The translations under genes were made by a program, and so were the position numbers. A DNA stretch of 64,000 nucleotides, taken from NCBI GenBank assembly GCA_028710415.1, contig JAQTUE010000008.1:1-64000 (forward strand), given 5' to 3'. Every line of letters begins with the position of its first letter. The first letter of the stretch is position 1. The notes beneath the pieces are model-generated. The model had not been told where the DNA came from, made no database searches, and saw only the letters and a list, made by a program, of their open reading frames with translations. Shown here piece after piece: positions 1-64,000 of this stretch. The stretch comes from Paludibacter sp. (lineage in GTDB: Bacteria; Bacteroidota; Bacteroidia; Bacteroidales; Paludibacteraceae).

Positions 1-46
1 TGTATGCCGTTTTGGGGCTTTCTTCAAAACCAAAAGAAAACAAAGT

Positions 47-649
47 ATGATCGATTCGTTTGCAACTAAAGCCACAAATTGGGATAGTCCTGATAAGATA
101 AGCATGACTGACAAATTTGTGGCTGAATTGTTGTGCCAAGTAACTCCCCAATCCACCTGGAAAGCACTTGAGATAGGTGCCGGAACAGGTTTGGTGGGAT
201 TACAGATTGAACCGTTGGTTGGGCATCTGGTATTGGAAGATACTTCCGAATCCATGCTGGAAGTATTAAAACAAAAACTGAATGGCAACAGCAAGGTAGA
301 AATACTGCACGGGGAAGTATTCGATTATAAAACCAGGGATATTGACCTGATCTTTTCCTGCATGGCCTTTCATCATATTCCGGATACGACCAGGACTTTG
401 CACCATCTGGCCACCATTACCAAATCAGGTGCACTGGTGGTCATAGGGGATCTAGAAAGTGAAGATGGGTCTTTCCATAGTTTTGAACCCATCCCCCATC
501 AAGGTTTTGATACTGCTAACCTTTCCCGCCTGTTTGAAGAGGCAGGTTTTAATGTCAGGCTTGTGAAAACTTATAATATCATGTCTAAAACCGTAGACTC
601 AGTAACAACCGGTTACCCTCAATTTATATTGGTTGCCAACAAGGTATAA
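47..649 (+). CDS. Class I SAM-dependent methyltransferase
   Basis: A 200-residue protein with a Rossmann-type SAM-binding fold. The glycine-rich motif I (LEIGAGTGLVG) is at about residues 41-51, an acidic residue that would contact SAM ribose (VLED) lies about 20 residues later, and a motif-IV-like stretch (DLIFSCMAFHHI) follows. These features are typical of small methyltransferases of the UbiE/Methyltransf_11 group. The substrate cannot be told from the sequence. It begins 46 bases into the window, so its upstream neighbour is not visible. It converges with the minus-strand DHOD-like gene, 63 bases away. Confidence 0.85.
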   Translation: MIDSFATKATNWDSPDKISMTDKFVAELLCQVTPQSTWKALEIGAGTGLVGLQIEPLVGHLVLEDTSESMLEVLKQKLNGNSKVEILHGEVFDYKTRDIDLIFSCMAFHHIPDTTRTLHHLATITKSGALVVIGDLESEDGSFHSFEPIPHQGFDTANLSRLFEEAGFNVRLVKTYNIMSKTVDSVTTGYPQFILVANKV

Positions 650-712
650 CCTTATAATTGAAGCAGGTTTTGGGTAAATTCAGGCCTGTCTTCTTTTTAA
701 GGTATTTCCAAT

Positions 713-1720
713 TTAGTTATTCCCGAAAATATCTTCTGCATTCATAATCAGATCGACATACTGGGCCCTCTTGTAGACAAATGGATTCTTTGTTAGCATG
801 TTTTTTGACAGCTTACCCCTGAAATCATCCAGCGTTTGGTAACCCTTTTCGTCCATCCAGTTTATAAGTTCCGACTTCATCTTTCCTATTTGGGAAATGC
901 CGTTTTTATACAACGTGCTTACTACCTGAACGCTTGAAGCGCCCGAGAGTATGAGTTTTATGGCGTCAGCTCCGGTAAAGATGCCATTGCTGCTGCAAAT
1001 TTCAGCCTTGATATTCTGGTACAATAAACCTGCAAATCTCAACGATTTCTTATAATCCCCCTGCTTGCTGAAATTGTATTTCTTAATGTGTTTTTCAAAT
1101 TCAATATCAATATCCGGTTGGAAAAATGAATTGAACAACACAAAAGTATCCACTCCTACCCCATCCAGTTTCTTAATCAGATTCAGCGTATTGGTGTAGT
1201 CCGGGCTTAACTTCACACTTACCGGAATGGAAACATTTTGCTTGATTTCTTTCACAATCCTGATCTGATCGTTTTCAATATCTGAAGATTCACGGTCCAT
1301 ATCCCACAGGTTGGGGTAGAAATTCAGTTCTATACCGTCCACACCAGTCTGGGCTATCAATTTGGCGTATTCCACCCAGGTGTCGGGAAGCACTGCATTC
1401 AAGCTGGCTATGAGTGGAATGGACACACTCTCTTTCGCTTTCCGTAAATTCAATAGATGTTCCTCAGCACCGGTATAATCCATATGGGGATGAATTGTCA
1501 ACATTTCGGCATGCATATCATTAAATTCAGACAGTTTCTCATCAAATTGCAAGCGTTCAAGCTGAATCTGTTCTTCAAATAATGATTTATACACAATGGC
1601 ACCGGCTCCCTGTTCTTCAATTTTCTTTAGGTTATCTTGTTTAGTTACCAGGTTTGAAGATCCTACCACGATGGGATTATCGATTTCGATTCCCATAAAT
1701 TTAGTTTTTAAGTTTTTCAT
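713..1720 (-). CDS. Dihydroorotate dehydrogenase-like flavoprotein
   Basis: A 335-residue TIM-barrel protein of the class 1 dihydroorotate dehydrogenase-like family. The start (GIEIDNPIVVGSSNL), the central VSVKLSPDY stretch and the late SSNGIFTGADAIKLILSGA phosphate/FMN-binding region fit an FMN barrel. In Bacteroidota this form is usually annotated as DHOD-like and is separate from the true PyrD, so a role in pyrimidine synthesis should not be assumed. A small ferredoxin gene lies 157 bases upstream on the same strand. That suggests an oxidoreductase that exchanges electrons with ferredoxin, as in PreA-type dihydropyrimidine dehydrogenases; this pairing is inference. Confidence 0.8.
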   Translation of the reverse strand: MKNLKTKFMGIEIDNPIVVGSSNLVTKQDNLKKIEEQGAGAIVYKSLFEEQIQLERLQFDEKLSEFNDMHAEMLTIHPHMDYTGAEEHLLNLRKAKESVSIPLIASLNAVLPDTWVEYAKLIAQTGVDGIELNFYPNLWDMDRESSDIENDQIRIVKEIKQNVSIPVSVKLSPDYTNTLNLIKKLDGVGVDTFVLFNSFFQPDIDIEFEKHIKKYNFSKQGDYKKSLRFAGLLYQNIKAEICSSNGIFTGADAIKLILSGASSVQVVSTLYKNGISQIGKMKSELINWMDEKGYQTLDDFRGKLSKNMLTKNPFVYKRAQYVDLIMNAEDIFGNN

Positions 1721-1877
1721 ATCAAAATAGTTTACTGACTGTTAATATTATTCAAAACCTAACTTGTCATACAAATGATAGTACCGGTACATCCTCTCTC
1801 ATTTTACAAACAGCATGAGTTACCTATCCTTTGCTTTTAACGGCCTATACTTTCCCTGATAAGTTGATGCTATCCGG

Positions 1878-2066
1878 TCAAGAATACTTGATTACTTCGA
1901 CAGGGCAACTTTCGGCAGCTTCAATGATATCTTTTTCGTATTTTGAGAAATCAACCCCATCAATTACATATGCTTCCCCATCCATTTTAAATACGTCAGG
2001 ACATATTGCCTCGCTTAAGCCGCAACCTGTGCAACCTTCTTCTATCCAAACTTTTGTAATTGCCAT
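1878..2066 (-). CDS. Small 4Fe-4S ferredoxin
   Basis: A 62-residue ferredoxin when started at the ATG at 2066 (MAITKVWIEEGCTGCG). A longer reading frame reaches 2156, but its extra 30 residues look like leader sequence, so the internal start is preferred. The cluster ligands are CTGCGLSEAICP and a distant C in ESCPVE. This is the Cx2Cx5C...C arrangement of single-cluster ferredoxins of the Fer4_13/Fer4_15 type. It lies between the DHOD-like gene (downstream) and the methyltransferase/PKS pair (upstream), all on the minus strand. The 150-base gaps on both sides mean co-transcription is uncertain. Confidence 0.8.
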   Translation of the reverse strand: MAITKVWIEEGCTGCGLSEAICPDVFKMDGEAYVIDGVDFSKYEKDIIEAAESCPVEVIKYS

Positions 2067-2222
2067 GATCTTATTTTTTAGTTGATTATTACTTGAAATT
2101 GATTCAATATATTTCAATTCTTTATTTATTTCATTTCTAATGAGTGAAAACTTCAAACTGACATTTAAAAAGACTGTACATATTTATAATACATTATTAT
2201 TGTTTTAATTTTTCAGGATAAT

Positions 2223-2714
2223 TTAAATTCCCAATGCTTTATTTTCTTCTTTAATCCTAACAAACAGCATGATAGAATTTAGCACGGTAAATAGAATTGC
2301 AGTCAGGTACAAATGAAATATTAATGGAATAACAGCAATTTCTATAATAACAATCATGTAGTTTGGATGTTTAAAATAAATATATGGTCCACTTTTCTGC
2401 AATGGGATATTGGTTATATGATAGATTTTAGTATTCCAGTATTTCCCCAGGGATAATATCACCCATGCTTTTAGTGTAAGGACCAGGAAATAGAAAATCA
2501 ACAAATGTAAATTGTATGATCCATTCTGTTTTGAGTAATATTCCACTATCAGCGAAAGGATAAATAAAATATGCAACGATACTATAAACGGATAATGCTT
2601 CTGTCCAAATTCTATGGCACCGTTTTGCAATAACCATTTCTCATTACTTTTAGAGAGTAACAATTCCCCTAGTCGTAACAGAACAACAAATGATATAAAT
2701 AAGATGAAAGCCAT
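2223..2714 (-). CDS. Isoprenylcysteine carboxyl methyltransferase (ICMT)-like membrane protein
   Basis: A 163-residue integral membrane protein with about four hydrophobic segments. Its C-terminal part carries the ICMT/PEMT-like motif (SGPYIYFKHPNYMIVIIEI), where the RHPNY-like core and a later acidic stretch (RIKEENKAL) bind SAM. It starts 1 base after the stop codon of the type III polyketide synthase gene, so the two are almost certainly translated from one message. In Bacillus the equivalent pair (BpsA/BpsB) makes alkylpyrones and alkylresorcinols and then methylates them. By analogy this protein would O-methylate the polyketide product in the membrane. The analogy is inference; the family assignment is firm. 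Confidence 0.8.
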   Translation of the reverse strand: MAFILFISFVVLLRLGELLLSKSNEKWLLQNGAIEFGQKHYPFIVSLHILFILSLIVEYYSKQNGSYNLHLLIFYFLVLTLKAWVILSLGKYWNTKIYHITNIPLQKSGPYIYFKHPNYMIVIIEIAVIPLIFHLYLTAILFTVLNSIMLFVRIKEENKALGI

Positions 2715-2715
2715 T

Positions 2716-3780
2716 CTATAGTTTGTTCATTTGAAGTAAAACCATTTCACATGAAAATCCAGGTCCCATGGAGACCATTAATCCATATCCGTTTTCAAAT
2801 CCCTGGGTAAAAAACCTTTCCAATACATACAAAACCGTTGAACTCGACATATTTCCGTTATCATTCATTACTTCCCTTGTATTTTTAAGAAAGTCACCTG
2901 TCACGTCCAAAGCTTCCTCATAAGCTGTCAATATCTTTTTACCTCCGGGATGAAATATAAAATTCTTTATATCCGAAAGTTTCAATTGTTGTGATTCTAA
3001 AAAGGAAGTAATGTCGTTATTTACATTATTTGCAATAATGGTAGGTATGTCCGAGGAAAACAAGACTTTAAATCCTTTATCCAGGAATTCCCAACCCATT
3101 ACATCCAACGAATCATAATACAATTTACTTTGGGTTGCCATAAAAGTAAATTCATTTCTTGTATTGTTAGCAAAATTGTCTCCGGTAATAATGCAGGCTG
3201 CCACGCCATCCGCAAACAAACTGGACCCGATAAAATTACTTTTGCTAAAGTCGTTCCGTAAAAAAGTCAAAGAACACAATTCCACGGTTACAAGTAAAAC
3301 CACGGCATTCTGATTTGCTTTAGCCAGGATACTGGCCTTGGAAAAACCTGACACCCCTCCACCACAACCTAAACCGAAAATAGACATCCGGTTAATGTTC
3401 TGGCTGAGTCTCATCTTGTTTACAATAAGTGCATCCAGGCTTGGAGTCGAAAGCCCGGTGGTGGATACAAAAATAATATCCGTAATCGCTTCTTTCCTTA
3501 TCCCGGCTGAAACCATGCATTCATCAATTGCCATCACCGCATATTCAAGTGATACCCTGATATATTCGGCATTCTGATCCTCAAAAGTATGCAGGGAAGT
3601 GTAATAATCAAGTGGTTTGCAAAAATTCCTTGTACGTATTTCGGTATTATCAAACGCACTCATCATTCTTTCCACCTGCGGAAAGGAGGTTATGAATAAA
3701 TCCTTTGCCCTGCTTTTAACTTCCTGTTGATCCACTTTAAAGGGAAAATCAATTTTCGATATTGCTGCTAATGATGGCAT
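2716..3780 (-). CDS. Type III polyketide synthase (chalcone/stilbene synthase-like)
   Basis: A 354-residue thiolase-fold ketosynthase. All three catalytic residues of the chalcone synthase family are present at the expected spacing: Cys139 in GLGCGGG, His277 in FHPGG and Asn310 in NDNGNMSSS. The C-terminal GPGFS loop is present as SMGPGFSCE. Such enzymes extend a fatty acyl-CoA or acyl-ACP starter with malonyl-CoA to give alkylresorcinols or alkylpyrones. The following ICMT-like gene supports a lipid product that is then methylated. Starter and ring type cannot be read from the sequence. The upstream gap to fumarase holds 292 bases with no gene. Confidence 0.9.
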   Translation of the reverse strand: MPSLAAISKIDFPFKVDQQEVKSRAKDLFITSFPQVERMMSAFDNTEIRTRNFCKPLDYYTSLHTFEDQNAEYIRVSLEYAVMAIDECMVSAGIRKEAITDIIFVSTTGLSTPSLDALIVNKMRLSQNINRMSIFGLGCGGGVSGFSKASILAKANQNAVVLLVTVELCSLTFLRNDFSKSNFIGSSLFADGVAACIITGDNFANNTRNEFTFMATQSKLYYDSLDVMGWEFLDKGFKVLFSSDIPTIIANNVNNDITSFLESQQLKLSDIKNFIFHPGGKKILTAYEEALDVTGDFLKNTREVMNDNGNMSSSTVLYVLERFFTQGFENGYGLMVSMGPGFSCEMVLLQMNKL

Positions 3781-4072
3781 ATTTTTTTAATATTTAGTAA
3801 TGTGATGAAATGATTATGTAAATTCCCGGAAGAATTGTAATATGAATGAATACCTTGATTAGATTTTTTAATTGTTTGTAATACTAATTATTCGTTAAGA
3901 TGAACCATGCTGAAAGCTAAGTATCAAAAATAATAGTCTTGTTATATTTTACATTACTCTAAATTCCTATGTTATTAGCAAAACGAAGAGATATTATAAA
4001 TTGTTTAATAGGGGTTCCATATTCTGTCCGAGCTTTGCAGTAATCAGCTGATCTTCAATATTAAAATCATTT

Positions 4073-5470
4073 TTATTTCATGAGTCCGGTCATATTTGCA
4101 GGTATCACCCATTTATCAAATTGCTCTTCAGTTACAAATCCCAATGCCAGTGCCGCTTCTTTCAGCGTGGAGTTATCATCATACGCTTTTTTAGCAATCA
4201 GGGCGGCCTTGTCATACCCGATATGAGTATTTAAAGCAGTGACCAGCATCAGTGAATTATTCAGGTTCATTTCTATTCGTTCCACGTTTGGTTCAATCCC
4301 CACCACACAATGATCGTGAAACGACCGGCATGCATCAGCAAGCAGGGTGACCGATTCAAGCAAAGTACTAATCATCACAGGCTTGAAGACATTCAATTCA
4401 AAATGACCGTTCGAACCTGCAATAGAAATAGTGGTGTCATTCCCCATAACCCTGGCACAAACCATCGTCAGGGCTTCTACCTGGGTTGGATTTGTCTTGC
4501 CCGGCATAATGGAAGAGCCCGGTTCATTCGACGGTATAATGATTTCCCCGATCCCCGACCTGGGACCCGAGACCGACATCCTGATGTCATTTGCTATTTT
4601 CATCAGACTAACCGCCAGTTGTTTGATGGCCCCGTGTGTTTCTACAATGGCATCATTTGACGCCAGCGATTCATACTTATTTTCAGCTGTTTTAAAGGGC
4701 AGTTTGGTCAGCCTGGTAATAATTGCCGCCACTTCCACATCATAACCTTTCGGGGCATTTAAACCTGTACCAACGGCCGTCCCACCTAACGCCAGCTCCG
4801 AGAGATGCGCCAGGGTGTTTTTTAATGCCATGATGCCATGTTGTAGTTGTGAAGCGTATCCTGAGAATTCCTGCCCGAGGGTGATGGGGGTGGCATCCAT
4901 CAGGTGGGTCCGCCCGATCTTAACCACATAGGCCATGGCTTTCGACTTTTCCCACAGGGAGCTTTCCAGCGTTTCAAGGGAAGGGATCAGGTATTCAACA
5001 ATTCTCATGTAGGCTGCCATATTCATAGCCGTCGGGAATGTATCGTTGGAGGACTGCGACATGTTCACATCATCATTGGGATGAATAAACCGATGGCCGT
5101 TCCCCATCTTATTCCCCAGCATTACGTGCGCACGATTGGAGATGACCTCATTGCAGTTCATATTGGTATGCGTTCCCGATCCGGTTTGCCAGATTACCAG
5201 CGGGAACTGGTCATCAAGCTTGCCATCAATAATCTCATCGCATACTTCGCTGATCAGTTTCAACTTATTTTCGGGTAATAATCCGAATTTCTCATTGGTA
5301 ATGGCTGCCGCCTTTTTCAGGTACCCGAATGCGTGGATAATCTCTACGGGCATAGAAGCAGCTGGTCCTATTTTGAAATTCAAAAGCGAACGCTGTGTTT
5401 GAGCCCCCCAGTATTTATCTTCCGGAACCTGGACCTCACCCATGCTGTCTTTTTCAATCCTGTAATTCAT
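4073..5470 (-). CDS. fumC: Fumarate hydratase, class II
   Basis: A 465-residue class II fumarase, the usual length for the family, catalysing reversible hydration of fumarate to L-malate in the cytoplasm. The superfamily signature [13 protein letters not shown] contains the catalytic serine loop. [30 protein letters not shown] and [16 protein letters not shown] form the other active-site segments. The iron-sulfur ligands of class I enzymes are absent. It reads away from the nuo operon, with 841 non-coding bases between them. It would supply malate to the TCA cycle or work in the fumarate branch of anaerobic metabolism. Confidence 0.95.
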
Positions 5471-5771
5471 TTCATTACTACTTTATAGGTTACCTGGCCA
5501 TTTTTATTTGGCAGATTCTTAATTCTGTATTAACTAAGACGATTAATTACATTTTTACAACAAATTCACCCCCTCTTATTGTTCATTAAAATTGAATTTT
5601 CCGGATTAAAATATGATTTTCGGTAATTGAATTAAATTCCTGTCTATTCATTTTAAATCGTAAAATTGCATAATTATACACATTCCTATTTTAATCTAAT
5701 GTCAAAGGATTCATCACCATAGTCTCATCATATTTATGTAATAATTAAGTTCATATTTATTTAAACCAAGC

Positions 5772-5823
5772 ATATCCCTTAGATATCCCATATCATTAAT
5801 GATATGGGATATCTAAGGGATAT
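5772..5823. repeat. Perfect 52-bp palindrome
   Basis: Bases 5772-5797 and 5798-5823 are exact reverse complements with no spacer, centred on ATTAAT. Each arm contains the core TTAGATATCCC. A perfect palindrome of this length could extrude as a cruciform or bind a dimeric protein. It overlaps the first units of the 11-bp tandem array that continues to 5860. Confidence 0.9.
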
Positions 5824-5860
5824 CTAAGAGACATCTATGGGATATCTAAGAGATATCTAA
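5806..5860. repeat. Five 11-bp tandem repeats, unit GGGATATCTAA
   Basis: Units begin at 5806, 5817, 5828, 5839 and 5850. They read GGGATATCTAA, the same again, GAGACATCTAT, GGGATATCTAA and GAGATATCTAA. The period is close to one helical turn, so a protein bound to each unit would sit on the same DNA face. A related 11-bp array is at about 38662-38706. Confidence 0.8.
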
Positions 5861-6311
5861 AACATCGTAGAGATAGAATGGCAATTACAATAAACCCTTT
5901 AAATACTGGTAAGGGGATTGCCGGTTGATTCTCACAAGTGGGACAACCATAGAATTAGAAAGAGGGGACTTGATTTGATGCTAAAAAAGAATACAAATCC
6001 AGTTTTTATTTTGAATAAATATAAAAACAAATATGAATATACAAATCTATAAACGAAAAATCAGAATCGATTATTATTCCGATTTGAAAGTAAATAACAA
6101 ATGAGAAACTAAAATATTGAAGTCAGAAAACTTATGAAATGAAAATAGTTGAATTACAAAAAGATTGCTTGCAACCGCTACAAGTCAAACGGGCAATTGA
6201 ACTTGCTAAAATTTTAAACATCAACATAAATTGGATTTAACTAAACAATACCACATTTTTTTTGTTTCAATGAATAAATAGAATTAACAAATTTAATCCA
6301 ACAGAACAATC

Positions 6312-6722
6312 ATGTTGCTGGAACAAAATAATATACTTTGGCCCTTTATTATTTTCGCAGTCATTGTTTTTTCTCTTATCGGAATTATGATTGGCCTATC
6401 CTATGCATTGGGTGAACGTCACAAGGAAAAAATGACCGATGAACCCTATGAATCGGGGATTCCACCTACCGGAGATGCCCGCCTGCGATTTTCATCCAGC
6501 TTTTACCTGATTGCCATGTTCTTTGTGATCTTCGACCTGGATGCCGCCTTTATCATGCTGTGGGCAGTATCATTCCGCGAACTGGGACTTCCCGGGTATA
6601 TCGGGATTGTGATTTTCATAGCCATATTGATGGTGCTACTGGTGTACGAATTAAGCATTGGCGCACTTGATTTTGGGCCAAACGGGAAAAAGATTTTAAA
6701 ATATAAAAACAGGTTGAAATGA
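6312..6722 (+). CDS. nuoA: NADH-quinone oxidoreductase subunit A
   Basis: A 136-residue membrane subunit of complex I and the first gene of the operon. It has three predicted transmembrane segments (residues about 12-34, 60-85 and 95-118). The conserved loop [22 protein letters not shown] carries the E-x-G-x-x-P motif of the NuoA/ND3 family. This loop lines the quinone-binding region and contacts NuoB and NuoD. Its stop overlaps the nuoB start, so the two are translationally coupled. Confidence 0.95.
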
Positions 6723-7354
6723 AATACTCACTGATCAAACCAGGTGCCGCAAACTTCGACATAGAAAAGGAGCTGACGGACGAAAACCTGTACAAGACCG
6801 TCCTGTTCGGCAAGCTGGACGAAATGGTAGCCTGGGGCAGGAAAAATTCCATCTGGCCATTTGGATTCGGGCTTTCATGCTGCTTTGTAGAGATGGCAAC
6901 CTCCTTGACCAGCCGCTATGACCTGGCGCGTTTTGGCGGTGAAGTGATACGGAGCACCCCCCGGGAAGCCGATGTCATGATCATCGCCGGCACTGTGTTC
7001 ATCAAAATGGCTCCCATTATTTTAAGGTTGTACGAACAAATGATGGCGCCCAAATGGGTAATTTCCATGGGATCGTGTGCCAATTCAGGAGGGATGTACG
7101 ACATTTACAGCGTAGTGCAGGGTGTAGACAAAATATTACCGGTTGACGTGTACGTATCAGGTTGCCCACCACGCCCGGATGCGTTTATGGAAGGTCTGTT
7201 ACTGCTTCGTGAATCGATAGGCAAAGAAGAACGCCCGTTGAGTTGGGCTATCGGACCCCAGGGAGTGCATCAAATGGAAAAACCAAGCATGCGCGACTTG
7301 AAAAAAGAAGAAAGAAACAGGATGGGGAATATTCGTCCAATGAATGAAATTTGA
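6719..7354 (+). CDS. nuoB: NADH-quinone oxidoreductase subunit B
   Basis: A 211-residue peripheral-arm subunit that carries cluster N2, the last iron-sulfur centre before quinone. The ligands are visible: the adjacent cysteine pair in GLSCCFVEM, one in GSCANSGG and one in SGCPPRPDA. It overlaps nuoA by 4 bases (ATGA). The C-terminal tail after residue 180 is charged and variable. A 578-base gap with REP-like hairpins follows before nuoCD, which is unusual inside a nuo operon. Confidence 0.96.
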
Positions 7355-7932
7355 TTGATCGTATCTTAAGTTTAGAAATGACGTTTTATTTGGCAGAATA
7401 TTGAATTACAAACATTGCAATGTCTTTAAACCCGAAGGGTTAATATGATTGTAGAAAAATAGAATAACGCATCATATTAACCCCGAAAGGGTGATATAAA
7501 AAGACAAACAAAAAAACATCATGTCAAATATAATAATTGATTCAAGCCATCACCCGGAACAATAAAAACCGTAAATAAGTGTAATAAAGAAATCCTAAAG
7601 AGATCACAAATAATGTCACCCCCTTCGGGGTTCTGAGATAGACTGAGATATAGATAATTACAATAATATCACCCCTTCGGGGTTAAAAATATTCTTTCTT
7701 TAATAAATTAAAAAGGCATGAAAAATAGCATATTACCTTACTTTATGCCATTAACTTGTATAGGTTATGATAATACAGCAATGAGTTGAAGTGATAGCAA
7801 CTTGCTGTGTGAATGAAAAGTTGGGATAAATTGAATAAAAAATGAAAAGTTGATGATCAAATGTGGTATTGAAAGAATAGGGTAATGGGATAATGTATTG
7901 ATATTAAGTTATAAATTGATAACTATCGAATT
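7355..7932. repeat. nuoB-nuoCD gap with four REP-like hairpin motifs
   Basis: This 578-base gap has no convincing gene. Four copies of a short GC-rich palindrome resembling ACCCCTTCGGGGTT are visible at 7429-7441, 7479-7492, 7617-7632 and 7671-7684. The first two are joined into a larger stem by a 13-bp inverted repeat (GGGTTAATATGAT at 7437-7449 and its complement at 7471-7483). Such hairpins could stabilise or partly terminate the nuo message. The remainder is AT-rich. Confidence 0.75.
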
Positions 7933-9708
7933 ATGAATGAGGTATTCAATGAATTGTTTAAAGATGATATCCATGTGCTGTCGGAACTTATAAACCGGTT
8001 CGGCAATCAGGTTATTGTATATAATCAACCTACCGTTGATGAAACGGTAACCATCTGGATTGACAAAAAGAGCCTTATCCCGGTTTTAACTTACCTGAAA
8101 ACGGAAATCATACTTCCCTACAACCTGCTTTACGACCTGACAGCCATTGACGAACGGACTCGTAAAAACCGCAACGATCAACCCCAGAGTGATTTCACTG
8201 TAGTATACCACCTGAGTTCCCTGGAACGGAATGAAGACATACGGATAAAAGTAGCCCTTCAGTTCATTAACCTTTCAATCCCAAGCATAACAGGCGTTTG
8301 GGAATCGGCCAACTGGTACGAACGGGAAGTTTTTGATATGTTTGGAATCAATTTCGAAGGACACCCCCGGTTGACACGAATCCTGATGCCTAAATCGTGG
8401 GATGGCCACCCATTGCGGAAGGACCATTATGCCCGTGCTACCGAACAGGATCCGTTTGTATTGACCGAGCTCATGAGGACAACCGAAGATACCGAGCTGA
8501 CCTTCAAGCCGGAAGATTACGGGCTGGATACTTCGAGTGAAGACAGCGACTATATGTTTCTCAACGTTGGTCCGCAACACCCCGGCACACATGGTCTGTT
8601 ACGGCTTGTGCTGCAACTGCACGGGGAAGATATTGTAAACATTATCCCCGACATTGGGTTCCACCACCGTGGGGCTGAGAAAATGGGCGAACGCCAGACC
8701 TGGCATACCTTTATCCCTTATACCGACCGTATTGACTACCTGAGCGGAGTGATGAACAACCTGGCTTACCTGCTTTCGGTGGAGAAACTGGCAGGAATCA
8801 CTGTGCCGGACAGGGCAAATGTGATTCGCGTCATGATGAGTGAATTGTTCCGAATTGCCAGTCATCTTGTCTGGCTGGGGACTTTTGCACAGGACATGGG
8901 CCAGATGTCACCGGTGTTTTATGCCTTCAACGACAGGGAAAGGATTTTCGATATTGTAGGTGCAATTACCGGAGGCCGCATGCACCCTTCGTGGTTCCGC
9001 ATTGGAGGAGTGGCCCATGATCTGCCCGATGGGTGGGAAAAACTGATGCAGGAATTTGTGAATTATTTCCCGAAACGGCTCAAGGAATTTGACAATGCAG
9101 TGATCAGGAACCGGATATTCAAAGCCAGGACTCTTGGCATCGGGGTGTTTACTACCGCCGAAGCCATCGACTGGGGCATCACAGGTTCCGGGCTCCGGGC
9201 AACAGGCTATAACTTTGATTACCGCAAGACCAGGCCTTATTCCGGATTTGAGAATTTTGATTTCGACATACCCCTTGGTAAAAACGGCGATTGCTACGAC
9301 CGGGCTATCGTCCGCATGGGGGAAATGCGCCAGAGCCTGAGGATCATACAGCAATGTATCAACAACATGCCGGCCGGAGAATACAAATCGGATCATCCGC
9401 TGGCCATACCACCCCGGAAAGACAACACCATGAAGGATATTGAAACGTTGATCCATCACTTTGTGGGGGTTTCGTGGGGTCCGGTGATCCCTGCCGGTGA
9501 AGCCATGGTGCCCATCGAAGCCGCCAAAGGAAGCAATGGATACTATCTGATCAGCGATGGCAGTTCATCGTCCTATCGTTCCAGGATACGCACTCCGTCC
9601 TTCCCGCACATGCAGATGTTGCCTTATATCAGCAAGGGGTATACCATTCCCGATTTACTGGCGATTCTGGGGGCTATGGATTTTGTGCTCGCTGATCTTG
9701 ATAGGTGA
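7933..9708 (+). CDS. nuoCD: NADH-quinone oxidoreductase subunit C/D fusion
   Basis: A 591-residue fusion of NuoC and NuoD. The NuoC part (about residues 1-190) ends with the family signature [19 protein letters not shown]. The NuoD part starts near residue 205 with [17 protein letters not shown], the quinone-pocket segment equivalent to the 49-kDa subunit. It continues with [20 protein letters not shown] and ends, as is typical, in FVLADLDR. The fused form is common in Bacteroidota and Enterobacteria. It joins cluster N2 in NuoB to the membrane arm and helps form the ubiquinone or menaquinone site. Confidence 0.95.
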
Positions 9709-10057
9709 AGTTGATTGGTTGATTGGTTAATTGGTTGATTGAGTTGATTGAGTTGATTGAGTTGATTGAGTTGATTGGTTGATTGAGTTGATTAAGTTGA
9801 TTGAGTTGATTGGTTGATTGAGTTGAAAGAGTTGATCGGTTGATTGAGTTGATTAAGTTGATTGAGTTGATTGAGTTGATTGGTTGATTGAGTTGATTGA
9901 GTTGATCGGTTGATTGAGTTGATTAAGTTAATTGGTTGATTATTTGAATTGGGTGCATTGTTTTAGGAGAATAGGAAATGGTAAATAGTAAATGGTAAAT
10001 GGTTTTAGGAGAATAAGAAATAGTAAATTGTAAATGAATAAATTGTAAATAGAACAT
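9709..10057. repeat. Degenerate GTTGATTGA tract plus GTAAATGGTAAATT tract before nuoE
   Basis: No gene here. From 9709 to about 9945 the sequence is a degenerate tandem array of GTTGATTG, GTTGATTGA and GTTAATTG units, starting directly after the nuoCD stop. From about 9961 to 10050 a different family follows, made of TTTAGGAGAATA and GTAAATGGTAAAT units, up to the nuoE start. The same two-family composite recurs before nuoJ at 16064-16239. Confidence 0.9.
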
Positions 10058-10522
10058 ATGATTTCGGAAGAAGAAAAAACAGAGATCCTGCATGAGATAA
10101 ATCAATATCCCTACCGTTCGGCAGCATGCATTGATGCGTTGAAGATTGTGCAGCTGCACAGGGGCTGGATATCGGATGAGGCGGTGAAAGACATTGCCGA
10201 ATTCCTGGCTATATCAGCGGAGGATGTAGATGCTGTGGCTACCTTTTACAGCCGTATTTACAGAAAGCCAGTGGGCAGGAACGTAATCTTGCTTTGTGAC
10301 GGGGTGAGCTGCATGGTTATGGGCTATGAGACTATTTATGAACATATTTCAAAGAAACTACAGATCAGTTTTGGACAGACAACTCCCGACGACCGGTATA
10401 CGCTGTTACCCATATCCTGCTTAGGGGATTGCAACCATGCCCCATCCATGATGATTAACAACGACCACTATAATAACCTGACCTATGATACTGCTGATAA
10501 AATAATTGAAAATTACAAATAA
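10058..10522 (+). CDS. nuoE: NADH-quinone oxidoreductase subunit E
   Basis: A 154-residue thioredoxin-fold subunit (24-kDa type) carrying the [2Fe-2S] cluster N1a. The four ligands are visible as Cx4C in LLCDGVSCMVM (residues about 81-89) and Cx3C in SCLGDCNHAP (about 121-127). The N-terminal helical part (RSAACIDALKIVQLHRGWIS) is typical. It lies 6 bases ahead of nuoF. Its presence with nuoF and nuoG shows this complex I has the NADH-oxidising module, unlike the 11-subunit form found in Bacteroides. Confidence 0.93.
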   Translation: MISEEEKTEILHEINQYPYRSAACIDALKIVQLHRGWISDEAVKDIAEFLAISAEDVDAVATFYSRIYRKPVGRNVILLCDGVSCMVMGYETIYEHISKKLQISFGQTTPDDRYTLLPISCLGDCNHAPSMMINNDHYNNLTYDTADKIIENYK

Positions 10523-10528
10523 CCCACG

Positions 10529-11803
10529 ATGGAAAAGCCATTAACCCAACATATAAAACCGGATGTAACCCCACTCACACTGAAAGAATACCAGAAAGCG
10601 GGAGGGTATGCAGGTGTGCAAAAAGCATTGAAAACAATGACACCGACAGAAGTCACCAATCTGGTAAAGGCTTCGAATCTGTTGGGAAGAGGCGGTGCAG
10701 GCTTCCCGACTGGTACCAAGTGGAGCCTGGTGCCTATGGATGAGAATTCGGGACAAAAATACCTGGTTTGCAATGCCGACGAAATGGAACCCGGCACTTT
10801 TAAAGACCGGTATTTGCTGGAAGGAAACCCCCATCAGCTGATTGCCGGGATGATCGTTGCAGCTTATGCCATTCAGGCACAGACCGCCTATATTTTTCTG
10901 CGTTGGGCATACAAAAAAGCAGAAGCAGAACTTCGAAAAGCTATTGCAGAGGCCTATGATGCCGGGTTACTGGGAAAGAATATCCTTGGAACAGGTTTCA
11001 ACCTGGAAATGAACGTCCATTCGAGCGCAGGCAGGTATATCTGCGGGGAAGAAACTGCCTTGCTGAATTCACTGGAGGGTAAAAGGGCCACACCACGCAC
11101 AAAACCGCCTTTTCCTGCAATCAGCGGGTTATTCGGCAGGCCAACCGTGGTCAACAATGTAGAAACATTATGCTGGCTATCCCATATTGTAGAAAAAGGG
11201 GCCGGTTGGTTTAAAGGATTGAGCCTGACAGAAACCGGGGGTACCAAATTATTCGGAGTCAGCGGGAAAGTAAAAAATCCGGGACTATGGGAATTGCCTT
11301 TGGGAGTGACGGTGCGGGAAGTGCTGGAGGAACATGCCGGTGGAATGCTTGCCGGGCATGGGTTCAGGGGATTATTACCGGGAGGGGCATCCACTGACTT
11401 CCTGATTGAACAACATTTGGATGTAAAGATGGATTTCAGCACCGTGGCGGAAGCAGGAAGCAGGATGGGCACCGGAACCATGATCATACTGGACGACAAG
11501 ACCTGCCCGGTAGCATTCCTGCATAATATAGAACGGTTCTTTGCCCTGGAGAGTTGCGGATTCTGCACCCCTTGCCGGGAAGGACTACCCTGGGTAGAAA
11601 AAATATTAGCAGCCATAGAATCGGGCAAAGGCAGGATGGAACACCTGGATATATTGAAATTCCAGACAAAATACCTGGGACCCGGAAATACATTTTGTGC
11701 CCATGCACCAGGAGCAGCAGAACCTTTGCAAAGTGGGCTGAACTATTTTCACGATGATTTTGTTAGCCATATCAACAAACAAAAATGTCCCTGGAAATCA
11801 TGA
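10529..11803 (+). CDS. nuoF: NADH-quinone oxidoreductase subunit F
   Basis: A 424-residue subunit that binds NADH and FMN and holds cluster N3. The NADH-binding glycine-rich segment is GRGGAGFPTGTKW (about residues 53-65), and the FMN region includes ICGEETALLNSLEG. The [4Fe-4S] ligands are in ESCGFCTPCREG, with the fourth cysteine in NTFCAHA. Length and order match the 51-kDa family. It overlaps the start of nuoG by 4 bases. Confidence 0.96.
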   Translation: MEKPLTQHIKPDVTPLTLKEYQKAGGYAGVQKALKTMTPTEVTNLVKASNLLGRGGAGFPTGTKWSLVPMDENSGQKYLVCNADEMEPGTFKDRYLLEGNPHQLIAGMIVAAYAIQAQTAYIFLRWAYKKAEAELRKAIAEAYDAGLLGKNILGTGFNLEMNVHSSAGRYICGEETALLNSLEGKRATPRTKPPFPAISGLFGRPTVVNNVETLCWLSHIVEKGAGWFKGLSLTETGGTKLFGVSGKVKNPGLWELPLGVTVREVLEEHAGGMLAGHGFRGLLPGGASTDFLIEQHLDVKMDFSTVAEAGSRMGTGTMIILDDKTCPVAFLHNIERFFALESCGFCTPCREGLPWVEKILAAIESGKGRMEHLDILKFQTKYLGPGNTFCAHAPGAAEPLQSGLNYFHDDFVSHINKQKCPWKS

Positions 11804-14508
11804 TAAAAATACAAATAGACGGCAAATACTACGAAGTGGTACCGGGTAAAAACCTGTTGGAAACCTGCCTTGCACTCGGATTAGACATTCCTCACTTCTG
11901 TTACCACGGGGCTCTGGGTTCTGTGGGTGCCTGCAGGCTGTGTGCAGTAAAGAAATTCAGGAATGCCGACGATCAAAAAGGTAAAATTATCATGTCGTGC
12001 ATGGAACCGGTACTGGATGGATTGATAATCTCCATTGAGGATAAGGATGCGAAAGAATTCAGGGCAGCTGTTATTGAAGGATTGATGACCAACCACCCCC
12101 ATGATTGTCCGGTGTGTGACGAAGGAGGGGAATGCCATTTGCAGGATATGACTGTGATGACGGGGCATAACTACCGCCGGTTTGACTTCAAGAAACGAAC
12201 CTACCAAAATCAGAACCTGGGACCATTTATCCAGCACGAGATGAACCGGTGCATCCAATGTTACCGTTGTGTCAGGTTTTACAGGGATTATGCCGGGGGA
12301 ACTGACCTGAATGCTTTCTCTTCACGGAATACCGTTTATTTTGGAAGACAGGAAGATGGTACACTCGAGAACGAATTCAGCGGAAACCTGGTGGAAGTAT
12401 GTCCTACCGGGGTATTTACCGACAAGACCCTGATGAAACATTATACCCGCAAATGGGATTTGTCGAATGCCCCATCTGTTTGTGTACATTGCAGCCTGGG
12501 GTGCAATACCATTGCAAGTGAACGGTATGATTCGTTGAGGCGGATTATGAGCCGCTATAACGGGGATGTAAACGGATACTTTATCTGTGACCGTGGACGA
12601 TTTGGATATGAGTTTGTGAATGACGAGAAAAGGGTACGGAATGCAGAAGTTAGAACAATCAAGGAACAACCGGGAGAAGAAGTCACCGATGAAACATTAT
12701 ATTCAAAACTAAAAGATTCGTTTACAACCGGCAAGAAATTAGTTGGAATCGGATCACCCAGGGCTTCATTGGAATCGAATTATGCCTTGTCGGTACTGGT
12801 TGGGAAAGATAACTTCTACAGCGGTATTTCAAAAAAGGAACAACAACTAACTAAAACAATTCTGGACTTCCTGCAACAAAGTGGCATTGAAACCCCATCA
12901 CTCAAGCAGATTGAAAAAGCAGATGCAATATTCATCCTTGGGGAAGACCTGGTAAATACCGCCCCAATGATGGCACTGGCTGTCAGGGAAGCATCCCGCA
13001 ACCTGGGCAAAGAAATGGCAGGAAAGTTAGGGATACCATCCTGGAATGCCGACCCGGTGATGCAGGTGACCCAGGAGTATAAAATTCCAATATTCATTGC
13101 CACCCCATTTAAAGATTCATTGGATGAACTGGCAGAAAACACTTTCAGGGCAAACTATCCGGATATTGGCGAACTGGGATTTGCCGTAGCAGCAGCATTA
13201 AGCAAGGATGCCCCACAGGTAAAATTAAAAAACAAGGAACTACAAATACTGGCGGAAAAGATTGCTTCCAACTTGAAAAATGCAAAGAATCCTATCATCA
13301 TATCAGGAATAAATTGTGGAGATGAGGCAGTAATCCGGGCAGCCTGCAACATTGCCACAGCACTGCATTCAACTGATAATAAAGGCACGTTGAGCATGAT
13401 TTTACCTGAGAGTAATAGTATGGGACTGGCATTCCTGGCAGGCAAATCACTTGATGAAGCTGTTTCATTGGCAGAAAAAGAAGATATTGACACCCTGGTA
13501 CTACTTGAAAATGACCTATACAGGAGAGCAACAGAAGAATCAGTCAGCCAACTATTCAAGCACTCCAAACAGACTATTGTACTTGACCAACTGACTAACG
13601 CAACCACTTCAAAGGCTGATATTTTGATACCTGCAGCTACTTTTGCCGAATCGGAAGGAACCCTGGTAAATAATGAAGGCCGTGCACAAAGGTTCTATAA
13701 AACGATAGTAAACAAAGACCAGGTAAAGGAAAGCTGGCGCTGGCTGGCTGAATTGCTACGGATAAAAAATAATACTGAAACTGTACAATGGAAGAAATTT
13801 GATGATATCGTTTCAGACATGCTCGCAGATATACCTGCATTTAGCAAACTGAAAGAATACTTTTCGGATGCTGATTTCAGGATGCTGAATGAGAAGATTC
13901 CCCGTCAGTCTATGCGATATAGTGGCAGGACTTCCATACACGCAAAAACAGCAGTCAGTGAAACCGGAATTCAACAGGACATTGACTCTCCCCTATCCTT
14001 CAGTATGGAAGGGAATTCTATCAATCCCCCCGCTTCACTTACTCCTTTTTATTGGGCACCCGGTTGGAATTCAGTGCAGGCAGTGAATAAGTATCTGGAT
14101 GAACCAAATGGTAAAATGAAAGATGGCAATTCAGGGATCAGGTTGATTGAAATAGTAAAGGATCCTGAAAACCTGTATTTCAACTATAAAGTCCAGTCTG
14201 TAGAATTTAAGAAAGGGGAATGGCAGATTGTTCCAGTCTATCAGATATTCGGCAGTGAAGAATTAAGTTCGGCTGCTGTTACCCTGGCACAACGGATACC
14301 GGAACCATTCGTATACCTGAATCCGAAAGATGCTGAGGATTTAAAGGTGAAAAATGAAGAAATGATACAACTTGAAATATCAACACTCAGATTAAGTATA
14401 AAAGTAAAGATTGAAGAGAGTATCGGACAGGGTATGGCAGGATTAACGGTTGGCTTACCAGGATTGCCCTTTATTGATTTACCGGAAAATGGAAAGATTT
14501 ATAAATAA
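11800..14508 (+). CDS. nuoG: NADH-quinone oxidoreductase subunit G
   Basis: A 902-residue iron-sulfur subunit. I place the start at 11800, where ATGA overlaps the nuoF stop; an ATG at 11785 would add five residues. The N-terminal part has a plant-type [2Fe-2S] domain (CYHGALGSVGACRLC), then HDCPVCDEGGECHLQDM and CIQCYRCVRFY for further clusters. CVHCSLGCNT with a later FICDRGR at about residues 225-270 gives the four ligands of the extra cluster N7, which only some bacteria have. The remaining 600 residues form a degenerate molybdopterin-oxidoreductase-like domain without visible cofactor function. Confidence 0.93.
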   Translation: MIKIQIDGKYYEVVPGKNLLETCLALGLDIPHFCYHGALGSVGACRLCAVKKFRNADDQKGKIIMSCMEPVLDGLIISIEDKDAKEFRAAVIEGLMTNHPHDCPVCDEGGECHLQDMTVMTGHNYRRFDFKKRTYQNQNLGPFIQHEMNRCIQCYRCVRFYRDYAGGTDLNAFSSRNTVYFGRQEDGTLENEFSGNLVEVCPTGVFTDKTLMKHYTRKWDLSNAPSVCVHCSLGCNTIASERYDSLRRIMSRYNGDVNGYFICDRGRFGYEFVNDEKRVRNAEVRTIKEQPGEEVTDETLYSKLKDSFTTGKKLVGIGSPRASLESNYALSVLVGKDNFYSGISKKEQQLTKTILDFLQQSGIETPSLKQIEKADAIFILGEDLVNTAPMMALAVREASRNLGKEMAGKLGIPSWNADPVMQVTQEYKIPIFIATPFKDSLDELAENTFRANYPDIGELGFAVAAALSKDAPQVKLKNKELQILAEKIASNLKNAKNPIIISGINCGDEAVIRAACNIATALHSTDNKGTLSMILPESNSMGLAFLAGKSLDEAVSLAEKEDIDTLVLLENDLYRRATEESVSQLFKHSKQTIVLDQLTNATTSKADILIPAATFAESEGTLVNNEGRAQRFYKTIVNKDQVKESWRWLAELLRIKNNTETVQWKKFDDIVSDMLADIPAFSKLKEYFSDADFRMLNEKIPRQSMRYSGRTSIHAKTAVSETGIQQDIDSPLSFSMEGNSINPPASLTPFYWAPGWNSVQAVNKYLDEPNGKMKDGNSGIRLIEIVKDPENLYFNYKVQSVEFKKGEWQIVPVYQIFGSEELSSAAVTLAQRIPEPFVYLNPKDAEDLKVKNEEMIQLEISTLRLSIKVKIEESIGQGMAGLTVGLPGLPFIDLPENGKIYK

Positions 14509-14575
14509 ATTAGCCCATGAAATCACTTAAAGGTGACTTTAAAAAATGTTTGTTATCAGTCAAATAGTAAGTTAG

Positions 14576-15520
14576 ATGAAAACTATTTTTATCATACTGG
14601 GAGTATTATTAATTCCTTTAACCATTGCAGCTGGTCTGATTTGGATTGAGCGCAGGCTATTGTCGTTCTGGCAGGACAGGCTTGGACCAAACCGCGTGGG
14701 ACCATTTGGGCTGTTCCAGGTAATTGCCGATACCATCAAGTTATTCTTTAAAGAAGACTGGGTTCCTCCGTTTTCAGATAAACCGGTATTTGTAATGGCA
14801 CCGGGAATCCTAATGATCACTATCCTGCTGACTTTCTCAGTAGTTCCTTTTGGTCCCGGGTTTTATGTTTTTGATTCCAACATCGGGGTACTGTTCTTCC
14901 TGGGAAATTCTTCGCTTGGAGTCTACAGCATAGTATTGGGGGGCTGGGCTTCGAACAACAAATACTCACTAATCGGTGCCATGAGAGCCTCCGCCCAAAT
15001 GCTGACCTACGAGGTATTCATGGGCCTGTCGCTTATGGGAGTGGTCATGATGGCGGATAGTTTCAGCTTCTACTCCATAGTGGAAGCACAAAAAAACGGT
15101 TGGTTTATTTTTCCCCAGTTTGTTGGCTTCACTGTGTTCTTTATAGCCGGGCTGGCGGAAACACACCGGTTGCCATTCGATATACCCGAAGCCGAAGGAG
15201 AATTGGTTGCAGGGTATCATTCGGAATATTCAGGTATGAAGTTCGGGATGTTCTTTGTTGGTGAATACCTGGGGGTAACACTTATTTCGGCAATTATTGC
15301 CACCCTGTTCTTTGGGGGTTGGTTAGGACCTTCATTTCTGCCACCTGTATTCTGGTTCCTGTTTAAGACCATGGTATTGATTTGCGTATTTATCTTGCTG
15401 CGCGCATCCTTGCCAAGGCCACGGTATGACCAGTTAATGGAATTCGGGTGGAAAGTATTATTACCACTGGCACTTTTAAATCTATTGATTACGGGTGCTA
15501 TATTGATTTTCTTTAAATAA
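14576..15520 (+). CDS. nuoH: NADH-quinone oxidoreductase subunit H
   Basis: A 314-residue membrane subunit (ND1 type) with about eight transmembrane helices. Family signatures are visible: [23 protein letters not shown] near the N-terminus, [29 protein letters not shown] in the centre, and [19 protein letters not shown] near the C-terminus. The acidic central loop forms the quinone-channel junction. It follows nuoG after 67 bases. Confidence 0.95.
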
Positions 15521-15544
15521 TAAATGACTTAATACGATAAACAT

Positions 15545-16060
15545 ATGTTCAGTATACTTCGAACCATCTGGTTGACTTTTCTACATATTTTCCATAAGAC
15601 GGAAACGATAGAATATCCGGAGGTAAAACCTTATTTACCGCCACGGTACCGGGGAAGAATAGTTCTTACCCGCGATGCCGATCATAACGAACGCTGTGTG
15701 GCCTGCAACCTGTGTGCAGTAGCTTGCCCGGTTGATTGCATATCCCTGCAGGCTACAGAGGATGAAACAGGCAGACGGTATCCTGAGTTTTTCAGGATCA
15801 ATTTCTCACGATGCATATTCTGTGGTTTTTGTGAGGAAGCCTGCCCTACTTACGCCATACAACTAATCCCGGATTTTGAACTGGCTGAATATGACCGTCA
15901 GAATATGGTATATGAAAAAGAACATCTCTTAATTGATGGGGAAGGTAAATACCACGGTTATAATTTTTATAAAGAAGCAGGTGTGGATATGGGCGTCAAG
16001 GGAAAAGGAGAAGGGGAAAATGAAGAAAAGCCTGTGGATGTGAAGAATCTGTTACCGTGA
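15545..16060 (+). CDS. nuoI: NADH-quinone oxidoreductase subunit I
   Basis: A 171-residue ferredoxin-type subunit with the two [4Fe-4S] clusters N6a and N6b. The two ligand sets are [15 protein letters not shown] and [15 protein letters not shown]. The N-terminal amphipathic helix that anchors it to the membrane arm is present. The C-terminal tail (about residues 145-171) is lysine- and glutamate-rich and longer than needed for cluster binding. It is 24 bases after nuoH. Confidence 0.95.
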
Positions 16061-16063
16061 GGC

Positions 16064-16239
16064 TGGTTTATCGGTTGATTAGTTGATTAAGTTGATTGAG
16101 TTGATTGGTTAATTGGTTGATTGGTTGATTGGTTGATTGGGTTATTGGTTTTAGTGAACATGAAATCGTAAATGGTAAATTGTAAAATTGTAAATGACAT
16201 TAGGAGAACAAGAAATTGTAAATTGTAAATAATAAAATA
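16064..16239. repeat. GTTGATTG tract and GTAAATTGTAAATT tract before nuoJ
   Basis: The nuoI-nuoJ gap repeats the composite seen before nuoE. GTTGATTG/GTTAATTG units run from about 16067 to 16143, followed by TTTTAGTGAACA and GTAAATGGTAAATTG units to 16235. No gene or obvious promoter was seen. Confidence 0.88.
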
Positions 16240-16758
16240 ATGGATCTATTCTTTTACATAGCAGCAGCAGTAGCAATCCTGGCCACCATACTGGCTATAT
16301 CAGGGAGGAATGCAATACATTCATTGCTATTCCTGATATTATCGCTATTGGCAATATCTGTAGTATTTTACCTGCTGGATGCTCCGTTTATTGCAGCACT
16401 GGAAGTGATTATTTATGCCGGTGCCATCATGGTGTTGTTTATATTTGTGACCATGATGCTGAATATCGGTCTTGAGCATAAACAGGAAAAGAAATGGCTC
16501 AGGCCGCAAATGTGGATTCTTCCTTCTATCCTGGCTGCTATCCTGTTTATCGACCTGATGCTGGCCTTAAAGAACATGCCGACAGTAGTAGCCGGGAAAC
16601 AGGTAATATTGCCTAAACAAGTTGGAATTTCATTATTTACGACTTATTTGCTGGCAGTTGAAATTGCAGCTATCCTGTTGATGGCAGGAGTTATCGGGGC
16701 TTACCATTTGGGAAGCCAGAAGAAAAAAGTATTACACCGTTTTCTGATAAAGAAATAA
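16240..16758 (+). CDS. nuoJ: NADH-quinone oxidoreductase subunit J
   Basis: A 172-residue membrane subunit (ND6 type) with five predicted transmembrane helices. The segment LEVIIYAGAIMVLFIFVTMML contains the conserved pi-bulge helix of the family. The cytoplasmic C-terminus is basic. It lies 4 bases before nuoK, so the two are likely coupled. Confidence 0.93.
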   Translation: MDLFFYIAAAVAILATILAISGRNAIHSLLFLILSLLAISVVFYLLDAPFIAALEVIIYAGAIMVLFIFVTMMLNIGLEHKQEKKWLRPQMWILPSILAAILFIDLMLALKNMPTVVAGKQVILPKQVGISLFTTYLLAVEIAAILLMAGVIGAYHLGSQKKKVLHRFLIKK

Positions 16759-16762
16759 TACC

Positions 16763-17074
16763 ATGCTGACTGTACCTGTTGAAACCCAGATATTATTTGC
16801 AGGAATCCTGTTCTTTTTAGGACTCGTTGGTTTACTGGTGCGCCGGAACCTGGTCTTTATGCTTATGTCCATAGAAATCATGTTCAACAGCGCCGGATTG
16901 GTATTTATCATTGCTGCACGCCACTGGAATCAACCGGATGGCCAGGTAATGTTCATTTTCATACTGGCAGTAACAGCGGTGGAGGTAGCCATTGGACTTG
17001 CCCTGATACTGCAGGTATATCATCATTTTAAAACTCTGGACGTGGATGCTATCAATAAATTAAAAGATACTTAA
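16763..17074 (+). CDS. nuoK: NADH-quinone oxidoreductase subunit K
   Basis: A 103-residue membrane subunit (ND4L type) with three transmembrane helices. The two conserved membrane glutamates of the proton path are visible in MSIEIMFNSAG and AVTAVEVAIGLAL. Length is typical for the family. It follows nuoJ by 4 bases and precedes nuoL by 72. Confidence 0.95.
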   Translation: MLTVPVETQILFAGILFFLGLVGLLVRRNLVFMLMSIEIMFNSAGLVFIIAARHWNQPDGQVMFIFILAVTAVEVAIGLALILQVYHHFKTLDVDAINKLKDT

Positions 17075-17146
17075 TTCAGAATGCACAATGCTTCATTCAT
17101 AATTAAAGAAAAAGTCTATTCAGATTAAAACTAATTTAACCAATCA

Positions 17147-19024
17147 ATGAAAACCATTATAGCACTTATACCTGCTTTACCACTGCTCAGCTTCCTGATA
17201 CTGGTTCTTTTCGGGGGAAAACTTTCCCGGAAAGTGGCAGGATGGATTGGTGCAGGTTCGGTAGGCATTGCAGCCTTATTGACGGTAATTATTGGAATAG
17301 ATTTGATTAATGCATTGCCGGGAGTAAAATCATATTCAGTTGTAGTATGGCAATGGATGCATGCCGGGAACCTGAGTGCAAACATTGCTTTCAGCCTGGA
17401 TGCCCTATCGTTGGTTTTCTGCTTTGTTATTACGTTCGTAGGCTTCCTGATCCACATCTACTCCATTGGTTTTATGGCCAAAGACGAAGGATTCACCAGG
17501 TTCTTTGCCTATATGAATCTATTTGTCAGTTCCATGCTGATCCTGGTGTTGGCAGACAATATCCTGCTTATGTACCTGGGTTGGGAAGGTGTCGGACTCT
17601 GCAGTTATTTACTCATTGGGTTCTGGTACAAAGAACCTGAGAATGGAACCGCCGCCCGCAAAGCTTTCATTATAACCCGCATTGGGGATACAGCCATGAT
17701 TATTGGGATATTTATTCTATTTGTCAGCTTTGGCACGTTTAATATCCAGGATCTTATGCACCTGGCCAGTGCAAAATGGGCTATTGGTTCTTCCATAGCT
17801 ATTTTAACCGCAGCTTTATTACTGGGAGGTGCCTTAGGTAAATCGGCACAGCTGCCTTTACAAACCTGGTTGCCGGATGCCATGGCAGGTCCATCGCCTG
17901 TGAGTGCATTAATTCATGCAGCTACCATGGTAACAGCCGGGGTATACCTGATTGCCCGCACCAATGTATTATTCAGCCTTGCTCCTATTGTGCAGACTGT
18001 CATTGCCGTTATTGGTGCACTTACCTTGCTGGTTGCCGGGTTCAGTGCTTTAGGGCAACACGACCTGAAACGAATACTGGCATATTCCACTATCAGCCAG
18101 ATAGGCTACATGTTTCTGGCATTGGGTGTTGGTGCATATTCAGGGGCTATTTTCCATTTTATGATCCATGCGTTCTTCAAAGCGCTGCTCTTCCTGGCAG
18201 CCGGAGTAGTTATCCAGGTTTTGGATGAGGAACATGATATCTTTAAAATGGGGGGACTGAGAAAGAAAATACCTGTCGTATTCCTGACTTTTTTGATTGG
18301 TTCCGCATCACTATCTGCGTTGCCATTGGTTACAGCAGGTTTTTACAGCAAAGATGCCATATTATGGTTCGCCTATTCCTCCAACAGTGGTGGAATGGTG
18401 TTGTGGCTGGCCGGTATTGTTGGTGCTTTCCTGACGGCCTTGTATTCGTTCCGGATGATCTTTATCACTTTCTATGGGGAAGCTAAGACAGAGCCTTCAT
18501 TTAATGCAGGAAGACTCATGACAGTGCCTTTAATCATACTGGCTGTATTATCGGTCATTGGCGGATTTATTGAATTGCCCGCTTCGTTGGGGAATATTCA
18601 TTTGTTCTCGGATCTAGTTAATAACACATTGCCTGCAGTGGCTATCAGGAATGTTGAACATCTGGAATGGTTGTTCCAGATACTTTCTTCCTTGATAGCA
18701 TTAAGCGGAATTTACCTGGCATACCGATGGTATTATTTAAAACCTCAATACATGGAGACCTTCAGGATAAGCCGTCTCAATCATTTTTTTGAAAAGGGAT
18801 TTGAATTTGACACACTATATCAGGTGTTAATTGAAAAACCCATCGTATGGCTGGCTGAAGTCGACAAAAAAGACTTCTTTGATCTGCTGAATATCTCGAT
18901 TGCGAAACTGGCAATCAGATTGAATCTTATTTTGAGTATTGCCCAGAATGGGAAACTGAGATGGTATTTGCTTTCATTTGCCATAGGTATCGCCTTAATA
19001 TTAACTTTAATGATGAAACAATGA
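17147..19024 (+). CDS. nuoL: NADH-quinone oxidoreductase subunit L
   Basis: A 625-residue antiporter-like subunit (ND5 type), the distal proton pump of the membrane arm. The N-terminal module has LGWEGVGLCSYLLIGFW with the conserved glutamate. The central GKSAQLPLQTWLPDAMAGPSPVSALIHAATMV stretch carries the broken-helix lysine and the signature of the family. The C-terminal segment includes the long lateral helix and a final anchor. The stop codon overlaps the nuoM start. Confidence 0.95.
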   Translation: MKTIIALIPALPLLSFLILVLFGGKLSRKVAGWIGAGSVGIAALLTVIIGIDLINALPGVKSYSVVVWQWMHAGNLSANIAFSLDALSLVFCFVITFVGFLIHIYSIGFMAKDEGFTRFFAYMNLFVSSMLILVLADNILLMYLGWEGVGLCSYLLIGFWYKEPENGTAARKAFIITRIGDTAMIIGIFILFVSFGTFNIQDLMHLASAKWAIGSSIAILTAALLLGGALGKSAQLPLQTWLPDAMAGPSPVSALIHAATMVTAGVYLIARTNVLFSLAPIVQTVIAVIGALTLLVAGFSALGQHDLKRILAYSTISQIGYMFLALGVGAYSGAIFHFMIHAFFKALLFLAAGVVIQVLDEEHDIFKMGGLRKKIPVVFLTFLIGSASLSALPLVTAGFYSKDAILWFAYSSNSGGMVLWLAGIVGAFLTALYSFRMIFITFYGEAKTEPSFNAGRLMTVPLIILAVLSVIGGFIELPASLGNIHLFSDLVNNTLPAVAIRNVEHLEWLFQILSSLIALSGIYLAYRWYYLKPQYMETFRISRLNHFFEKGFEFDTLYQVLIEKPIVWLAEVDKKDFFDLLNISIAKLAIRLNLILSIAQNGKLRWYLLSFAIGIALILTLMMKQ

Positions 19025-20556
19025 TACTTGTTCAAATCATAGTAATCTTATTAGCCGGGGCTTTCCTGGCATGGATATCCGGAAACATCAATCAGGTATT
19101 GCCACGCATTATTTCATTGGCCACCCTGGGAGTAGACCTGACATTGATTGTTATATCCTACATGCAAAATACTCCATTCAACAGCAAATGGCTGATTGAC
19201 ATTCAATATGATTGGATCCCTCAGTTTGGAATCGGAGTCCATTTTGCACTGGATGGTTTGAGCCTGTTAATGTTACTGCTTACTTTCTTCCTTGGAATCA
19301 TTGCCGTATTGATATCGTGGAAAGAAATCGATACAAAGGTAGGATTCTTTCATTTCAATTTACTGCTCATTCTTGCCGGGATTGTTGGAGTATTCCTTTC
19401 ACTCGATTTATTCCTGTTCTACTTTTTCTGGGAACTCATGCTGGTACCCATGTATTTCCTGATCGGGATCTGGGGCCATGAAAACAGAACGAGAGCATCC
19501 TATAAATTCTTTCTGTACACCCAGGCAAGCGGGTTGTTGATGTTCATTTCCATACTGGCCCTCTATTTTGTGCATGGAGACACTACCGGTATCTACACCT
19601 TCGATTATATCCGGTTATTGGGAACGCAAATGCCTGCTTCTACCGCCATACTCATAATGTCCGGGTTCCTGGCAGCATTCCTGGTAAAACTACCCGTTGT
19701 TCCCTTGCATAACTGGCTGCCTGACGCACACTCCGAAGCACCAACAGCCGGTAGTCTGATTCTTGCTGCATTACTGCTAAAAACAGGAGCTTACGGCCTG
19801 TTACGGTTCATAGTTCCACTTTTCCCGGATGCCTCCGTCACCTTTGCTCCTATCGGTATGGGTCTTGGAGTTTTAGGGATATTATACGGTGCCAAACTTG
19901 CATTTGCACAGACCGATTTGAAAAGGTTGATAGCATATACCAGCGTGAGCCACATGGGCTTTGTGATCCTGGGTATCTTTTCATTCAACGAACTGGCTTA
20001 TCAGGGTGTTGTGATGCAAATGCTGGCCCATGGCATCAGTACCGGGGCATTGTTTATCATGGCAGGACAGCTATCCGAACGGATTCATACCCGTGATATT
20101 AACGTCATGGGCGGCCTTTGGCAAAAAGTGCCTTTTATGGGTGCAATCGGATTGGTATTTTCAATGGCATCATTGGGTTTGCCCGGATTGGGTAATTTCA
20201 TTGCAGAACTATTGATATTGGTCGGTGCTTTCAAAGCAAACGTCCTGTTGTCCGTACTGGCATGCGTGGGACTCATAGCAGCAACCCTGTATTCACTGCG
20301 GATACTTCAGAAAGTATTCTTTGGCAAGCTGAACACCGACTGGAAAATGAAAGATCTTTCAGTCCGGGAGAAACTGATTTCCCTATCCCTGGTTGTTGTG
20401 ATTGTTGCATTGGGCTTATATCCTCAGCCGGTATTTGATATTGCAAAACCTGCATTACTCAAGACCCTTGAAAATCATAGGAATACTCTAGTTCCTGAGA
20501 GTAATCAGGATAAAAGTGATTTGAATCTGAAAAGCAATCTATTCTTCTATCAATAA
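19021..20556 (+). CDS. nuoM: NADH-quinone oxidoreductase subunit M
   Basis: A 511-residue antiporter-like subunit (ND4 type). I start it at the ATG at 19021, which overlaps the nuoL stop as ATGA; a longer frame reading into nuoL is not needed. Conserved features are FFWELMLVPMYFLIGIWG with the membrane glutamate, and VKLPVVPLHNWLPDAHSEAPTAGS with lysine and the family signature. The C-terminal 30 residues are polar and lie outside the membrane. It is 11 bases ahead of nuoN. Confidence 0.95.
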   Translation: MILVQIIVILLAGAFLAWISGNINQVLPRIISLATLGVDLTLIVISYMQNTPFNSKWLIDIQYDWIPQFGIGVHFALDGLSLLMLLLTFFLGIIAVLISWKEIDTKVGFFHFNLLLILAGIVGVFLSLDLFLFYFFWELMLVPMYFLIGIWGHENRTRASYKFFLYTQASGLLMFISILALYFVHGDTTGIYTFDYIRLLGTQMPASTAILIMSGFLAAFLVKLPVVPLHNWLPDAHSEAPTAGSLILAALLLKTGAYGLLRFIVPLFPDASVTFAPIGMGLGVLGILYGAKLAFAQTDLKRLIAYTSVSHMGFVILGIFSFNELAYQGVVMQMLAHGISTGALFIMAGQLSERIHTRDINVMGGLWQKVPFMGAIGLVFSMASLGLPGLGNFIAELLILVGAFKANVLLSVLACVGLIAATLYSLRILQKVFFGKLNTDWKMKDLSVREKLISLSLVVVIVALGLYPQPVFDIAKPALLKTLENHRNTLVPESNQDKSDLNLKSNLFFYQ

Positions 20557-20567
20557 AGCAACTAGTT

Positions 20568-21989
20568 ATGTCGGAAACAGATTTTTTTAGCTTAACCCCG
20601 TTCCTGATCCTGGCCATGGCACCGATCATCATTATGATTGTAATTTCTATTTTCAGGAATTATGAGGTAGTGTATGGTTTTTCTGTTTTAGCTTTCATGG
20701 CTGCCATTGCCTCTCTATATTTCATTCTGCCTGTCATTCCACATACCATTGCACCATTGTTCATAATTGACCGATATAGCCTGTTTTTCCAGGGCATTAT
20801 ACTTATTTCAGGATTGCTGGTCACCTTTTTATCCTACGACTATCTGAAACAACTTCAAGGGATCCGGGAAGAATACTATATCATTCTTTTTACCTCAACC
20901 CTGGGTGCAGCATTACTGGCTGTTGCCAATCATTTTATCCTGTTCTTTATAGGAATTGAAACTCTGACACTTTCGTTGTATATCCTGATAGCATTCGAAA
21001 AGACAAAAGACCGGTCCATTGAGGCCGGGATAAAATACCTGGTACTGGCATCAGTATCTTCAGCCTTTTTACTCTTTGGCATGGGATTGATATACATGAC
21101 CTTTGGAACCATGGAATTTTCAGCTATTATTTCAGCTATGGGCCATCTTACAAAATTTCCACCCTTGTTTATCTACGGATTTGGGATGATGCTTGTAGGA
21201 ATAGGTTTTAAACTGGCATTGGTACCCTTCCATATGTGGACCCCGGATGTTTATCAGGGGGCACCGGCTCCTGTTTCTTCATATATTGCCACTGTTTCCA
21301 AAGGTGGGGTTATGGCAGTATTTATCAGGTTTTTCTTTAATATTAAAGGGTTTGATAATCCATCAGTTTTCATAGTTATTTCTGCAATAGCGATTCTCTC
21401 TATGTTTGTAGGTAATTTGCTGGCTGTACAGCAGAAAAATATCAAGCGGTTGCTTGCTTATTCGTCCATTGCCAACATGGGATATTTGATAATCATCCTG
21501 TTGACAGGTAGTGATAAAGGAATCCAGTCGGCTATCTTTTATCTGATCACTTATTTCATTACCACCATCGGTGCCTTCGGGGTTATTTCACTACTTTCAA
21601 CTAATGTATTTGAAGCAGAAAAGATCGAGGATTATAAAGGGCTGTTCTGGAAAAAGCCCTGGATAGCCATTGTCTTTACACTATGCCTGTTATCACTGGC
21701 CGGAATACCTGTTACTGCGGGGTTTATCGCTAAGTTTTATTTGATCCTCGAGGGTATGAAAGCAGGGCTACTGATTCTGGTTTTCTCCATGATCATCAAC
21801 AGCGTCATTGGATTGTATTATTATCTGCGTGTAATAACTTCTATGTTTTCAACAACAGATAATGCTGAATTACCAACTATATCCATTCTTGGAAAGATTA
21901 CTTTGACAATCATCACCACCGGTATTTTGTTATTGGGTGTGTATCCGGGTTGGTTGATTGATTTTATTGTAAAATATGTAAAGTTGTAA
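20568..21989 (+). CDS. nuoN: NADH-quinone oxidoreductase subunit N
   Basis: A 473-residue antiporter-like subunit (ND2 type) and the last gene of the operon. It shows the family pattern of about fourteen helices, with FFIGIETLTLSLYILIAFEK, LALVPFHMWTPDVYQGAPAPVSSYI and LLAYSSIANMGYLIIILL. It closes the proton-pumping part of the membrane arm. A weak terminator hairpin follows at 22001-22026. Confidence 0.94.
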   Translation: MSETDFFSLTPFLILAMAPIIIMIVISIFRNYEVVYGFSVLAFMAAIASLYFILPVIPHTIAPLFIIDRYSLFFQGIILISGLLVTFLSYDYLKQLQGIREEYYIILFTSTLGAALLAVANHFILFFIGIETLTLSLYILIAFEKTKDRSIEAGIKYLVLASVSSAFLLFGMGLIYMTFGTMEFSAIISAMGHLTKFPPLFIYGFGMMLVGIGFKLALVPFHMWTPDVYQGAPAPVSSYIATVSKGGVMAVFIRFFFNIKGFDNPSVFIVISAIAILSMFVGNLLAVQQKNIKRLLAYSSIANMGYLIIILLTGSDKGIQSAIFYLITYFITTIGAFGVISLLSTNVFEAEKIEDYKGLFWKKPWIAIVFTLCLLSLAGIPVTAGFIAKFYLILEGMKAGLLILVFSMIINSVIGLYYYLRVITSMFSTTDNAELPTISILGKITLTIITTGILLLGVYPGWLIDFIVKYVKL

Positions 21990-22000
21990 TGGCAAATAAA

Positions 22001-22026
22001 TCTATTTACGAATAGACTGTTTTTTT
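22001..22026 (+). terminator. Probable weak terminator after nuoN
   Basis: TCTATT and AATAGA form a 6-bp stem with a four-base loop, followed closely by a run of seven T. It sits 12 bases after the nuoN stop, at the natural end of the operon. The stem is short, so the call is moderate. Confidence 0.45.
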
Positions 22027-22142
22027 CTACAGGCAGAACTATTTTTCAATGCAGGTTGTTAATTAGTAATTTAAATACTCCATATTCAATTAACAAGTCT
22101 AACCGGGAGAAAATTTTACAATTAATATAAAATCTATTTTTC

Positions 22143-22760
22143 ATGAAAGAACTAAAAGCATTATTCGGAAATATATTTCCAGGCAACACACAGTACCGGA
22201 AATTCAGAAACTTCTACCGGTTCAATCCCGGTATCTATTTTCTGATATTTATCTTCTATTTTAATTTAAATGCAAATTCTCAAACCATAAAGACAAATAC
22301 TATGGATACTATTCGCGTAGGAAGTACAGTCCCTTCATTTTCATTGAATGACCAGTACGGACATTTATTTAATATCGATTCGGTACTTGGGAAGAAAAAC
22401 CTGGTTATTTATTTTTATCCCAAAGACGATAGTCCGGTCTGTACAAAGGAAGCATGCTCTTTTCGCGATCAGTTTGATGTATTTACCAAAGAAGATGCTT
22501 TGATTTTCGGTATCAGTGGACAGTCTGTCGAAAGTCATTTGGAATTTGCAAAAAAGAACCACCTCAATTTCACTTTATTGAGTGATGAAGGCAATAAGGT
22601 TCGGAAACTATTCGGTGTACCCTCCGGTATGTTGGGGATTCCCGGAAGAGTAACCTATATTGTAAACAAAGAAGGGAAAGTAGTATTTGTATTTAATTCG
22701 CAACTAAACGGCGAAAAGCATATCCAGGAATCATTGCGCATATTGAAAGAGTTGAAATGA
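22143..22760 (+). CDS. Peroxiredoxin, PrxQ/Bcp type, with N-terminal anchor
   Basis: A 205-residue thiol peroxidase. After an N-terminal extension (residues 1-50) with a hydrophobic segment (IYFLIFIFYFNLNANSQ), the thioredoxin fold begins near residue 57 with VGSTVPSFSLND. The peroxidatic site is YPKDDSPVCTKEAC, with Cys100 and a resolving cysteine five residues later (Cys105), the PrxQ layout. The hydrophobic leader suggests export to the periplasm or a membrane anchor, which is not universal for this family. It would reduce hydrogen peroxide or organic peroxides. An internal ATG at residue 54 could give a cytoplasmic form. Confidence 0.87.
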   Translation: MKELKALFGNIFPGNTQYRKFRNFYRFNPGIYFLIFIFYFNLNANSQTIKTNTMDTIRVGSTVPSFSLNDQYGHLFNIDSVLGKKNLVIYFYPKDDSPVCTKEACSFRDQFDVFTKEDALIFGISGQSVESHLEFAKKNHLNFTLLSDEGNKVRKLFGVPSGMLGIPGRVTYIVNKEGKVVFVFNSQLNGEKHIQESLRILKELK

Positions 22761-22835
22761 ATACAGGAATTGAAACATCCGGTAAAAAAACCTATATAAT
22801 AATTAAAATTGATGATGGGTCGTAGTTTTAAGTTA

Positions 22836-23387
22836 TCACGGCTGATAACACAATAATACTACCCCGCTTTTGAAAGCCGTTGTTGATACAAGTTTCAAAT
22901 TCAGCTGTTCCCTGATGCCTTCGAATAATCGTACTCCAGATCCTATCACTACCGGATCAACCATTATTTGATATTCATCAATCAATCCATGTTCTGCAAG
23001 CTGTTTAAGAATACTTCCGCTTCCCAACAGGGTCATGTCTTTGCCCGGTTGTAGTTTTAGTCTTTTCAGTTCTTCAACCACATCTTCCTTCACCAGTGTT
23101 GAATTCTCCCACGATGTTTTTTTTAATGTCCTTGAAAAAACCAACTTTTCTGACTTATTCATTCCCTCAGCCACTACCGGGTCATTCATCTTAGCCATGG
23201 GGGTTGGCCAGTAGCTCTGCATCATATCATACGTCACACGACCGAACAACAGGATATCCCCCGCTGACATTGACCGGGAAGCATATTCGTTTTCTTCATG
23301 CCCATGGTTGTGCCAACTGATATCACCCTCCTCACCGGCATAGTATCCATCGAGGGTTATAAAAATGAAAGCTTTTACTTTTCTCAT
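22836..23387 (-). CDS. Dihydrofolate reductase family protein (RibD C-terminal-like)
   Basis: A 183-residue protein of the RibD_C/DHFR-like fold, similar to Bacillus YyaP/YwjB. The start is MRKVKAFIFITLDGYYAGEEGDISWH. The motif LLFGRVTYDMMQSYWP and the C-terminal DMTLLGSGSILKQLAEHGLIDEY region match the family. It probably binds NADPH, but the substrate is unknown and it is not the true dihydrofolate reductase, which is encoded at 32687-33184. A -7 type element (TATATTTG) is at 23421-23428 on this strand. Confidence 0.82.
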   Translation of the reverse strand: MRKVKAFIFITLDGYYAGEEGDISWHNHGHEENEYASRSMSAGDILLFGRVTYDMMQSYWPTPMAKMNDPVVAEGMNKSEKLVFSRTLKKTSWENSTLVKEDVVEELKRLKLQPGKDMTLLGSGSILKQLAEHGLIDEYQIMVDPVVIGSGVRLFEGIREQLNLKLVSTTAFKSGVVLLCYQP

Positions 23388-23785
23388 AGTGCTTTGAATG
23401 GTTTGTATTTATATTTTATGCAAATATACTATGAAAATTATAATAGATCTTGATTTAAAAGGAAAATTATAATTGACTGTAAATCTATCTGTAACAAAAC
23501 TCTAAGCGCAACAATCCTCTCAAACTCTTCAAATCTTTCAAACCTTTCAAACCTTTCAAACTCTTCAAACTTTTTATTTCTTTATGGAGGTATCATTGTG
23601 AGTTGATTATTGATTGTCCTTAAAAAAACAGGTTTCTACCTGCATATCATTCCAAAAAACAGATATTCTGTACTGTTCAGAATGTGTTTAATTGAATCAA
23701 CGGGAGAAGCCTGCTTTCAATGGTCGATAAATCGGACCGTATTGAACCTGTCTTTTCAGGCTGGGTTATGTAGTTTTTGTTCTGT
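23388..23785. repeat. Intergenic region with CTTTCAAAC tandem tract
   Basis: Between the DHFR-family gene and the hemerythrin gene. From about 23518 to 23572 it carries a degenerate array of TCTTCAAAC/CTTTCAAAC units (9 bp, about six copies). The same family recurs at 30815-30848. An open frame on the + strand (23610-23828) has no recognisable features and runs into the 3' end of the hemerythrin gene, so it is not called. Confidence 0.8.
23421..23428 (-). promoter_or_regulatory. Bacteroidota -7 promoter element
   Basis: TATATTTG on the minus strand matches TAnnTTTG, 34 bases upstream of the DHFR-family start codon. No confident -33 element was seen. Confidence 0.45.
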
Positions 23786-24337
23786 TCAGTCGGGATATTT
23801 AGTTTGTAACTTTTTCAGCAAATCATGATAATGTTCATGAAATCCATGTTGAACAATGTTTTCCTCAATCTTTTCGAATTTATTTGTGATTTCAATCTGT
23901 TTTTCATTGCTTAACTCTCTTTCTGCCATTGGAAAAATGATATCTTCTTCTTTTTGTATGTGGTTACTAATCAAAAATACATAATTATTTAAACTATCTG
24001 CCAGCATTTCACCCGAGAAGGAAAAACCATTTTTACAATTTTCAACGCAACTGTAAATGTCTTTTAAATAAGTTCTGGCAAGGGTGTGTTCATAGAGCAT
24101 CTCATTTAAAGATTCAATATCCTTTTGAATTCCTGCCTGTTGTAATGCAGGATAAAAGATTTCTTCTTTACCATGGTGACTTTTATCGATAAAATATTTA
24201 AGAAAATCGATAATATCCTCTACATCATTGGTATAAAACACCTCATTCGATTTAATACTCGCAGCTATTTTACTCATTATTTTGAGTAATTCGTTTATAT
24301 CTTTATGTTCGCTTTTTAAATTTTCAGTTGGCCTCAT
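23786..24337 (-). CDS. Hemerythrin-domain protein
   Basis: A 183-residue four-helix protein of the HHE cation-binding family. Possible di-iron ligands are spread as in hemerythrins: SEHKDINELL near residue 10, DKSHHGKEEIFYPAL near 55, YEHTLARTYL near 83, SNHIQKEEDIIFPMAE near 127, and HGFHEHYHDLL near the C-terminus. Such proteins bind oxygen or sense oxygen, or help repair iron-sulfur clusters. Nearby peroxiredoxin and YtxH genes suggest a stress setting, which is inference. Confidence 0.85.
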   Translation of the reverse strand: MRPTENLKSEHKDINELLKIMSKIAASIKSNEVFYTNDVEDIIDFLKYFIDKSHHGKEEIFYPALQQAGIQKDIESLNEMLYEHTLARTYLKDIYSCVENCKNGFSFSGEMLADSLNNYVFLISNHIQKEEDIIFPMAERELSNEKQIEITNKFEKIEENIVQHGFHEHYHDLLKKLQTKYPD

Positions 24338-24579
24338 GTTATCATAATATTTATATTGATTTAATTGATTGTTTATTTTAATTTGGATGATTGTTTAAAA
24401 CCTATATATAAAGCCTGCCCGGAAAATCATTGACAAAATGAATTATCAAAAGTGATTTAAGGAGCAGACTTATACTCAAAGACAATTCAGGTTACGTATT
24501 GTCTTATGCCTTTTTTATGAATTACAAAATATCAACATTAATAATTTGATTATTATATGCAATCTTGCAATTCAGGAAT

Positions 24580-24852
24580 TTAATTGTTTTCGGCAGTTTT
24601 CACTTTTTCCTGATTTTTGTTGATCGTTTGATTCGCATAATCGACTACAGTTCCCTTTACTTTTTCAAAGTTCTGGGACATGTTTTCAGCGAAATCGCTA
24701 AATTTGTCTTTTAATACATCGGCTTCTTTTTCACCCATTCTACGAATTTTACGACGAAGAGCCGCTCCTTTTGAAGGGGCAAATAAAATTCCTAATACTG
24801 CTCCTATGGCTGCTGCAGCCACTAAACTGATTGCTACTTTTCCTGAGTTCAT
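24580..24852 (-). CDS. YtxH domain-containing protein
   Basis: A 90-residue protein with one N-terminal membrane segment (VAISLVAAAAIGAVLGILFAP), then the family motif FAPSKGAALRRKI and an alpha-helical charged tail. YtxH proteins are small general-stress proteins whose function is poorly known. It is preceded by TAATTTTG at 24896-24903 on its strand, a good -7 match. Confidence 0.85.
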   Translation of the reverse strand: MNSGKVAISLVAAAAIGAVLGILFAPSKGAALRRKIRRMGEKEADVLKDKFSDFAENMSQNFEKVKGTVVDYANQTINKNQEKVKTAENN

Positions 24853-24895
24853 AATCTTATTTTTAATAATGAATTTTTTAAATAAATAAAGAATA

Positions 24896-24903
24896 CAAAA
24901 TTA
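24896..24903 (-). promoter_or_regulatory. Bacteroidota -7 promoter element upstream of the YtxH gene
   Basis: TAATTTTG on the minus strand fits TAnnTTTG, 44 bases before the start codon. TTGATAATTG lies a little upstream and may include the -33 region. Confidence 0.45.
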
Positions 24904-25120
24904 GAACAATTATCAATGGACTGTGTTACATAATCTTAGAAAATAGTTACGATATTCACACTTTAATCTTCGTCCGGTTGTATTCATTTATTTAATAATC
25001 TGATTACTAATTTTCGAACTTATCAAATCAGAGTTTCAATCTAAAAACTGTTTCCTGAATTGATAGGATTGATTTGAATAAATTCTGTCAATGAGCAGTT
25101 GGCGAGCTACTATTTTAGCA

Positions 25121-25243
25121 TTACATCTCGCTTACCTTGCTTTTCTCTTTCCTTTTTGCTGCTTTTTCAGCCCGCTTCTCTTTCAAGTTTTTAAGTGGTA
25201 CCTTTTTGGTAGACTTCTCTTTTAATTCTTTTTCTTTTGACAT
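25121..25243 (-). CDS. Very small lysine-rich protein (40 residues)
   Basis: An ATG at 25243 opens a 40-codon frame ending at a TAA at 25121-25123. The peptide begins MSKEKELKEKSTKKVPLKNL and ends EKSKVSEM. About half the residues are K, R or E and there are no aromatic residues. It would be a highly charged helix or disordered chain. Similar KEKRAEKAAKRKEK-type mini-proteins occur in Bacteroidota, but no function is known to me. It lies beside the YtxH gene on the same strand. Composition alone cannot prove it is expressed. Confidence 0.5.
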   Translation of the reverse strand: MSKEKELKEKSTKKVPLKNLKEKRAEKAAKRKEKSKVSEM

Positions 25244-25546
25244 AATCGTAAGGTTTAAAATTATTATTGTCGATCACTAAAAATAAAAAAGTTATTGGTA
25301 GCATCGTATGATAATAGCGTCATTACTCCGAAAAGCCAGATTTATCGGGGAATTTTAAAGTTAAACGTGATAGTAGTTGAAAAAGTTTTTCATTTTTTGA
25401 TTTATTAGATTTGTAAATATCGATTTGATGAATCTGCCATTTTATATAAACAAATTTTATTGAACAAAGGATTTGAATATTGTGTTAAAACAATTGATTT
25501 CCGTTAAATATATTTAATCCATTTGGTACATAAAAAAAGTATTTAG

Positions 25547-25570
25547 ATATTTGTCTAATAATACAAATAT
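25547..25570. promoter_or_regulatory. Inverted repeat operator candidate upstream of sdpR-like gene
   Basis: ATATTTGT at 25547-25554 and ACAAATAT at 25563-25570 form a perfect 8-bp inverted repeat with an 8-base spacer. It lies just upstream of the ArsR/SdpR-like gene. SdpR-type repressors are autoregulatory and bind such palindromes, so it is a natural operator candidate. This role is inference. Confidence 0.5.
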
Positions 25571-25598
25571 GCAATATACAATATACAATCCAGGGATT

Positions 25599-25853
25599 AT
25601 GAATGATATTTTCAAGGCATTAAACGACCCGGCACGCCGGGAAATACTAAAAATGTTACAGAAACAGGATATGACAGCCGGTGATATAGCCTCAAAGTTC
25701 GAGATGACGGCACCCAGCATATCGCATCATCTCGATAAACTGAAACGCGCCGGGCTGGTAACTACCGTGAAACAAGGGCAGTTTATCCATTACTCGATAA
25801 ATACAACAATTATTGACGACATACTACAGTATATTCTAACGCTTAAAAAATAA
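25599..25853 (+). CDS. sdpR: SdpR-like autorepressor (ArsR family)
   Basis: An 84-residue winged-helix regulator starting MNDIFKALNDPARREILKML. The helix-turn-helix is in AGDIASKFEMTAPSISHHLDKL, followed by the wing (VTTVKQGQFIHYSIN). This matches Bacillus SdpR, where the start is at the equivalent of 25599. An ATG at 25569 or a TTG at 25551 would add residues that the family lacks. No metal-binding cysteines are present. It is 3 bases ahead of an SdpI-like gene, the same order as the Bacillus sdpRI operon. Confidence 0.82.
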   Translation: MNDIFKALNDPARREILKMLQKQDMTAGDIASKFEMTAPSISHHLDKLKRAGLVTTVKQGQFIHYSINTTIIDDILQYILTLKK

Positions 25854-25856
25854 TTT

Positions 25857-26501
25857 ATGAACAAGTATTTTAAAGAATCAATTTTGTGGATTTTGATATT
25901 ATTGCCCTTAGTTTACCTGTCGACCTTGTGGAATGACCTCCCGGAACAAATACCCACTCATTTTGACCTGAGTGGTAATCCAAATGGCTGGTCGGATAAA
26001 AATGAATTAATTTTCTTGTTGGCCTCGTTGGGAATAGGGACCTATCTGTTAATGCTATTCATTCCAAGGTTTGATCCTAAAAAGAAAATACAACAAATGG
26101 GCGACAAGTATTATTCACTGCGTTTGTTGATGACATTCTTCATGACCTTAATCTCCATCTACATTTTATATACCGGGAATGGCAACAAGTTAAACCCTGG
26201 GTACCTGATCGGATTAATCGGGGCTTTTGACACTGTTTTTGGCAATTACCTGCAAACGGTAAAACCAAATTATTTTATTGGATTTCGCACCCCCTGGACA
26301 CTTGAAAACGAACAGACATGGAGAAACACACACCGTTTGGCCGGGCGTATGTGGATGTTGGGTGGATTATTAATCGTTTTAATGTCATTTGCCCTGAGTA
26401 GTAACTTTACTTTGGGGATTCTGTTTGCAATCATTACACTAATCATCGTACTTGTTCCTATAATTTATTCCTATACTCAATTTAAAAAATTACACGCATG
26501 A
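25857..26501 (+). CDS. sdpI: SdpI family membrane protein with DUF1648 domain
   Basis: A 214-residue membrane protein with about six transmembrane segments. The N-terminal DUF1648 motif is visible as LPEQIPTHFDLSGNPNGWSDK (residues about 29-49). The SdpI signature near the middle is NYFIGFRTPWTLENEQTWRNTHRLAG. In Bacillus, SdpI gives immunity to the SdpC toxin and acts as a signal receptor that draws SdpR to the membrane. No SdpC-like toxin is visible here. Its stop overlaps the start of the hydrolase gene by 4 bases. Confidence 0.88.
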   Translation: MNKYFKESILWILILLPLVYLSTLWNDLPEQIPTHFDLSGNPNGWSDKNELIFLLASLGIGTYLLMLFIPRFDPKKKIQQMGDKYYSLRLLMTFFMTLISIYILYTGNGNKLNPGYLIGLIGAFDTVFGNYLQTVKPNYFIGFRTPWTLENEQTWRNTHRLAGRMWMLGGLLIVLMSFALSSNFTLGILFAIITLIIVLVPIIYSYTQFKKLHA

Positions 26502-27901
26502 AAAAAAATCTATTCATTGGTCTGTTAATGATTTCAACATCATTGGTTTTCGGTCAGGAGATTACAGGTGACTGGAACGGGGCACTCAAAATTCAAAGTA
26601 TGCAATTAAGATTGGTATTTCACATCACTAAAAACACTGCAGGCTACAGTGCAACCATGGACAGCCCGGATCAGGGAGCTAAAGACATTCCAATGAGTAA
26701 GGCTCAGTTTGAAAATGGGATTCTGACAATAGAAATGGCTGTTGCACAAATTGAATACACAGGTAAGCTGGAAAGTTCCGGTATCGTGGTTGGGGATTTT
26801 AAACAGGCAGGACAAACATTCCCCATGAACTTAACCAGGAAAGCCATTGAAAAAGTAGAATTAAAACGTCCGCAGGAACCTGTCAAACCGTATCCGTATT
26901 ATTCCGAAGAAGTTACCTTTCAGAATACAAAAGAGAATATTACCCTGGCAGGCACATTGACATTACCTGCGAAAACAGGCAACTATCCGGTGGTTGTGCT
27001 GATTACAGGCAGCGGTCCACAAAACAGGGATGAAGAACTAATGGGCCATAAACCTTTTCTGGTCTTATCGGACTACCTGACCCGCCATGGCATAGGGGTT
27101 TTACGGTATGATGACCGGGGAACCAATGCTTCAAAAGGGGATTTTGCAAAAGCCACTTCATTTGATTTTGCCACAGACGTGCAATCTGCAGTGAATTATC
27201 TGAGAACACGCAATGATATTGACAAGAAGCATATCGGATTAATCGGCCATAGCGAAGGGGGTATGATTGCACCCGTGGTAGCTGTACAGGACAAGGGGAT
27301 CAGTTTTATTGTTTTAATGGCAGGTCCGGGAGAATCAGGAGGGGATATTCTGTTATTACAACAGGGTTTAATCGGACGTGCCTCCGGTATGAAAGAAGAA
27401 AATCTAAAAACAACAAACGATCTGAACACCCATATTTATAGGATGATCGATAAGATTCAAAACACGGATACCTTGAAATTAAAAATAACCGGTTATCTGT
27501 TGGCGAAATCGAAAGAGCTTCCGGATCTTAATATCCCAAAAGGAAGCACTGTCAATGATTATATAGATATCGTGATTAAACAGACCCTAAACCCTTGGAT
27601 GTTAGCATTCATACGATACAATCCGGCACCCATGCTTGAAAAGGTAAAATGCCCTGTTCTGGCTATTAACGGTAATAAAGACATGCAAGTTCCTTCCAAC
27701 GTGAACATACCGGCTATTGAAAAGGCTCTTCAGAAAGGAGGCAATAAAAAATCAACCTGTAAGGAAATGCCGGGGTTGAATCATTTATTCCAGGAATGTA
27801 AGACAGGTTTACCCAATGAATACGTGGAAATAGAACAAACGATTGCCCCAATAGCCATGGAAACTATTACGAACTGGATTAAGAAAATAGTAAATAATTA
27901 A
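26498..27901 (+). CDS. Secreted alpha/beta hydrolase (S33-like)
   Basis: A 467-residue exported hydrolase. It has a signal peptide (MKKNLFIGLLMISTSLVFGQ), then a beta-rich N-terminal domain (residues 20-125) that is common in Bacteroidota hydrolases. The catalytic alpha/beta fold follows. The nucleophile elbow is GLIGHSEGG (serine near residue 252), an oxyanion-type GSGPQNRDEE segment lies before it, and a late NGNKDMQVP and LNHLFQ supply Asp and His. Substrates are probably esters or amides. ATGA overlap with sdpI places it in one operon under SdpR control. A strong terminator follows at 27923-27961. Confidence 0.85.
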   Translation: MKKNLFIGLLMISTSLVFGQEITGDWNGALKIQSMQLRLVFHITKNTAGYSATMDSPDQGAKDIPMSKAQFENGILTIEMAVAQIEYTGKLESSGIVVGDFKQAGQTFPMNLTRKAIEKVELKRPQEPVKPYPYYSEEVTFQNTKENITLAGTLTLPAKTGNYPVVVLITGSGPQNRDEELMGHKPFLVLSDYLTRHGIGVLRYDDRGTNASKGDFAKATSFDFATDVQSAVNYLRTRNDIDKKHIGLIGHSEGGMIAPVVAVQDKGISFIVLMAGPGESGGDILLLQQGLIGRASGMKEENLKTTNDLNTHIYRMIDKIQNTDTLKLKITGYLLAKSKELPDLNIPKGSTVNDYIDIVIKQTLNPWMLAFIRYNPAPMLEKVKCPVLAINGNKDMQVPSNVNIPAIEKALQKGGNKKSTCKEMPGLNHLFQECKTGLPNEYVEIEQTIAPIAMETITNWIKKIVNN

Positions 27902-27922
27902 AATGAATATGATTTGTTGAAT

Positions 27923-27961
27923 ACCCGAAGTATAAAATGATATTTTACACTTCGGGTTTTT
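27923..27961 (+). terminator. Rho-independent terminator of the sdpR-sdpI-hydrolase operon
   Basis: ACCCGAAGTATAAAA pairs with TTTTACACTTCGGGT (one mismatch), and the stem ends in a T run. It starts 22 bases after the hydrolase stop. Confidence 0.85.
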
Positions 27962-28001
27962 CTATATTCTTATTTAAGAATAAGTTTAGGTTTAATTCAA
28001 G

Positions 28002-28009
28002 TATCTTTG
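28002..28009 (+). promoter_or_regulatory. -7 promoter element for the 303-residue methyltransferase-like gene
   Basis: TATCTTTG, an exact TAnnTTTG match, lies 20 bases before the start codon and downstream of a strong terminator, so a new transcript must begin near here. Confidence 0.6.
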
Positions 28010-28029
28010 TATTCAACTAAACAATTAAC

Positions 28030-28941
28030 ATGACTGATCCGGACGAAAATATAAAACAACATATCAGGGAACAAATAACTTTCAACAGTGGAAAGAATTT
28101 AATGTCTGATGACCAGATCAATTCGTTGCAATTGATACAGGTTACAGAGTCGTTGGTAGAAAAGATCCAACAACTGGATGCTGAGTCTGAGAAAGAGATG
28201 ATTGATTTCTTAACCGATGAGGCCCTTCAGGAATTTTGCAGGGTAAACCAGTATTTTGCTTTCAACGCTGAGTCGGTCGTTGAGTTAAAAGATATTTACC
28301 GGCAATTGAATCAAAATATCAAAAGCCTTCCCGGAAATACTGCCCAGGAGACACTAAACACCATCAGTGAAGTACATTACAGGAATCTTTGCGATTGGCT
28401 GGTTCATACCAATGCATTTGCAGGGACCATGTATTCCAACGATCAGAAATATGCCAAACCGGTAGCCTGTTCGGAATACACACCCGACTTACAGCTGAAT
28501 ATCCTTCAGATTGATTTAAAAAAACTCAAAGTGCCTGTCCTGGATATAGGGTGCGGACGTGAAATGAACCTGGTCAATTACCTGCGCGACCATGGAATTG
28601 AAGCCTTTGGGATTGACCGTTTTGATAATGACAATCCTTATTATACCAAAACCGATTGGCTGGAATATGCTTTTGAGCCTGATAAATGGGGAAGCATTAT
28701 CAGTAACCTCGGCTTTTCGAACCACTTTATCCATCATAACCTGCGGTCTGACGGCAATTACCGGGAATATGCCCTGAAATACATGGAGATCCTTGGTTCC
28801 ATGAAAACAGGGGGCACTTTCTACTATGCTCCCGACCTGCCCTTTATTGAAATGCATCTGGAAAGAACGAAATACCGGCATACCGGATATTCAATCCAAG
28901 GGTCTGAGTTTAAGGCCAGCCGGATAGAACGGATTTCATAA
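28030..28941 (+). CDS. Putative SAM-dependent methyltransferase, 303 residues
   Basis: The N-terminal 150 residues are helical and polar without known features. The C-terminal half holds a Rossmann-like segment with motif I as VLDIGCGREMNLVNYL (residues about 176-191) and a GIDRFDNDN acidic loop that would bind SAM ribose. GSIISNLGFSNHFIHHNL and MKTGGTFYYAPDLPF follow as later strands. The function is unknown. Its own promoter element is at 28002-28009. It ends 139 bases before proS. Confidence 0.65.
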   Translation: MTDPDENIKQHIREQITFNSGKNLMSDDQINSLQLIQVTESLVEKIQQLDAESEKEMIDFLTDEALQEFCRVNQYFAFNAESVVELKDIYRQLNQNIKSLPGNTAQETLNTISEVHYRNLCDWLVHTNAFAGTMYSNDQKYAKPVACSEYTPDLQLNILQIDLKKLKVPVLDIGCGREMNLVNYLRDHGIEAFGIDRFDNDNPYYTKTDWLEYAFEPDKWGSIISNLGFSNHFIHHNLRSDGNYREYALKYMEILGSMKTGGTFYYAPDLPFIEMHLERTKYRHTGYSIQGSEFKASRIERIS

Positions 28942-29006
28942 TGCGATACACGTGACTTAAAGTCATTCCTCCACGAGTATGTAGGGAAAAATTACCGGAA
29001 ATTGAT

Positions 29007-29014
29007 TATCTTTG
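29007..29014 (+). promoter_or_regulatory. -7 promoter element for proS
   Basis: TATCTTTG matches TAnnTTTG exactly. It gives a leader of about 60 bases that holds a stable hairpin (29033-29065) before the proS start at 29081. Confidence 0.6.
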
Positions 29015-29032
29015 CACTCCGAAAACAATAGT

Positions 29033-29065
29033 AGTGACGGCTTCGCTTTGAGTGAAGCTGTCACT
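29033..29065. repeat. 33-bp hairpin element in the proS leader (copy 1)
   Basis: AGTGACGGCTTCGCT and AGTGAAGCTGTCACT flank a TTG loop, and the arms are complementary except at one or two positions. The downstream twin at 30638-30670 has perfectly paired arms. The two copies bracket proS. Confidence 0.85.
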
Positions 29066-29080
29066 AAAACAAAATACAAT

Positions 29081-30562
29081 ATGGCAAAAGAATTGAAAGA
29101 ACTGACTTCGCGCAGCGAAAACTACTCACAGTGGTATAATGATTTAGTGATTAAAGCTGATTTAGCTGAAAGTTCTGCTGTTCGCGGATGTATGGTGATT
29201 AAACCGTATGGCTATGCTATCTGGGAAAAGATACAAGCTGAACTGGATCGTATGTTTAAAGAAACAGGACACGTGAATGCCTATTTCCCTTTGTTTATTC
29301 CTAAATCATTCCTTAGCAAGGAAGCCGAACACGTGGATGGCTTTGCCAAGGAATGCGCTGTAGTAACCCACCATCGCCTGATGGCTAGTCCTGATGGGAA
29401 AGGATTGATTGTAGACCCGGAAGCCAAACTGGAAGAAGAACTGATTGTCCGCCCAACCTCCGAAACCATTATCTGGAGCACCTATAAAAACTGGATTCAA
29501 TCATACCGCGACTTACCGATCCTGATTAATCAATGGGCCAATGTAGTCCGTTGGGAAATGCGTACCCGTTTATTCCTGCGTACAACCGAATTCCTTTGGC
29601 AGGAAGGGCATACTGCCCATGCTACCGAAGCGGAAGCCATTGAAGAAACCCGCAAGATCCTTGAAATATATTCCGACTTTGCAGAGCGCTTCATGGCTGT
29701 TCCGGTTATCAAAGGTATCAAATCGGCTAACGAACGTTTTGCCGGTGCCATTGAGACTTTTTGTATCGAAGCATTGATGCAGGATGGCAAGGCATTACAG
29801 GCAGGCACCTCCCACTTCCTGGGACAGAATTTCGCCAAGGCTTTTGACGTGACCTTTGTTGATAAGACCAACAAAATGGATTATGTATGGGCTTCCTCCT
29901 GGGGTGTATCCACCCGCCTGATGGGTGCTTTGATCATGACCCACTCCGATGATAACGGATTAGTGCTCCCTCCTAACCTGGCACCGTTCCAGGTGGTGAT
30001 AGTGCCTATTTATAAGAATGACGAGCAACTGGCAGCCATCTCGGAGAAAGTGGCTGAAATCAGTTCTAAACTAAAAGCGCTGGGTATTTCAGTGAAGTAT
30101 GATAACAACGATAACAAGAAGCCGGGTTGGAAATTTGCAGAATATGAACTAAAGGGTGTTCCGGTACGTCTGGCTATGGGTGCCCGTGACCTGGAGAATG
30201 GAACTGTGGAAGTAGCACGCCGCGATACCTTAACCAAGGAAACAGTATCCCTGGAAAACATTGAATTGTATATCAGTGAGCTCTTAAAAACCATTCAGGC
30301 CAATATCTTTAAGAAAGCATTCGATTACCGTGCTTCAGTTACCCGCGAGGTTAACTCCTATGATGAGTTTAAATTGGAAATTGAAAAAGGCGGATTCTTA
30401 ATGTGTCATTGGGATGGTACTCCTGAAACGGAAGAAAAGATTAAGGAAGAAACAAAAGCTACCATCCGTTGTATTCCATTGGACGGCGATACAACCCCCG
30501 GGGTTTGTATGGTTACCGGTAAGCCTTCCGCACAACGTGTAATTTTTGCAAGAGCTTATTAA
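29081..30562 (+). CDS. proS: Prolyl-tRNA synthetase, archaeal/eukaryal type
   Basis: A 493-residue class II synthetase that charges tRNA-Pro. The start is at 29081 ([20 protein letters not shown]); the longer frame beginning at 29012 runs through the promoter and leader hairpin. Class II motif 2 is visible in [26 protein letters not shown] and motif 3 in [21 protein letters not shown]. The bacterial-type editing insertion is absent. A C-terminal zinc-like extension ends in ARAY, as in the ProS type 3 family. It is a single-gene unit with its own promoter and terminator. Confidence 0.95.
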
Positions 30563-30594
30563 TCCCGGTTATTAGTAATTGTGTATCTCAGAAC

Positions 30595-30637
30595 AAAAAG
30601 AATCCCCAGAATCATTCGATTCTGGGGATTCTTTTTT
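30595..30637 (+). terminator. Rho-independent terminator of proS
   Basis: A long perfect stem (AAAAAGAATCCCCAGAATC with its complement, four-base loop) ends in a T run. It starts 33 bases after the proS stop and is immediately followed by the second 33-bp hairpin. Confidence 0.92.
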
Positions 30638-30670
30638 AGTGAAGGCTTCACTTCGAGTGAAGCCTTCACT
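30638..30670. repeat. 33-bp hairpin element downstream of proS (copy 2)
   Basis: AGTGAAGGCTTCACT and AGTGAAGCCTTCACT are exact reverse complements around a TCG loop. This is the same element as 29033-29065. It abuts the proS terminator. Confidence 0.9.
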
Positions 30671-30849
30671 AATTAGTTGATTGGTTGATTGGTTGAGTAG
30701 ATTTTCTAATAAATTGAATCTTTTATCTGGTATTTGTAAGCAGAGGTATTATTCCAATTGCTGAATGCTTCAATCCCAACAACGCGGAACGCGGAACATT
30801 GAACACGGAACGCTTCAAACCTTTCAAACTCTTCAAACTCTTCAAACTT
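30671..30849. repeat. Short mixed repeat tracts between proS and the zinc-ribbon gene
   Basis: Contains GTTGATTGGTTGATTGGTTG at about 30676-30695, GAACGCGGAACATTGAACACGG units at about 30783-30811 and TTCAAACTC/TTCAAACCT units at 30814-30848. Three of the repeat families of this genome thus occur side by side. No gene was seen. Confidence 0.8.
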
Positions 30850-31065
30850 TTATCTATGCTTTCCTTTGCTTAATGATTTAGGCGACCCATACCACGAACA
30901 ACCCAGGCAATAGATCACTGTCAAATCGAATCCTACAAAAGAATCATTTATATGAACCGGAATCACCTCACAATGTTCGTTCACGGTCACTACTACGCCT
31001 TCATCCAATGCATTCTTTACCACAAAACGGTGAATATCACATTGAGGGCATTTCAGGGTTTTCAT
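30850..31065 (-). CDS. Small zinc-ribbon-like protein
   Basis: A 71-residue protein with two CxxC pairs, KCPQCDIHRF near the N-terminus and IYCLGCSWYG near the C-terminus, spaced as in a zinc ribbon. No recognised family beyond that. It lies 30 bases downstream of the ftsE-like gene on the same strand and may share its transcript. Confidence 0.65.
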   Translation of the reverse strand: MKTLKCPQCDIHRFVVKNALDEGVVVTVNEHCEVIPVHINDSFVGFDLTVIYCLGCSWYGSPKSLSKGKHR

Positions 31066-31095
31066 TTCGGGTTATTTATAATGCCAATTTAAATG

Positions 31096-31896
31096 TCAGA
31101 CAGTTTCTTCTTCAATGATTTGTTCAATGACCCCTGCAGTATGCTGTACTGAAACAGGTTTATCAATCAGTTTTTCAACGACCACCGCCTCGGTAACCAC
31201 CACTTTCCCAATGCTCACTGCATTGGTCACTTCTGTCAGTTGTTCATTTTCACAACGGAACACGCGTCCCGGAAATTTATTGAGCCAGTTCAGGTTATGG
31301 GTTGCCATGATCACTGTTGTACCCGACAAGCGGATATTATAAAGCAATTCTACCAGTTCACGGCCTGTTTCAGGATCCAGGTTACCGGTTGGTTCATCAG
31401 CCAGTATCATCTCAGGGGAATTAAGCAGTGCACGGGCTATCACGATACGTTGTTGCTCACCACCCGAAAGCTGGTGAGGCATTTTAGTTCCTTTCGTACC
31501 CATTCCTACCTGTTGCAGGACATTGGCAATTTGTTCGTCAATGGCAACCTGGTCTAACCACCCGGTGGCACGTAGTACAAAATCAAGGTTCTGATTCACA
31601 GTACGGTCAGTAAGTAACTGAAAGTCCTGAAACACAATCCCTATTTTACGGCGTAAATAAGGGACTTCATTCGCTTTCAATGCCCTTAAATCATAGCCCA
31701 ATGCACCGGCAACACCAAATAAGATTGGAATTTCATGATAAATGGATTTTAGCAACGTACTCTTGCCGCTGCCTACTTTCCCCAGTAAATATATAAATTC
31801 CCCGGAATGTATTTCGAGTTGAACGTCTTTTAGAACCAACAATTCCTGTTGATAAATATCGACATCCACGTATTTTATTAATAATTTCTTTTCCAT
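31096..31896 (-). CDS. ftsE: FtsE-like ABC transporter ATP-binding protein
   Basis: A 266-residue ATPase. Walker A is GKVGSGKST (residues 39-47), the signature is LSGGEQQR (143-150), and Walker B with its glutamate is [11 protein letters not shown] (about 164-174). The sequence resembles FtsE, which with FtsX controls peptidoglycan hydrolases at the division site. A C-terminal tail of about 45 residues after the H-loop ([12 protein letters not shown]) is longer than usual and rich in valine and glutamate. No FtsX gene is adjacent, so an export ATPase of the LolD/MacB group remains possible. GTAAATGGTAAATTG repeats lie just upstream (31905-31933). Confidence 0.78.
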
Positions 31897-31932
31897 TCTA
31901 TAAATCGTAAATGGTAAATTGTAAATCGTAAA

Positions 31933-32544
31933 TTACTTATGTCTTTTCTTCAGTTCACGTGCCAGATCGTCCAAAGAGTATCCTTTCGAAGTCAATAGAA
32001 CAATCAGGTGATACATCAGGTCGGACGCTTCGTAGATAAATCCTTCCTCGGTACCGTTGGTAGCTTCAATAACTGTTTCCACAGCTTCTTCGCCCACTTT
32101 CTGGGCCATGCGGTTCACTCCTTTTTTGAACAGTGAAGTAGTATACGAACCTTCCGGCATTTCCTTGAAACGGACAGTAATAAAGTCCTGAAGGTATTTC
32201 AGAAAGGTAACATCCCCTTCATTACTTTCACCCCAGCAGGTATCGGTGCCGGTATGGCAAACCGGGCCTACAGGATTGACTTTTATCAACAAGGTATCGT
32301 TATCACAATCAGGGGTAATGGAAACAACGTTCAGGAAATTACCACTTTCTTCTCCCTTCGTCCACAACCGGTTTTTAGTACGGCTAAAGAAGGTTACTTT
32401 TCCGGTCTCTTCTGTTTTGGCCAATGATTCTTCGTTCATAAAGCCTAACATCAATACTTTGGCTGTCATTTCATCCTGAATGATTGCAGGGACTAAACCC
32501 CCCATCTTTTGAAAATCTATGTTCATTTTGTTCGGATTTTGCAT
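31933..32544 (-). CDS. hisIE: Bifunctional phosphoribosyl-AMP cyclohydrolase / phosphoribosyl-ATP pyrophosphatase
   Basis: A 203-residue fusion catalysing steps 2 and 3 of histidine synthesis. The HisI part (residues 1-about 110) has VLMLGFMNEESL, TKGEESGN and the metal-binding ITPDCDNDTLLIKV and VCHTGTDTCW. The HisE part (from about 115) has the MazG-like helix EEAVETVIEA and ends in LARELKKRHK. The start could also be the ATG at 32526. No other his genes are in the window. It is near folA but separated from it by a terminator. Confidence 0.93.
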   Translation of the reverse strand: MQNPNKMNIDFQKMGGLVPAIIQDEMTAKVLMLGFMNEESLAKTEETGKVTFFSRTKNRLWTKGEESGNFLNVVSITPDCDNDTLLIKVNPVGPVCHTGTDTCWGESNEGDVTFLKYLQDFITVRFKEMPEGSYTTSLFKKGVNRMAQKVGEEAVETVIEATNGTEEGFIYEASDLMYHLIVLLTSKGYSLDDLARELKKRHK

Positions 32545-32633
32545 GTATAACTAATAGTTGGCGAAATTACAAAAAATAGCTCTAAATCGAGAATAAATGT
32601 CTATAAATTTAGTGATTGGGTTGGGTTTATTAG

Positions 32634-32671
32634 AAATAAAAAACGCCAACCTTAATTCAGGATGGCGTTTT
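32634..32671 (-). terminator. Rho-independent terminator of folA
   Basis: Read on the minus strand, AAAACGCCA pairs with TGGCGTTTT over 9 bp and a T-rich run follows. It lies 16 bases after the folA stop. Confidence 0.8.
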
Positions 32672-32686
32672 GTATCTGGCAATTTA

Positions 32687-33184
32687 TTATTTTTTCCTTT
32701 TATATTCCGAAAAGGTATAGGCATAATCGTTATTTTCGTCGGCATCATGGTCTTCATGACTCACCTCTTCCCACTGGCTAAAATCAATTGCAGGAAAATA
32801 AGTATCGGCTGAAAAGTCCTTATGAATCCAGGTAATATACATGGAATCCACTTTGTCAATGCATTGCCGGTACACGGTTGCCCCGCCGATTATAAACAGT
32901 TCCTTTTCATGCTCGCACAGATAGACGGCATCTTCCAGGGAGTCGGCTTCAAAATATCCTTCATTCACTCCTTCAGACATAACCGAGGTCAACACGATAT
33001 TCTTACGGTTCGGAAGTGGTCCTTTAGGCAGGCTTTCAAAGGTACGTTTACCCATCACGATGGCATGGCCCATTGTCAATTGCTTAAAGTGTTTTAAGTC
33101 TGCCGGCAAATGCCAGGGTAGATCGTTTGATTTACCGATAGCATAATTATCAGCTATTGCGGCAATAATCGAAATTTTTGTCAT
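32687..33184 (-). CDS. folA: Dihydrofolate reductase
   Basis: A 165-residue enzyme that reduces dihydrofolate to tetrahydrofolate with NADPH. The N-terminal MTKISIIAAIADNYAIGKSN, the substrate loop DLPWHLPADLKHFKQLT and the NADPH segment IVMGKRTFESLP are classic. IIGGATVYRQC supplies the second NADPH contact. It is followed by thyA upstream on the same strand (thyA-folA order), with a terminator between them. A TAATTTTG element is at 33241-33248. Confidence 0.95.
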   Translation of the reverse strand: MTKISIIAAIADNYAIGKSNDLPWHLPADLKHFKQLTMGHAIVMGKRTFESLPKGPLPNRKNIVLTSVMSEGVNEGYFEADSLEDAVYLCEHEKELFIIGGATVYRQCIDKVDSMYITWIHKDFSADTYFPAIDFSQWEEVSHEDHDADENNDYAYTFSEYKRKK

Positions 33185-33240
33185 ATTATTAAAATAATAA
33201 AAAGCTTTTTGTAATCTACAGTCTTCTTTCAGACAGATGA

Positions 33241-33248
33241 CAAAATTA
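33241..33248 (-). promoter_or_regulatory. -7 promoter element for folA
   Basis: TAATTTTG on the minus strand matches TAnnTTTG, 57 bases before the folA start and just after the thyA terminator. This suggests folA has its own transcript. Confidence 0.5.
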
Positions 33249-33250
33249 CT

Positions 33251-33285
33251 AAAAAAGAATGGACATCCTATTCAGAATGTCCATT
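33251..33285 (-). terminator. Rho-independent terminator between thyA and folA
   Basis: AATGGACAT and ATGTCCATT form a 9-bp stem with a ten-base loop, and on the minus strand the stem is followed by six T. It would end thyA transcripts. Confidence 0.8.
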
Positions 33286-33508
33286 TAAATGTAATGTATT
33301 TTATGACGCATATTTTATGCCTTGTATAAGACAAGTAAAGGCGAGAATAATTTGTCAGTTTAAATAATTGTTTTGAATAAAAGTATTAGAATTTCTGATC
33401 ACTTAAATTTACTGCTTCTTCTGTCTTCTGTCTTGAGTCTTGGCTCTTGCCTCTTGTTTCTTGTTTCTTGGCTCTATTCTCAATGCTCAATCCTCGATGC
33501 TATATCTA
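33286..33508. repeat. thyA downstream region with CTTCTGT/CTTGTTTCTTGG tract
   Basis: From about 33415 to 33500 the + strand reads as degenerate 7-10-base units such as CTTCTGT, CTTGAGT, CTTGGCT, CTTGCCT and CTTGTTT, then CTCAATG-type units. A relative of this family occurs at 58192-58241. No gene. Confidence 0.8.
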
Positions 33509-34303
33509 TTACACCGCCACAATACCCTTTATATGTGGATGCGGGTCATAATTGATCAATTCAAAGTCAGTTATCTTGAATGAGAACAGATCTTTTACTT
33601 CCGGGTTAATCAGCATGGTAGGCAATGCTCTTGGTTCCCTGGTAAGCTGCAGCTTCACCTGATCCATGTGGTTGGTATAAATATGGGCATCACCAAGTGT
33701 ATGAACAAAATCACCTGCCTTAAGACCGGTTACCTGGGCCATCATTTGAAGCAACAAGGCATAAGAGGCTATGTTGAACGGCACTCCCAGGAATATATCG
33801 GCACTGCGTTGGTAAAGTTGCAGGCTCAGTTTCCCATCAGCCACATAGAACTGAAAGAAGGCATGGCACGGTGGCAGGTTCATATTGGGTATGTCGGCCA
33901 CATTCCAGGCACTCACAATGATACGGCGTGAATCCGGATTGTTTTTGATGGTGTTGATAGCCTCTGTAATCTGGTCGATATGCCCGCCGGTATAATCCGG
34001 CCACGAGCGCCATTGGTACCCGTAAATATGTCCCAGGTCACCGTTTTCATCCGCCCATTCGTTCCAGATTTTGACCCCGTTTTCCTGAAGGTACTGAACA
34101 TTCGTATCCCCGTTCAGGAACCATAACAGCTCATGGATGATCGATTTCAAATGAAGCTTTTTGGTGGTCAGGCATGGAAACCCTTCCTCCATATTAAAAC
34201 GCATTTGATGACCGAATATACTGATGGTCCCGGTACCTGTGCGGTCTTCCTTATGAACACCTTCCGCCAATACGCGGTTTAAGAGGTCTAGATATTGTTT
34301 CAT
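33509..34303 (-). CDS. thyA: Thymidylate synthase
   Basis: A 264-residue ThyA, the same length as the E. coli enzyme. It makes dTMP from dUMP using methylene-tetrahydrofolate, giving dihydrofolate that the neighbouring FolA recycles. The catalytic cysteine is Cys146 in [13 protein letters not shown], and the phosphate-binding arginines are in [22 protein letters not shown] and NIASYALL are also conserved. Repeat tracts lie directly upstream. Confidence 0.96.
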
Positions 34304-34725
34304 GTATTTAGTTGAGTAAGTTAAGTTAATTAAGTTGATTGGTTGAGTAAGTTAATTAAGTTGATTGAGTTAATTAAGTTGAATGAGTTAATTAAGTTGA
34401 TTGAGTTAATTATGTTGAATGGGTTGATTGAGTTAATTGGTTAATTAAGTTAATTGGGTGATTGAGATATTTGAGTTGAAAAAGTTATTAGAGTTGAAAG
34501 AGTTATTAGAGTTGAAGAAGAAATTTGAAAATTATATTTAATTGGTCAATATCTTTTTAAGAAATAAAACAACTGAATGAAGTAACGTCTCGTTAATCGG
34601 ATCAACAATTCAACTCAACAAACTTAATCAACCAATTAACTCAATCAACCAATCAACTTAATCAACCAATCAACTCAATCAACTCAATTAACCAATTAAC
34701 TTAATCAACTTAATTAACCAATCAA
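34304..34725. repeat. Opposed GTTGATTGA tracts between thyA and the PorE-like gene
   Basis: From about 34311 to 34515 the + strand carries GTTGATTG, GTTAATTAA and GTTGAATGA units. From about 34605 to 34725 it carries the complement, AATCAACC and AATTAACC units. The arms are separated by roughly 90 bases and would pair imperfectly in RNA or DNA. The right arm runs up to the stop codon of the PorE-like gene. Confidence 0.88.
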
Positions 34726-36708
34726 CTAGAACAGCTTATACGTCGTCTTCACCACCCTGAATTCCGATCGTCTGTTTATCTGATTCACCACTTCCTGTTG
34801 TTCAGGGGTTAGTTTGGTCACAAAAGCCTCATCCAACACGTCATTTTCTTTCAGGTAAGGATATTTCTTAGCCAGTTGGGCATCTACCACGACCGGCTTT
34901 TCTTCACCGTTCCCCACCGAACTTAACCTGTCCGAAGGAATACCCTTGGCAATCAGGTAATCAACTACTGATTTGGCACGTTTTTGCGATAATATCTTAT
35001 TCGATTCATTATTACCCACATAATCGGTGTTGGCACTGATTTCGATGGTGATATTCGGGTTGTCCTTCAATATCTTCAACAGCACCTGAAGTCCGGTTTC
35101 CGAAGCAGGTGTAAGGTCCCATTTCGCAAATTCATAGAATATGTTTTCAATCTCAATAGGTTTGGAGATGGCAGACAGCTGGAAGTTAACCGTAAATAAT
35201 TTGCTGTCCTTAAGTCCCTGGGTGGTCACCTTGTTTTTCTGGTTCAGGTATCCACGCGAGGAAGCCAGCATGATGCAATCCATATCCTTGTCCACTTTAA
35301 TCCTGTAGGTACCATCCTTTTTGGTTTGTACCCTGGCATTCACTCCGGTATTGCTTACCATGCGAACCACGGCATCAGGCAATGGGTTTCCTTTTTCGTC
35401 TACCACCTTTCCTTCAATCCCATAGGCCAGTTCCGGCAATACAAAATTCCAGATAGCATCATTTCCTTTAGTCTCATTGCGGTTGGAAGAGAAAAACCCT
35501 CTTTCTTCCTTGCCCGCGAAGGTTATGCCAAAGTCATCCCCCGAAGAATTGATCGGTGCACCCATATTTTCAACAATCCAACCACCATCCTTTTTAGGGG
35601 TAGCCTTAAAGATATCCAGTCCTCCAAATCCGGGGTGTCCGTTGGAGGCAAAATACAAGGTACCGTCCGCTTTTACGCTTGGGAACATTTCATCACCCGA
35701 AGTATTGATATCAGGTCCCAGGTTCTCGATAAACTTGCATTCCCCGTTTGCCAGGGTTGCTTTCCATATATCCTTTCCACCGAGTCCTTTTTTGGAATCC
35801 GATACAAAGTATAGCGTTACTCCATCAGGCGCAATGGCGGGATGGGCAACTGATATGGTACTGTCTTTAAAGATCTTAATTTTCTGGGGTGCACTCCACG
35901 TACCACCCGCCCGGTTGGTCATCATGATATCGGTTCCCCTCACACCATCAGGAACATACGGTGAACGGGTATAGTACATGATTTTCCCGTCGGCACTGAA
36001 TGAACAGACACCTTCATCGTTGATGGTGTTGATAGATCCTTCCAGCATTTCAGGCGCTTCCCATTTCCCGGCAGCATTGACACGGCTCTCAAACAGGTCA
36101 TTATTTGGCAAGCCTGTTATGGCACTGCTTTTCTGAATGGTTTTCTTATTGAAGGGACGGTTTGAAGTAAAGACGATCTGGTCGGTATTCGAGCCCATAA
36201 ATGCAGGGCTGAAGTTAGAGGAACGTCTTAGGTTAAAGTCTGTCGACCGCTTTACAAGATACCTGCTTGGTATATTTCTCCATTCCGCAACAAAGTTACA
36301 GGCTTTAATACCATTTTTAGCAACCACATTTGACGAATCCTTGGTCAGATAGATGGCGTAATTTTTTGCTGCCTCCGGATATTTCCCATTCTGCTGCAAT
36401 ACCTGTGCAAAATGCAGGTACACGATTGAATCGGAATAATTATAGCGTATGGCATTCAGGTACGCCTGCTCTGCCCTGCCCTGGTTGGTAAGCCGGTAAC
36501 ATTCTGCCTGACGGTATGCAATCCTGCCCCGTTGCGATTTCTCTTTCGCTGTCAGGCTAGAATACACCCGTTTGTATAAATTCCCTGCATCATAATACTC
36601 CCCGATTTCATACCGTGCATCCGCCTTTTTTATAAGACCTGCAATCCCACAACTTTGGAAGCCAATTGTTGTGAGAAGAATTATGTATAGGAAAGGTTTT
36701 ATACGCAT
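34726..36708 (-). CDS. PorE-like OmpA-family lipoprotein (type IX secretion associated)
   Basis: A 660-residue lipoprotein with signal MRIKPFLYIILLTTIGFQSC, where Cys20 is the lipid site. Order of domains: TPR-like helices (about 25-150); a WD40/PD40 beta-propeller (about 165-425) with repeats such as DGVTLYFVSDSKKGLGGKDI and ADGTLYFASNGHPGFGGLDI; a carboxypeptidase-regulatory-like beta domain (about 430-520); and a C-terminal OmpA peptidoglycan-binding domain (about 535-655, NTDYVGNNESNKILSQKRA). This is exactly the layout of PorE from Porphyromonas, which ties the type IX secretion system to peptidoglycan. Other OmpA lipoproteins share parts of it, so the name is a strong analogy. Confidence 0.8.
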   Translation of the reverse strand: MRIKPFLYIILLTTIGFQSCGIAGLIKKADARYEIGEYYDAGNLYKRVYSSLTAKEKSQRGRIAYRQAECYRLTNQGRAEQAYLNAIRYNYSDSIVYLHFAQVLQQNGKYPEAAKNYAIYLTKDSSNVVAKNGIKACNFVAEWRNIPSRYLVKRSTDFNLRRSSNFSPAFMGSNTDQIVFTSNRPFNKKTIQKSSAITGLPNNDLFESRVNAAGKWEAPEMLEGSINTINDEGVCSFSADGKIMYYTRSPYVPDGVRGTDIMMTNRAGGTWSAPQKIKIFKDSTISVAHPAIAPDGVTLYFVSDSKKGLGGKDIWKATLANGECKFIENLGPDINTSGDEMFPSVKADGTLYFASNGHPGFGGLDIFKATPKKDGGWIVENMGAPINSSGDDFGITFAGKEERGFFSSNRNETKGNDAIWNFVLPELAYGIEGKVVDEKGNPLPDAVVRMVSNTGVNARVQTKKDGTYRIKVDKDMDCIMLASSRGYLNQKNKVTTQGLKDSKLFTVNFQLSAISKPIEIENIFYEFAKWDLTPASETGLQVLLKILKDNPNITIEISANTDYVGNNESNKILSQKRAKSVVDYLIAKGIPSDRLSSVGNGEEKPVVVDAQLAKKYPYLKENDVLDEAFVTKLTPEQQEVVNQINRRSEFRVVKTTYKLF

Positions 36709-37083
36709 TGTTTGATTGGTTGATTATGTTGACTGGTTGATTAAGTTGATTAAGTTAATTGGTTGATTAAGTTGATTAAGTTGATTAAGTTGAATAAGTT
36801 GATTAAGTTGATTAAGTTGATTAAGTTGAATGAGTTAATTGAGTAATTGAGTTTAGTTGTATAAGAAAAAGTAAATGTACTTTAAGTTTAATAAAAAAAT
36901 AAGTTGAACATATTTTATGTTGATTTATCCGATTGAGCCAATAAACCAACAAGTTGAAGTAATTTTCCACTTACGCGATGAACTTATCCCCCAATTAACT
37001 TAATTAACTTAGTCAACCAATCAACTTAATTAACCAATTAACTTAGTCAACCAATCAACTTAATCAACCAATCAACCAATTAA
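36709..37083. repeat. Second pair of opposed GTTGATTAA tracts
   Basis: GTTGATTAA/GTTGAATAA units run from about 36713 to 36850, and the complement AATCAACTTAATTAACC runs from about 36990 to 37095, right into the stop region of the DUF1015 gene. The arrangement copies the one on the other side of the PorE-like gene. Confidence 0.88.
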
Positions 37084-38334
37084 CTAATCAACCAATTCAT
37101 GGATAACAAGCCCCGACCTCAACTTAGGTTCAAACCAGGTAGTTTTTGGAGGCATGATATTTCCGGTATCGGCAATGTCAATCAGTTGTTTCATCGATAC
37201 AGGATACAGTGCCAGTGCCACCTTCATTTCGCCACTGTCCACACGTCGTTTCAGTTCACCCAATCCACGTATTCCACCGATAAAGTCAATCCGTTTATCG
37301 CTTCGCAAGTCTTTAATTCCCAACACTTCGTCGAGTATCAGATTCGAAGAGATCGTCACGTCCAGCACGCCAATCGGGTCGTTATCGTTATACGTGTCCG
37401 CGTTGGCTGTCAGTGAATACCACTTACCCGACAAATACAACGCAAAATTGTGTAATTTATTGGGTTTATATATTTCCGTTCCTATTAATTCCACGTTAAA
37501 ATGATTTGCCAGTTTCGCCAGGAATTCTTCGTCACTCAGATTATTCAGGTCTTTCACCACGCGGTTGTAGTCGATAATGCTCAACTGGTTATCAGGAAAA
37601 CACACCGCCATAAAGAAATTATATTCCTCGTTGCCGGTATGGTTTGGGTTTTGCTGGCTCTTCTCAACGCCTACCAAGGCTGCAGCAGCACTCCGGTGAT
37701 GACCATCGGCTATGTACAAAGAAGGTATGGCAGCAAACAGTTCGGTGATACGGGCAATCGTTTTTGCGTCGTCAATGATCCAGAACTGGTGTCCAAAGCC
37801 ATCTCCCGGGGCAATAAAGTCATACACCGGTTTACCCTTAACAATATTGGCTACGATTTCATCCAGCTCATCCTGGTGTGGATAGGCAAAAAACACCGGT
37901 TCTATGTTGGCATTGTTCACCCGGACATGCTTCATGCGGTCTTCTTCTTTATCACGACGGGTCAGCTCATGTTTTTTGATATGGCCTTTCATGTAATCGT
38001 CCACATTGGCACAAACCACCAGTCCGTATTGCGTTTTTCCGTTCATAGTCTGGGCATAGACATAGTATTTTTCAACCTCATCCTGCACCAGCCATCCTTC
38101 TTTTTGAAATTTGGCAAAGTTCTCAGCGGCCTTGTCATAAACCTTTTCCTGATGTTCATCGGTTCCCGGTTCAAAATCTATTTCGGGTTTGATAATATGA
38201 TACAACGACATGGGATTACCGGCTGCCTCGGTGCGGGCTTCTTCGGAATTCAACACATCATAGGGCCGTGAAGCCACTTTTTCTACCAGGTTTTGAGGAG
38301 GACGGATGCCCTTAAAAGGTTTAATGAGAGCCAT
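37084..38334 (-). CDS. DUF1015 family protein
   Basis: A 416-residue cytoplasmic protein of the DUF1015 family. The start is MALIKPFKGIRPPQNLVEKVASRPYDVLN, and the highly conserved YIADGHHRSAAA is at about residues 208-219. Its function is not established. In many Bacteroidota it lies next to serine synthesis genes; here none is visible. A TACATTTG element at 38372-38379 is a likely -7 box. Confidence 0.9.
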   Translation of the reverse strand: MALIKPFKGIRPPQNLVEKVASRPYDVLNSEEARTEAAGNPMSLYHIIKPEIDFEPGTDEHQEKVYDKAAENFAKFQKEGWLVQDEVEKYYVYAQTMNGKTQYGLVVCANVDDYMKGHIKKHELTRRDKEEDRMKHVRVNNANIEPVFFAYPHQDELDEIVANIVKGKPVYDFIAPGDGFGHQFWIIDDAKTIARITELFAAIPSLYIADGHHRSAAAALVGVEKSQQNPNHTGNEEYNFFMAVCFPDNQLSIIDYNRVVKDLNNLSDEEFLAKLANHFNVELIGTEIYKPNKLHNFALYLSGKWYSLTANADTYNDNDPIGVLDVTISSNLILDEVLGIKDLRSDKRIDFIGGIRGLGELKRRVDSGEMKVALALYPVSMKQLIDIADTGNIMPPKTTWFEPKLRSGLVIHELVD

Positions 38335-38371
38335 AATACAACTGTTTTGCGTTAATTTTATTTTTCAGCCA

Positions 38372-38379
38372 CAAATGTA
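38372..38379 (-). promoter_or_regulatory. -7 promoter element for the DUF1015 gene
   Basis: TACATTTG on the minus strand matches TAnnTTTG, 38 bases before the start codon. Confidence 0.5.
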
Positions 38380-38661
38380 CAAAAATTCTTTTGAATAGAA
38401 TAGTTTGAAACTAAAGAGACTATCACCAATTTGAAACTGAGTAAACCACACAGACTACTGTTCACCTATAATTTAAAAAAATAAACTATTTTCAAAAGAT
38501 ATCACATTTCCCAATTGGCACTATTTTTGAGAGTAAAGTCCCTTTGAAAGTCAATCCATTCTGTTAATGTTCCTGTCCTTTGAACTTTTGTTTCTCGCAC
38601 TTCTTTCCGGGGATTTTCCATTGTGTTTTCATAATAAGTGATGTCTTCATCTGATTTACGT

Positions 38662-38706
38662 TGTATCTTAGATGTATCTTAGATGTATCTTAGATATAAC
38701 TTAGAT
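38662..38706. repeat. 11-bp tandem repeats, unit TGTATCTTAGA
   Basis: Three exact TGTATCTTAGA units are followed by TATAACTTAGA and TATCTC, then CATATCATTA and a distorted complement to about 38748. The period and the CTTAGATA core match the array at 5772-5860, read on the opposite strand. Confidence 0.8.
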
Positions 38707-39121
38707 ATCTCATATCATTAAAAGGTTAATATATCTAAGTGATATCCTTATTGAAAATAAGTTAAATACAAGATAATACCAAGATCAAGTGAAAACATCC
38801 ATCCACCAGGTAAAAAACCGATCCAGGAACATGAAAACAACTCCCCTCCTATTTCATTTTTTAATTGAAGATTAAAAGGGTTAAACCGAATGGCAGGACC
38901 GAACATCTATCTTTAGTTTGGTAACTTAGGGATGGATGATAGTCGGTATTAAGATGTTTATAGTGAGCACATTTATCTCCTAATTTATGAAACGTCGCGG
39001 GATGATTCAAAAAACCATTTTAATGTTTAATCAATTAAAATAATTGCAATAATTTCAGTTGTACTTGAATTTAATGTTTATCTGCGAAAATATTAAGCTA
39101 TGACTGAAAATATTGCAAAAA

Positions 39122-39256
39122 CCCCCTGCACTATTGAAAACCGTACAAATTGCTTTGTCTATACGGTTTTTTTTATGCCATGAATTCAGTACTTTATGTT
39201 TCTTTAAAATAATTGCATAAAATATTGGATAGTTAAATAAGAGTTTGTACTTTTGA
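39122..39256. repeat. Direct repeat, left copy, flanking the REP/transposase unit
   Basis: About 135 bases, roughly 85% identical by eye to 41018-41151. Both copies start CCCCCTGC, contain a terminator-like hairpin (AAAACCGTA...TACGGTTTT) and end with a TACTTTTG promoter-like box. Between them lie the REP array and the transposase. Confidence 0.85.
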
Positions 39257-39352
39257 TGTGTAATTACCATCTTCATGTTTTAAAATCCTAAGGATATTAG
39301 AGTTGGGATTGAAAATAAAACTGACAGCCAGTGCCAAATGTATCGCAATTAT

Positions 39353-39664
39353 AACTCCGTAGGAGTTACCAGTGCTTAACCCCCAGTGGAGCTTGCGGAA
39401 CTGGGGGATGATGAATAGATAAGATTGCACAACTCCGTAGGAGTTACCTGTGTATAACCCCCAGTGGAGCTTGCGGAACTGGGGGATGATGAGTAAATGA
39501 GGAGGCACAACTCCGTAGGAGTTACCCGTGTATAACCCCCAGTGGAGCTTGCGGAACTGGGGGATGATGAGTAAATGAGGAGGCACAACTCCGTAGGAGT
39601 TACCCGTGTATAACCCCCAGTGGAGCTTGCGGAACTGGGGGATGATGTATAGACAAGATGGCAC
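39353..39664. repeat. REP array, four 78-bp tandem units
   Basis: Units start at 39353, 39431, 39509 and 39587. Each contains the palindrome AACTCCGTAGGAGTT and a second stem, CCCCCAGT paired with ACTGGGGG around GGAGCTTGCGGA. The units are nearly identical. This is a tandemly amplified pair of REP-type hairpins. Confidence 0.93.
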
Positions 39665-40445
39665 AACTCCGTAGGAGTTGACCAACAAGTGCATCTGTTT
39701 TTTAATAGTGGTGGTGAACTCCTACGGAGTTCTGGTGGCTACTACAGTCACTTACCCCCAGATAAATCTGGGGGTTATGCACGGAAAACTCCTACGGAGT
39801 TAGGAGACAATACACTGCAAATAATATTTTTTCCAGGGGAGTCTGCAGAACTAGGGGATGAAGAATAGATCAGATGGTATAACTCCGTAGGAGTTACCTG
39901 TGCATAACCCCCAGTGGAGCTTGCGGAACTGGGGGATGAAGAATAGATAAGATGACACAACTCCGTAGGAGTTGACCAACAAGTGCATCTGTTTTTTAAT
40001 AGTGGTGGTGAACTCCTACGGAGTTGTGGTGGCTACTACAGTCACTTACCCCCAGATAAATCTGGGGGTTATGCACGGAAAACTCCTACGGAGTTAGGAG
40101 ACAATACACTGCAAATAATATTTTTTCCAGGGGAGTCTGCAGAACTAGGGAATGAAGAATAGCTCAGATGGTATAACTCCGTAGGAGTTACCTGTGCATA
40201 ACCCCCAGTGGAGCTTGCGGAACTGGGGGATGAAGAATAGATAAGATGACACAACTCCGTAGGAGTTGACCAACAAGTGCATCTGTTTTTTAATAGTGGT
40301 GGTGAACTCCTACGGAGTTGTGGTGGCTACTACAGTCACTTACCCCAGATAAATCTGGGGGTTATGCACGGAAAACTCCTACGGAGTTAAGATGGAGAGT
40401 GTACTTATTACCACCAGTTCCGCAAGTTCCACTGGAGGTTATGAA
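39665..40445. repeat. REP array, 294-bp higher-order units
   Basis: A larger unit repeats with starts at 39665, 39959 and 40253. The first two are complete and the third is partial, decaying by about 40445. Each holds AACTCCGTAGGAGTT and CCCCCAGT stems in both orientations, plus CCCCCAGATAAATCTGGGGG. Only one or a few bases differ between copies, so the amplification is recent. Confidence 0.93.
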
Positions 40446-40529
40446 AAGAAAACTACTACGGAGTTAAGAAATTACGAAACATAATATTTTAGAATTATCT
40501 ATTTTACTAAACTCTATAAACTAAACATT

Positions 40530-40982
40530 ATGAACAGCTATCGACAATCATTGCATCACATTGTGTTCTGTACATACAAACGTAAAAACACACTTCCGGA
40601 AGAACATCACGAAGAGTTATACAAGTTTATTTGGGGTATTATTAAAAACAGAAAAAGCTTTCTATACCGCATCAATGGGGTGGGAAATCATATTCATATA
40701 TTCTGCGATTTGCACTCTTCAATTAGTTTAGGTGACTTTATCAAAGAAATCAAGACAGCAGCGAACAAATGGATGAAAGAATCCGGCAATTTCCCTAAAT
40801 TTGAATCCTGGGCAGAAGGATATTGCAGTATTACGTATAATGATCGGGATAAAGACATGATTATTAACTATATAAAAAATCAGAAAGAACACCATAAAAA
40901 AGTCAGTTTTGAAGATGAACTTAGGGCATTACTAATTGAGAGTGGCATTGAGTTCGACGAGAAGTTTCTCTTTTCCGACTAA
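40530..40982 (+). CDS. REP-associated Y1 transposase (IS200-like, RAYT)
   Basis: A 150-residue HUH single-strand transposase. The HUH motif is in GNHIHIFCD (His54, His56). The catalytic tyrosine is Tyr114 in MIINYIKNQKEHH, where the NQ-x-HH tail is typical of this branch. It starts MNSYRQSLHHIVFCTYKRK, as in Bacteroidota IS200-like proteins. No accessory TnpB gene is present. It sits 85 bases downstream of the REP hairpins, the arrangement expected for RAYT proteins that act on REP sequences. The active-site residues are intact, so it may be functional. Confidence 0.9.
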   Translation: MNSYRQSLHHIVFCTYKRKNTLPEEHHEELYKFIWGIIKNRKSFLYRINGVGNHIHIFCDLHSSISLGDFIKEIKTAANKWMKESGNFPKFESWAEGYCSITYNDRDKDMIINYIKNQKEHHKKVSFEDELRALLIESGIEFDEKFLFSD

Positions 40983-41017
40983 TACATTCACTAATAGAAT
41001 ATAATTATCAGGAACTG

Positions 41018-41151
41018 CCCCCTGCCCTATTGAAAACCGTACAGATGGATTGTCTATACGGTTTTTTAATGCCCTAAATTCATTACTTTTATGTTTCTTT
41101 TAAATAAATGCATAAAATATAGGATAGTTAAAAAATAGTTCGTACTTTTGA
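41018..41151. repeat. Direct repeat, right copy
   Basis: Right copy of the element at 39122-39256. It carries the transposase terminator (41033-41067) and ends at TACTTTTGAAGC, directly at the start of the truncated ORF6N frame. Confidence 0.85.
41033..41067 (+). terminator. Terminator downstream of the Y1 transposase
   Basis: AAAACCGTA pairs with TACGGTTTT and is followed by T. The same hairpin is in the left repeat at 39137-39174. Confidence 0.7.
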
Positions 41152-41924
41152 AGCAAAATTTCCTGATTCAAGCCGCAAAACGGAATATTGAGAGGTTTCC
41201 GATTCAATATCGTTTTCAATTGACTGAACTTGAGAAGAATGAACTGGTCACAATATGTGACCGGTTCGAAGTCCTGAAACATTCTTCTTCACTTCCTTAT
41301 GTCTTTACCGAGCAAGGCGTGGCTATGCTATCGGCAGTATTACGGAGCGAAACAGCAGTGAGGGTAAGCATACTGATTATGGATGCTTTTGTGGAAATGC
41401 GTAAAGTGCTGAACCAACATGCCGGCCTGTTTCAACGAATGGACAAAGTAGAAAACAAGTTACTGGAGAACGATACTAAATTTGAGCAAGTATTTAAGGC
41501 TCTTGAAAGCAAAGAGGTGAATGTGGAAAGCGGGGTATTTTTTGAAGGACAGGTATTTGATGCATGGACTTTTGTATCCGACCTTGTACGAAGTGCTAAG
41601 TCATCATTGATATTGATTGATAATTATATTGATGATACGGTATTGAAACTGTTGGACAAAAGAGTCTTCGGCGTTACGGCAAGCATTTATACCAAAACCA
41701 TAAGCAGGCAACTTGCTACCGACATGCTGAAACACAATACTCAATACGCACCCATAGAAATGCACGAAATGAAATTAGCGCACGACAGGTTTCTGATCAT
41801 AGATCGTACCGAACTTTACCACATTGGGGCTTCCCTCAAAGATCTGGGGAATAAATGGTTTGCCTTCTCCAGATTCGAAAAAGGAACTATAGATATGTTG
41901 AATAAATTGGGTAATATGAAATAA
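41148..41924 (+). pseudogene. N-terminally truncated ORF6N-domain protein
   Basis: The frame opens at a TTG inside a promoter-like box. It joins the ORF6N family only at the internal motif AAKRNIERFPIQYRFQLTE, so roughly the first 50 residues of the usual domain are missing. The rest looks intact: SLPYVFTEQGVAMLSAVLRS completes the ORF6N part, a coiled segment follows, and the C-terminal domain (FDAWTFVSDLVRSAKSSLILIDNYID to HIGASLKDLGNKWFAFSR) resembles phospholipase-D-like ORF6N partners. ORF6N proteins are phage or mobile-element regulators. Loss of the start coincides with the end of the 135-bp direct repeat, so rearrangement at that point is likely. Confidence 0.8.
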
Positions 41925-42280
41925 ATCTTTTCGTTCTTGTCTATTTTTGCAATGAGTGAATTGTTCAAGTCACCTGTCCTACTGCATATGCTGGTTAAAT
42001 ATGCAAAAGGTGGCCCTCTGGTTCTCAATGACAGACAGGAGCTTTTATACATTAAAAGAGTATATCCGGGCAGACGGGGTTCGTACTTTTGAAGCGGAAT
42101 TACCTGATTCAGGTTTAAAGAATCCTAAGAATGCATGGTTGGAATTGCAAACAACAATAACCGGTATGATCCTTTACACATTCGAATAGGCTTATAAAGA
42201 TCCTACTGGACGAGTGGAATTAAGTACTTATACTGGAATTTGGGGTTTACGTAAAGTGATGTTAATTTAATAAAAAAATT
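41925..42280. repeat. Intergenic region with a dispersed-repeat copy
   Basis: Carries a copy of the CATATGCTGGTTAAAT family at about 41984-42112. It includes GGAGCTTTTATACATTAAAA and ends with TTCGTACTTTTGAAGC, which repeats the start of the ORF6N fragment. An open frame (41956-42189) crosses it but has no recognised features. Confidence 0.7.
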
Positions 42281-42535
42281 ATGGATAAAAACGACTTAAG
42301 ACTTCTGTTATCAATAGAAGATAGAGTAATCGCTGAGGATATACAGTATCTGTTGGAAGAATATGAGATCTATACCATGTTAGTTTCAGACAATCCTGCC
42401 TCATCAGCTCTAGGCTCATACATGGGATCAAATCCTACAGAGAGCATTGATATACAAATAAATATAGATGATTATCAGCGAGCGATTGATTTACTCACTG
42501 ATAGCCCGTATAAGGAATTAGTAGACAACGAATAA
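42281..42535 (+). CDS. DUF2007-like small protein
   Basis: An 84-residue cytoplasmic protein. IEDRVIAEDIQYLLEEYEIYTMLVSDNPASSALG followed by SYMGSNPTESIDIQINIDDYQRAIDLL matches the DUF2007 pattern (a small ferredoxin-like fold, sometimes called putative signal-transducing protein). The function is not known. It is preceded by a dispersed repeat and followed by another (42589-42640). Confidence 0.65.
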   Translation: MDKNDLRLLLSIEDRVIAEDIQYLLEEYEIYTMLVSDNPASSALGSYMGSNPTESIDIQINIDDYQRAIDLLTDSPYKELVDNE

Positions 42536-42588
42536 CAATATGTATGCGTCAATTAATAGTGTATTGACTGAAGGTTAATAGTGTTAAT

Positions 42589-42640
42589 CAGGAGCTTTTA
42601 TACATTTAATGAGCATATTCGGGAGTACGAGGTAAAACGA
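42589..42640. repeat. GGAGCTTTTATACATTTAAT repeat, solo copy
   Basis: A short member of the family seen at 42039-42080, 44388-44425 and 56816-56862, with TCGGGAGTACGAGG after it. It lies between the DUF2007 and DUF4393 genes. Confidence 0.65.
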
Positions 42641-42677
42641 GCAAATATATTCGATTGCAAATAAAAATAATTTTAAT

Positions 42678-43490
42678 ATGACACCAGAAGACAACAACCA
42701 AACAAACGTAAAAGCCACTATTGAGGCTGTTACAGGTTTAGCCAAAGAAATCCCAATTTATCAGGATGCAGTCCAACCGGCAGCAAAGGAGATTGGCAAA
42801 TCACTTGAAACAATAACAAAAACTGTAAACATTGCTTTAGCTCCAATCAAAGCATTAGTATGGGGTTATGAAAGAATTGAAGATTATCTAACAAATAGAG
42901 TATCTGAGAAATTAAGAGATATTCCTAAAGAAAATATCACAACTCCACCTCTTCATATAGCAGGACCCGCTGTTGAAGCGTTAAGATTTACTGGACACAA
43001 TGAAAACCTTAGAGAATTGTATGCTAGTCTATTAGCTATGGCAATGAACAAAGAGACTTCTGCAAAAGCTCATCCGAGTTTTGTTGAAGTTATTAAGAAT
43101 CTTTCGACTGAAGAAGCAATAATACTACAATCTTTTGTTTCACAAACTGAATATCCCAAAATAGACATAAATGAAAAAATTAGAGGAAAAGAAGGAGCAA
43201 TATCAAGATTTAGAAATTTTACTCTTTTTCATAAAATTCATAGTAAAATTAAAGTAAACTCAACACCAACTTATCTTGACAATTTAAAAAGACTTGGGGT
43301 TATTGAAATTCTACTTGATCAGTATTTTGTTGACACAAAGTTATATGAACCTTTGGAGAACGATGATTCACTTTCAGAATTAAAAGACCAAATAAAAATA
43401 ACTGGGAATACAGTAGAAATTAAAAAAGGATTAATTCGTTTAACTTCATTTGGAAAAGTATTTGTTCAAAATGTAGTAGCAATGAAATAA
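42678..43490 (+). CDS. DUF4393 / Abi-alpha family protein
   Basis: A 270-residue protein. The N-terminal part (VTGLAKEIPIYQDAVQPAAKEIGKSLETI), the repeating KTVNIALAPIKALVWGYERIEDY segment and PLHIAGPAVEALRFTGHNENLRELYASLLAMAMN are characteristic of DUF4393, also known as Abi-alpha, which is linked to abortive infection. No partner gene is next to it. Low GC and isolation in the repeat-rich segment fit a transferred gene. A defence function here is inference. Confidence 0.78.
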   Translation: MTPEDNNQTNVKATIEAVTGLAKEIPIYQDAVQPAAKEIGKSLETITKTVNIALAPIKALVWGYERIEDYLTNRVSEKLRDIPKENITTPPLHIAGPAVEALRFTGHNENLRELYASLLAMAMNKETSAKAHPSFVEVIKNLSTEEAIILQSFVSQTEYPKIDINEKIRGKEGAISRFRNFTLFHKIHSKIKVNSTPTYLDNLKRLGVIEILLDQYFVDTKLYEPLENDDSLSELKDQIKITGNTVEIKKGLIRLTSFGKVFVQNVVAMK

Positions 43491-43662
43491 AAAGAACATA
43501 AACACACCTCCTTGGTCAGTTTTCGGAAACTGAACTTTTGACAGGTTTTACTCCGTTATTCATTTTGTCACAGTGAGCAAATGAACGCTCTCGAAAACAA
43601 CAAATGCCAATAAAATAGCTCGTTATAGAAAAGTGTAGTAAAAAAATAATCGAAAGAAAAAT

Positions 43663-44271
43663 ATGTCAAATCTAAAATCAATCAAGAAATTGTCTGATGA
43701 GCTTTTTACAAAAGCATACAATTTAGCATTTGAATCTAAGGAAAAGATAAAACCCTGGACTCATATTTTCAATTTATGGTTGGAAGCTGCGACAAACGGA
43801 CATGTTCGAGCTCAATTTTATGTAGGAACATGTTATGATTTTGGACATGGAGTTGAAAAAGATATTCAAAAGGCATTTGACTGGTATTTGAAAGCTGCTT
43901 TGAGAGGGAAAATGGAAGCACAATACAATATTGGTTTTTTTTATCATAATGGAGAATTAGTAGATCAAGATTATGAAAAATCTGTATACTGGTATTCATT
44001 GGCAGCAAAACAAGGAGACACTGAAGCACAACGAGATTTAGGATATTCCTATATTTACGGATTAGGTATTGAAAAAGATTATTCGAAAGCTATTTATTGG
44101 TATAAAAAAGCAGCCGTTAAAAGTGACCCTAAAGCTTTATACAATTTAGGTTTATGTTATGAATTTGGTGACGGTGTTACGCAATCAGACCGGTGGGCTA
44201 AGTATTATTATAAAAAGGGGAGTAATTTAAAACATAGAAAATCAACATTTAAATTGAAAAAATACAAATAA
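43663..44271 (+). CDS. SEL1-repeat protein
   Basis: A 202-residue solenoid of SEL1-like repeats, a TPR relative with 36-residue units. Visible units are AQFYVGTCYDFGHGVEKDIQ, AQYNIGFFYHNGELVDQDYE, AQRDLGYSYIYGLGIEKDYS and ALYNLGLCYEFGDGVTQSD, each followed by a KAxxWYxKAA helix. There is no signal peptide. Such proteins mediate protein-protein contacts. The partner is unknown. It lies 172 bases after the DUF4393 gene. Confidence 0.82.
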   Translation: MSNLKSIKKLSDELFTKAYNLAFESKEKIKPWTHIFNLWLEAATNGHVRAQFYVGTCYDFGHGVEKDIQKAFDWYLKAALRGKMEAQYNIGFFYHNGELVDQDYEKSVYWYSLAAKQGDTEAQRDLGYSYIYGLGIEKDYSKAIYWYKKAAVKSDPKALYNLGLCYEFGDGVTQSDRWAKYYYKKGSNLKHRKSTFKLKKYK

Positions 44272-44288
44272 AACCAACCTGTAATTCC

Positions 44289-44425
44289 TCATATGCTGGT
44301 TAAATACAAAAAAAAGGTAATGGTTGTTGGAAACCATCAGTCATGACCGCAGGGAGCAATTGTAATCGCAAAAACAGCTAACAACCAGTATACATTTAAT
44401 TCGTATTTACGGAAAGACAGGGGGA
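44289..44425. repeat. CATATGCTGGTTAAAT repeat copy before the TlpA-like gene
   Basis: Begins CATATGCTGGTTAAATAC, contains GTTGGAAACCATCAG and ends with the GTATACATTTAAT block. Its order matches the copies at 41984 and 56612. Confidence 0.7.
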
Positions 44426-44504
44426 TATTAAAAGTCCATATTATTATCCTCCAATACTTTAAAGTTCTATATGAGATGAGAATATACAAATTCTGAAAGC
44501 AATT

Positions 44505-45713
44505 ATGAAAACAAAATTATTTTATTTAATCGTTTGCTTCTTTTTATTGATTCAACCAGGTCTATTTGCAAAGGAAGAAATGAAGTGTGTCAGTATCAGG
44601 GTAAAGTTAGTGACAAAACCCAATGTGATTATTAGTAGATATATTACTATATCATTCAAAGGTGACCGAAATAGGTTTAAGGGTATACCATCAACATTGA
44701 ACAGAGAAAACAGTATTATAAATTTTGAGACTGCTGGAATTGATTCTTTATTTTTTCTTGTAGGTAATACAGCTAATAACAAAATTATTTGTATTCCGGA
44801 TGTTAATATGAATCATGACTTTTCGGATGATTATGTTTATTCATTTGACAAAGAGATGTTTAATGAACTTTCCGCAGATCATAATCAGACCATTACATTC
44901 AAAAAACACATAAACAAGAAACTGGTTACCAGTAAAATATCTTTTTATCCATGTTTGAATGATATCAATGATATACATTCAATTACGTTTTGCCCTAAAA
45001 CAGTGCATTATGAAGGTACTTTTCAGTTAAACGGAAAAAAGTATATAACATGGGCCAGAAGAGGATCTAATGGGAATCAGGAATGGGTAGATTATATCGT
45101 TACTGATTCATTGCCATCGGATTTGAAAGCGTTTAATTTAAAGTTTAATAATCATACAAAAAAGATATTGTTGGATGGGTATTTAATTCAATCAGGAACT
45201 TTGAATTCGGAGAACACAGTATTAACCTTTCAGATTGCCGCATTGAAAGACCTGAATAAATCCGAACTTCAGGGATATGATGAAGGTTTTTACGCTCCCG
45301 ACCTCCGGGATAAAGATGTAATGAATGGAACTGAGATTAGCCTGTCACAATTCAAGGGGAACTATATCCTGCTTGATTTTTGGGGAACCTGGTGCAATCC
45401 TTGTATCTCCCTTTTGCCGCATATTGCTGAATTACATACAAAATACAAGGATTTAGTCATTGTGAGTCTTGCAACCTATGAAAATGAAAAGAGTGTATTA
45501 AGAGTTCCTGAGTTAATCAAAAAGTATCAAATGAATTGGGTAAATTTCTGTGACTTTGATGATGCACCTGCTTATCGACCCAATTACACATATAATACTT
45601 CAATCTATCCTACTACCATACTGATAGATCCCGAAGGAAAGATCATTCATCGTGGTAGCACAGGGGAAATTGAATCATTAAATAAAAAGCTCGAACAAGT
45701 TTTTAAATACTAA
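44505..45713 (+). CDS. TlpA-like thioredoxin-fold exported protein
   Basis: A 402-residue exported protein. After a signal peptide (MKTKLFYLIVCFFLLIQPGLFA) comes a 230-residue beta-rich N-terminal region. A thioredoxin domain starts near residue 263 (FYAPDLRDKDVMNGTEISLSQF). The active site is FWGTWCNPC with Cys297 and Cys300, and the cis-proline is in SIYPTTILID. It probably acts as a periplasmic thiol-disulfide oxidoreductase. The preceding spacer holds a CATATGCTGGTTAAAT repeat copy. Confidence 0.83.
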   Translation: MKTKLFYLIVCFFLLIQPGLFAKEEMKCVSIRVKLVTKPNVIISRYITISFKGDRNRFKGIPSTLNRENSIINFETAGIDSLFFLVGNTANNKIICIPDVNMNHDFSDDYVYSFDKEMFNELSADHNQTITFKKHINKKLVTSKISFYPCLNDINDIHSITFCPKTVHYEGTFQLNGKKYITWARRGSNGNQEWVDYIVTDSLPSDLKAFNLKFNNHTKKILLDGYLIQSGTLNSENTVLTFQIAALKDLNKSELQGYDEGFYAPDLRDKDVMNGTEISLSQFKGNYILLDFWGTWCNPCISLLPHIAELHTKYKDLVIVSLATYENEKSVLRVPELIKKYQMNWVNFCDFDDAPAYRPNYTYNTSIYPTTILIDPEGKIIHRGSTGEIESLNKKLEQVFKY

Positions 45714-45845
45714 CGATACTCTAAGATTGTGGATTGTGACATTACTGAAAATTGTACTTCTTTCGATTTTAAATATAATTGCCACTATTTATCTGATAAC
45801 AATGTTGTGTAAAAGTGTTCGTTAACAAAACCAGGAAAGATAAAA

Positions 45846-46265
45846 ATGATGAAAAACAAATTCTTTATATTGATTGCATGCTGCTTTTGTTTGACACAGA
45901 CTAGTATTTTTGCTCAAAACAATTCCGACATTGCTGACACAACTATTTATTATTTAGTCGACAAAGAACCTATTCTGATTTTTGACAACAAAGAATATAA
46001 ACTTGAAAATACAAAAGGATTCATTCATGCGCATTTAAAATATCCTAAGGATGGGCCAGATTGCATTGGTTCAGCTATAATTTCAATTGTTGTAGAAAAA
46101 GATGGAACGTTCTCAAATAAAAAACTATTGAGAAAACTTCCATGTGACAACTATAACATTGAAGCAATGAATGTAATAGACTTAATGCGAGAGTGGAAAC
46201 CAGGTGTTAAAAAAGGGAAAACGGTTAGAACTTTTATTACTTTGAAAGTGAAATGGAATGAATGA
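45846..46265 (+). CDS. Exported TonB C-terminal-like protein
   Basis: A 139-residue protein with a signal peptide (MMKNKFFILIACCFCLTQTSIFA) and a C-terminal domain like the TonB energy-transducing domain. The pattern is LKYPKDGPDCIGSAIISIVVEKDGT followed by EAMNVIDLMREWKPGVKKGKTV and TFITLKVKW. There is no proline-rich linker or ExbD partner, so it is probably an isolated TonB-C-like periplasmic protein rather than a working TonB. Confidence 0.68.
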   Translation: MMKNKFFILIACCFCLTQTSIFAQNNSDIADTTIYYLVDKEPILIFDNKEYKLENTKGFIHAHLKYPKDGPDCIGSAIISIVVEKDGTFSNKKLLRKLPCDNYNIEAMNVIDLMREWKPGVKKGKTVRTFITLKVKWNE

Positions 46266-46349
46266 AAATAATTTCAGAAAAACTGAGAGTGACGAATTGA
46301 ATTATAGCAATCTTCAGCTTGAAAACAACAAAAACATTTGAAAGAGTAT

Positions 46350-46898
46350 ATGAAAACAGCATTGTTACTTATTGACATTCAGAATGACTATTTTGAAGGC
46401 GGAACTATGACCCTCTTTAATTCTGAAGGAGCTGCAGAAAATGCGAAATTGATTTTAGACAAATTCAGGGATGAAGGCTTACCCATCATCCACATCCAAC
46501 ATATTGCAACAAGCCCAACTGCAACCTTCTTTTTACAGAATACAAAGGGTGCTGAAATCCACAACCTGGTAAAGCCTTTACCAACAGAAAAGAGAATTAT
46601 AAAACACTTCCCGAATAGTTTCAGAGAAACAGAATTATTAAACTATTTGAAAAGTAATGAGATTGAAAATCTGGTAATTTGTGGAATGATGACTCATATG
46701 TGTGTTGACGCAACAACCCGGGGAGCAAAAGATTTTGGTTTCAATTGTACACTTATCGGAGATGCCTGTACAACAAAGGACCTTGAAATAAATGGTGAGA
46801 AAGTAAATGCAAAAGTTGTCCAGAATAGTTTCCTGGCTGCACTGAATTACTTTTACTCGACTGTAACAACAACTAAAAACTACCTGGACGAAAAATAA
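46350..46898 (+). CDS. Isochorismatase-like cysteine hydrolase
   Basis: A 182-residue cytoplasmic hydrolase. The ATG at 46350 is preferred to the TTG at 46338. The D-K-C triad is visible as Asp9 (LLIDIQNDYFEGG), Lys85 (KRIIKHFPNSF) and Cys118 (CGMMTHMCVDATTRGAKDFG). This group includes nicotinamidase, isochorismatase and related amidases. The substrate is unknown. There is no signal peptide, unlike the neighbours. Confidence 0.85.
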   Translation: MKTALLLIDIQNDYFEGGTMTLFNSEGAAENAKLILDKFRDEGLPIIHIQHIATSPTATFFLQNTKGAEIHNLVKPLPTEKRIIKHFPNSFRETELLNYLKSNEIENLVICGMMTHMCVDATTRGAKDFGFNCTLIGDACTTKDLEINGEKVNAKVVQNSFLAALNYFYSTVTTTKNYLDEK

Positions 46899-47033
46899 AG
46901 AATAGCTTACAATGCGCATTATAGACAGTTGGAGGCTGATGTACAATTGCAAATGAAACATTCAGAGCAATATGATCCCAAAGTTTAAAATTTGACCTTA
47001 AACATCAATATTATAAAATAAAATTCGATTATC

Positions 47034-47870
47034 ATGAAAAATCTTTTAATACTACTATCACTTATTACACTTTCAATCAACGCTCAAACAAATCTAAAGT
47101 ATGACAAGAGATATATCCAATGTGAAGATAAATGGATTGCAAAGCAAATGGACAAAGATAGTACTTACGTTTTAGGCTTTATTTACATTGATGCAGCAGC
47201 CGGGTTGACATTAAATTATGAAGGAAAATTTAAAATAATAAATAATGTCTTCGTAAGACAGAATGAAGAAATGTCTGTTTTTAAAGTAAGATTAGAACCC
47301 AACAGAATTGCAATAGCTGAAATTCCGGAAGACAGATTTAATGAACTTGGCATTTTAAAATTCCCGGAATGGCTGACGTTTTATAAAGAAAATGAAAATT
47401 CAATTGAGAGGCTTTATCGCTGGGGATTCTTGTATAATGGCTGGGATGAATGTGCAAAAGCACTAACATATCTCGAAAAAGCAGAAAAGATAAATCCGAA
47501 GTATAAAGGACTCGAAGTAGAATTGGCATATTCTTACAATTGCCTAAGTAATTATGATAAAGCTGTCTTGGTATTACAAAGTGCTCTTGAGGCAAATCCT
47601 GCAGATGCTTATGTGAACAAAGAATTAATATATGCCCAGATAAAATCAGGACAATTAGACAAAGCGGCTGAAAGCTTCAAAAAGGCTAGTGAGATATGTA
47701 ACGATAAGACCTACAACGGTGAAAATTGTTACAATCTTCTCCAAGCTTTCTACACTAATAAAGACAAGTTAAATTTTAATTTATGGTTGGACGATGCTAA
47801 AAAACTGACTTCCGGGAATGCTGTTTTGACTAAAAACATTCTGGCAATGGAAGATCAAATGTCGAAATAA
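47034..47870 (+). CDS. Exported TPR-repeat protein
   Basis: A 278-residue protein with a short signal (MKNLLILLSLITLSINAQ) and, from about residue 130, three tetratricopeptide-like repeats (WDECAKALTYLEKAEKINPKY, YDKAVLVLQSALEANPAD, LDKAAESFKKASEICND). The first 130 residues form an unrecognised domain. It may be periplasmic. The gap after it has a degenerate CACATTATGGA repeat. Confidence 0.7.
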   Translation: MKNLLILLSLITLSINAQTNLKYDKRYIQCEDKWIAKQMDKDSTYVLGFIYIDAAAGLTLNYEGKFKIINNVFVRQNEEMSVFKVRLEPNRIAIAEIPEDRFNELGILKFPEWLTFYKENENSIERLYRWGFLYNGWDECAKALTYLEKAEKINPKYKGLEVELAYSYNCLSNYDKAVLVLQSALEANPADAYVNKELIYAQIKSGQLDKAAESFKKASEICNDKTYNGENCYNLLQAFYTNKDKLNFNLWLDDAKKLTSGNAVLTKNILAMEDQMSK

Positions 47871-48118
47871 AGAATGTTGTTTTAACACATTATGGACTGA
47901 AAGAGGCTGAATTATTTTTGCAGGTTATGCATCACTTTCACTTTGTCCCAGGACGATAGTGTTGCCCCTGCAAACAGCACATCCCATGAAACAGTAAACG
48001 CCAATTCCGAGTGCCCTGCTGGTTCTATTTAAGATCCATGTAAAAAGTGCTTAAGCATATTTTTGAAAAGCAAGGATTCTGTTAACCCTATTATGAAACA
48101 ACCAAAATTTAAATAAAC

Positions 48119-48961
48119 ATGAAACAAATCATTCAACTGGTTTTTATTGCTTTATTAGTTGTCTCTTGTGATAATTACAATCAGAGGCAAGTAGTGACAG
48201 AGATGACCTCTCTATCAACCCTTAAAAGAGTTGATAAAAATAATCTAAGCCAAATAATAAAAGATGCAGAAAAAACAAAAGTTATTAAGAAAAAAATAAT
48301 CAAAGATGGCTCCATTGACATCACAGTTAATGATCTGGAAAAAACTAAAACTGAAGTCGATGCTTTAGTTACTCGTTTTGGAGGATATTGTGACAATGAA
48401 AAGTTTTATAAAAATGAATTTGGAACGTCATATCATTTAAAGATACGTATTCCCTGTAGTAAATTTGAGTCCTTTATTGCGAATATTCAGAATGGCAAAG
48501 GCGAGATTACATCCAAAGAAATATCTGCCAGAGATGTAACCGATCAATTTATTGATATGGAAACACGGCTTGCTAACAAACAGAATTACCTGACTCGCTA
48601 TCAGGAACTTTTGAAAAAAGCAAACAGTATCAAGGAGATTCTGGATATACAGGAGAAAATCAGGGTGTTGGGAGAAGAAATTGAAAGTACAACCGGCCAA
48701 TTGAAATACCTGAATGATCTGGTTGATTTCAGCACACTGGAACTAACTATTAACCTGGTAAAAGACTACAAATACATCCCGGCACAGCGAATGAAGTTTA
48801 TGGATAATCTGAAACAGTCATTTTCGAGAGGTTGGTATGGTTTTATTGATTTCTTGTTCTTTTTATTGTCCAATTGGGTATTCGTAATCATACTGGCTGT
48901 ACTTGTATATTACTGGATTAAATATAGAAAAAGGAGAAAGATCCAAAAACAAAAAGTTTAA
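48119..48961 (+). CDS. DUF4349 lipoprotein
   Basis: A 280-residue protein with lipobox VVSC (MKQIIQLVFIALLVVSCDNY) and the DUF4349 core: GSIDITVNDLEKTKTEVDAL, GGYCDNEKF, and SAREVTDQFIDMETRL-like SARDVTDQFIDMETRLANKQ. A coiled-coil segment (LTRYQELLKKANSIKEILDIQEKIRVLGEEI) precedes a C-terminal transmembrane helix (FIDFLFFLLSNWVFVIILAVLVYYW). This layout is normal for the family. Its role is unknown, but it is membrane-bound at both ends. Confidence 0.82.
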   Translation: MKQIIQLVFIALLVVSCDNYNQRQVVTEMTSLSTLKRVDKNNLSQIIKDAEKTKVIKKKIIKDGSIDITVNDLEKTKTEVDALVTRFGGYCDNEKFYKNEFGTSYHLKIRIPCSKFESFIANIQNGKGEITSKEISARDVTDQFIDMETRLANKQNYLTRYQELLKKANSIKEILDIQEKIRVLGEEIESTTGQLKYLNDLVDFSTLELTINLVKDYKYIPAQRMKFMDNLKQSFSRGWYGFIDFLFFLLSNWVFVIILAVLVYYWIKYRKRRKIQKQKV

Positions 48962-49087
48962 ACAAGATACGGAAGAAATGCTATTTAGTAAAGGGAAAAA
49001 GTTAACGTTCGCGAATATGAAGCATCCCATATTAAATTGATCAGAACTTAGAATGTTTAGGATAATATTATAAAAGACATAAATACC

Positions 49088-49741
49088 ATGAAAACAATCT
49101 TATTGACAGCAATTTACTTTTTCCTGACTGTTTGTGCGTTTGCAACTTCACAGATGGCAGATAAAATTATTTATAAAGGACAAGAATACTCATTAAACAC
49201 AAATCCACTGGAAAAATTCTTTGAAAAGAGCCCTGATTTAAGACCGAAAAGCGAGAGCATGTCCACAGCTTTGTGGCGTGGGTATATTGGTACTTTCGAA
49301 ATACAAGATAATCAACTATTTGTAAAAGACATAGTTGTTATGGATGAGGATACCATCAAGGGCTCACATAAATCGAACTGGAAAAGTGTATTTAATCAGG
49401 TATTTCCGGATCAGAAACCAGTAAAAGTGGATTGGCTCACAGGATTACTCGTCATACCGAATGGGAAAATTGTCAATTATGTGCACATGGGTTATGCTTC
49501 AACTTATGAAAATTACATTCTACTTGAAATTGACAAAGGAAATCTGATTCAGGAAAAGAGTATGAATAGTAAGGAATATGAAAAATTCAAGGATAAACAA
49601 TTTGAAGCATTTCGGAAAACAGACGAATATAAAAAACTGAAAGAGGATTTAAAGAAAAATGGTGGTGGAACTGATGAGTTTCTTGACTCTTTTCTGAAAA
49701 TATATGTAACAGATTACTCGACTAAGATATTGGCTAAATAA
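49088..49741 (+). CDS. Exported protein of unknown function
   Basis: A 217-residue protein with a signal peptide (MKTILLTAIYFFLTVCAFATSQ). The mature part contains IIYKGQEYSLNTNPLEKFFEKSPD and GLLVIPNGKIVNYVHMGYASTYENYILLEI, resembling Bacteroidota proteins of no known function. The C-terminus is rich in lysine and glutamate. I do not recognise a family. Confidence 0.6.
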   Translation: MKTILLTAIYFFLTVCAFATSQMADKIIYKGQEYSLNTNPLEKFFEKSPDLRPKSESMSTALWRGYIGTFEIQDNQLFVKDIVVMDEDTIKGSHKSNWKSVFNQVFPDQKPVKVDWLTGLLVIPNGKIVNYVHMGYASTYENYILLEIDKGNLIQEKSMNSKEYEKFKDKQFEAFRKTDEYKKLKEDLKKNGGGTDEFLDSFLKIYVTDYSTKILAK

Positions 49742-49867
49742 AGACAGGAATAACTAACACACATTATGGATAGTAGGTGGTTGATGCTCTTATATACCGA
49801 TTAATACTGTACTCCCATATTCACTTTGTCTATATCATTATTTGTAAACATTAAAACAACAAACAAC

Positions 49868-50434
49868 ATGGAAAACAATGTATTAGTGAAACTGCTTTCA
49901 CATTCGAAAACGACAAAAACTGCAATTGGAATAAGAAAATATAATGATGGGGACGACTTATATGTTGGTTACATTGTAGATTATACCGATTCTATTATTG
50001 TGTTACAACACATTTCTAAATACGGACTTGAAGATGGACTTATTGTTGAGAAAATTGAGAACATAGAATCCTTTGAAACTGAAGATGAATATTTAAAAAC
50101 ATATAATTACTTCTACAACAACCCATCTATCCTGAAAAAACAAACAATAAAGAAAATAGAACTTTCAAAAGAAGATAACTGGCAATATGAGATGTTTAAA
50201 AGCAAGTTTGACAAAGGAAAAATTGTAACTGTAGAATTAAATAATAGTGGCATTGACACTCATGGTTTTATTGTCGACTTTGACGAAATCTATTTGAATT
50301 TCAAACCAATAACTAACCTTGGTGTTGACGAGGGTGAAATCATATTTAAACTATCAGACATATCTGGAGTTTCAGTTGACAGACTTGAAAGTAGAAAAAG
50401 GGAAGCTTTATATCACTCGAAGAAAAATGTATAA
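49868..50434 (+). CDS. Cytoplasmic protein of unknown function
   Basis: A 188-residue protein starting at the ATG at 49868 (MENNVLVKLLSHSKTTKTAI). The longer frame from 49826 uses a TTG in repeat sequence. Two similar beta-rich halves are visible: YVGYIVDYTDSIIVLQHISKYGLEDGLIVEKIENIESF and THGFIVDFDEIYLNFKPITNLGVDEGEIIFKLSDISGV. The halves look like an internal duplication of an Sm-like beta-barrel of about 60 residues. Function is not known. Confidence 0.6.
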   Translation: MENNVLVKLLSHSKTTKTAIGIRKYNDGDDLYVGYIVDYTDSIIVLQHISKYGLEDGLIVEKIENIESFETEDEYLKTYNYFYNNPSILKKQTIKKIELSKEDNWQYEMFKSKFDKGKIVTVELNNSGIDTHGFIVDFDEIYLNFKPITNLGVDEGEIIFKLSDISGVSVDRLESRKREALYHSKKNV

Positions 50435-50529
50435 CTACAGATTTGTTAGAGGCTATTTATTGAATGATTAAAACTGATATGTGAATTCAAAACAAATTTA
50501 TTAAAAACACCAAATAGAAAACTTACAAT

Positions 50530-51132
50530 ATGAGAAATAAAAGTTACCTGACAGTTATAATTCTATTCCTGGTTTTAATTAGTATTGGAATCTTTAACAC
50601 CTATAATTTTTGGTTTAATTCAAAATTTGATACATCACCTATGGAAGCAGGTTTTTCATTTATTTGTTGTGGTCTTAGTTCACTGTTACTAGGCAATCTA
50701 TTAACATATATTTTCGCAGTTCCCAGAAACATTAAATTTGATATTTTCACATTGACTGGTAACCAGAAGTGGAATGCTTTTAAGAACGATGTTGGTGAAC
50801 AAAAGGCAATTAGAATAAAAAAAACAAATAGTATTTTATTCCTATTATCAGCAGGATTTATTGGGTTTTGTTTAGTGTTTGGCTTAAACAATTATGAAGA
50901 GTATCAACTAGAAAATTTCGGCAAGAAACAGGAAATTGAAATAACTAATATTTATAAAAGTTTACAAGGACATGCTATAACGAATATTGAATTTAAATAT
51001 GAAGGAAAAGTTTATCATAAAGAACTATTCCTGGATAAGCTTAAGTTACATGAAAAAGTTGAAATAATTTTTTCAGCAAATGACCCACGAATTGCAATGT
51101 TTAACGACAAATTTATACTGGACAAAGAATAG
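50530..51132 (+). CDS. DUF3592-like membrane protein
   Basis: A 200-residue membrane protein with three hydrophobic segments (residues about 7-24, 45-60 and 99-117). An external domain at 130-200 (ITNIYKSLQGHAITNIEFKYEGKVY) resembles DUF3592, a family of small bacterial membrane proteins of unknown function. It follows the previous gene by 95 bases. Confidence 0.55.
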   Translation: MRNKSYLTVIILFLVLISIGIFNTYNFWFNSKFDTSPMEAGFSFICCGLSSLLLGNLLTYIFAVPRNIKFDIFTLTGNQKWNAFKNDVGEQKAIRIKKTNSILFLLSAGFIGFCLVFGLNNYEEYQLENFGKKQEIEITNIYKSLQGHAITNIEFKYEGKVYHKELFLDKLKLHEKVEIIFSANDPRIAMFNDKFILDKE

Positions 51133-51443
51133 ACTTACAAAATGAAACGATAATGTTTGTAGGTAGACAGGCCTACATTTATAAGGCTTTGTATATAGAA
51201 ATACTTAAAATTATAAGCTGTAAATGGAGATAATCAGGTATGATTATTTGAAAGCAACAGGGTAAATTGAAAATAGACGAAGTTTAACTCCTTTTGAATA
51301 TCGAGCTAACATTTGTTATATCTGAGTATTGGCATTCAATGAGTTTGTTGGTTTACAAATGGTACTTGTTATACAAAAACTGTTTTTATCCAAAATGACA
51401 ATAAAATAAGGAATTGAATAAAAGGAATCAAGAGAAACAAAAT
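51133..51443. other. Intergenic region before the large surface protein
   Basis: Contains no gene and no exact TAnnTTTG box. A short inverted repeat (GTAGG/CCTAC, about 51160-51176) is the only structure seen. Confidence 0.6.
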
Positions 51444-54400
51444 ATGATAATTATGAAAAAAATTTACTCTATCACGGCAATACTAGCCCTGTTTGCTTTA
51501 TCAGTGAGTCCATTGGCTAATTCACAGAATAATGCAAAGAATTGGTTATTTGGAAATTTCGGATTGGAGTTTAGGCCTGATACCGTTTTAATCCGGCATG
51601 ATTATGCTCCGCACGAAAGCAGAGGAATGGGTATAATCAGTGATAAGGACGGGAACTTACTCTGTTATACTGATGGTTTCAATATATGGAATCGAAATCA
51701 TACCATCATGCCCAATGGGAAGGATGTCCTACTTATTGCAGGAAGTCCTTCGATTCACGAATCAATTATCGTTCCTAAACCAGGGTCAGAGAATCAGTAT
51801 TTTGTATTTACGGTTAATGCTTATAATGGGCAGGCTGCATCTGGTCTTTATTATTCAGTAGTTGATTTAAACCAGGATAATGGATTGGGCGATGTGACTG
51901 TAAAAGGTAAAAAGATACTGAATAATACTACCAATAAAATTACTGCAGTTTACCATAACAACCGGCATGATGTGTGGATCATCACGCATCAATCAGGTAC
52001 TAACAGCTATTCTGCTTATCTGTTAACAGAAACAGGGCTTACAGAAACTCCCGTGATAAGTTCTGTTGGCAAGTCACTAACCTCTTCATTTGCCGGACAA
52101 CTTAAAGCCTCTCCGGATGGGACTAAAATAGCATGCAGTTATGATGCCAGTATGACAGCCGAAGGTTTTACCATATTTGACTTTAATAATTCAACTGGTA
52201 AGTTGGCCAATCCTCTACTGTTTAGTATGCCTGTTACTTATCGTGGATGTGATGGACTTGAGTTTTCGCCTGATGCAAAAAAACTATTTGTATACCAAAC
52301 AGGAAGTACCGGAGAAAGCGGTTTATACCAGTTCGAACTAAGCAGTGGAACTTATACCGGAATCAACAATTCGAGAACCCGTATATTTCAGGACAGGGAT
52401 AATAGCATGTTACAAATGCAACTTGCACCCAATGGAAAAATTTACTTTTCAAAAGGAGGAGGCCAGGATAGCGGCACCAAATACCTGGGAGTAATAGAAA
52501 ACCCAAATGAAACAGGCACCAAATGTATTGTGACGGAACTTGGGTTGTATCTGGACGGTTCATCGGCATTTGTGGCCAGAACACCCAATTTCATTCAGAA
52601 TTACTTTTTCAAAACCAATTTTTCATTCGTTAATGCTTGCAGTGGCAACTTCACTGATTTTCAGATCAGCAATGAATCAGGCTTGGATTCGGTGAAGTGG
52701 TACTTTGGACAGGGGAGTTCATCAGTATCACGCCAACCACAATTCAAATACAACGAAGCCGGGAAATATACGGTAACCCTGCTGGCGTATTATCCCACTA
52801 AAACAGATACCATTCAGAAAGAGATCATCATCAACCCTTCTCCCCGATTCAATTTAGGTAACGACACCACTGTCTGCTACGGTCATGAATTATCCGTTGC
52901 CCAGGGTTTTAAATCATATCGCTGGAATACCGGAGATAATACCCGTTCAATCATTATAACAAAGCCGGGAAGTTATATACTAACCGTGGAAAATGAATAT
53001 GGTTGCCAGACAACTGATTCTGTATTCCTGAATGTAGCCGCTTTACCGGTAATTGAATTACCGGATTCTATTCAATTAGGGACTCTGGATTCTATACCGG
53101 TAAGTGCCGGTAATTTTAAAACTTACAGGTGGAGCACCGGAGAAACTACCTCCACCATTCACGTTAAAAAAGAAGGTTGGTATTCAGTTACTGTAGAAAA
53201 CGAAACCGGATGCACTGCTACAAAATCGTTTTACGTTTACCTCTATAAACAAACAACCGGAAATACGGATTGGAAATTGCTAAATCCACTGCCATCTGCA
53301 TTAGCTGGATTGGATATTTGCTTTCTGAACAGTCAGACAGGTTATATACTGAATGATAACCAGATATTAGGGACCTCGGATGGAGGGACAACATGGAAAG
53401 TAATGATGGGAGTTACTTCAGCTAAACGAATGGCATTTAAAAACAATTACGGTTATATTATCGGAAGTACAGGCGCCATATACAAATCGACTTATATGGG
53501 CGTTGGGTGGAATAAACTAAATACCACATTCACAGATAACCTGACCGGAATCAGCGTTATCAGCAAGGATACAGTTTTCGTTACAGGGTCCAATAAACTC
53601 TATGTTTCATTTGACGGAGGAAAGAACTGGAATACTTCGAATGTTACGAGTAGTTATATTACCGACTCCTATTTTACAAGTTCATCTGTGGGCCATGTCG
53701 GTTGTACGAACGGAAGCGTATTTAAGACTGTTGATGGTGGCAAATCATGGAGCATGAAAAGCTCAAATAACTCATCATCAAGCAATATCAATAAAATTTA
53801 TTTTGCTGATTCTAACACCGGATTTATATCCCGGGGGTATATGGCTGAAATATTAAAAACTACTGATGCCGGCGAAACATGGAAAGTAAGCAACTCTTCC
53901 TCTGATGTAATTAAATCTTTCTTTTTCCTTGATGCACAAAACGGATTTAGTGCCGGTGAAGATGGTGTTATATTCAAGACTTCCAATGGCGGCACGACAT
54001 GGGTTTGGAATGGTTTTCAAACAGGAAGATATGACGGAACAGATATTAATGGTCTTTATTTTATAGACAGCATGACAGGTTTTGCTGTTGGCTTAGGTGG
54101 CAGAATAATGAAAACAACAGATGGTGGAAAAACATGGAATGCTTATGCTTCAACTTATAATACTATCAAACAACTCAAATTCTTTTCCAGTACAACAGCA
54201 TATGGCCTGGTTGGAAATTCATTCATAAAGACAACAGACGGGGGGAACAAATGGACTGCACTGGGAGCTCCTGTTCCAACAGGGAACACTACTCAATTTG
54301 ATTTTGTAAATGAAAATACCGGTTATTGTATTGCAGGAGGTGATAGCGGTTCATCAGCAGACGTGGCAAAAGTATTTAAAACAATTGATGGAGGAAAAAC

Positions 54401-56435
54401 CTGGACAGTAACAAACAAAGGTATGGATATTTTCTATGATGATCTGTACTGTATCGATTTTATTGATGAAAATACAGGTTTTGTAAGCGGAGGTTATAAC
54501 CGGAATAATACATTTAAAACAACAGATGGAGGAAATACATGGACCACAATCAACAATTATAGTTTTAGCCAGATGAAATTTATAAATCCTCTGATTGGTT
54601 ACGGAAAAAATTACAATACAATATACAAAACTATTGATGCAGGAAAGACATGGACTATTTCATTTAGTTCCAGCTCAAGTAACGGAATTGCTTCGTTTGA
54701 TTTTACAGATGAAAACAACGGATATTTTGCTGGTAGCAGTGGTGGTGAATTTTATAAAACATCCGATGGAGGAACGACCTGGCAGAAGCTTACAGTTCCC
54801 TATAATTATTATATCAATGTGAAGTTTTTTTCTCCCAATGTCGGCTATATTACAGAAGATTATGGAAAAACATATCAAACAAGTAATGGCGGGGTTAGTT
54901 GGACACAGTTATATAAACCTTACAATGTTACCGGCATAGAACTCATTGGGAATGAAATATTTGCTTTTGGTGGAAATGGCGTAATAATGAAGAAAAAAGT
55001 CGACTATCAAACGGCAGTATTAACATTAAGCGCAGCTACAGCAATTACAAATAAGAGTGTTACCCTCTCAGGAAATGTAACATCAAACAACGGGCTGATA
55101 AAGAATATCCAATTTGAATATGGCATTGGATGGTTGTCAAATAAAGTTGCTGTTCAGCCTGATTCTGTTCTACCCAATGCAAGCTTAAACCAGAGTGTAA
55201 ACCTCAAGGATCTCAAACCAAACCAAACCTATAATTTCAGGTTGTTTGCCACATCCAATGGCATTCAGTATGTAAGTGATATGCTTCAGTTTACTACTTT
55301 GCCTGATTACACGTTGAATATGAACTACGTTTATAATATAAAATCGAACGAAGCTGACATTACCGGTAATATTGTTGCGAATGCGAGCGATATAACAGGT
55401 ATAGAATTCCAATATGGGACAGACACAACGTATACTTTCAAAGCAACAGTCCAGCATGACATCGTCACAGGAGGTACTACCGGGTCCATTGCCGCCCATT
55501 TAAGCTCCTTAAAGCCACAGACAAGATATTTAGCCAGAATCAAGGCAAATTATAATGGTTCGGTTATTTATAGTTTGCCGGTTGCATTTACTACTGTGAG
55601 TGAATATGCCATTACCGTATATAATCCATCCATAAATGGGAATACAGCAAATTTTACAACATATATCTCAGCAAATAAAGACACTATTCGGAATATCGTA
55701 TTTGAATATGGTCCTTCACGTGAATATAAGAATCAGGTTACTGATTTAACTATAGTAAACAAAGGAAGTTACAACTATATATATACTCAAATAAAAGGAT
55801 TAGATTCAGCAACCGTTTATTATTACCGGATTAAAGCCAATTTGGGTAAGGAAGTAATTTATAGTGCAGAAAATATTCTCCAGTTGAAAAGAAGCGTTGT
55901 TATGATTCCGATTGAGGCCAATCAATTGTCTGATAGCTCAATAATTCTGAAGGGACTCATTAATTCAAATGGCGCCTATTTAACTAATATAAGATTCCAG
56001 TATGGAATAAATGAAAATTTTGGTGATTCTATACCCGGGACGCCGTATTATGTCTATAATTATGGAACCAGTTTAGTTTCTTCCACACTGAAGCATTTAA
56101 CTCCCGGTTTGAATTACCAGGCCCGTATAAGTGCTACAAATGGAATTGTCAGATATTATTCAGATGTTTTTACATTTACACTTTATTCAACCGCATTGGA
56201 CAGTTTAAAAGATGATGCGGGAGTTTCAATCTATCCAAACCCTGCAATAAATTATATATTAATTAATTCATTGAAACCGGTAACTAAAGTTGAAATATAT
56301 GATTCATATGCAAAATTAGTTCTGCGATCAGAGAACAACACTAAAATTAATATTTCACAATGGCAAAAGGGAATCTATCTTGTCAGGATATATTTGGGCA
56401 ATATATTTGTAACTAAGAAGTTAATCATAAACTAA
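51444..56435 (+). CDS. Giant type IX-secreted surface protein with YCF48-like repeats
   Basis: About 1663 residues. The start is at 51444 or 51453; a signal peptide (MKKIYSITAILALFALSVSP) follows. Domains in order: a beta-propeller-like N-terminal part (about 30-400); a PKD-like domain (about 410-470, FKYNEAGKYTVTLLAYYP); a second beta domain; then about ten YCF48/BNR-like repeats (about 600-1200) with the pattern K-T-T-D-G-G-x-T-W; four fibronectin-like domains (about 1220-1590); and a C-terminal Por sorting domain (VSIYPNPAINYILINSL, ending KKLIIN). It is exported by the type IX system and probably attached to the surface. Adhesion or extracellular binding is likely; no enzymatic residues are evident. 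Confidence 0.88.
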   Translation: MIIMKKIYSITAILALFALSVSPLANSQNNAKNWLFGNFGLEFRPDTVLIRHDYAPHESRGMGIISDKDGNLLCYTDGFNIWNRNHTIMPNGKDVLLIAGSPSIHESIIVPKPGSENQYFVFTVNAYNGQAASGLYYSVVDLNQDNGLGDVTVKGKKILNNTTNKITAVYHNNRHDVWIITHQSGTNSYSAYLLTETGLTETPVISSVGKSLTSSFAGQLKASPDGTKIACSYDASMTAEGFTIFDFNNSTGKLANPLLFSMPVTYRGCDGLEFSPDAKKLFVYQTGSTGESGLYQFELSSGTYTGINNSRTRIFQDRDNSMLQMQLAPNGKIYFSKGGGQDSGTKYLGVIENPNETGTKCIVTELGLYLDGSSAFVARTPNFIQNYFFKTNFSFVNACSGNFTDFQISNESGLDSVKWYFGQGSSSVSRQPQFKYNEAGKYTVTLLAYYPTKTDTIQKEIIINPSPRFNLGNDTTVCYGHELSVAQGFKSYRWNTGDNTRSIIITKPGSYILTVENEYGCQTTDSVFLNVAALPVIELPDSIQLGTLDSIPVSAGNFKTYRWSTGETTSTIHVKKEGWYSVTVENETGCTATKSFYVYLYKQTTGNTDWKLLNPLPSALAGLDICFLNSQTGYILNDNQILGTSDGGTTWKVMMGVTSAKRMAFKNNYGYIIGSTGAIYKSTYMGVGWNKLNTTFTDNLTGISVISKDTVFVTGSNKLYVSFDGGKNWNTSNVTSSYITDSYFTSSSVGHVGCTNGSVFKTVDGGKSWSMKSSNNSSSSNINKIYFADSNTGFISRGYMAEILKTTDAGETWKVSNSSSDVIKSFFFLDAQNGFSAGEDGVIFKTSNGGTTWVWNGFQTGRYDGTDINGLYFIDSMTGFAVGLGGRIMKTTDGGKTWNAYASTYNTIKQLKFFSSTTAYGLVGNSFIKTTDGGNKWTALGAPVPTGNTTQFDFVNENTGYCIAGGDSGSSADVAKVFKTIDGGKTWTVTNKGMDIFYDDLYCIDFIDENTGFVSGGYNRNNTFKTTDGGNTWTTINNYSFSQMKFINPLIGYGKNYNTIYKTIDAGKTWTISFSSSSSNGIASFDFTDENNGYFAGSSGGEFYKTSDGGTTWQKLTVPYNYYINVKFFSPNVGYITEDYGKTYQTSNGGVSWTQLYKPYNVTGIELIGNEIFAFGGNGVIMKKKVDYQTAVLTLSAATAITNKSVTLSGNVTSNNGLIKNIQFEYGIGWLSNKVAVQPDSVLPNASLNQSVNLKDLKPNQTYNFRLFATSNGIQYVSDMLQFTTLPDYTLNMNYVYNIKSNEADITGNIVANASDITGIEFQYGTDTTYTFKATVQHDIVTGGTTGSIAAHLSSLKPQTRYLARIKANYNGSVIYSLPVAFTTVSEYAITVYNPSINGNTANFTTYISANKDTIRNIVFEYGPSREYKNQVTDLTIVNKGSYNYIYTQIKGLDSATVYYYRIKANLGKEVIYSAENILQLKRSVVMIPIEANQLSDSSIILKGLINSNGAYLTNIRFQYGINENFGDSIPGTPYYVYNYGTSLVSSTLKHLTPGLNYQARISATNGIVRYYSDVFTFTLYSTALDSLKDDAGVSIYPNPAINYILINSLKPVTKVEIYDSYAKLVLRSENNTKINISQWQKGIYLVRIYLGNIFVTKKLIIN

Positions 56436-57057
56436 TCGGGAATAAGGAATAAGGAATGATAATTGCTAAAAAGAAAATAATTTAATAAGAGTAACTATCA
56501 TAAAACGGGCATTTGATTTTTCATGTAAAATTAATTTTCGAGTATGAAATAACTCAACAAAAAATTGAAACCTGATTTTATGCCTATTGTTTTTAGGTTA
56601 TTCTGACTTTCCGTATATGTTGGTTAAATGAGCAAAAGGTAGTGCCGGCCGTTGGAAACTAACGTTCACGGCCTAAGAGAGTAATTGTAATCCAAACAGT
56701 ATGTATTATGAGGATTTCAATCCAAAATAAGCACATCCTTTTTTACAATAGATGTGTATCTGAATACAAATTCAAAAGAACACAAGAACCGGGATTAAAA
56801 TCCCTGTGCCGCACCGGAGCTTTTTTATATTTAATGAGATTATCAGGGAGGACGGGAAACTGTCTTAAATTTACAATGGTACAGTTTCTTTAATAAATAG
56901 AAATTAATGCCGTATAGTTTAGCAAACTAAACGGCTTAGCATTACAAATCTTGATTTCTGATTTTCTATAAATATTTCAGGCTAATAGGACGTTTAAATT
57001 GTTAGACTTTGTATCTTTACGCCTAAATGGAAATACTACTAATATAGTTATAAAATC
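56436..57057. repeat. Intergenic region with dispersed-repeat copy
   Basis: Holds a CATATGCTGG-family copy: CGTATATGTTGGTTAAATG at about 56612, the CGTTGGAAAC block at about 56659 and GGAGCTTTTTTATATTTAAT at about 56817. A 61-codon frame through this segment is not convincing. A TATCTTTA box, one base off consensus, lies at 57012-57019 before the GH53 gene. Confidence 0.7.
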
Positions 57058-58116
57058 ATGAAACTTATGATTAAGAAATCCCTCCTGTTATTGGCCTTAT
57101 TCAGTTTAATGAGTGTTACGTTAACCTGTAAGGGAGAAAGTCCAATAGTAACACCACTGGTTAATGCTTTTGCCAAAGGGGCTGATATTAGCTGGTTGCC
57201 ACAAATGGAAGCAAGTGGCTATCAATTCCTGAACGACCAGGGTGTCCGGGAAGATTGTTTCAAGATCCTGAAAGATCATGGCATCAATTCCATACGGCTT
57301 CGCACCTGGGTGAATCCATCCAACGACAAAGCAAGCGGCCATTGCAGCAAGGACGAGACGGTGGCTATGGCACTCAGGGCCCAACAATGGGGAATGCGGG
57401 TCATGATTGATTTCCATTACAGTGACTCGTGGGCAGATCCTTCAAAACAGGTAAAACCAAAAGCCTGGGAAGGACATGATTTCAATCAACTGCTGAAAGA
57501 TGTTTACGATTATACCTTCGAGGTGATGACCGCCCTGAAAACAGCCGGAATAACACCCGAGTGGGTACAGGTAGGAAATGAAACCCGTACCGGAATGATC
57601 TATCCGGAAGGAAGCACGGAGAACTGGCCCCAGCTGGCCCTACTTATCAATAAAGGGTATGATGCCATAAAAGCTGTCAGCCCGCAATCGAAGGTAATAC
57701 TGCATGTTGACCAGGGCAATAATAATTCCCTGTTTCGTAATTGGTTTGATAATGCCCAAAAGAACGGAGCAAAATACGATGTGATTGGTATGTCCTATTA
57801 TCCTTACTGGTTGGATGGCAAACCGGATTATACGCTGTCAATAGAAGAGTTAGGAAAGAACCTGATTGACATGGCAGCCAGGTATAACAAGGAAGTCATG
57901 GTGGTGGAAGTGGGCGGCGAAGACACTAAAGTCCAAAACACTTATGATATGTTGGTGGCTGTGCAGAAAAAGGTGAAAGCAGTACCGAACAGTAAGGGAT
58001 TGGGGGTGTTTTACTGGGAACCTGAGGGTGCCCGAAGTTGGAGTCATTATGGCTTAAGTGCGTGGGGAGATGATGGAAAACCGAGCAAAGCGTTGGAGGC
58101 ATTTAAAAAGTTTTAG
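57058..58116 (+). CDS. GH53 arabinogalactan endo-beta-1,4-galactanase (copy 1)
   Basis: A 352-residue GH53 enzyme, a TIM-barrel hydrolase of beta-1,4-galactan. The lipoprotein signal ends SVTLTC with Cys24 as lipid site. Conserved segments are KGADISWLPQMEASG, IDFHYSDSWADPSKQ and the two catalytic glutamates: Glu175 in WVQVGNETRTG (acid/base) and Glu284 in MVVEVGG (nucleophile). The enzyme probably works at the outer surface or in the periplasm on pectin side chains. It is followed by a paralogue in tandem. No SusC/SusD genes are nearby. Confidence 0.92.
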   Translation: MKLMIKKSLLLLALFSLMSVTLTCKGESPIVTPLVNAFAKGADISWLPQMEASGYQFLNDQGVREDCFKILKDHGINSIRLRTWVNPSNDKASGHCSKDETVAMALRAQQWGMRVMIDFHYSDSWADPSKQVKPKAWEGHDFNQLLKDVYDYTFEVMTALKTAGITPEWVQVGNETRTGMIYPEGSTENWPQLALLINKGYDAIKAVSPQSKVILHVDQGNNNSLFRNWFDNAQKNGAKYDVIGMSYYPYWLDGKPDYTLSIEELGKNLIDMAARYNKEVMVVEVGGEDTKVQNTYDMLVAVQKKVKAVPNSKGLGVFYWEPEGARSWSHYGLSAWGDDGKPSKALEAFKKF

Positions 58117-58254
58117 AAGTTTGGGGTTTGAAGTTTGAGGTTTGAGGTTCCGCGTTCAATGTTCCGTGTTCCGTGTTCCGTGTTCCGTGTTTGGTTCTTG
58201 GTTCTTGGTTCTTGGTTCTTGTGTCTTGTGTCTTGTGTCTATAAAATCACACAT
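58117..58254. repeat. Composite repeat tract between the two GH53 genes
   Basis: Three repeat families follow one another: GTTTGAGGTTTGAGGTT at about 58123-58147, GTTCCGTGTTCCGTG units at about 58148-58190, then TTGGTTCTTGGTTC and TTGTGTCTTGTGTC units at about 58192-58241. The tract is an open frame, so a gene caller can start the second GH53 gene too early (58135). Confidence 0.88.
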
Positions 58255-59310
58255 ATGAAATCAGTTAATCTAAAAACAGTCCTTTTATTAATTTGCTTTG
58301 CCTGGATGATTTTTCCAACAGGCTGTAAAGATAATGATCCTGTTAAGAATCCGCAAGATACGATTCCTAAAGACACAACAAAAACAGCAGCTTTTGCCAA
58401 AGGAGCTGATGTGAGTTGGGTGACACAAATGGAGGCAGGTGGAAAGAAGTTTTATAATGCCACCGGTACCCAAATGGAATGCATGGCCTTATTGAAAAGC
58501 CTGGGGATGAACTCCATCCGCCTGCGGGTTTGGGTGAATCCAACAGATGGTTGGTGCAATGAACAGGACCTGTTGGTAAAAGCAATCCGGGCTAATAACC
58601 TGGGCATGCGTATCATGATTGATTTTCATTACAGCGACAGTTGGGCAGACCCGGGGAAACAAAACAAACCTGCAGCCTGGAAAAATCTCAGTTTTACGGA
58701 CCTGAAAACAGCGGTTAGCAACCATACTGCGGAAGTATTGAATTTATTGAAAACGAATAGCATTACTCCCGAATGGGTCCAGGTGGGGAATGAAACGGGT
58801 AACGGGATGTTGTGGGAAGATGGCAAAGCCTCAACGAATATGGCCCAATATGCCGCCCTCAACAATGCCGGGTATGATGCTGTAAAATCGGTATTTCCGT
58901 ATGCCAAAGTAATTGTTCATGTTCAGAATGGAAATGACAACAGCCTTTTCCGCTGGTTATTCGATGGGTTAAAGAATAACGGCGGCAAGTGGGATGTCAT
59001 AGGGATGTCGCTTTATCCTGACACCAGCAACTGGGAGGCAATGAATAACGCATGCCTGGCGAATATGAATGATATGATAACACGTTACGGGAAACAGGTC
59101 TTGATTTGTGAAACCGGCATGAGTTCAAACGCTCCGGCAACTGCAAAAAGTTTTTTGAGTGACCTGATCGCGAAAGTAAATTCTATTCCTTTGCACAAAG
59201 GACTGGGTGTATTTTACTGGGAACCTGAAGCCTACCTATGGCAGGGATATGGAATGGGAGGCTTTGACAATACAGGGAAATCTACGGAAGCATTGGATGC
59301 ATTCAGGTGA
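58255..59310 (+). CDS. GH53 arabinogalactan endo-beta-1,4-galactanase (copy 2)
   Basis: A 351-residue enzyme starting at 58255; the upstream codons belong to repeat sequence. The lipobox ends FPTGC, with Cys24 as the lipid site. After a threonine-rich linker come KGADVSWVTQMEAGG and IDFHYSDSWADPGKQ. The catalytic residues are Glu180 in WVQVGNETGNG and Glu286 in VLICETGMSS. It is roughly half identical to copy 1 by eye, so the pair is an old tandem duplication. The order suggests a two-gene transcript. Confidence 0.92.
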   Translation: MKSVNLKTVLLLICFAWMIFPTGCKDNDPVKNPQDTIPKDTTKTAAFAKGADVSWVTQMEAGGKKFYNATGTQMECMALLKSLGMNSIRLRVWVNPTDGWCNEQDLLVKAIRANNLGMRIMIDFHYSDSWADPGKQNKPAAWKNLSFTDLKTAVSNHTAEVLNLLKTNSITPEWVQVGNETGNGMLWEDGKASTNMAQYAALNNAGYDAVKSVFPYAKVIVHVQNGNDNSLFRWLFDGLKNNGGKWDVIGMSLYPDTSNWEAMNNACLANMNDMITRYGKQVLICETGMSSNAPATAKSFLSDLIAKVNSIPLHKGLGVFYWEPEAYLWQGYGMGGFDNTGKSTEALDAFR

Positions 59311-60201
59311 GTCATAATTCAAGACAGTTTATTAATAGCTTTGAATTACATAAATAAATTCAATTTGTCATTAACTTTATTGCAATTGAATTGTTATAAA
59401 CAGAAATATTGGAGTGTTTTAAATCGTTTGAATGGAAGTAGAAAAAAAACGTAAGATCCGGTTTAACACATGAATCGATCGGCACCCATATTTAAACAGT
59501 TTTAAGAATCTGAAAAAGAAACAGGTATCCTTAAATTCTTATTGATTTGAGTCTAAAAATACAAGAAGAAAAAGGCAGCTTAACAGGTACGGTAAAAGGT
59601 TTTTCATGAACTGTCAATCCCAAATATTATTCATCCTTGATAGCCTCTGATCATCCTAATGGATGAGAGATTTTCTAATCCTTTGGGACTACTAAAGTAG
59701 TACTTTTGCCTAACAGATTTAGCACTTTTAGTTGATTTATGTTAATGTTGTATTTTGTAATTTTACAAGATTAAAATCCCGGGGTTTATCTATAATAAAA
59801 AATCGGCAATTACCTCAGGGAAACAATAGCTGGATTAATATCATCAGTCTTAACACCATTAAACCAGCCATTTATAAATTTAGTGCCGGTAATTTTCATA
59901 CAAGACACATTTGACTGAATTGATTCAAAAAACAGCTTTTAAGGACTAAAGTTGCAGGTTACGAAAACAGTACTTAAAAATATAAAAACGGACAACATAA
60001 GGCAATACAGTTATTATTTTAAAGCCTAACGTTTCAATCATTTTAATATCAATCCGATTCTAAAGTGAATTTTATTTTTAGCTAAAAAATGTTTATCTTT
60101 GATACTTTATTATTCTACTTATTTCTTTATAACACGGATAAATCCAAGCAGAAACAAATAAATCAGTATAACAAATCGCGATTACTAACATAATTATTTT
60201 T
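59311..60201. other. Intergenic region before the cytochrome c biogenesis gene
   Basis: No convincing gene. A TACTTTTG box is at 59701-59708, preceded by the palindrome ACTACTAAAGTAGT, but no gene follows for 490 bases. The true -7 box of ccsBA is at 60094-60101. A 60-codon frame (59732-59914) has no recognisable features. Confidence 0.6.
60094..60101 (+). promoter_or_regulatory. -7 promoter element for ccsBA
   Basis: TATCTTTG, an exact TAnnTTTG match, lies 100 bases before the start codon and leaves a leader of about 90 bases. Confidence 0.55.
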
Positions 60202-63200
60202 ATGAAAAAGCTGAATGACATTTTCTTTTCGATGCTTACCAGTGTAATTTTATTGGTTATTTTCGGTGCAAGCATAGCTTATGCTACTTTTGCCGAAAAT
60301 AATTCAGGAACAGAATACGCGAAACAAATAGTCTATAATGCTAAATGGTTCGAGGTATTGTTTGTCCTGTTAATTGTAAATTTACTGGGAAGTGCCGTGA
60401 GGTATCAGCTATTTAAGAAACGTAAGTTCAGTGTGTTACTTTTTCATTTGGCATTCATTTGTATTATCATTGGAGCAGCAGTTACCCGTTTTTACGGGTC
60501 GGAAGGTGTGATGCATATCCGACAGGGTGAAACCAGCAATGAGATCTCCTCGGATAAAACATCGGTCAGGATATTGGCTGAATTTAAAGGCGAAAAGGTT
60601 GAGAAAAGCAAGGAAGCCAGTTTTTCAGAAACCGGATCGAATGCTTTTTCGGAATCGGTAGCTGTGGGAGGAAAAACCATCACGGTGGAAAATGAACTCT
60701 TCATTCCCAATTCTGTTGAAACTATTGTTCCGGACGAACAGGGGGAACCTGCCCTATCACTATTTGTGATGAACGGACAAAACCAGGGCATGGATTTCAT
60801 ATTATTAAACGGTGAATCGAATAGTTTCGGGGATGTGTCCTTTGGATTCGGGGATTCGATCCATAAAGCTGACATTTCATTTACACTGGCGGGAAATCAA
60901 CTGTTTTTTAAAACAGCATTGCCGTTGTCGAAAATGAGCATGATGCAAAAAACACAAAGCATGATGATGCCGGGAGCCGTAGTACTGGCAGAACAAAAAA
61001 CCATTTATAAGGCTGACAATATACTTTTTGTATTGAAGACTTATATGCCAAAAGCCAAAAAGAACCTGACCCAGGCTACACCTGAAATGGAGAAAACCGG
61101 AATCATCAAAAAAGGGAAAGATGCCATCATTTTCAAGGTTAGTGATGGGAACATCACTAAAAGGGTAAATGTGTTAAGCTCTGAAAACCAGACCTCACTC
61201 CCTGCAACCTGCCAGTTGAATGATGTTAAAGTATCCTTGTCGTACGGCATGTTGCAACATAAGTTACCTTTCAACATAACATTACGTTCATTTCAGCTGG
61301 ACCGTTATCCGGGATCTAACAGCCCTTCGTCGTATGCCAGTGAAATAACCCTCACCGATACGGAATTAAAGAGTGAACGCCCATTTAGAATTTATATGAA
61401 TAATATTTTGAATTACAGAGGTTACCGTTTCTTCCAGTCTTCATATGATCCTGACGAAAAAGGAACTATCCTGTCAGTAAGCCACGATTACTGGGGAACG
61501 CTTATCTCGTATATCGGCTATTTTATTATGGCACTTGGCATGATCCTTACCCTTTTCAATAAAGACAGCCGCTTCAGAACCGTATTAAGGCTGAGTAACG
61601 AATTGCAGGTAAAACGTAAATCGGGCAAGACTTTATTATTGGCGGGCATGATCCTGTTATCGGGTTCAATGTTTGCCATGGGAGGTGATATGACGAGGAA
61701 GGCCCATATGAATGCCCTGAACAGCCTGCTCATACAGGATGAAGCACAGGGCCGGGTAGAACCTTTTAACACCTTTGCCTCGGATGTGCTGCGCAAGATA
61801 ACCAAGAAAACATCATACAATAGCTTGTCAGCCGTGGAAGTGTTGCTGGGCATGAGTTCAAACCCCGCTAACTGGCAGAACGAGCCGATGATCAAGGTGG
61901 CCAACGCTCAACTGGCAAAAGAATTGGGTGCGGTGAATGACTACGTTTCATTTAACCAGCTATTCGATTTTGACAATGGTGGTGCCTACCGGTTGAAAGA
62001 AAAGATAGATAAGGTATACCAAAAAGAACAATCGACCCATAATAAATATGATAAAGAAATAGTCAATGTTGACGAACGTGTCAACATCTGTTATCAGCTA
62101 TTTAACGGGAATATGCTGGCATTATTTCCAATTCCCGGTCATAACGACGGGAAATGGAGCACTGCGAAACCTATAGTTGCGGAACAGACACAAACAAATC
62201 CTCATGCAGGAATGGTGGGTATGAATGGAATGGGTGCACCGGCGGGTATGGGAGGAATGGAAGGCAAGACATCTTCAGCAGGCATGGGAAGTACAGAAAG
62301 CAAAACACCTCCTTCAATGGATGACATAAAGGGTAAAACACCACCTCCGGGCATGGGAAGCATCGAAGGGAAAACACCTCCGGCAGGAATGGGCGGAATG
62401 TCACAGGAACAATTGAATTCCATGATGGGGAAAAGCCCGGTGGCAGCTTCTGCTTTGTCGAATGATTCCCCTGAAATGTTGTTAACCAATTATTTCAAAG
62501 CAGCCAACGAAGCCATATTATCCGGAAACTGGGGCCCTGCGAACGAACAATTGATCCGGATTAAGAGTTACCAGTTGCTGAATGGTGGAAATAATTTACC
62601 TTCTGCGACAAAGATCAAACTTGAAATATTTTACAATAACTTAAACATATTCGGGATCCTGGCAATTATCTATGTCATCATGGGATTTGTACTATTAATG
62701 CTCCACTTGGTGGACATTTTCAAGGTGAAATCCGGATTGGAAAAATACCTGAAATTAGCCATCTATCCATTTGTACTGGTATTTGGCCTGTATACTGCCG
62801 GATTGGCTATACGCTGGTATATTTCGAGCCACGCACCCTGGAGTAACGGGTATGAAACCATGATCTTTGTCGGTTGGGCTGCAGCCTTATCGGGATTAAT
62901 ATTTGCACGGAAATCACCAATCACTTTATCAGTTACAGGCATATTATCGGCCATTGCCTTGTTTGTAGCAGGAATGAGTTGGATGAATCCTGAAATTACA
63001 AACCTGGTTCCTGTACTTAAATCATATTGGTTGATTGTACATGTGGCCATTATAACTTCGAGCTACGGGTTCCTTGCCATGGGAGCCTTACTTGGATTGC
63101 TTAATTTAATCCTGATGATAGCACAGTCGAAGAAGAATGCTGTCAGGTTAAAAGACAGCATACAGGAGATAAGCTATATCATTGAAATGGCACTGATTAT

Positions 63201-63567
63201 CGGGTTGCTCATGCTCACAATCGGTTGTTTTATCGGGGGTGTATGGGCAAATGAATCGTGGGGCCGCTACTGGGGCTGGGATCCAAAAGAAACCTGGGCA
63301 CTGGTAAGCATAGTGGTTTATTCGGCTATCCTGCATTTAAGGAACGTTCCAAAAGCAAACAATCAGTTTGTATTAAGCAGCTTAGCATTAATAGGACTTA
63401 GTACCATTATCATGACATTCTTCGGGGTGAATTATTACTTGTCGGGAATGCATTCATACGCACAGGGAACACCTCCACCGGTACCTGCATTTGTTTATTT
63501 TATAATTATCGGGGTATTTGGATTGGTAATATTGGCTTATAATTCAGTTAAAAAAAATAAGATTTGA
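60202..63567 (+). CDS. ccsBA: Cytochrome c biogenesis protein CcsBA (ResBC fusion)
   Basis: An 1121-residue membrane protein that exports heme and attaches it to c-type cytochromes. The N-terminal ResB/CcsB part (about 1-470) has several helices and a large periplasmic domain with LPFNITLRSFQLDRYPGS. The C-terminal CcsA part (about 820-1120) has the heme-handling tryptophan-rich WWD loop, WANESWGRYWGWDPKETW (about 1014-1031), and flanking histidines. Between them lies a Met/Gly-rich low-complexity stretch at about residues 668-735, unusual for the family. A related fusion is common in Epsilonproteobacteria and Bacteroidota. Confidence 0.92.
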   Translation: MKKLNDIFFSMLTSVILLVIFGASIAYATFAENNSGTEYAKQIVYNAKWFEVLFVLLIVNLLGSAVRYQLFKKRKFSVLLFHLAFICIIIGAAVTRFYGSEGVMHIRQGETSNEISSDKTSVRILAEFKGEKVEKSKEASFSETGSNAFSESVAVGGKTITVENELFIPNSVETIVPDEQGEPALSLFVMNGQNQGMDFILLNGESNSFGDVSFGFGDSIHKADISFTLAGNQLFFKTALPLSKMSMMQKTQSMMMPGAVVLAEQKTIYKADNILFVLKTYMPKAKKNLTQATPEMEKTGIIKKGKDAIIFKVSDGNITKRVNVLSSENQTSLPATCQLNDVKVSLSYGMLQHKLPFNITLRSFQLDRYPGSNSPSSYASEITLTDTELKSERPFRIYMNNILNYRGYRFFQSSYDPDEKGTILSVSHDYWGTLISYIGYFIMALGMILTLFNKDSRFRTVLRLSNELQVKRKSGKTLLLAGMILLSGSMFAMGGDMTRKAHMNALNSLLIQDEAQGRVEPFNTFASDVLRKITKKTSYNSLSAVEVLLGMSSNPANWQNEPMIKVANAQLAKELGAVNDYVSFNQLFDFDNGGAYRLKEKIDKVYQKEQSTHNKYDKEIVNVDERVNICYQLFNGNMLALFPIPGHNDGKWSTAKPIVAEQTQTNPHAGMVGMNGMGAPAGMGGMEGKTSSAGMGSTESKTPPSMDDIKGKTPPPGMGSIEGKTPPAGMGGMSQEQLNSMMGKSPVAASALSNDSPEMLLTNYFKAANEAILSGNWGPANEQLIRIKSYQLLNGGNNLPSATKIKLEIFYNNLNIFGILAIIYVIMGFVLLMLHLVDIFKVKSGLEKYLKLAIYPFVLVFGLYTAGLAIRWYISSHAPWSNGYETMIFVGWAAALSGLIFARKSPITLSVTGILSAIALFVAGMSWMNPEITNLVPVLKSYWLIVHVAIITSSYGFLAMGALLGLLNLILMIAQSKKNAVRLKDSIQEISYIIEMALIIGLLMLTIGCFIGGVWANESWGRYWGWDPKETWALVSIVVYSAILHLRNVPKANNQFVLSSLALIGLSTIIMTFFGVNYYLSGMHSYAQGTPPPVPAFVYFIIIGVFGLVILAYNSVKKNKI

Positions 63568-63833
63568 ATAAATTGAGAATTCCGGTAGGGCTTTTAACCA
63601 ACTGTCTATTTTACAAGTTACTAAGTCAATAATTTTAATGTTAATTAAACTTTTTATTTTCAATATAAATATAAATAATTGATGTTTAACCCTTTAAAAA
63701 ATTGAATCAAGAATAATTGAAGTATATTTGAAATTAAACAACTAAAAATACGGATTATGTAATTCTACTTTACAGATAAAAAAAGGAATTCTTTACAGGT
63801 AATATTACGAACAAAATGCAAAAACGACTATAG
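63568..63833. other. Intergenic region after ccsBA
   Basis: AT-rich, with no hairpin terminator and no exact -7 box recognised. Nothing else noted. Confidence 0.6.
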
Positions 63834-64000
63834 ATGACTCAGTTACTTCACAGACTATCTTTAACAATATATTCAATAGTAGTAATCATATCCATAATTG
63901 TGCTGACATATATTGGTTTCACCTATTATAATAAGCCGATTGAAGAACGTTTTTTTGACCCGAATTACGCATTATTGAAGCCAAGTGGATTTCTAGGTCA
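63834..64000 (+). CDS. Small membrane protein, cut by window end
   Basis: The ATG at 63834 opens a frame that runs to the window edge (55 codons seen). It begins MTQLLHRLSLTIYSIVVIIS with one transmembrane helix, followed by YYNKPIEERFFDPNYALLKP. This resembles Bacteroidota membrane proteins of unknown function. The 3' end is missing, so length and domain content are unknown. Confidence 0.6.
   Translation, partial: MTQLLHRLSLTIYSIVVIISIIVLTYIGFTYYNKPIEERFFDPNYALLKPSGFLG

Follow-up and report, generated by a model that had tools for sequence, protein, structure and literature searches.

The ends of IS608 carry single hairpins that are not inverted copies of each other. In the classification of the HUH/Y1 transposases (TnpA_Y1), class 2, that is, the RAYTs, is characterized by the motif Y---NP and subclass 1.2 by the motif Y---Q--HH; the sections of that classification used here tabulate subclass 1.2 without REPs, describe it as generally devoid of IS-type terminal structures and give it a median length of 148 amino acids and a specific C-terminal domain (Quentin et al., 2018; PMC6006769). 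The window, which is the whole 64,000-nucleotide stretch of Paludibacter sp. DNA analyzed here, belongs to a genome of 6.28 Mb (104 contigs, completeness 100, contamination 6.3) and carries a gene with the subclass 1.2 signature next to a nested tandem array. The clade to which this gene belongs is really, and in an orderly manner, paired with ends that consist of three hairpins.

The transposase gene and the adjacent array

The gene at 40530-40982 is an open frame of 150 codons with an NHIH motif and with Tyr114 inside the sequence YIKNQKEHH. The intact HUH/Y1 transposase with His54, His56 and Tyr114 of the original prediction is borne out by this frame, by the Pfam domain Y1_Tnp (7.3e-20) and by the location of the three residues in invariant columns of a 47-sequence alignment; the NCBIfam IS200/IS605 model gives 54.5 bits, slightly below its cut-off of 55. 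The solved transposases matched by sequence are of the IS200 class (best 4.7e-5), and an AlphaFold2 model of the protein (mean pLDDT 85.9) matches IS608 and ISDra2 at about 1e-7 and TnpAREP of Escherichia coli (4er8) only at rank 30 (2.3e-3). The closest relatives from named genomes include proteins from Paludibacter MAGs (79-83% identity), and the window genome encodes a single member of the clade, the next Y1 matches being at most 34% identical.

The 47-sequence alignment recovered 207 relatives in the named genomes scanned, of which the best 80 loci were used for comparison. The motif Y---Q--HH is present in 78 of the 80, one of the two exceptions being a fragment that stops before the motif, and Y---NP is present in none. 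By its Y motif, the window enzyme is assigned to subclass 1.2. Its NHIH and WA differ from the DH[IV]H and WQ listed for that subclass, and both variants occur within the clade (DHIH in 41 and NHIH in 23 of 80; WQ in 37 and WA in 29 of the 77 with an assigned W). The enzyme had been taken for a REP-associated transposase (RAYT); with the subclass 1.2 motif in place of Y---NP and no GT[AG]G foot at the hairpins, membership in the RAYTs is ruled out on the Y motif, and what remains is a functional analogy.

Both levels of tandem repetition reported beside the gene were recovered by Tandem Repeats Finder, with a period of 78 bp at 39353-39679 (4.2 copies, 93% matches) and a period of 294 bp at 39539-40389 (2.9 copies, 95% matches). 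The exact palindrome AACTCCGTAGGAGTT occurs 15 times between 39353 and 40388 and once more, with a single mismatch, at 40451-40465; allowing up to two mismatches, there are 16 matches in the window versus 0.08 expected. The final palindrome ends 64 bp before the start codon at 40530, rather than the 85 bases given at first. Each 78-bp unit is made up of the P1/P3 palindrome AACTCCgtaGGAGTT, a tag and P2 (CCCCCAGT...ACTGGGGG). The repeating entity is not the single REP palindrome originally proposed; it is a three-hairpin end, and the 294-bp unit holds an inverted pair of such ends, left (LE) and right (RE). The covariance model R1, trained on ends from outside the window (see below), detects the array at 4e-9 and resolves it into chained left ends plus three inverted LE-RE pairs:

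39122-39256, + strand: direct repeat, left copy (identity with the right copy 87.5%)
39353-39664, + strand: four 78-bp units, read as a chain of left ends
39426-39529, + strand: three-hairpin end (LE), R1 48.0 bits
39582-39685, + strand: LE of the first LE-RE pair, R1 51.5 bits
39665-40388: 294-bp tandem units starting at 39665, 39959 and 40253 (the third shortened)
39711-39806, - strand: RE (inverted end) of the first pair, R1 52.6 bits, single-stranded DNA fold z = -5.5
39876-39979, + strand: LE of the second pair, R1 57.4 bits, single-stranded DNA fold z = -4.7
40005-40100, - strand: RE of the second pair, R1 47.5 bits
40170-40273, + strand: LE of the third pair, R1 57.4 bits, single-stranded DNA fold z = -4.7
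40299-40393, - strand: RE of the third pair, R1 41.7 bits
40405-40470, - strand: degenerate RE adjoining the gene, R1 23.2 bits (weak)
40530-40982, + strand: HUH/Y1 transposase gene with the TnpA_Y1 subclass 1.2 signature, 150 amino acids
41018-41151, + strand: right copy of the direct repeat

Given this succession of + and - ends, the 78-bp part reads as left ends chained together, each unit sharing its P3 with the following one as the latter's P1, and the 294-bp unit as one inverted LE-RE pair plus a decayed end. Three of the window ends, folded as single-stranded DNA, form three hairpins each (z from -4.7 to -5.5). On the downstream side of the window gene, R1 found no end; the ends lie upstream only, the nearest one in the RE orientation, and in this the gene departs from the usual LE-gene-RE plan.

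Of the three 294-bp units placed at 39665, 39959 and 40253, the first two stand and are identical at 291 of 294 positions, which indicates that the 294-bp step is recent, whereas the third lacks one base and breaks off after about 136 bp. The near-identity originally noted between copies holds for these two units and for one 78-bp pair (the second versus the third unit, 77/78) but not for the other five of the six pairs, which match at 69-72 of 78 positions; apart from the one pair, the 78-bp level looks older than the 294-bp level.

Several other features of the window were observed. The direct repeat at 39122-39256 and 41018-41151 brackets the array and the gene, with a partial third copy near 42080. 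Within it, an inverted repeat resembling a terminator (AACCGTACA...TATACGGTT) precedes a TAnnTTTG-like sequence, which is similar to a Bacteroidota promoter. At 41148-41924, the window encodes an ORF6N-domain protein whose N-terminus may have been lost at the direct repeat, given that the match begins at profile position 28. Tandem arrays of short units such as AGTTGATTG / AATCAACTT are located at 9709-9941, 16064-16150, 34312-34727 and 36719-37096. At 7423-7689, between genes with the Pfam domains of the NADH dehydrogenase 20-kDa and 30/49-kDa subunits, the end model matches another +/- pair, weakly (25.1 and 23.4 bits, E 0.03-0.06); its palindromes are of the ACCCCgaaAGGGT type, and it has no clear P2. 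A minus-strand frame at 39233-39694 was dismissed as a chance frame: its 26-residue repeats arise because 78 is a multiple of 3, and its Pfam scores are weak and below the cut-off. Rfam gave no match in nine loci at gathering thresholds and none in the window at 38000-42500 at E up to 1.

Mirrored three-hairpin ends around the genes of the clade

Hairpins on both sides of the gene are apparent in many of the first 34 loci. When hairpins with a stem of at least 6, a loop of 3-6 and at least 3 G/C per arm were counted in 220 bp upstream and 200 bp downstream, the mean was 3.71 per gene in 72 loci (8 of the 80, with short flanks, being left out), with at least three hairpins in 57 of the 72 and none in a single one; control placements within these loci, no closer than 2 kb, had a mean of 0.20, and 0.48% of them had at least three (n=2092). 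Perfect triple hairpins with the right spacing were found as 36 ends in the 80 loci (17 left, 19 right) versus 3 of 5796 control windows, and this detection alone recovers far fewer ends than the covariance model.

The clade around the window gene has cognate palindromes, arranged around most loci as the mirrored structure P1-P2-P3 - gene - P3'-P2'-P1'. The plan consists of P1 (6 bp, the loop often GAA or GTA), about 12 nt that close in the consensus TGAATA[AG], P2 (8 bp), about 17-26 nt, P3 (CAACCC...GGGTTG), the gene and the mirror image downstream. The tag before P2 is an unpaired consensus: among 150 ends, its TA has T in 100% and A in 99%, the following position is A or G, and the remaining positions are conserved at 58-87%. 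The P1 loop is GTA in the window and GAA, GGA, ATC or another sequence elsewhere. In the alignment of the 150 ends, 19 of the 21 pairs are altered on both sides in at least one sequence and the covariation score is 0.648, versus 0.211 for shuffled and at most 0.118 for slid partners, figures that are biased upwards because the alignment was fitted to the structure and the ends of the first alignment were picked for hairpins.

A further test was provided by R1. From the 36 perfect-triple ends, two were dropped by eye; 34 were listed and 32 first aligned. That alignment (A2) was set aside because P2 was split by the shift between loops of 3 and 4, and the final alignment (A3) comprises 19 ends with 3-base P2 loops, excludes the window and omits 15 of the 34 listed ends. 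The model has 94 positions and 21 pairs, its E-values being rough owing to a short calibration. R1 was run on 81 sources (745 kb), and the counts that follow are based on its 222 matches (E up to 0.01) in the 80 loci. A + end lies within 250 bp upstream in 55 of the 78 loci with enough flank, a - end downstream in 65 of 76, and both in 46 of 74; only one locus has the wrong orientation alone. The median distance is 18 bp from the upstream end to the start codon and 9 bp from the stop codon to the downstream end. The 46,462 bp that lie within 300 bp of a gene hold 170 matches; the 428,120 bp that are more than 1.5 kb away hold 6. Of the 65 loci from which no training sequence was taken, 60 carry one end or more, and 36 carry both.

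Altogether, 75 of the 80 loci carry at least one end, so that the RAYT-REP-like pairing originally described for this locus is retained inasmuch as palindromes adjoin a Y1 gene, and is not specific to it. No end was accepted at L070, L101, L117, L134 and L138, where all matches are excluded by their distance, their orientation or their E-value. At least three ends within 1.5 kb were found in 9 of the 80 loci (among the 150 best of 182 matches); at L083, L086, L088 and L091, which belong to other lineages, four or more copies are found no further than 1.5 kb from the gene; the window is therefore not alone in having a multi-copy array. In all nine Chryseobacterium-type loci examined, which were picked for similar flanks, the gene sits between the same two neighbour genes (in the two loci tested with Pfam, carbamoyl-phosphate synthase small and large chains, carA/carB-type) and has the downstream end only; this shared position suits vertical inheritance of a kept gene.

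Nearer genes in further genomes of the genus (L139-L159) have an R1 match at 20 of 21 loci, the one without being L148. At distant Y1 paralogues in the genus, R1 matches were found at 3 of 14 loci (L024, L162 and L167) and no upstream hairpin in 12 of 14, two of the 14 being without the exact motif. As these paralogues mostly lack hairpins or R1 matches, the present claim is confined to the clade around the window gene, and the absence of REPs, as stated for subclass 1.2 in the sections used here (PMC6006769), may hold for the rest of the subclass. The more distant Y1 genes L023-L028 of the window genome and L160-L167 have Y---Q--HH-like motifs and are mostly without hairpin ends.

Dispersed copies and elements with terminal inverted repeats

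A genome-wide search yielded the further copies anticipated by the original prediction. The exact palindrome AACTCCGTAGGAGTT has only 6 additional copies in the 6.28-Mb genome, a misleadingly low number, and exact counting was given up in favour of the covariance model; related units amount to 57 blastn segments, 6 of them inside the array, and to 55 R1 matches, about seven of which belong to the array. Of the 48 genomes of the genus, 43 have R1 matches (E up to 0.001; range 0 to 55 per genome). Among 150 listed places in these genomes, 35 adjacent +/- pairs were read by hand, and in 33 the ends are 9-15 bp apart; the dispersed, gene-less LE-RE pair is a unit of about 200 bp.

The genus was divided by whether the best match to the gene reached at least 137 bits (21 genomes) or not (27 genomes, among them G008, with a gene fragment and 19 matches). 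The median number of R1 matches is 16 with the gene (minimum 2) and 4 without it (five zeros; p = 0.007), and at least two matches occur in 21 of 21 versus 17 of 27 genomes (p = 0.003), these p-values, like the one below, being too small because species and loci are related by descent. Given that 11 of the 27 genomes without a strong gene match carry at least 8 end matches (maximum 39), copies presumably persist or spread independently of the gene, or else are served by a diverged one. The phylum survey covered 247 genomes. With the cut for the gene set at 149 bits, a value picked after viewing the list, all 14 genomes that reach it have ends, versus 19 of the 233 others (p = 3e-14); with G167, which has 144.9 bits and no ends, included, the counts are 14 of 15 and 19 of 232. 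Ends are present in 5 of the 160 phylum genomes without an enzyme match at 1e-20. In this survey, at most 17 candidates per genome were scored with strict filters, so that copy numbers are lower bounds, and gene-adjacent ends were counted, so that the figures bear on the association of gene and ends rather than on the dispersal of all copies.

Many of the dispersed LE-RE pairs of the window genome sit within longer elements with terminal inverted repeats (TIRs). When up to 3 mismatches are allowed, there are 25 copies of the TIR AATGACTATCGRCTTTTGCACCCA, most of them where blastn segments had already been located; this TIR bounds seven distinct full elements of 407-421 bp, every one with a CCCCCAG core. 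Exact 8-bp target duplications, identified by eye in A/T-rich DNA, are present at three of the seven, two of these three being copies of one duplicated block. A second type of TIR was found at 4 loci of the window genome; other genomes have different TIRs, and some pairs have none. The window locus was not found between such TIRs. Inverted flanks score at least 15 at 22 of 37 dispersed pairs versus 6 of the 37 two-ended gene loci compared (out of 46), a rough comparison given that the 99th percentile for mismatched gene flanks is 15, that flank lengths differ and that some of the six gene loci owe their score to nested repeats. In genome G017, a 512-bp element (L248, 1501-2012) has the TIRs of the LE-RE elements and a different interior without the tagged P2.

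Some copies of the gene also lie in elements of this kind. A Chitinophagaceae MAG contains two gene-bearing elements of 781 and 783 bp that are 98.5% identical, have unrelated surroundings and lie between the 9-bp duplications GTCAGCCCC and CCTCCCGAG; the MAG holds one more full copy, 94.8% identical and lacking an exact duplication, as well as three partial copies that terminate at contig ends. Target duplications of 8-9 bp are not known for HUH/Y1 enzymes. In view of the TIRs and these duplications, part of the wider spread probably occurred via another transposase, and the LE-RE pairs or whole cassettes would be cargo of TIR elements moved in trans. A longer TIR-bounded element able to hold a DDE gene was not found among the listed TIR positions of three genomes; a DDE helper may share only a few terminal bases with the TIRs or be hidden by contig ends. 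It is highly improbable that the HUH/Y1 protein itself, with the hairpin ends and the outer TIRs, drives target-duplicating transposition in the Chitinophagaceae MAG, although in these 0.78-kb elements (TIR-LE-tnpA-RE-TIR, 95-98% identical) it is the only gene and two of the three full copies lie in perfect 9-bp duplications; if it did, HUH enzymes would have a chemistry or a helper partnership not seen before.

Probable function of the hairpin ends and comparison with known systems

Based on these observations, we favour, with a probability of about 0.72, the reading that the three-hairpin array lies beside an intact subclass 1.2 gene whose product likely recognizes the hairpins and would nick and rejoin DNA there; a function like that of RAYTs and REPs is likely for the gene and its ends. 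The enzyme would bind the LE and RE hairpins as single-stranded DNA, with the tag and the hairpins as putative guide and binding site, and Tyr114 would nick and rejoin DNA next to the hairpins, as is thought for RAYTs on REPs. Because P1 equals P3 in the window, the chain can move out of register by a single 78-bp unit, and a duplication can take in an LE-RE pair along with its neighbour (294 bp); the array may have grown by slippage, unequal exchange or HUH-mediated rejoining, each of which would suffice. Wider spread was probably due in part to TIR elements whose cargo is an LE-RE pair or an entire LE-gene-RE cassette and which generate target duplications of 8-9 bp.

Alternatively, DDE transposases acting in trans could move MITE-like TIR elements in which the hairpin ends are cargo or structural components; the HUH gene would then be a passenger or a degenerate resident without action on the hairpins. 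The duplications are compatible with this possibility, 9 bp long at two gene-bearing elements of one MAG (98.5% identical) and exactly 8 bp at three of the seven LE-RE elements of the window genome, as is the fact that several unrelated TIR types hold the same kind of core. However, only 6 of the 37 two-ended gene loci reach a score of 15 for inverted flanks, the ends are similar across lineages whereas the TIRs differ, the catalytic residues are invariant across 47 relatives, no longer TIR pair for a DDE gene is seen among the listed positions of three genomes, and the constant position of the gene in nine Chryseobacterium-type loci fits a retained function; we regard this explanation as unlikely.

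Even less probable, by far, is that the hairpins are primarily mRNA elements (terminators, or elements of stability or autoregulation of tnpA) that were repeated only secondarily. The ends could be co-transcribed with the gene, being located a median of 18 bp before its start and 9 bp after its stop, but the dispersed LE-RE pairs without a gene are mirrored in the same way and no Rfam family was matched in the stretches searched; a role as DNA ends and one in RNA could coexist. An ordinary RAYT-REP system would account for inverted palindrome pairs, dispersed copies and one clade gene per genome, yet Y---NP is missing in 80 of 80 relatives, the fold is nearer to the IS200-type enzymes (IS608 and ISDra2 at about 1e-7, 4er8 at rank 30 with 2.3e-3) and the consensus tag is TGAATA[AG] with no GT[AG]G foot, so that its probability is minimal.

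Under the favoured reading, hairpin recognition by the subclass 1.2 enzyme, the gene and its array likely represent a second lineage of transposase/short-repeat partnership. If this is true, such partnerships arose in a second HUH/Y1 lineage, of the IS200-like class, which would allow the question of why genomes retain these enzymes and repeats to be tested independently. A likely enzyme could then be assigned to palindromic repeats scattered in Bacteroidota genomes, and for a subclass of obscure function the three hairpins together with the TGAATA[AG] tag would be a concrete candidate substrate. As their nesting in TIR elements suggests, repeats of this kind can also spread via other transposons.

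Among known systems, subclass 1.2, as far as the sections used here go, resembles the window in the motif Y---Q--HH (shared by the window protein and 78 of 80 loci), the length of about 148-150 amino acids, the occurrence in Bacteroidetes and the low copy number; it is tabulated there without REP, whereas the clade described here has mirrored three-hairpin ends, which are at odds with an absence of REP and IS-type ends, and dispersed end pairs (PMC6006769). No report of palindromes for subclass 1.2 was found in the open-licence PMC literature searched. With RAYT/TnpAREP and the associated REP, REPIN and BIME, the clade shares a HUH/Y1 gene between inverted palindrome pairs, an unpaired tag 5' of the hairpin and gene-less pairs dispersed in the genome. 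It differs in its class 1-type enzyme (no Y---NP in 80 loci, and YIKNQKEHH in the window), in the tag TGAATA[AG] before P2 in place of GT[AG]G (150 ends), in having three hairpins per end and in its number of end matches, 0 to 55 per genome of the genus. The IS200/IS605 elements of subclass 1.1 (IS608, ISDra2) provide the nearest solved folds and sequences and share the HUH/Y1 core; unlike them, the window protein has YIKNQKEHH rather than Y[IV]ENQ, the ends are long mirrored (inverted) three-hairpin repeats, and the window genome has one copy of the gene instead of many near-identical ones, in contrast to the one MAG with three full and further partial copies. Many dispersed pairs and a few gene-bearing cassettes have the attributes of MITEs (TIRs, target duplications and no DDE gene). 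Subclass 2.6 is similar in its presence in Bacteroidetes, its atypical flanking secondary structures and its copies elsewhere, as described in the parts of the classification used, and differs from the window in the Y motif YIH[QN]NP (PMC6006769). Within the literature covered, the nearest published anatomy is that of the TIRYT/TIRtrons, which, in the portions of the report drawn upon, form small dispersed families with a HUH/Y1 gene within long inverted repeats, some of them self-complementary (Di Nocera et al., 2013; PMC3733652); TIRYT proteins are RAYT-like (PMC3733652) and are treated under subclass 2.1 in the sections of the classification used (PMC6006769), whereas the system described here combines a subclass 1.2 enzyme with the P1-P2-P3 plan and, in some copies, a further outer TIR.
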